A program made the position numbers and the translations under genes. A stretch of DNA of 16,140 nt from Bacteroidota bacterium (GTDB taxonomy: Bacteria > Bacteroidota > Bacteroidia > Chitinophagales > Chitinophagaceae): the NCBI GenBank assembly GCA_023390215.1, contig JAEWDG010000310.1:1-16140 (forward strand). Direction: 5' to 3'. The first letter of the stretch is position 1, and each line of letters starts with the position of its first letter. The notes beneath the pieces were generated by a model. It saw only the letters and a list, made by a program, of their open reading frames with translations, was not told where the DNA came from and ran no database searches. Below are positions 1 to 16,140 of this stretch, piece after piece.

Positions 1-1064
1 CGCGTATACAGTCGAACGGTAGGGCCTATCGCTCTTACAGTTTCTCTTTTACCGAACCATGGTTGGGAGGGAAGAAAAGAAATTCTTTTTCCCTGAGTTA
101 CTATAATACCAAATATGCCAACACCTACGATCCTTATGGTGTTTATTGTAAATCCTGCGGGGATACCTCTTATGTAAAAACGGTAGGCTTTGGTGTGTCG
201 CTGGGAAAACAACTTAAGAAACCCGATGATTATTTCAGCCTGATTTATTCACTCAACCTGCAGCAGTATAAACTTAGAAATTATGCAGTTAGCGGGTTCA
301 GAGGTTTGAGTAATGGAACGTCAACAAACGTAAACCTGAAAATAACGCTGCTTAGAAACTCTGCCGGTCCTAACCCCATCTTCCCAACTTCAGGATCAAC
401 GCTGATGGCAAGTGGTCAGTTCACGCTTCCATATTCTTTGATAGGTATTACAAGCGAGGATAATACACAATATAAATTACCCGAATTCCATAAATGGAGA
501 GTGAATGCGGAATGGTATATGCCGATCGGCCGGGGACGCGGAGAAGATAAAAACAAACAGTTCATTGTTAAGGCTGCAGCCAAATATGGCTTCATTGGAA
601 AATACAACCAAAAACTCGAGGTATCACCTTTTGAAAGATTCCAGGTAGGTGACGCCGGATTGAGCAATACACAGGCTTTGCTGGGATATGATATCATTGC
701 CCACCGCGGATATCCGATCTATTCCAGTTCAGATCCTAAAATAAACCCCGATGGTGCAACGCCTTCTGAATATTTTACCATCTTCAATAAATACACCGTA
801 GAGCTTCGCTATCCTTTTAGTCTTGCTGCCAGCAGTACCATATATGGCCTTGCATTCTTCGAAGCAGCGAATGGCTGGTATAGTTTTAAAGAATATAATC
901 CCTTCCGTCTGCGCCGGGCTGCAGGTATTGGAGCACGTTTTTATCTGCCGATGTTTGGACTGCTTGGGTTTGACTATGGCATCGGATTCGACAGGTATAA
1001 CCAATCCGGCGGGCTAAAAGGCGCGGCTAAATTTACTTTCATGCTTGGTCAGGAACCGGAATAG
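1..1064 (+). CDS. bamA: BamA outer-membrane assembly factor, C-terminal part (5' end outside window)
   Basis: Omp85/BamA family beta-barrel protein that inserts and folds outer-membrane proteins. The frame is open from base 3, before any start codon, and reads ...YSFSFTEPWLGGKKRNSFS, a typical beginning of the BamA barrel, so the POTRA domains lie upstream of the window. About 353 residues are visible. An RGY triplet (reading IAHRGYPIYSSSDP, about two thirds through) fits the conserved loop-6 (V/I)RGF motif that enters the barrel lumen. The protein ends in ...AAKFTFMLGQEPE, an amphipathic last strand without the terminal Phe usual in proteobacteria. Two Skp-like chaperone genes follow, as is common next to bamA. 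Identification is firm; it could be a second Omp85 paralogue rather than the main BamA, but the neighbourhood argues for BamA. Confidence 0.93.
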   Translation, partial: RIQSNGRAYRSYSFSFTEPWLGGKKRNSFSLSYYNTKYANTYDPYGVYCKSCGDTSYVKTVGFGVSLGKQLKKPDDYFSLIYSLNLQQYKLRNYAVSGFRGLSNGTSTNVNLKITLLRNSAGPNPIFPTSGSTLMASGQFTLPYSLIGITSEDNTQYKLPEFHKWRVNAEWYMPIGRGRGEDKNKQFIVKAAAKYGFIGKYNQKLEVSPFERFQVGDAGLSNTQALLGYDIIAHRGYPIYSSSDPKINPDGATPSEYFTIFNKYTVELRYPFSLAASSTIYGLAFFEAANGWYSFKEYNPFRLRRAAGIGARFYLPMFGLLGFDYGIGFDRYNQSGGLKGAAKFTFMLGQEPE

Positions 1065-1078
1065 GAACATTTTCCTAT
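1061..1078 (+). other. Small hairpin at the bamA stop codon
   Basis: ATAGGAA (1061-1067) pairs perfectly with TTCCTAT (1072-1078) around a CATT loop, and the left arm includes the bamA TAG stop. No T-run follows, so it is unlikely to be an intrinsic terminator. It could be a processing or stability element between bamA and the chaperone gene, or chance. Confidence 0.35.
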
Positions 1079-1103
1079 CTTGATCAACTTCAATTTTATG
1101 TAT

Positions 1104-1616
1104 ATGAAAAAAATTATCGGACTCACACTAGGTCTTTTTCTTTCCTTCTTTGCTGTTGACGCACAGCGTTACGCTGTGATAGATTCAAAATATATTCTTG
1201 AAAAAATTCCGGAATATAAAGAAGCGCAAACCCGCCTTGATCAGTTCAGCACATTGTGGCAGCAGGAGATCGATCAGAAACAGGCAGCGCTCGATAAGAT
1301 GTTTCGTGATTTCGACGCGGAACAAGTGATGCTGACCGATGAATTGAAGAAGAAAAGGAGCGACGAGTTATATAATAAAGAGAAAGAATTAAGGGATCTT
1401 CAACGCAAACGTTTTGGTTTTGAAGGCGACCTGTTCAAAAAACGGCAGGAACTTATAAAACCCATACAGGATAAGGTTTACAACGCTATTCAGAAGATGG
1501 CAACAGAAAAACAGTTCGACTTTATACTGGATAAAAGTGAGGGAATTACCGTTATCTTTGCCGACCCAAAACTGGATAAGAGTGAAGATATCTTACGCAG
1601 CATGGGAATAAAATAA
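1104..1616 (+). CDS. OmpH/Skp-like periplasmic chaperone (first copy)
   Basis: Periplasmic chaperone of the OmpH/Skp family, which holds unfolded outer-membrane proteins on their way to BamA. I take the ATG at 1104 (170 aa) because it begins directly with a signal peptide, MKKIIGLTLGLFLSFFAVDA, cleaved before QRYAVID; the same frame is open to a TTG at 1080 and an ATG at 1098, which only add a non-signal-like stretch. The mature protein starts with the family's short strand (YAVIDSKYILEKIPEY), then a long charged coiled coil (about residues 40-130, rich in K, E, D, Q and R), then a C-terminal strand segment (FDFILDKSEGITVIFADP). No Shine-Dalgarno sequence is visible. It sits 39 nt after bamA and is probably cotranscribed with it. 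Confidence 0.9.
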   Translation: MKKIIGLTLGLFLSFFAVDAQRYAVIDSKYILEKIPEYKEAQTRLDQFSTLWQQEIDQKQAALDKMFRDFDAEQVMLTDELKKKRSDELYNKEKELRDLQRKRFGFEGDLFKKRQELIKPIQDKVYNAIQKMATEKQFDFILDKSEGITVIFADPKLDKSEDILRSMGIK

Positions 1617-1697
1617 TTAGAATAGGAATTTTTCGGGCAGCATTAAACTCCCGGGTTAAGACTATATCTGTACATACACAAAAAAGAAAAACATAGA

Positions 1698-2240
1698 ATG
1701 AAAAAATTTCTCGTAGCGGGTATTTTCGCGATTGCGACTTTCACTGTCTCCGCTCAGCAAAAAATCGGGTATATCAGCACAGATGAACTTATCGGGGTTA
1801 TGCCTGAAACGGACAAGGCAGATGAACAATTAAAAGAATACCAGGCTTCGCTTGCACAACAAGGTCAGGATCTGATGGCAGACCTGCAGGCAAAAGACAG
1901 TGCGTTTGTAAAAGATTCTGTCAAGTTGTCGAACAGTATGAAAGAAATCAAAAGACAGGAACTGATCGCGCTGTATCAAAAAGTACAGAACTGGAATCAA
2001 CAGGCGCAGGATATGTACCAGGCTAAAGCGCAACAACTGATCGCTCCCATCCGCGATAAAGCATTGGAAACTGTAAAAACCGTGGCTAAAGAAAATGGTT
2101 ACGCTTATGTTCTGGAATCCCAGGCTGTGATTGTTGGCCCTCCGGGTGATGATCTTCTTCCATTGGTTAAGAAAAAACTCGGAGTTAAAGATGCTGCCCC
2201 TGCACCCGCAGCCAAACCTGCAACTCCAAAAAAGAACTAG
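1698..2240 (+). CDS. OmpH/Skp-like periplasmic chaperone (second copy)
   Basis: Second OmpH/Skp family chaperone, 180 aa, paralogous in layout to the gene just upstream. Signal peptide MKKFLVAGIFAIATFTVSA is followed by QQKIGYISTDELIGVMPET, the family's N-terminal strand motif, a coiled-coil arm of about 80 residues rich in Q, K and D, and the closing motif YAYVLESQAVIVGPPGDDLLP. Unlike the first copy it carries an Ala/Pro/Lys tail (APAPAAKPATPKKN), a low-complexity end that is probably flexible. The 81-nt gap from the first copy contains no obvious terminator, so bamA-skp-skp is likely one unit, closed by the hairpin at 2269-2297. Confidence 0.9.
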   Translation: MKKFLVAGIFAIATFTVSAQQKIGYISTDELIGVMPETDKADEQLKEYQASLAQQGQDLMADLQAKDSAFVKDSVKLSNSMKEIKRQELIALYQKVQNWNQQAQDMYQAKAQQLIAPIRDKALETVKTVAKENGYAYVLESQAVIVGPPGDDLLPLVKKKLGVKDAAPAPAAKPATPKKN

Positions 2241-2268
2241 TCAATTACTGAATTAAGCTTTATATCAG

Positions 2269-2297
2269 AGCCACCTTAGGGTGGCTTTGTTATTTTT
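2269..2297 (+). terminator. Rho-independent terminator after the chaperone genes
   Basis: AGCCACC (2269-2275) pairs with GGTGGCT (2280-2286) around a TTAG loop, followed by a T-rich run TTGTTATTTTT. It closes the bamA-skp-skp unit just before murI. Within the T-run, TATTTTTG (2291-2298) also matches the Bacteroidota -7 consensus TAnnTTTG, which could give murI a nearly leaderless transcript, but no -33 element is seen. Confidence 0.75.
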
Positions 2298-2303
2298 GTA
2301 TAC

Positions 2304-3122
2304 ATGCATCCCATCGGAATATTCGACAGCGGCTATGGCGGGCTGACGGTAATGAAGGAAATAGTGAAAGCATTGCCTGCGTATGATTATATCTATCTCG
2401 GTGATAACGCCCGCGCTCCTTATGGTCCCCGTGATTTCCAAACCGTATATCAATATACCCGGGAGGCTGTACAGTGGTTTTTCGAACAGGGCTGCCCGTT
2501 AGTTATTCTTGCCTGTAATACCGCATCCGCCAAAGCACTGAGAACTATTCAGCAAAATGATCTGCCGGAAGAAGCTCCCGGGAAAAAAGTTCTTGGTGTG
2601 ATCAGACCCACTTCGGAAGTGATCGGTAACTATACGCGCAGTGGTCATGTGGGTGTGCTGGGTACTGCAGGAACGGTTCAGTCGGGATCTTATCTTATCG
2701 AGATCAAAAAGTTCTTCCCTCAATTGACTGTGAGCCAGGAAGCCTGCCCCATGTGGGTGCCACTAGTTGAAAACGGAAAAATTGAATCCGAAGGAGCGGG
2801 ATTTTTTATCAAAGAAAACCTTGATCATATACTTTCTGCCGACCCATCCATTGATACCCTGCTGCTTGCCTGCACACATTATCCTTTATTGGAACATCGC
2901 ATGAAAGCGTACCTGCCTGAACGAATCAGGATCGTATCCCAGGGAGAGATCGTCGCTAAAAGTCTTGCTGATTATCTAAACAGGCATAGTGAAATTGAAG
3001 AGAAATTATCCAAAAATGCAATTAAGCGATTTTATACCACCGGCGATACAAAGGATTTCGATACGCATGCAAGCCTGTTTTTTGGGCAGGAGATAAGGGC
3101 TGGCAGAGCCACACTCATTTAA
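2304..3122 (+). CDS. murI: Glutamate racemase
   Basis: Cytoplasmic glutamate racemase, 272 aa, making D-glutamate for peptidoglycan. Family signatures are all present: IGIFDSGYGGLTV at the N terminus (Asp8, Ser9), the first catalytic cysteine in ILACNTASA (Cys71, with Asn72 and Thr73), and the second in LLLACTHYPLLE (Cys190, Thr191, His192). These two cysteines are the acid/base pair of cofactor-independent racemases. Length is normal for the family. Its place directly after the bamA-skp genes is a recurrent Bacteroidota arrangement; a terminator separates it from them, so it probably has its own promoter within the 63-nt gap. No anomalies seen. Confidence 0.97.
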   Translation: MHPIGIFDSGYGGLTVMKEIVKALPAYDYIYLGDNARAPYGPRDFQTVYQYTREAVQWFFEQGCPLVILACNTASAKALRTIQQNDLPEEAPGKKVLGVIRPTSEVIGNYTRSGHVGVLGTAGTVQSGSYLIEIKKFFPQLTVSQEACPMWVPLVENGKIESEGAGFFIKENLDHILSADPSIDTLLLACTHYPLLEHRMKAYLPERIRIVSQGEIVAKSLADYLNRHSEIEEKLSKNAIKRFYTTGDTKDFDTHASLFFGQEIRAGRATLI

Positions 3123-3192
3123 ACCATTGAAACTCAGTAATAAAATTGTCAAATTTTTCAGGTAATCCTTCATTAATCTCGTAACCGGGGCT

Positions 3193-3200
3193 TAACTTTG
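3193..3200 (+). promoter_or_regulatory. Candidate -7 promoter element for rpmH-rnpA-yidD
   Basis: TAACTTTG matches the Bacteroidota housekeeping -7 consensus TAnnTTTG exactly and is followed by GCCGTCC. It lies 80 nt before the rpmH start in the 157-nt gap after murI. A clear -33 TTTG/TTG box at 17-23 nt upstream is not visible, so the call rests on the -7 box and position only. Confidence 0.5.
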
Positions 3201-3279
3201 CCGTCCTTTCACAGAAAGCGGGGATGGTGACCTGCTGGAACGGAATGAAACCAAATTGTAAAAGGAAAAACGCATAACA

Positions 3280-3447
3280 ATGCCTGGTAAAAAAAGAACG
3301 TATCAACCGCATACACGCCGCAGAAAATCAGTACACGGGTTCCGTAAACGCATGCAAACTGCCAATGGCCGTAAAGTATTGGCAAGCCGACGCGCAAAAG
3401 GACGTCATAAACTGACCGTTTCCAGCGAACACGGTTCAAAAAAATAA
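3280..3447 (+). CDS. rpmH: 50S ribosomal protein L34
   Basis: Ribosomal protein L34, 55 aa, a small basic protein of the large subunit. The translation reads [20 protein letters not shown] then [18 protein letters not shown] and AKGRHKLTV, carrying the family core KRTYQP, HGFRKRM, NGRKVLxxRRAKGR and KLTV. It is longer than the roughly 44-46 aa of many bacterial L34 proteins: a short MPG N-terminal addition and a tail SSEHGSKK. It precedes rnpA, the near-universal arrangement. A likely -7 box lies at 3193-3200 and a terminator or attenuator at 3477-3505 separates it from rnpA. Confidence 0.97.
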
Positions 3448-3476
3448 ATTGATCCTCCAATAGAGGAATAAGATTT

Positions 3477-3505
3477 AGCCTTTGCTTTCGCAAGGGCTAT
3501 TTTTA
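3477..3505 (+). terminator. Hairpin terminator/attenuator between rpmH and rnpA
   Basis: AGCCTTTGC (3477-3485) pairs with GCAAGGGCT (3490-3498) with one G-T wobble and a TTTC loop, followed by ATTTTTA. Its position would let rpmH be expressed at ribosomal levels while only read-through transcripts reach rnpA and yidD. Confidence 0.7.
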
Positions 3506-3519
3506 CTTAAAGCCACTCA

Positions 3520-3912
3520 TTGGATCCGAAGCCTTCATATCGTTTACCTAAAGCAGCAAAACTTAAAAGCCGCAAGGATATACAATTGCTGTTTAACGAG
3601 GGAAAGAGGATAAATGCATATCCCATTCGGTGCAATTGGCGAAAGAATGCAGGAGGAGAAGAAACGCGCGTAGCCTTTTCCGTTAGCTCGAGACAGTTTA
3701 AAAAATCGGTGGACAGAAACAGAATTAAAAGATTGTTACGCGAATGCTGGAGACTGAATAAGCCGGGTTTTTTTCCTGCAGATAAACCCCAGCCTGCTAT
3801 TGATGTATTTCTATTGTATACGGGTTCTACACTACCTGTTTTCAGTGAACTTATGTGCTCTATGCTTGTATTATTTAAGAAGTTATCAGCGGCTCTGAAT
3901 GAAAGTGATTAG
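3520..3912 (+). CDS. rnpA: Ribonuclease P protein component
   Basis: Protein subunit of RNase P, which with the P RNA trims tRNA 5' leaders. 130 aa from a TTG start: the frame has a stop at 3508-3510 and no ATG between, so TTG at 3520 is the only credible start. Seen are [20 protein letters not shown] (family N-terminal region), the Phe-rich strand [17 protein letters not shown], and the diagnostic basic helix [13 protein letters not shown] (RNR motif). The C-terminal part after about residue 95 is poorly conserved, as usual. Its end overlaps yidD by 14 nt, implying cotranslation. Confidence 0.95.
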
Positions 3913-4129
3913 GCAGATATTGATATTCCCATTTTTGATGCTGATCAAATGCTATCAGCTGCTGATATCTCCATTGATTGGTCCTAAATGCCGGTATACA
4001 CCAACCTGTTCTGCTTATGCAGCGGAAGCTTTGAAGAAACATGGGCTTTTTAAAGGGCTTTGGCTGTCTCTGAAAAGAATAAGCCGGTGTCACCCCTGGG
4101 GTGGACATGGTTACGACCCCGTTCCGTAA
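3899..4129 (+). CDS. yidD: Membrane protein insertion efficiency factor YidD
   Basis: Small inner-membrane-associated protein, 76 aa, that assists YidC-dependent insertion. It starts at the ATG inside the end of rnpA (14-nt overlap). The N-terminal amphipathic/hydrophobic helix ([20 protein letters not shown]) is followed by the near-invariant family signature [18 protein letters not shown] with its cysteines, then [26 protein letters not shown]. Length is normal. yidC, often next in the operon of other phyla, is not here; the next gene is on the opposite strand. Confidence 0.96.
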
Positions 4130-4150
4130 CCAATCAGTTCATTAGGGACA

Positions 4151-4177
4151 TAAAAAAACTGCAACCGAAGTTGCAGT
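4151..4177 (-). terminator. Rho-independent terminator of the superoxide dismutase gene
   Basis: Read on the minus strand, ACTGCAAC pairs with GTTGCAGT (8 bp, perfect) around a TTCG tetraloop closed by C-G, followed by a run of seven T. It starts 20 nt beyond the dismutase stop codon. The plus strand has no T-run, so it serves the minus strand; it may also mark the end of yidD transcripts, but less well. Confidence 0.88.
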
Positions 4178-4197
4178 CCTCAAAATATATGTCGCGC

Positions 4198-4803
4198 TTA
4201 TTTCGCTGCTTCAAATCGTTCGCTGATCTTGTTCCAGTTGATTACATTCCAAATCGCATTGAGGTAATCGGGTCGCTTGTTTTGATACTTAAGATAGTAT
4301 GCATGTTCCCAAACATCGACGCCAAGAAGCGGGGTTCCCTTCAGTTCAGCAACATCCATCAGCGGATTATCCTGGTTAGGCGTTGAACTGATCTCAAGTT
4401 TACCATCTTTCACAATCAGCCATGCCCATCCACTGCCGAAGCGCGTCAGTCCGGCCTGGTTGAATTTTTCTTTGAATGCATCAAAAGAGCCAAAAGCTGC
4501 TACGATAGCTTCGCCTAATTTACCGGAAGGTTTACCTCCCGCGTTTTTCGACAGGCTGTCCCAAAAAAATGCATGGTTCCAGTGTCCGCCTCCGTTGTTG
4601 CGAACAGCAGTGCTTATGCTCCCTGCATGTTTTACAAGTTCTTCCAGTGATTTGTTTTCATTATCCGTGCCCGCAATCGCTTTGTTGAGGTTGTCAACAT
4701 AAGCCTGGTGATGTTTATCATGATGAATCTGCATGGTCTGCGCATCGATGTGCGGTTCCAGTGCATCGTAAGGATAAGGTAATGGTGCTAATGTAAAAGC
4801 CAT
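4198..4803 (-). CDS. sodA: Superoxide dismutase, Mn/Fe family (Mn-like residues)
   Basis: Cytoplasmic superoxide dismutase, 201 aa, converting superoxide to O2 and H2O2. N-terminal [20 protein letters not shown] and the ligand sites are all present: His27 (in QIHHDKHH), His77 (in GHWNHAFFW), Asp163 and His167 (in [10 protein letters not shown]). The second-shell glutamine lies in [10 protein letters not shown] (Gln144) and glycines occupy the segment just before the His77 motif, a pattern of Mn-type enzymes; Fe enzymes usually place a Gln there. Metal preference is an inference, and cambialistic enzymes exist. Monocistronic: terminator at 4151-4177 and a -7-like box at 4846-4853. Confidence 0.96.
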
Positions 4804-4845
4804 GATCTCTTATTTACAGGTTAAAAATATATGTACTGATAGTTA

Positions 4846-4853
4846 CAAATGTA
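4846..4853 (-). promoter_or_regulatory. Candidate -7 element for superoxide dismutase
   Basis: On the minus strand TACATTTG matches TAnnTTTG exactly, about 43 nt before the dismutase ATG in the 105-nt gap from tadA. A convincing -33 box is not seen at the expected distance. Confidence 0.45.
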
Positions 4854-4908
4854 AAGCCAATAAGTTTTGCGAAATGAGATAATATTACAAAGTTCCGCAT
4901 GGCGTAAA

Positions 4909-5346
4909 TTAACGCCTCAGAGCAAAAAATTGTTTCATCATGGTTGCCGCTTCATCACCCAAAACGCCTCCCTGCACAACCGTTTTAGGATGAAATGGGT
5001 TTGTTGAGCCGGTGGATCGGCGATACCCGTTTTTTTCATCAAAGGCACCGAAAACCACGCGGCCAATTTTACTCCAATACAACGCGCCACTGCACATCAG
5101 GCAGGGCTCAACGGTAACATATATCGTTGCTTCAGGGAGATATTTGCTTCCGAGATAATTAAAAGCACTGGTAAGTGCAAGGATCTCCGCATGCGCCGTG
5201 CTGTCGTTCAACAATTCCACCTGGTTATGCGCCCGGGCAATTATTTTGTCTTTGAGTACGATGACCGCACCAATTGGCACCTCCTGTTTATCAAAAGCTT
5301 CTTGTGCTTCTGAAAGGGCGAGCTGCATATATTGTTCATCCGTCAT
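4909..5346 (-). CDS. tadA: tRNA-specific adenosine deaminase TadA family
   Basis: Zinc-dependent nucleoside deaminase, 145 aa, expected to convert adenosine 34 to inosine in tRNA-Arg(ACG). The catalytic zinc motifs are clear: HAE at residues 52-54 (His52 ligand, Glu54 proton shuttle) and PCLMC at 81-85 (Cys82, Cys85). Other family blocks: EVPIGAVIV, the NQVELLNDSTAHAEI stretch, and GALYWSKIGRVVFGAFDEKNG. The start at 5346 gives the usual N-terminal helix MTDEQYMQLALSEAQEA. Length is slightly short of E. coli TadA but ordinary for this phylum. A guanine or cytidine deaminase of the same fold is possible; the ...NGYR-type tail and context favour TadA. Divergent from the aldehyde dehydrogenase with only 28 bp between start codons. 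Confidence 0.9.
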   Translation of the reverse strand: MTDEQYMQLALSEAQEAFDKQEVPIGAVIVLKDKIIARAHNQVELLNDSTAHAEILALTSAFNYLGSKYLPEATIYVTVEPCLMCSGALYWSKIGRVVFGAFDEKNGYRRSTGSTNPFHPKTVVQGGVLGDEAATMMKQFFALRR

Positions 5347-5353
5347 CTGGTGC

Positions 5354-5361
5354 TAACTTTA
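5354..5361 (+). promoter_or_regulatory. Candidate -7-like element for the aldehyde dehydrogenase
   Basis: TAACTTTA matches TAnnTTTG in seven of eight positions and lies 13 nt before the ATG at 5375, implying a very short leader. It is back to back with the opposing element at 5364-5371. Confidence 0.35.
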
Positions 5362-5363
5362 AG

Positions 5364-5371
5364 CAAATGTA
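5364..5371 (-). promoter_or_regulatory. Candidate -7 element for tadA
   Basis: Minus-strand TACATTTG matches TAnnTTTG exactly, 17 nt before the tadA ATG at 5346. Its -33 region would fall inside the start of the aldehyde dehydrogenase gene, so the two divergent promoters must share or overlap. Confidence 0.45.
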
Positions 5372-5374
5372 AGC

Positions 5375-6748
5375 ATGGCATTAAATGATGAATTGATTTC
5401 CATGAGGGATTATTTCCGAAGCAGGAAAACTTATCCCGTCTCTTTCAGGAAGCAACAACTGAAAAAATTCAAAACGCAGGTGATCCGTTTTGAAAAGCAG
5501 ATATACGATGCGTTATTTACTGATCTGGGAAAAAGCAAAGAAGAATGCTGGGCAACCGAAAACGGGTTTCTGATTTCAGAAATAAATCATACGCTTAAAC
5601 ATCTGGATGACTGGTCGGATGATCAGTATGTTTCAACCAACCTGCTCAATTTTCCTTCAACCAGTTTTGTAATGCAGGAGCCTTTGGGTGTAGTGCTGAT
5701 CATTGCACCATGGAATTATCCTTTTCAATTAATGCTTACACCTTTGGTGGCTGCAATCGCCGCGGGGAACTGTGCCGTAATCAAGCCTTCCGAACTGGCG
5801 CCTGCAACGGAAAATATTATCCGGCAAATTATCTCTGAAAGCTTTGATACCAATTATGTGAAGATGGTCGCAGGTGAAGGGGGAAAAGTTATTCCGGCAA
5901 TGATAGAAAATTTTCAGTTCGATCATATATTTTATACCGGCAGTACGCAGGTTGGTAAACTCGTTTATAAAATGGCGGCAGAAAAGCTAATTCCGGTCAC
6001 GTTGGAACTGGGTGGCAAATCTCCGGTACTCATTGAAACAGATGCGGATATCAAAATTGCAGCAAGAAGAATCGCCATGGCAAAATTTTCTAACGCGGGA
6101 CAAATGTGCGTGGCGCCAGATTATGTTCTGGTTCCCCGATCCATGGAAGTCTCATTCATCGACCTCTTAAAAAAACAAATCCATACGTTCTTCGGCGACG
6201 ATGTTTCTTTGAGTTACGATTATGGAAAGATCATCAATGCAAAACATTTTGACCGGTTGGTAAGTTATTTAGATGATGGTGAAATTGTTGCAGGAGGAAG
6301 ACATGATAGGACGAAACTTTTCTTTGAACCCACCATCATGCATAACATTCGCCCCGGTGCAGCAGTGATGGAAGATGAGATCTTCGGTCCCATACTTCCT
6401 GTGATCAGTTATCAGACAAGAGAAGAAGCACTCGAAATAATTGAAAAACATAAAAACCCACTGGCATTTTATATTTTCTCATCTTCAAAAAAAAATCAGC
6501 GTCACTGGTTGATCCAGGTGCAGGCCGGTGGCGTTTGTATCAACAGCGCGGCCATCCATTTAACTAATCCATCTCTTCCTTTCGGGGGCAGAGGAAATAG
6601 TGGAACAGGCCAGTACCACGGAAAATTTGGTTTCGACACGTTCACACATCCTAAAGCTGTTTTAAAAGTTCCCATATGGCCTGACCCCGCTCTAAAATAT
6701 TCTTCATACAAAGGAAAACTTCAGATGTTTAAAAAGATCATCAGATGA
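5375..6748 (+). CDS. NAD(P)-dependent aldehyde dehydrogenase, class 3-like
   Basis: Aldehyde dehydrogenase superfamily, 457 aa, oxidising an aldehyde to its acid with NAD(P). The short length and absence of an N-terminal extension match the ALDH3 / coniferyl- or fatty-aldehyde dehydrogenase group. Visible: cofactor-fold segment APWNYPF (residues 111-117) and KPSE (137-140), GSTQVGK (189-195), the general base Glu211 in LELGGKSP, the catalytic nucleophile Cys245 in NAGQMCVAPDY (the APDY following is typical of class 3), and EIFGP with Glu335. The C terminus lacks an evident membrane anchor. The stop overlaps the next gene's start (ATGA), so it is translationally coupled to a peroxidase: together these suggest detoxification of lipid-derived aldehydes and peroxides (inference). 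Substrate unknown. Confidence 0.95.
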   Translation: MALNDELISMRDYFRSRKTYPVSFRKQQLKKFKTQVIRFEKQIYDALFTDLGKSKEECWATENGFLISEINHTLKHLDDWSDDQYVSTNLLNFPSTSFVMQEPLGVVLIIAPWNYPFQLMLTPLVAAIAAGNCAVIKPSELAPATENIIRQIISESFDTNYVKMVAGEGGKVIPAMIENFQFDHIFYTGSTQVGKLVYKMAAEKLIPVTLELGGKSPVLIETDADIKIAARRIAMAKFSNAGQMCVAPDYVLVPRSMEVSFIDLLKKQIHTFFGDDVSLSYDYGKIINAKHFDRLVSYLDDGEIVAGGRHDRTKLFFEPTIMHNIRPGAAVMEDEIFGPILPVISYQTREEALEIIEKHKNPLAFYIFSSSKKNQRHWLIQVQAGGVCINSAAIHLTNPSLPFGGRGNSGTGQYHGKFGFDTFTHPKAVLKVPIWPDPALKYSSYKGKLQMFKKIIR

Positions 6749-7335
6749 CCTTCAAACAAAAATTGCTGAAATGGTTCTATCCGATGTTTGTAAAGCTGGG
6801 TCGGAAAAAAGCAGCGGAAAGAATCCTGATAAACAACGAACATAAAATACCGCTTCGTAATTTTGATAGTATTGAGATCAGGGACTTATCTGGAAATCTG
6901 TTTTCACTGTCTCAGTTGAAATCGCGCAAGACGCTGGTGGTTAATACCGCTTCAGACTGCGGGTATACCGGACAGTTAGGTGAACTGGAAGCGTTATACC
7001 AAAAATTCAGGGACGAACTTAATATCATTGCCATACCGAGCAATGATTTCAAAGGGCAGGAGAAGTTAGAAGGAGCCGATATTGAAAGTTTTTGCAAAAA
7101 GAATTATGGTGTGAGTTTTCCTGTTCTTGAAAAATCTGTCGTAAAAAAATCAGCAGGCCAATCTGAGTTATATAAATGGCTCAGCGATCCGGCACAGAAC
7201 GGATGGAATCAAAGGGCGCCCGAATGGAATTTTTCGAAATACCTGCTGAATGAAAAAGGCGTACTGGTAGCTTATTTTCCTCCCGCCATATCCCCCCTTG
7301 ATGTAAAGATACTGGCATTGATCAGGAATATGTAA
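6745..7335 (+). CDS. Glutathione-peroxidase-fold thiol peroxidase, 2-Cys type
   Basis: GPx-family peroxidase, 196 aa, reducing H2O2 or organic hydroperoxides. The catalytic tetrad is recognisable: Cys72 in NTASDCGYTGQ, Gln105 in NDFKGQE, and Trp161-Asn162 in EWNFSKYL. The usual FPCNQF block reads IPSNDF, so its cysteine is Ser99. Cys117 in ESFCKKNYGVSFPV aligns with the resolving cysteine of thioredoxin-dependent plant-type enzymes, so thioredoxin is the likely reductant rather than glutathione (inference). About 35 residues precede the domain (basic, with KLLKWFYPMF), longer than the bare GPx domain; this may be a membrane-associating segment and is not a standard signal peptide. It overlaps the aldehyde dehydrogenase stop by 4 nt. 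Confidence 0.92.
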   Translation: MTFKQKLLKWFYPMFVKLGRKKAAERILINNEHKIPLRNFDSIEIRDLSGNLFSLSQLKSRKTLVVNTASDCGYTGQLGELEALYQKFRDELNIIAIPSNDFKGQEKLEGADIESFCKKNYGVSFPVLEKSVVKKSAGQSELYKWLSDPAQNGWNQRAPEWNFSKYLLNEKGVLVAYFPPAISPLDVKILALIRNM

Positions 7336-7345
7336 CTTTCCTTTA

Positions 7346-7858
7346 ATGTTTGGTAAGACAGATATTGAAAGATATTTCGCTGCGGAAAAGTCCAGCGCTT
7401 TATGGATCATGATCCTGGCGGGTGTAATTTTCCTTGCGTCTTTTTCCATATGGTTAACGCATAAATCTGCTTTTTCGAAAGGCCTGATGATACCCACCGG
7501 TCTCTTACTCGTAATGGCATTGGTTGTTGGTTCCACGGTTTATAAGCGTTCTGATAACGACCGGAAAAATATGGTCTATGCCTTTGACATGAATCCTGCT
7601 AAAATTCAAAAACAGGAAATCCCGCGGTTGGAGAAACTGCATAGCCGGTTTAAAATCCTGCTGGCAGTTGAACTCGTGCTGGTAATAGCCGGCGCTGTCC
7701 TCGTATTTTTATACTACAATAAGTCGCTTCCGGAATTTTTATACGGGTTGGGGATGGGGTTATTGATAGCAGGGCTTGCAGCGCTGACAGTCGATTATTT
7801 CGCGTCTATTCGCGCCATGAAATATGCGGAAGGGTTGAAATCGATCAGTGCCCGATAG
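7346..7858 (+). CDS. Small membrane protein of unknown function, four predicted transmembrane helices
   Basis: 170 aa, not recognised. Hydrophobic segments lie at about residues 18-37 (LWIMILAGVIFLASFSIW), 46-65 (KGLMIPTGLLLVMALVVGS), 103-124 (FKILLAVELVLVIAGAVLVF) and 130-150 (EFLYGLGMGLLIAGLAALTV), giving two helical hairpins joined by a charged loop of about 35 residues (YKRSDNDRKNMVYAFDMNP...). No catalytic motif is seen. It begins 10 nt after the peroxidase stop, so it probably shares the aldehyde dehydrogenase transcript, and it converges on the tRNA dihydrouridine synthase gene with a 5-nt gap and no obvious terminator between. A role in the same stress response is only guilt by association. 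Confidence 0.8.
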   Translation: MFGKTDIERYFAAEKSSALWIMILAGVIFLASFSIWLTHKSAFSKGLMIPTGLLLVMALVVGSTVYKRSDNDRKNMVYAFDMNPAKIQKQEIPRLEKLHSRFKILLAVELVLVIAGAVLVFLYYNKSLPEFLYGLGMGLLIAGLAALTVDYFASIRAMKYAEGLKSISAR

Positions 7859-7863
7859 GTGGC

Positions 7864-8901
7864 CTACAGCGGACATTTTTCGTGATAATTAACGATCTCA
7901 ATTGGGAGCCGGGGAAACTCATAACCCTGATAGTGTTTTTGCATTTCATCCAGAACTGCATGTATTTCTTCAGGTGTATTTAATGTCACTAATCTGTAAC
8001 GGAATTCTTTAATACCCGGAAGACCTTTCAGGTAGTTGGTATAATGGCGTCGCATTTCATTGATACCCACAACAGGGCCCTTCCATGCAACAGATCTGTC
8101 GAGATGATTTCTGCACACTTCTATTCTTTCTTCCAGGCTTGGTGGCGGCAGCATTTCACCGGTTTTCACAAAATGTTTGATCTCGCGGAAGATCCAGGGA
8201 TAGCCAATAGCCGCACGACCGATCATGATGCCATCCACACCATAGCGATTTTTATATTCCAGAGCCTTCTGGGGACTGTCGATATCGCCATTCCCAAAAA
8301 CTGGCATACTGATCCTTGGGTTGTTCTTCACTTTCGCAATAAGGGTCCAGTCAGCTTCGCCTTTATATAACTGACTGCGTGTGCGGCCATGTATCGTCAG
8401 CGCTTTAACACCAATATCCTGCAGGCGTTCAGCGACTTCTTCAATGTTTTTCGATTGATCATCCCAACCCAGACGGGTTTTTACCGTTACGGGTAATCTG
8501 GTGCCATCAATAACGGCTTTGGTTAAACGAACCATCAGATCTATATCCTTCAAAACACCTGCACCGGCCCCTTTGCTCACTACTTTTTTCACAGGGCAGC
8601 CAAAATTAATATCGACCAGATCAGGATTAACGGTTTCGCAGATTCCCGCGCTCATTTGCATTGCTTCCTCATCTCCGCCAAAAATCTGTATACCAAAAGG
8701 CCGCTCTTCCTCTTCGAAATCGAGTTTTTTACGGCTTTTCATCGCATCGCGGATCAGGCCTTCGCTGCTGATAAACTCGCTGTACATAAGGTCGGCACCA
8801 TTCGCCTTGCATAAGCTGCGAAATGGCGGGTCACTCACATCTTCCATAGGTGCGAGCAGCAAAGGAAATTCCGGTAATGTAATTGGGCCTATTGAAGGCA
8901 T
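7864..8901 (-). CDS. dusB: tRNA-dihydrouridine synthase, DusB-like
   Basis: FMN-dependent tRNA-dihydrouridine synthase, 345 aa, reducing specific uridines in the tRNA D-loop with NADPH. Seen in order: LLLAPMEDVSDPPFR (TIM-barrel start and flavin site), IQIFGG, VDINFGCPVKKVVSKGAGAG with the catalytic Cys102, VTVKTRLGWDD, LTIHGRTRSQLYKGEADW, VFGNGDI and GVDGIMIGRAAIGYPW (phosphate-binding), then a helical C-terminal domain. These blocks fit the bacterial DusB subgroup; subgroup assignment is less certain than family. A -7 box lies at 8924-8931, so the gene is probably expressed alone. The plus strand over its first half is open by chance and extends the reading frame of the neighbouring protease backwards; that extension is not a gene. 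Confidence 0.95.
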   Translation of the reverse strand: MPSIGPITLPEFPLLLAPMEDVSDPPFRSLCKANGADLMYSEFISSEGLIRDAMKSRKKLDFEEEERPFGIQIFGGDEEAMQMSAGICETVNPDLVDINFGCPVKKVVSKGAGAGVLKDIDLMVRLTKAVIDGTRLPVTVKTRLGWDDQSKNIEEVAERLQDIGVKALTIHGRTRSQLYKGEADWTLIAKVKNNPRISMPVFGNGDIDSPQKALEYKNRYGVDGIMIGRAAIGYPWIFREIKHFVKTGEMLPPPSLEERIEVCRNHLDRSVAWKGPVVGINEMRRHYTNYLKGLPGIKEFRYRLVTLNTPEEIHAVLDEMQKHYQGYEFPRLPIEIVNYHEKCPL

Positions 8902-8923
8902 ATCAAGTTGTATATTGCGCGTG

Positions 8924-8931
8924 CAAAATTA
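8924..8931 (-). promoter_or_regulatory. Candidate -7 element for dusB
   Basis: Minus-strand TAATTTTG matches TAnnTTTG exactly, 23 nt before the dusB ATG. It abuts the start codon of the divergent protease gene (8933), so its -33 region lies within that coding sequence. Confidence 0.5.
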
Positions 8932-8932
8932 C

Positions 8933-9943
8933 ATGATTTTGGAGCAGGCAGGTATATATAAAAGCATAAAAGGCTATACGGGCTGGTCGCAATTCGCGAT
9001 CATTCTCGTGATGTTCGGTGCCGGTTTCGTACTTACTGCTATTCTTCAATTGCTGATCGGGATGCAAATGGTACCTGAAGGAACGGCAGCGGAGAAGATT
9101 CCAACAGTAATGCTTGAACAAATGGCTAAACCTGAACATGTTACCTATGCGCGGATCATGCAGGCCCTGGGCACATTCGCTCTTTTGTTCATTCCGGCTT
9201 TTTTGTTTAACCTGCTGGTCAATGGAAAAAGTTTCTGGTGGCTGGGCATGAATTCTTTTATTAATGTTAAGCAGATCGGCATCGGATTCCTGCTTATTTT
9301 TTTTGCCAATATCCTGGCTACGCCCCTGGCGGATTTCACAAAGGAGATCGTTTCGCACTTTCCCTCCCTGGATCATTTTGCGGCTTCACTGGAAGACCAA
9401 TATAATAAACAGGTGAATTTGTTGAGTAACCTCAGGAGTTGGAGCGAATTTGTTGTGGCGATTTTCATCATGGCTTTTTTGCCGGCCCTTTTCGAGGAAT
9501 TGTTTTTTCGCGGGGCTTTGCAAAACCTGTTTACCCGCTGGTGGAAAAATGCATTCCTTGCGATTGTTGTAACCTCGTTCTTATTCAGCCTGATCCATGC
9601 CTCTGTATATTTATTTATCAGCAGGATGATTCTTGGCTTTGTTTTGGGCGCCATGTTTTACCAAACAAAAAATCTTTGGGTAAACATCATCGCGCATTTT
9701 CTTAATAACTTCTTCGCCTTGTGCCAGATGTTTTATATAAGCCGCTCAGGAAAACCTGTGCATGCGGATAATTTAGATCCTGATGTTAACTGGTGGGTGG
9801 GCTTACTGGCTTTGGGAGGTATTATTTTCCTTTTTCGCTTGCTGGATAAATATTCCAAAACGAACATCGAAAAGATTGCTGCCAAAGAAGCGAAGCTGGT
9901 AGATCAGTTAGATACAGGGCAACCATTCAAAGCATTTAATTAA
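8933..9943 (+). CDS. CPBP-family intramembrane metalloprotease
   Basis: CPBP (CAAX protease and bacteriocin-processing, Abi) family membrane protein, 336 aa. The frame stays open upstream to 8501, but that part is the antisense of dusB; the ATG at 8933 (MILEQAGIYKSIKGYTGWSQ) is chosen because the dusB promoter and the divergent start leave no room for more. The active-site motifs are complete: E188-E189-x3-R193 (in ALFEELFFRG), F218-x3-H222 (in FLFSLIH), and H255-x3-N259 (in AHFLNN). About eight hydrophobic helices span the membrane, beginning at residues 18-42; the tail (about 305-336) is charged and likely cytosolic. Substrate unknown; the family includes prenyl-protein proteases and peptide-processing or immunity proteins. 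It lies 5 nt before cdsA, probably one operon. Confidence 0.93.
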   Translation: MILEQAGIYKSIKGYTGWSQFAIILVMFGAGFVLTAILQLLIGMQMVPEGTAAEKIPTVMLEQMAKPEHVTYARIMQALGTFALLFIPAFLFNLLVNGKSFWWLGMNSFINVKQIGIGFLLIFFANILATPLADFTKEIVSHFPSLDHFAASLEDQYNKQVNLLSNLRSWSEFVVAIFIMAFLPALFEELFFRGALQNLFTRWWKNAFLAIVVTSFLFSLIHASVYLFISRMILGFVLGAMFYQTKNLWVNIIAHFLNNFFALCQMFYISRSGKPVHADNLDPDVNWWVGLLALGGIIFLFRLLDKYSKTNIEKIAAKEAKLVDQLDTGQPFKAFN

Positions 9944-9948
9944 ATTTT

Positions 9949-10833
9949 TTGGCACTTAATAAAGCAGTATTTCAAACCAGGGCGCTTACCGCGTTGATCT
10001 TTGTGATCGTGATGCTCACCGGGCTTCTCTGGAATTATGAAGTGTTTTTTTTATTGTTCGCGATCGTTGCCGCCGGAGGATGGTTTGAATACATAAAGAT
10101 CTGTTCCATAATAAATCGCGTTAAATTAAAACCAGTTTACCGTTTCAGCCTAAACCTGCTTGGATTGTTACTTGCACTGACGGGTGCCTTGGGTTTTTTT
10201 CCGGGAAATGTTCAGATCGCAGGTTTTGAAAACCTTTCCCGCATCCTGGTATTTGTCTGGTTAGGCATCCCGTTGTCAGCATATATATTATTGAGCAGGC
10301 AGAAGGATTTGTCTATGTTCAATAAAATGTTGATGCTTGCAGGCTTCGCTTATTTGTCAATTCCATTTGCATTATTATTTCATTTGCGGCTTTTCGATAT
10401 CCCCATGCGCGACACAGGTGTGATGACGGGAAAGCTGATCGTATGCGGAATGATTTTTTCAATTTGGATCAATGATACCATGGCCTATCTGGTAGGTTCA
10501 TTTATTGGTAAAACGCCATTGAGTAAAATATCTCCAAAAAAAACATGGGAGGGAACGGTCGGAGGAATAATTCTTTGCATTGTTACGATCTCTATAGCCG
10601 GATATTTTATTCCGGTTGCTAAGATCATTTCCTGGAAACACTGGATGGCGATCGCCGCAATTGCTGCGATATTTGGAACCTTTGGCGACTTACTCGAAAG
10701 TAAACTGAAACGCAGCGCCGGTATTAAAGACAGCGGAAATTTTATGCCCGGTCATGGCGGTTTCCTCGATCGTTTTGATTCTTTGATCCTTGCCACACCT
10801 TTTGTCTGGATGTATGTAAATATGATGATCTAA
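9949..10833 (+). CDS. cdsA: Phosphatidate cytidylyltransferase (CDP-diacylglycerol synthase)
   Basis: Integral membrane enzyme, 294 aa, making CDP-diacylglycerol from CTP and phosphatidate for all phospholipid synthesis. The C-terminal signature is complete: from residue 246 GDLLESKLKRSAGIKDSGNF, then MPGHGGFLDRFDS with His269, Asp274, Arg275 and Asp277, preceded by PKKTWEGTVGG and NDTMAYLVGS. Six or more hydrophobic helices precede it. The start is TTG at 9949: an in-frame TAA at 9937-9939 rules out an upstream start, and the TTG-encoded beginning MALNKAVFQTRALTALIF resembles the family N terminus. It lies 5 nt after the protease gene and 48 nt before psd. Confidence 0.96.
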   Translation: MALNKAVFQTRALTALIFVIVMLTGLLWNYEVFFLLFAIVAAGGWFEYIKICSIINRVKLKPVYRFSLNLLGLLLALTGALGFFPGNVQIAGFENLSRILVFVWLGIPLSAYILLSRQKDLSMFNKMLMLAGFAYLSIPFALLFHLRLFDIPMRDTGVMTGKLIVCGMIFSIWINDTMAYLVGSFIGKTPLSKISPKKTWEGTVGGIILCIVTISIAGYFIPVAKIISWKHWMAIAAIAAIFGTFGDLLESKLKRSAGIKDSGNFMPGHGGFLDRFDSLILATPFVWMYVNMMI

Positions 10834-10881
10834 TGGATCAGGCCGGGGTTTGTTGTATTTTAGCAGCTCAATTTCTCTAAA

Positions 10882-11544
10882 ATGACGATACACCGGGAAG
10901 GATTTAAATCTATTGCCATTGCTACGCTGATTTTTGGCGCCATCAACCTTGGTATATTCTGGTTTTTCCCCGCATCGTTGCTCTGGCTGAGTATGTGTTT
11001 GTTTGTGTTAAGCCTGGTGGTCTTTCTTTTAATCATTTCATTTTTTCGAATACCATCCCGTGAACTCACGCTGAGAGATGATCAGATCATTGCACCTGCT
11101 GATGGTAAAGTGGTCGTTATTGAAGAAGCAGTGGATGAAGAATATTTTAAGGGAAAGCGACTGCAGATTTCCGTTTTTATGAGTCCGCTCAATGTACATG
11201 TGAACCGGAATCCCATCGGTGGCGAAGTAGTGTACAATAAATATCATAAAGGAAAATATCTTGTTGCCTGGCATCCCAAATCCTCCACCGAAAACGAAAG
11301 GCATAGTGTAGTGATCCGTCATGGAAATTACGAAGTGTTGGTAAAACAGATCGCCGGTGCATTGGCTAAACGTATCGTAAATTATCTTGAGGTAGGACAG
11401 AAGGTTACGCAGGGGGCCGAAATGGGTTTCATAAAATTTGGCAGTCGCGTGGATCTTTTATTGCCCATCGGTACTACTGTGAACGTAAAGATGAATGAGG
11501 TGGTGCAGGGAGGCGTTACAGTGTTGGCAACATTGCCACAATAG
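10882..11544 (+). CDS. psd: Phosphatidylserine decarboxylase proenzyme, short (PSD-A) type
   Basis: Pyruvoyl-dependent enzyme, 220 aa, forming phosphatidylethanolamine, the step after CDP-diacylglycerol is used by phosphatidylserine synthase (not in this window). Two hydrophobic segments at about residues 10-28 and 32-54 anchor it. The self-cleavage site is Gly187-Ser188 in FIKFGSRVDLLLP, giving a beta chain of 187 and an alpha chain of 33 residues with the pyruvoyl group from Ser188. Probable partners of the self-cleavage triad are Asp74 (APADGKV) and His106 (LNVHVNRNPIGG). NERH at 138-141 is also conserved. It is the last gene of the protease-cdsA-psd unit; the hairpin at 11563-11589 follows. 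Confidence 0.95.
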   Translation: MTIHREGFKSIAIATLIFGAINLGIFWFFPASLLWLSMCLFVLSLVVFLLIISFFRIPSRELTLRDDQIIAPADGKVVVIEEAVDEEYFKGKRLQISVFMSPLNVHVNRNPIGGEVVYNKYHKGKYLVAWHPKSSTENERHSVVIRHGNYEVLVKQIAGALAKRIVNYLEVGQKVTQGAEMGFIKFGSRVDLLLPIGTTVNVKMNEVVQGGVTVLATLPQ

Positions 11545-11560
11545 TTTCAATCGTATTCTT

Positions 11561-11620
11561 AGCTCAGGTGTTCCGCAGGATCACCTGAGATGTATAATTC
11601 CAGCCAGATTCCATCTGGCA
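11561..11620 (+). repeat. Repeat copy 1 (intact two-hairpin element)
   Basis: First of two direct repeats spaced 120 bp apart. Hairpin 1: CTCAGGTG (11563-11570) pairs with CACCTGAG (11582-11589); inside, TCC-GCA-GGA can extend the stem past a T-T mismatch. Hairpin 2: GCCAGAT (11603-11609) pairs with ATCTGGC (11613-11619) around TCC. No T-run follows either arm, so it is not a classical terminator, though hairpin 1 is 18 nt after the psd stop and could stabilise or end that transcript. Confidence 0.75.
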
Positions 11621-11683
11621 GAAAACATTATTGTTTCAATCTTTCCGTTACTCAACTGCTTTATGTTTTTCACAGCTCTGTTC

Positions 11684-11730
11684 CGCAGGATCACCTGAGA
11701 AATATAATTCCATCCATATTCCATTTGGCG
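11684..11730 (+). repeat. Repeat copy 2 (degenerate)
   Basis: Second copy of the element at 11561-11620. A 22-nt core (11689-11710) is identical to 11569-11590. The left arm of hairpin 1 has lost three bases (AGG), leaving a bulged stem, and both arms of hairpin 2 carry changes (TCCATAT against ATTTGGC) that break pairing. This looks like decay after duplication. Confidence 0.75.
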
Positions 11731-11909
11731 AACAATAATTTAAATTTATTTCCAGGATTTCCTCTTCACACTTGCTTTTTTTCGCTCAAATTCCCGTCCA
11801 TTTTACATGGCTTTTTATGAAAGCTTTTTTCAATTTTGAAAGATTGATATTGGGCTTAAACCTCCAACATTGCGCGCGGTAACAAAAGGGATTGCTCCTT
11901 ATCATTAAT

Positions 11910-11970
11910 GGCGGAAATTCTGACACAGCGCCTAATCTGCAGGTAAGATCAATAAGTTAATTCTACTGCT
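11910..11970 (+). promoter_or_regulatory. Conserved 61-nt leader, copy 1 (before family A1)
   Basis: Begins GGCGGAAATTCTGACACAG and runs to the A1 ATG. Closely related copies lie before A2 and A3, each exactly 61 nt upstream of the ATG. A bulged hairpin can form: GGCG (11910-11913) and CTG (11920-11922) pair with CAGCGCC (11926-11932), with GAAATT bulged and an ACA loop. It is followed by ATCT (11935-11938) and AGAT (11946-11949) seven bases apart, a possible dyad operator. A 12-codon frame (11908-11946) here is not preserved as a start-to-stop frame in the other copies. Confidence 0.75.
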
Positions 11971-12423
11971 ATGAAATGGATCATTATCGTTTTATTTTCA
12001 GTTCTGTGTATTCCTGAATTAAAAGCACAATGCCCACCAGGCGAAGAACCTCATGTTGTTTTTGATTGCGATTTCAGGCTACATCGGAATAAGTTCGCTT
12101 GTAAAAAAGGTTTCTGGTTTTGTTACCGGTGCGAATGGAAAGTAAAATGTTGGCCGACAACAAAGTCTGCTTCCTTAGGAATGGTATATGCAAGAATCGT
12201 TGACAACAAATTCTTCGAGTTTCATTTTTCAAACGAAGTCATAGAAAAGCAAAATTTTACAGAAAAAGAGAAATCTGTATTCAATGTTGACGATGCTTTG
12301 ATCTTCGAAATCGATAATAAAAGAATTCAGCTGGTCGTTGGGGAATACCCGACCAATCAACTCGATGACGAACTTATTGTACAGGTCCCTTTTAAAACAC
12401 TTAAAAGTGAGGCCGGAGAGTAA
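11971..12423 (+). CDS. Secreted six-cysteine protein of unknown function, family A member 1
   Basis: 150 aa, not recognised. Signal peptide MKWIIIVLFSVLCIPELKA, with cleavage predicted before QCPPG. The Q just before the cysteine argues against a lipobox, so it is likely periplasmic or exported, not a lipoprotein. Mature cysteines: 21, 33, 44, 51, 54 and 60, all in the N-terminal half around HRNKFACKKGFWFCYRCEWK, allowing three disulfides. The C-terminal half (residues 72-143) carries the family's conserved blocks FHFSNEVIEKQNF, FNVDDALIFE and GEYPTNQ, ending LIVQVPFK. No cysteine and no known catalytic motif lies there. Start chosen by the signal peptide and identical spacing to the leader in all three copies. 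Terminator at 12472-12491. Confidence 0.85.
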   Translation: MKWIIIVLFSVLCIPELKAQCPPGEEPHVVFDCDFRLHRNKFACKKGFWFCYRCEWKVKCWPTTKSASLGMVYARIVDNKFFEFHFSNEVIEKQNFTEKEKSVFNVDDALIFEIDNKRIQLVVGEYPTNQLDDELIVQVPFKTLKSEAGE

Positions 12424-12471
12424 TCAATAAACCTGAACAGTCTGGGGCTACTGATAAACTACGTTTTTTTC

Positions 12472-12491
12472 TCCCTGAAAAGGGATTTTTT
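12472..12491 (+). terminator. Rho-independent terminator after family A1
   Basis: TCCCT (12472-12476) pairs with AGGGA (12481-12485) around a GAAA tetraloop, followed by six T. Short stem but a stable loop and good T-run, 49 nt after the A1 stop. Confidence 0.65.
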
Positions 12492-12594
12492 AACGCATCG
12501 GCTTTAGTTGCGTTGCTACAACTTTGGAATACCGTAGAATATATCTGGTCTCCTTGCTGAAGCAACTGGTTAATCTCCGCAAACGTTTTTTTCA

Positions 12595-12655
12595 GGCGGA
12601 AATTCTGACACAGCGCCTAATCTGGAGGTAAGATCAATAATTTAATTCTACTACT
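12595..12655 (+). promoter_or_regulatory. Conserved 61-nt leader, copy 2 (before family A2)
   Basis: Nearly identical to the leader at 11910, differing mainly by CTGGAGG for CTGCAGG and small changes near the ATG. The bulged hairpin is kept: GGCG (12595-12598) and CTG (12605-12607) with CAGCGCC (12611-12617), extended by an A-T pair outside. The GGAGG sequence lies about 28 nt before the ATG, too far for a ribosome binding site of A2. The preceding 103 bp of spacer holds no recognised gene. Confidence 0.75.
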
Positions 12656-13093
12656 ATGAAATGGTTTCTAATCACAATTTTGAGTTTGTCTGCATTTTCA
12701 GAAATTGATGCACAATGTCCGTTGGGAGAATACCAGGTTGTGGTGTATTCCTGTGATTTCGAATTTCACCGGCCAAAGTTTGATTGTAAAAAGGGCTTTT
12801 GGTTCTGTTTTACCAATTGCCATTGGGAGAAAAAATGTATTACAAAACCTGCCAGTGGCTTTTACAATTTTGTATATGCAAAAATTGCAGAAGGTGAATA
12901 TCTGGAATTCCATTTTCCAAATACCGTGATCGAAAAGCAGAATTTCTCTAAAGAAGAAATATCTCTGTTTAATGTTGACGATCCTTTGGTTTTCGAATTT
13001 AATAAGCAAAAGCTGCAGTTGATCACCGGCGATTACCCTACAAAACAGGAAAAAGAGGAGTTAATTGTTTTGGTGCCATTTAAGAGTCTTTAA
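12656..13093 (+). CDS. Secreted six-cysteine protein of unknown function, family A member 2
   Basis: 145 aa, clearly homologous to A1 and A3 along its length; function not recognised. Signal peptide MKWFLITILSLSAFSEIDA, cleavage before QCPLG. Cysteines at 21, 33, 44, 51, 55 and 61; compared with A1 the fifth has moved by one (CFTNC against CYRC). The HRPKFDCKKGFWFC core and the C-terminal blocks FHFPNTVIEKQNF, FNVDDPLVFE and GDYPTKQ, then EELIVLVPFKSL, are conserved. Preceded by its own copy of the leader and followed closely by a strong terminator (13100-13136), so it is a single-gene unit. Confidence 0.87.
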   Translation: MKWFLITILSLSAFSEIDAQCPLGEYQVVVYSCDFEFHRPKFDCKKGFWFCFTNCHWEKKCITKPASGFYNFVYAKIAEGEYLEFHFPNTVIEKQNFSKEEISLFNVDDPLVFEFNKQKLQLITGDYPTKQEKEELIVLVPFKSL

Positions 13094-13099
13094 TTTCAT

Positions 13100-13136
13100 A
13101 ATGGAAACAGTTAATTTTAATTGTTTCCATTTTTTT
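13100..13136 (+). terminator. Rho-independent terminator after family A2
   Basis: AATGGAAACA (13100-13109) pairs perfectly with TGTTTCCATT (13122-13131); the loop itself holds a TTAA...TTAA palindrome; seven T follow from 13130. It begins 6 nt after the A2 stop and ends 12 nt before the B1 start, isolating the two genes. Confidence 0.9.
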
Positions 13137-13148
13137 AAATCATAAATT

Positions 13149-13673
13149 ATGAGAGTAATAGTTACAGTTGTTCTCACGCTTGGCTTAGTGTTTTCTTTAG
13201 AAGCGAGTTGTCAGCGGAAATTTGAAGTTGACAAAAACTGGCTTAGTAAGGAATTTTCTAAGAGAAGCAATCTGTTGATTTTAAATAAAGAAGGGTTTGA
13301 ATCCTGGGTTCATATTATTGATGACTATGATCCTTCCAGTTTGATTTTAGGCTATTATATTCATGACTCATTATTCATTTATAATGCGGACAGGAGTAGA
13401 ACAAATGAGTCGTGCATGGGCGTTACTGATGGCCGTTTAAATACGTTTGCGGATTCTGTGTTGCCTTTTTGCCAATATGCAAAAATGCAGTTTTTTAAAG
13501 ATCAATATTTTTGGCAAAGGAAGCCAGGGAAGCCTGAAGCAGCTACGATGATCGTGCTATATAGCCGGCATTACGGCATGACGCACAGGAAATTTATCCG
13601 GAAGGTCGAAGAATATTCTTTGAAAACCGGAAGACCATATGTTTTATTGTTTGCAGATTACGCTGTTGAATGA
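13149..13673 (+). CDS. Secreted protein of unknown function, family B member 1
   Basis: 174 aa, not recognised, paralogous to the next gene over its full length. Signal peptide MRVIVTVVLTLGLVFSLEAS, then CQRKFE. The residue three before Cys21 is Glu, so a lipobox is unlikely but not excluded. Conserved with B2: WLSKEFSKRSNLLILNKEGF-type N-terminal region, the core SLILGYYIHDSLFIY, CMGV, FADSVLPFCQY and the tail PYVLLFADYAVE. Cysteines at 21, 89 and 108 are shared. No catalytic motif is recognisable. It starts with ATGAGA and lacks the family A leader; B2 shares only a short CATTTTT...AAATC sequence before the ATG. Confidence 0.83.
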   Translation: MRVIVTVVLTLGLVFSLEASCQRKFEVDKNWLSKEFSKRSNLLILNKEGFESWVHIIDDYDPSSLILGYYIHDSLFIYNADRSRTNESCMGVTDGRLNTFADSVLPFCQYAKMQFFKDQYFWQRKPGKPEAATMIVLYSRHYGMTHRKFIRKVEEYSLKTGRPYVLLFADYAVE

Positions 13674-13699
13674 AGGAATCGCTCCAATGCTTTCCTTCA
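13671..13699 (+). other. Inverted repeat at the B1 stop codon
   Basis: TGAAGGAA (13671-13678, beginning at the TGA stop) pairs with TTCCTTCA (13692-13699). There is no T-run, so it is at best a weak or factor-dependent terminator or a 3'-end stabiliser in the 87-nt gap between B1 and B2. Confidence 0.45.
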
Positions 13700-13760
13700 A
13701 AACGCTTTCAGATCGCCCGACTATGTTAATAATTTGATTGTTCATTTTTAAATCCCCACT

Positions 13761-14288
13761 ATGAGAATTTTTTCAGCTTTTATTTTTTCAATTGGCCTTT
13801 TTATATCGTTTAATGGTAATTGTCAGAGAACAATGGAAGATTCAAGAAGGTGGTTGAACAAGCAGATTTCCAGGCGCAATAACCTGGTAGTTTTAAACAG
13901 TACGGGTTTTAATGAGTGGGGTAAACTCCTTAGTACCTACAATCCTCAAAGCTTAATTTTAGGATACTTTGTGAAAGATTCATTTTTTATTTATCATCCA
14001 ATATCCTCCACTGACAGAAAGGAAGCATGTACGGGTGTGATGGCTGATCTGATAGAATCATTCGTAGACTCAGTAAAACCCTATTGCAGATATTCGGAAT
14101 TTCAATTAATTAAAAAAGAAAATTTCCGGAACTATGATCCTGCAAAATCTGAAGGACAAACCATGGTGATCCTGTTTACCCGGTCATACATGATTTTAAA
14201 TAAGAAATTATATAAAGATGTGAATCAATATTTCAAAGAAAATCAAATACCATATATTTTGCTTTTCGGAGATTTCGCAGTTGATTAA
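13761..14288 (+). CDS. Secreted protein of unknown function, family B member 2
   Basis: 175 aa, tandem paralogue of B1. Signal peptide MRIFSAFIFSIGLFISFNGN followed by CQRTME. Shared with B1: RRWLNKQISRRNNLVVLNSTG region, SLILGYFVKDSFFIY, CTGV, FVDSVKPYCRY, TMVILFTRSY and PYILLFGDFAVD. Cysteines at 21, 90 and 109 align with those of B1. The alternating hydrophobic strands and a terminal FGDFAVD / FADYAVE motif suggest a compact alpha/beta secreted domain, but no known family can be named. Its terminator (14321-14344) is strong; a hairpin without T-run at 13671-13699 separates it from B1. Confidence 0.83.
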   Translation: MRIFSAFIFSIGLFISFNGNCQRTMEDSRRWLNKQISRRNNLVVLNSTGFNEWGKLLSTYNPQSLILGYFVKDSFFIYHPISSTDRKEACTGVMADLIESFVDSVKPYCRYSEFQLIKKENFRNYDPAKSEGQTMVILFTRSYMILNKKLYKDVNQYFKENQIPYILLFGDFAVD

Positions 14289-14320
14289 AAAAGCTGATAC
14301 GAACATATTACATTGAATAT

Positions 14321-14344
14321 AAAGAAGGCACGGCCTTCTTTTTT
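14321..14344 (+). terminator. Rho-independent terminator after family B2
   Basis: AAAGAAGGC (14321-14329) pairs perfectly with GCCTTCTTT (14333-14341) around ACG and is followed by further T to 14344. It lies 33 nt after the B2 stop. Confidence 0.88.
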
Positions 14345-14357
14345 ATTATGACCCTAA

Positions 14358-14378
14358 ACCACCACATCTTGCGGTGGT
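14358..14378 (+). other. Hairpin in the 333-bp gap between B2 and A3
   Basis: ACCACC (14358-14363) pairs with GGTGGT (14373-14378) with an inner CA/TG pair, no T-run. The rest of the gap (14379-14560) is AT-rich with no supported gene: a 37-codon frame at 14398-14511 lacks protein character. The A3 leader fills 14561-14621. Confidence 0.4.
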
Positions 14379-14560
14379 AATTTACTTTTCGCTGAGGATG
14401 AAGCTGCTTGTTTTTAGAAGAATTTTCTTATGTATCTGCGATTATTCAAACAGAATTTTCACAACATTAAGTTTGAATTTCGAAACATTAACGTCATTCA
14501 CATTTTCTTAGTTATGCGCGCAGCTTATGAACAGTGAAATTTTTTATTAAAAGCGTTAAT

Positions 14561-14621
14561 GGCGGAAAATTCTGACGCAGCGCCCAATCTGCAGGTAAGA
14601 TCATCTAATAATTCTACTACT
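14561..14621 (+). promoter_or_regulatory. Conserved 61-nt leader, copy 3 (before family A3)
   Basis: Same element as at 11910 and 12595, with one inserted A (GGCGGAAAATTCTGACGCAG) compensated by a one-base loss near the ATG, so the 61-nt distance is kept. Hairpin arms are unchanged: GGCG (14561-14564) and CTG (14572-14574) with CAGCGCC (14578-14584); the loop is ACG instead of ACA. The leader is open in frame with A3 from an ATG at 14559, but that is a by-product of the inserted base. Confidence 0.75.
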
Positions 14622-15059
14622 ATGAAATGGTTTGTTGTTATTTTTTTATGCATTTTTTCACTCCAGGAAATCAAAGCTCAATGTCCTCCAGGAACGACGC
14701 TGACTTATGTTTACACTTGCGACCTCGTATTTCACCGGCCAAAATTTGATTGTTTGAGAGGGTTTTGGTTTTGCTGCAAGGATAAACATTTTGAAATTAA
14801 GTGTGTTCCTACCAATCACATGGGGTCTGTTGGATATATTTACGGAAGAATAATTGAGGGAGATTACATGGAGTTTCATTTTCCGAACGACGTAATCAAA
14901 AAGCAAAATTTTACAAAAGAAGAAGTTGCGGTCTTCAATGTGGATGATGCGTTGGAATTTGAGGACGGAAAAGATAAAATTAAACTCATCACCGGCGATT
15001 ATCCTACTATTCAGCAAAAGGAGGAGTTGATTGTCAGAGTGCCCTTTAAAAGAGGCTGA
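14622..15059 (+). CDS. Secreted six-cysteine protein of unknown function, family A member 3
   Basis: 145 aa. The frame is open from an ATG at 14559, but I start at 14622 because MKWFVVIFLCIFSLQEIKA is the signal peptide equivalent to those of A1 and A2 and the extra codons are the shared non-coding leader. Cleavage is expected before QCPPG. Mature cysteines: 21, 33, 44, 51, 52 and 61; the fourth and fifth are adjacent (FWFCCKDKHF), unlike A1 and A2. C-terminal blocks FHFPNDVIKKQNF, FNVDDALEFE and GDYPTIQ, then EELIVRVPFK, match the family. It is separated from A1/A2 by the two B genes. Strong terminator at 15064-15102. Confidence 0.87.
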   Translation: MKWFVVIFLCIFSLQEIKAQCPPGTTLTYVYTCDLVFHRPKFDCLRGFWFCCKDKHFEIKCVPTNHMGSVGYIYGRIIEGDYMEFHFPNDVIKKQNFTKEEVAVFNVDDALEFEDGKDKIKLITGDYPTIQQKEELIVRVPFKRG

Positions 15060-15063
15060 TCAG

Positions 15064-15102
15064 AAAAAGGAAGCAGCCCGAACAGGAGCTGTTTCCTTTT
15101 TT
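15064..15102 (+). terminator. Rho-independent terminator after family A3
   Basis: AAAAAGGAAGCAGC (15064-15077) pairs with GCTGTTTCCTTTTT (15088-15101), 14 bp with one G-T wobble, loop of ten, ending in a T-run. It starts 5 nt after the A3 stop. The A-run on the left side could make it work in both directions. Confidence 0.9.
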
Positions 15103-15214
15103 ATAGTCCCTGGTTTTAGAGAATCTGATATTTCAGAATCATACGGAATCGGCCGGAAAATATTAAAAACCCATATCCTGATTTTTTCCGATTTTACACC
15201 CGAAATACTGATAC

Positions 15215-15739
15215 ATGTGCTCAATCCGGAGGGCAACCCTTGAAGATGCCGAACTAATTTGCAAACTTGGTAACATATCCGTCGAATTTGCACACCGCGA
15301 CAGTTGCTCAGCAGCAGATATGCAGGAATACCTCGATCAAAATTATTCCCTTCCAGCGATCGAAGCTGAGCTTGCGGATGCAGGTAATATTTATCACATC
15401 ATTGAGTATAATAATATTCCTGTAGGCTATTCCAAAGTTGTTTTAAATGTAAGCCATCCGAACATCAGGAATACGAATGTTACAAAGCTTGACAGGATTT
15501 ATCTTCTCCCTGAATATTTTGATAAGAAATTGGGGATTGAACTATTGAAATATAATATCGATCTGGCAAAAAGAAATGGCCAAACTGGAATATGGTTATT
15601 TACCTGGGTGGGTAATACAAGAGCGGTGAACTTTTATAAAAGAGTTGGTTTCCAAATTATCGGTTCTCATCAGTTCAAAGTTTCTAAGAATCATTCAAAC
15701 GAAAATTACCACATGTATCTGCAATTAGATGAAGATTGA
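15215..15739 (+). CDS. GNAT-family N-acetyltransferase
   Basis: GCN5-related acetyltransferase, 174 aa, using acetyl-CoA; substrate unknown. Fold elements seen in order: strand SIRRATLEDAELICKLG at the N terminus, a helical segment (residues about 28-55), IYHIIEYNNIPVGYSKVVLN (beta hairpin), motif A region LDRIYLLPEYFDKKLGIELL (the usual Q/R-x-x-G-x-G/A loop is degenerate as DKKLGI), and motif B with GIWLFTWVGNTRAVNFYKRVGF containing the characteristic N-x-x-A-x-x-F-Y-x-x-x-G-F. The ATG at 15215 gives a normal N terminus. It stands alone, 155 nt after A3 and its terminator, with no clear promoter seen, and converges on serS. Confidence 0.9.
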   Translation: MCSIRRATLEDAELICKLGNISVEFAHRDSCSAADMQEYLDQNYSLPAIEAELADAGNIYHIIEYNNIPVGYSKVVLNVSHPNIRNTNVTKLDRIYLLPEYFDKKLGIELLKYNIDLAKRNGQTGIWLFTWVGNTRAVNFYKRVGFQIIGSHQFKVSKNHSNENYHMYLQLDED

Positions 15740-15751
15740 GTCCTGCAACGT

Positions 15752-15801
15752 TTGTAGCCTCTTAAACGCCTGGAATCTCTTGAACTTCTGGAACCTTTGA
15801 A
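15752..15801 (+). repeat. Short degenerate tandem repeat, about 18-nt period
   Basis: CTGGAATCTCTTGAA (15770-15784) is followed by CTGGAACCTTTGAA (15788-15801), and a weaker related unit (GTAGCCTCTTAAAC) precedes them. It lies in the convergent spacer between the acetyltransferase and serS. Units are too few to call a satellite. Confidence 0.45.
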
Positions 15802-15826
15802 AAAATACTGAATCAAGTTCAGGATG
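15800..15826 (-). terminator. Probable terminator of serS
   Basis: On the minus strand CTGAA and TTCAG (15822-15818 and 15812-15808) form a stem, extended past one mismatch by an AT/AT pair, with loop CTTGA, and the T-run TTTTTT follows. It begins about 22 nt past the serS stop. The core resembles a palindromic intergenic repeat (see findings). Confidence 0.6.
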
Positions 15827-15847
15827 ACGGCACTGATTGAATGTCCA

Positions 15848-16140
15848 TTACAACCCACTCGCCCCAAAATAACTATGCAGCGCAGAAGGTAACTTTATTC
15901 CTTCAGGTGTTTGATTGTTCTCCAGCAAAGCAGCAACAATCCTCGGAAGCGCAAGTGAAGATCCGTTCAAAGAATGAAGCAATTGAGTTTTTCCGCTTTC
16001 ATCTTTATACCTGATCTTCATCCGGTTCGTCTGAAAAGATTCAAAATTGCTGACTGAACTTACTTCCAGCCATTTTTTCTGAGCCGCGCTATATACTTCA
16101 AAGTCATATGTGAGTGCAGATGTAAAGCCCATATCGCCGC
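15848..16140 (-). CDS. serS: Seryl-tRNA synthetase, C-terminal part (5' end outside window)
   Basis: Class II aminoacyl-tRNA synthetase charging tRNA-Ser. Only the last 97 or so residues are inside the window; the frame continues past the edge (GDMGFTSALTYDFEVYSA...). Recognised by the serine-enzyme sequence TYDFEVYSAAQKKWLEVSSV, FQTNRMKIRYK, and class II motif 3 in LNGSSLALPRIVAALLEN with its conserved arginine, followed by the short tail ending ...SYFGASGL. Convergent with the acetyltransferase; likely terminator at 15800-15826. Confidence 0.95.
   Translation of the reverse strand, partial: GDMGFTSALTYDFEVYSAAQKKWLEVSSVSNFESFQTNRMKIRYKDESGKTQLLHSLNGSSLALPRIVAALLENNQTPEGIKLPSALHSYFGASGL

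Follow-up and report, generated by a model that had tools for sequence, protein, structure and literature searches.

The three 61-nt leaders that precede the paralogous secreted-protein genes A1, A2, and A3 in the window (i.e., the whole analyzed stretch of 16,140 nucleotides) are likely to represent an undescribed, DUF805-like cis-regulatory RNA of exported-protein genes with an H-type pseudoknot, which would be transcribed and would gate translation or the fate of the mRNA. The element is probably a small, folded RNA found in a group of Bacteroidota and was not found in the RNA family library. A cis-regulatory RNA was among the alternatives listed by the sequence-only reading, and the compensatory changes found in a stem and in a pseudoknot favor it over the others.

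The leaders, all on the plus strand, occupy positions 11910..11970 (copy 1), 12595..12655 (copy 2), and 14561..14621 (copy 3), and each abuts the ATG of its gene (11971, 12656, and 14622, respectively); their coordinates and lengths were exact as first read. Copy 1 comprises the pseudoknot element and a 22-nt spacer to the A1 ATG; the spacer of copy 3 has 21 nt, and the one-base gain offset by a one-base loss, earlier noticed in this copy, is real. The leaders are pairwise 87–95% identical (58/61 for copies 1 and 2; 55/63 columns, with 4 gap columns each, for copies 1 and 3 and for copies 2 and 3), and in the 30-base blocks 5' of them only 4–14 of 30 positions are common among the copies. In copy 1, the stem 1 strands GGCG and CGCC lie at 11910..11913 and 11929..11932, and the pseudoknot strands TCT and AGA at 11919..11921 and 11946..11948. 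The corresponding helices are 12595-12598/12614-12617 (stem) and 12604-12606/12631-12633 (pseudoknot) in copy 2, and 14561-14564/14581-14584 and 14571-14573/14598-14600 in copy 3, and the paired bases are identical in all three copies. A 26-mer core (up to 3 mismatches) matched all three copies and no other site of the window, while a 23-mer core matched copies 1 and 2 only, copy 3 having an indel inside it; the mean number of matches in 200 shuffles was 0.00. The structured model R3 (E ≤ 5) found the three copies (62.1, 62.2, and 57.4 bits) and nothing else in the window, in line with the earlier statement that the B genes lack the leader.

The genes of this cluster encode secreted proteins, i.e., A1 (150 aa; 11971..12423), A2 (145 aa; 12656..13093), A3 (145 aa; 14622..15059), and the partners without a leader, B1 (13149..13673) and B2 (13761..14288), all on the plus strand. 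Hairpins resembling intrinsic terminators, identified as consensus matches only, lie on the same strand 3' of A1 (12472..12485) and A2 (13100..13131). Pfam searches with A, B, and four sampled downstream proteins gave no family above the cut-off, and comparison of the folds of A and B with the PDB gave no match at E ≤ 0.001 (the best VIA Z for A was 3.2). No relatives of A were confirmed in viral contigs or matched in plasmids, and the exact leader pattern occurred 0 times in viral contigs.

The search with a profile of the leaders revealed further genomes with the element, where it stands before unrelated genes. At E ≤ 0.1 it gave 49 matches, of which loci L104–L114 and L115–L134 were viewed, and L108–L110, L112, L113, L116, and L119–L134 were dropped as coding DNA or as lacking the core and a spaced ATG. 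The covariance search proposed in the sequence-only reading was also run, and yielded elements of other genomes with compensatory changes in both the stem and the pseudoknot. Model R2 scored the non-seed copy 1, copy 2, and L106 at 55.5, 56.2, and 48.3 bits. A search at E ≤ 0.05 gave 34 matches (11 kept; L145–L153 and L155 viewed and dropped, other weak rows unviewed), and one at E ≤ 0.01 gave 36 matches (11 kept; of the others, L173–L184 and L187 were inspected and discarded, and the remainder was unviewed). A second match in G671 (L117, L163) was excluded, as it is truncated at the contig end and almost the same as L107, and L115 and L001 were set aside as probable long-loop variants. With the structured model, 25 elements were kept (3 of the window and 22 from 19 other genomes); the genome counts are lower bounds, as the multi-genome searches used stricter filters and only part of the candidates was scored. 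The 25 elements precede 15 gene groups without BLAST links, two doubtful downstream ORFs (L195, 68 aa and 90 nt away; L169, 52 aa) being counted. The presumed tie of the element to A genes is therefore too narrow, as the element also stands before unrelated genes.

Two helices with compensatory changes were recognized, the stem GGCG:CGCC and the pseudoknot TCY:RGA. For stem 1, 100% of cells pair in the MAFFT alignment A11, which was not fitted to the structure, with double changes at 3/4 pairs; in the alignment A12, which was fitted to stem 1, 95.9% of cells pair, with double changes at 4/4 pairs, and it should be stressed that sequence kinship inflates compensatory counts. The pseudoknot was never part of the model, and 97.3% of its 75 cells are paired; the number of double-change cells was 7 against 2.6 in shuffles (0/500 as high), and the covariation score was 0.464 against 0.07–0.27 for slid versions of the helix. 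The number of pseudoknot pairs with a double change (144/500 shuffles as high), the further pair types of the pseudoknot (168/500), and those of the whole structure (436/500) were not above shuffles. Within these limits, the helices show the compensatory changes generally expected of a cis-regulatory RNA. They are short (4 and 3 pairs), and folding of the single sequences, with a program that does not fold pseudoknots, was no better than that of shuffles (z of -0.14, 0.30, and 0.63).

Half of the structure drawn in the sequence-only reading is wrong. The outer part of its bulged hairpin, GGCG:CGCC, is real, but the middle pair of the inner CTG:CAG is impossible in 12 of the 24 sequences with letters there. 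The proposed ATCT/AGAT dyad is not retained, AGAT being present in 0/22 relatives. CAG:CTG was considered as a third helix and rejected: the segments pair, yet without covariation, since they hardly vary. The near invariance of these CAG and CTG segments is a point against the preferred reading.

The element ends 20–22 nt before the ATG in 21 of the 25 cases. The proteins encoded downstream pass a lenient signal-peptide criterion in 25/25 cases (22/22 outside the window), compared with 34/77 background ORFs. Contrary to the earlier statement that no TAnnTTTG motif is seen (which we take to be the Bacteroidota -7 promoter box), one perfect box is present at position 14468, lying 93 nt 5' of the copy 3 element. 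Among the stretches upstream of the elements, 10 perfect boxes were found against 2.1 ± 1.4 in shuffles, at variable distance from the element, and this excess suggests ordinary promoters upstream of it. Boxes with TTG at 17–23 nt showed no clear enrichment (6 against 3.4 ± 2.0). Searched for before the window genes, the full promoter-like profile of the genus gave no match; the promoter part of it alone scored at -230 of A1, with 1/200 shuffles as high (12/200 for A3 and 174/200 for A2), which was not counted as a find. A sigma-54 site was considered and dropped because the spacing differs in copy 3.

The best surviving alternative, which we nevertheless regard as unlikely, is that the leader is a DNA promoter or operator bound by a regulator or by an alternative sigma factor, the block being made up of the -35 and -10 elements and a short untranslated stretch. 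The conserved block has a sharp start at GGCGGAAATT and its length would suffice for a promoter, and a weak sigma-70-like match, CTGACA-N18-TAAGAT, is present in copies 1 and 2 (region total of 13 such matches against 10.7 in shuffles). Moreover, the copies share no conserved sequence 5' of the block, despite the terminator-like hairpins after A1 and A2, so a promoter could lie inside the block. However, two interleaved helices keep their pairing via double changes, and covariation of this kind would not be expected of a site in duplex DNA, which argues against this alternative. The upstream excess of perfect TAnnTTTG boxes at variable distance speaks in the same direction, the tight constraint being that to the ATG.

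The near identity of the leaders inside one genome could also reflect homogenization by gene conversion, which seems very improbable. The A3 orthologue P0004, from another source, retains the copy-3 leader and has its reading length; thus, the copy-3 leader follows its own gene. Conversion tracts would hardly be expected to end at GGCGG and ATG in every copy, and the same element is retained in other genomes.

Recent duplication with upstream DNA carried along, which the earlier reading considered possibly sufficient, is refuted by the present results and has almost no probability left, even though the A genes are paralogues within one cluster. Synonymous sites are saturated among the A coding parts (pS of 0.77–0.86, against 5–13% differences between the leaders), and this test favors the selection on the leader toward which the earlier reading leaned. 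The nearest relatives of each paralogue are in other sources, outside the window (58–83% identity within the three groups against 49–57% between the window genes), and between P0004 and A3 the 69 nt that precede the ATG carry no fewer than 5 changes, and the 66 nt that follow no fewer than 39. The occurrence of the element before unrelated genes is the third point against duplication. It had been stated that A homologues lacking the element would make duplication sufficient; most of those in related genomes do literally lack it, but many carry DUF805b RNA instead. Among the A homologues with a whole genome, the closest, L001, gave no match with the structured models, and the window-only profile matched it weakly (2.8 bits; 1/500 shuffles as high). 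Since DUF805b precedes many A homologues at the very place of the leader, and the new element stands before unrelated genes, duplication is still insufficient. Equally negligible is a coding leader forming an N-terminal extension: the copy 3 frame is open from 14559 and P0004 is predicted with such an extension, but in copies 1 and 2 the frame is shifted by one base compared with copy 3 and no listed long ORF spans them, relatives have indels here and yet retain the pairs, and the signal-peptide-like stretch begins at the ATG used here.

According to the preferred cis-acting RNA reading, each leader would be a small element within the 5' untranslated region of the exported-protein gene that it precedes, and would be transcribed with it, the upstream TAnnTTTG excess being an indirect sign only. 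Stem 1 GGCG:CGCC would enclose a loop, whose TCY would pair with the downstream RGA in an H-type pseudoknot, and the fold would end about 21 nt before the start codon. The pseudoknot, by forming or opening, may gate the initiation of translation (or the fate of the mRNA), and its state may be set by an RNA-binding protein or a small ligand. More tentatively, and with somewhat less than even confidence, we propose a new class of small pseudoknotted regulatory RNAs (riboswitches or protein-bound switches) that marks an exported-protein regulon of one Bacteroidota family and has been exchanged with the distinct DUF805b before homologous A-B pairs, so that both may answer the same signal or factor. 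This work contributes a structured RNA motif that is supported by covariation and that a search of Rfam release 15 failed to retrieve, and it delimits a group of exported-protein genes under probable joint control. The homologous gene pairs carrying either the new element or DUF805b at the same place make the function testable by comparison, and a shared regulon logic, if true, would be a way into the function of DUF805-type RNAs, for which, to our knowledge, none is known. Literature listings gave no entry for DUF805b by that name, nor for DUF805 as an RNA motif, and one entry for the accession RF02914.

In the part of the window from 11500 to 15200, no Rfam release 15 family, riboswitches included, matched at E ≤ 1. 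The DUF805b model RF02914 (clan CL00115; cut-off of 35.6 bits), which itself contains stem 1 only, gave no match at E ≤ 1 in 11500-15200, none at E ≤ 10 around copy 1, and none at E ≤ 1 in 20 of the 22 relatives' loci (all but L195 and L196), and the DUF805 model RF03081 gave none in 11500-15200 or in those 20 loci. Homology of the leaders to the DUF805b-type leaders of A genes was undetectable by profile alignment (34, 36, 244, and 106 of 300 shuffles as high for copies 1, 2, 3, and L001), with controls giving 0/100 (L086, L087, L079, L066), 2/100 (L064), and 20/100 (L081), and nhmmer with these DUF805b-type leaders gave no match. Small H-type pseudoknot riboswitches of the preQ1-I type have a similar size and pseudoknot order before the start codon; the new element differs from them in its exported-protein genes and in the lack of an Rfam riboswitch match in 11500-15200 at E ≤ 1. 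DUF805 (RF03081, also clan CL00115) resembles it in its second part, a hairpin of the same kind that carries CCGA and GUAGGAA and lies ahead of the start codon, but also contains a further hairpin 5' of this, GUGGAG..ACCAC, which was not seen in the new element: the two-hairpin arrangement, with GUGGAGaCCAGAaACCAC first, was not found by eye in the 75 nt upstream of any of the 25 elements. The closest likeness is to DUF805b: judged by its topology and position, the new element would work like DUF805b, which occupies the same place before A homologues of related genomes. Both are small and lie just 5' of the ATG (DUF805b ends 13–25 nt before it in 17 of the 18 sites viewed), and both contain, in the same order, stem 1, a loop starting with GGAA or similar, CCGA in the loop, and GUAGG downstream. 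They also share the H-type pseudoknot topology with a loop-to-downstream helix, which was seen in the DUF805b leaders of A genes. The new element differs in a longer loop, with GACACAG where DUF805b has GAAAA, in the near-invariant CAG and CTG and a longer linker, in the pseudoknot TCY:RGA instead of GCC:GGC, and in standing, among the elements found, before exported-protein genes only.

The leaders preceding A1, A2 and A3, the three paralogous secreted-protein genes of the window, lie at positions 11910-11970, 12595-12655 and 14561-14621, as the sequence-only reading had placed them; each is exactly 61 nt long and abuts an ATG. They contain stem 1 (GGCG:CGCC) and a pseudoknot, in which a loop TCY pairs with a downstream RGA. 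It is fairly probable that this element is a cis-regulatory RNA. The analysis established that the pseudoknot is conserved, that the element lies at a nearly constant distance from the start codon and that the genes it precedes encode exported proteins; the element would be present in the mRNA, and its folded state, perhaps set by a metabolite, an ion or a protein, would control translation initiation.

In a plain MAFFT alignment of seven sequences, all cells of stem 1 paired, with both sides changed in three of four pairs, and the pseudoknot had 90.5% of its cells paired and one doubly changed pair. The 25-row alignment gave double changes in all four pairs of stem 1 (95.9% of cells paired) and, for the pseudoknot, which was left outside every model used, 97.3% paired cells with the types UA/UG/CG and CG/UG/UA. 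Double-change cells in the pseudoknot numbered 7 versus 2.6 in shuffles (0/500 as high), and sliding the partners by 1-3 columns strongly lowered such counts, although kinship among the sequences inflates them. The numbers of doubly changed pseudoknot pairs and of pair types were not above the shuffles. The window copies, and also locus L165 of a related bacterium, have TCT:AGA, and most relatives have TCC:GGA or TCT:GGA. The inner CTG:CAG pairing proposed earlier did not hold, being lost in half of the members because the U it uses is also the pseudoknot base that varies.

A sequence-only profile, built from the three window leaders and that of locus L001, was searched against 93 genomes of the nearest genome's genus, where several matches preceded unrelated secreted-protein genes at an equal distance to the ATG. 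The covariance search proposed with the original reading recovered the element in other genomes: a seven-sequence model (R2) found it in at least 9/93 genus genomes (E ≤ 2e-8) and at least 8/294 family genomes (E ≤ 1e-6), and a further covariance model (R3) in at least 2/228 order genomes (E ≤ 1e-4), neither of them new after the family search. These counts are lower bounds, since the filters were strict and the samples may overlap. Of the 25 elements kept, three belong to the window and the other 22 come from 19 further genomes; the lowest scores are those of L144 (25.4 bits), L164 (22.5 bits) and L186 (20.3 bits). In L104, one member is flanked by group II intron domain matches (860-935, 2193-2268 and 2379-2454), two over the cut-off and one slightly under.

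The A leader of L001, whose genome is the nearest one detected (88% identity in DusB), retains CAGCRCC..TCTGnGGGTTA, and a GGTG:CACC stem is possible there (7923-7989) around an enlarged loop, resembling L115, which has a GGCG:CGCC stem and a long loop (266-333). Both are probably long-loop variants of the element; L001 is graded no higher because R2 and R3 did not find its leader.

Stem 1 begins 58-65 nt upstream of the ATG in 22/25 elements (54, 74 and 90 nt in the remaining three); the distance from the end of the pseudoknot to the ATG is 20-22 nt in 21/25 (otherwise 16, 24, 30 and 49 nt). The downstream proteins form 15 groups without a BLAST link at E ≤ 1e-3, and all 25 passed a lenient signal-peptide test, versus 34 of 77 background ORFs (mechanical, 150 aa or longer). 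Among the groups, a lipoprotein-like family (L107, L118, L141, L143, L164 and L171; six genomes) is the largest, with a common N-terminal part and C-terminal parts that appear unlike by eye. The main rival explanation is that the element is itself a promoter or operator. Within the 75 nt upstream of the elements, agreement of at least 60% occurs in just six columns; perfect TAnnTTTG boxes upstream number 10 versus 2.1 ± 1.4 expected, so that it looks as if ordinary promoters were located there. Boxes with TTG at the proper distance show no clear excess (6 versus 3.4 ± 2.0). Before A1, the window carries two 51-nt direct repeats (11569-11619 and 11679-11729; 110 nt apart, 90% identical), the first with dyads CTCAGGTG..CACCTGAG and GCCAGAT..ATCTGGC.

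Pairwise leader identity is 58/61, 55/63 and 55/63, and this conservation is absent in the DNA immediately 5' of the leaders. The A proteins share 49-57% identity, pS between their genes is 0.81, 0.77 and 0.86 (NG86 counts), and identical fourfold sites amount to 7/19, 5/23 and 7/19 of the shared ones. Near-identical leaders beside pS of 0.77-0.86 bear out the earlier leaning to selection over recent duplication; as judged from sequence comparison, the leader likeness is a matter of selection, not recency. Each A gene has relatives in other sources (within-group identity 72-79% for A1, 58-79% for A2 and 74-83% for A3), and two contigs (7370 and 12254 bases) each carry one member of every group; the duplications thus seem to predate these lineages. 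Homogenisation of the leaders by gene conversion is argued against by P0004, an A3 orthologue from another source, in which the copy-3 reading length is retained. Its prediction carries an N-terminal extension corresponding to the translated leader, with at least 5 base changes from A3 in the 69 nt before the ATG and at least 39 in the next 66 nt. A and its leaderless secreted-protein partner B form a pair that is conserved: downstream of A, B-like ORFs occur in L001, L006, L007, L057, L060, L062, L064, L072 and L081 (E values of 4e-76 to 0.002 among the matches listed).

Many A-homologue leaders in related genomes are immediately preceded by the palindrome TCAAYGGCCATTGA, present as one site per genome in 20/93 genomes (in one genome, two contigs) and preceding A in 18 of those 20. 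In genus A loci (e.g., L006, L058 and L061), a gapless promoter-like block TTAAGYG-N30-CAATTTTAC lies upstream of the palindrome and is kept in most of the 25-26 leaders compared. At the place of the leader, DUF805b (RF02914) matched 17 of 31 A-family loci scanned, at least one of which (L063) is without upstream DNA and some of which form near-identical pairs; five of the 17 matches were over the family cut-off, and the G001 locus, not counted among the 31, had none. In L066 (about 1338-1375), the DUF805b consensus is gone and no Rfam family matches, and a stem CGGTT/AACCG with a pseudoknot GCTTT/AAAGC is still possible (pairing by eye). L047 (G351:C6 43815-49158) holds eight DUF805/DUF805b-type matches (E ≤ 0.01, part of them under cut-off) within 5.4 kb before different small genes; two of these matches, at a distance of 211 nt, have an identical core. 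In L053 (2292-2356), a DUF805 (RF03081) RNA immediately precedes a gene reading as proteorhodopsin, named from its sequence. In L086 and L087 (both at 1501), the palindrome TCAATGGCCATTGA and a DUF805b-like leader precede genes whose peptide products resemble double-glycine leader peptides, and ORFs near L087 resemble CPBP-like proteases.

No Rfam family matches the window element, and plain profile alignment detected no relation between the window leaders and the DUF805b-type leaders of A homologues. DUF805b leaders have the same loop-to-downstream helix as the element, and the order of signatures agrees, i.e., stem, GGAA-like loop start, CCGA, stem and GUAGG. The window element was therefore filed as DUF805b-like in its working and outside RF02914.
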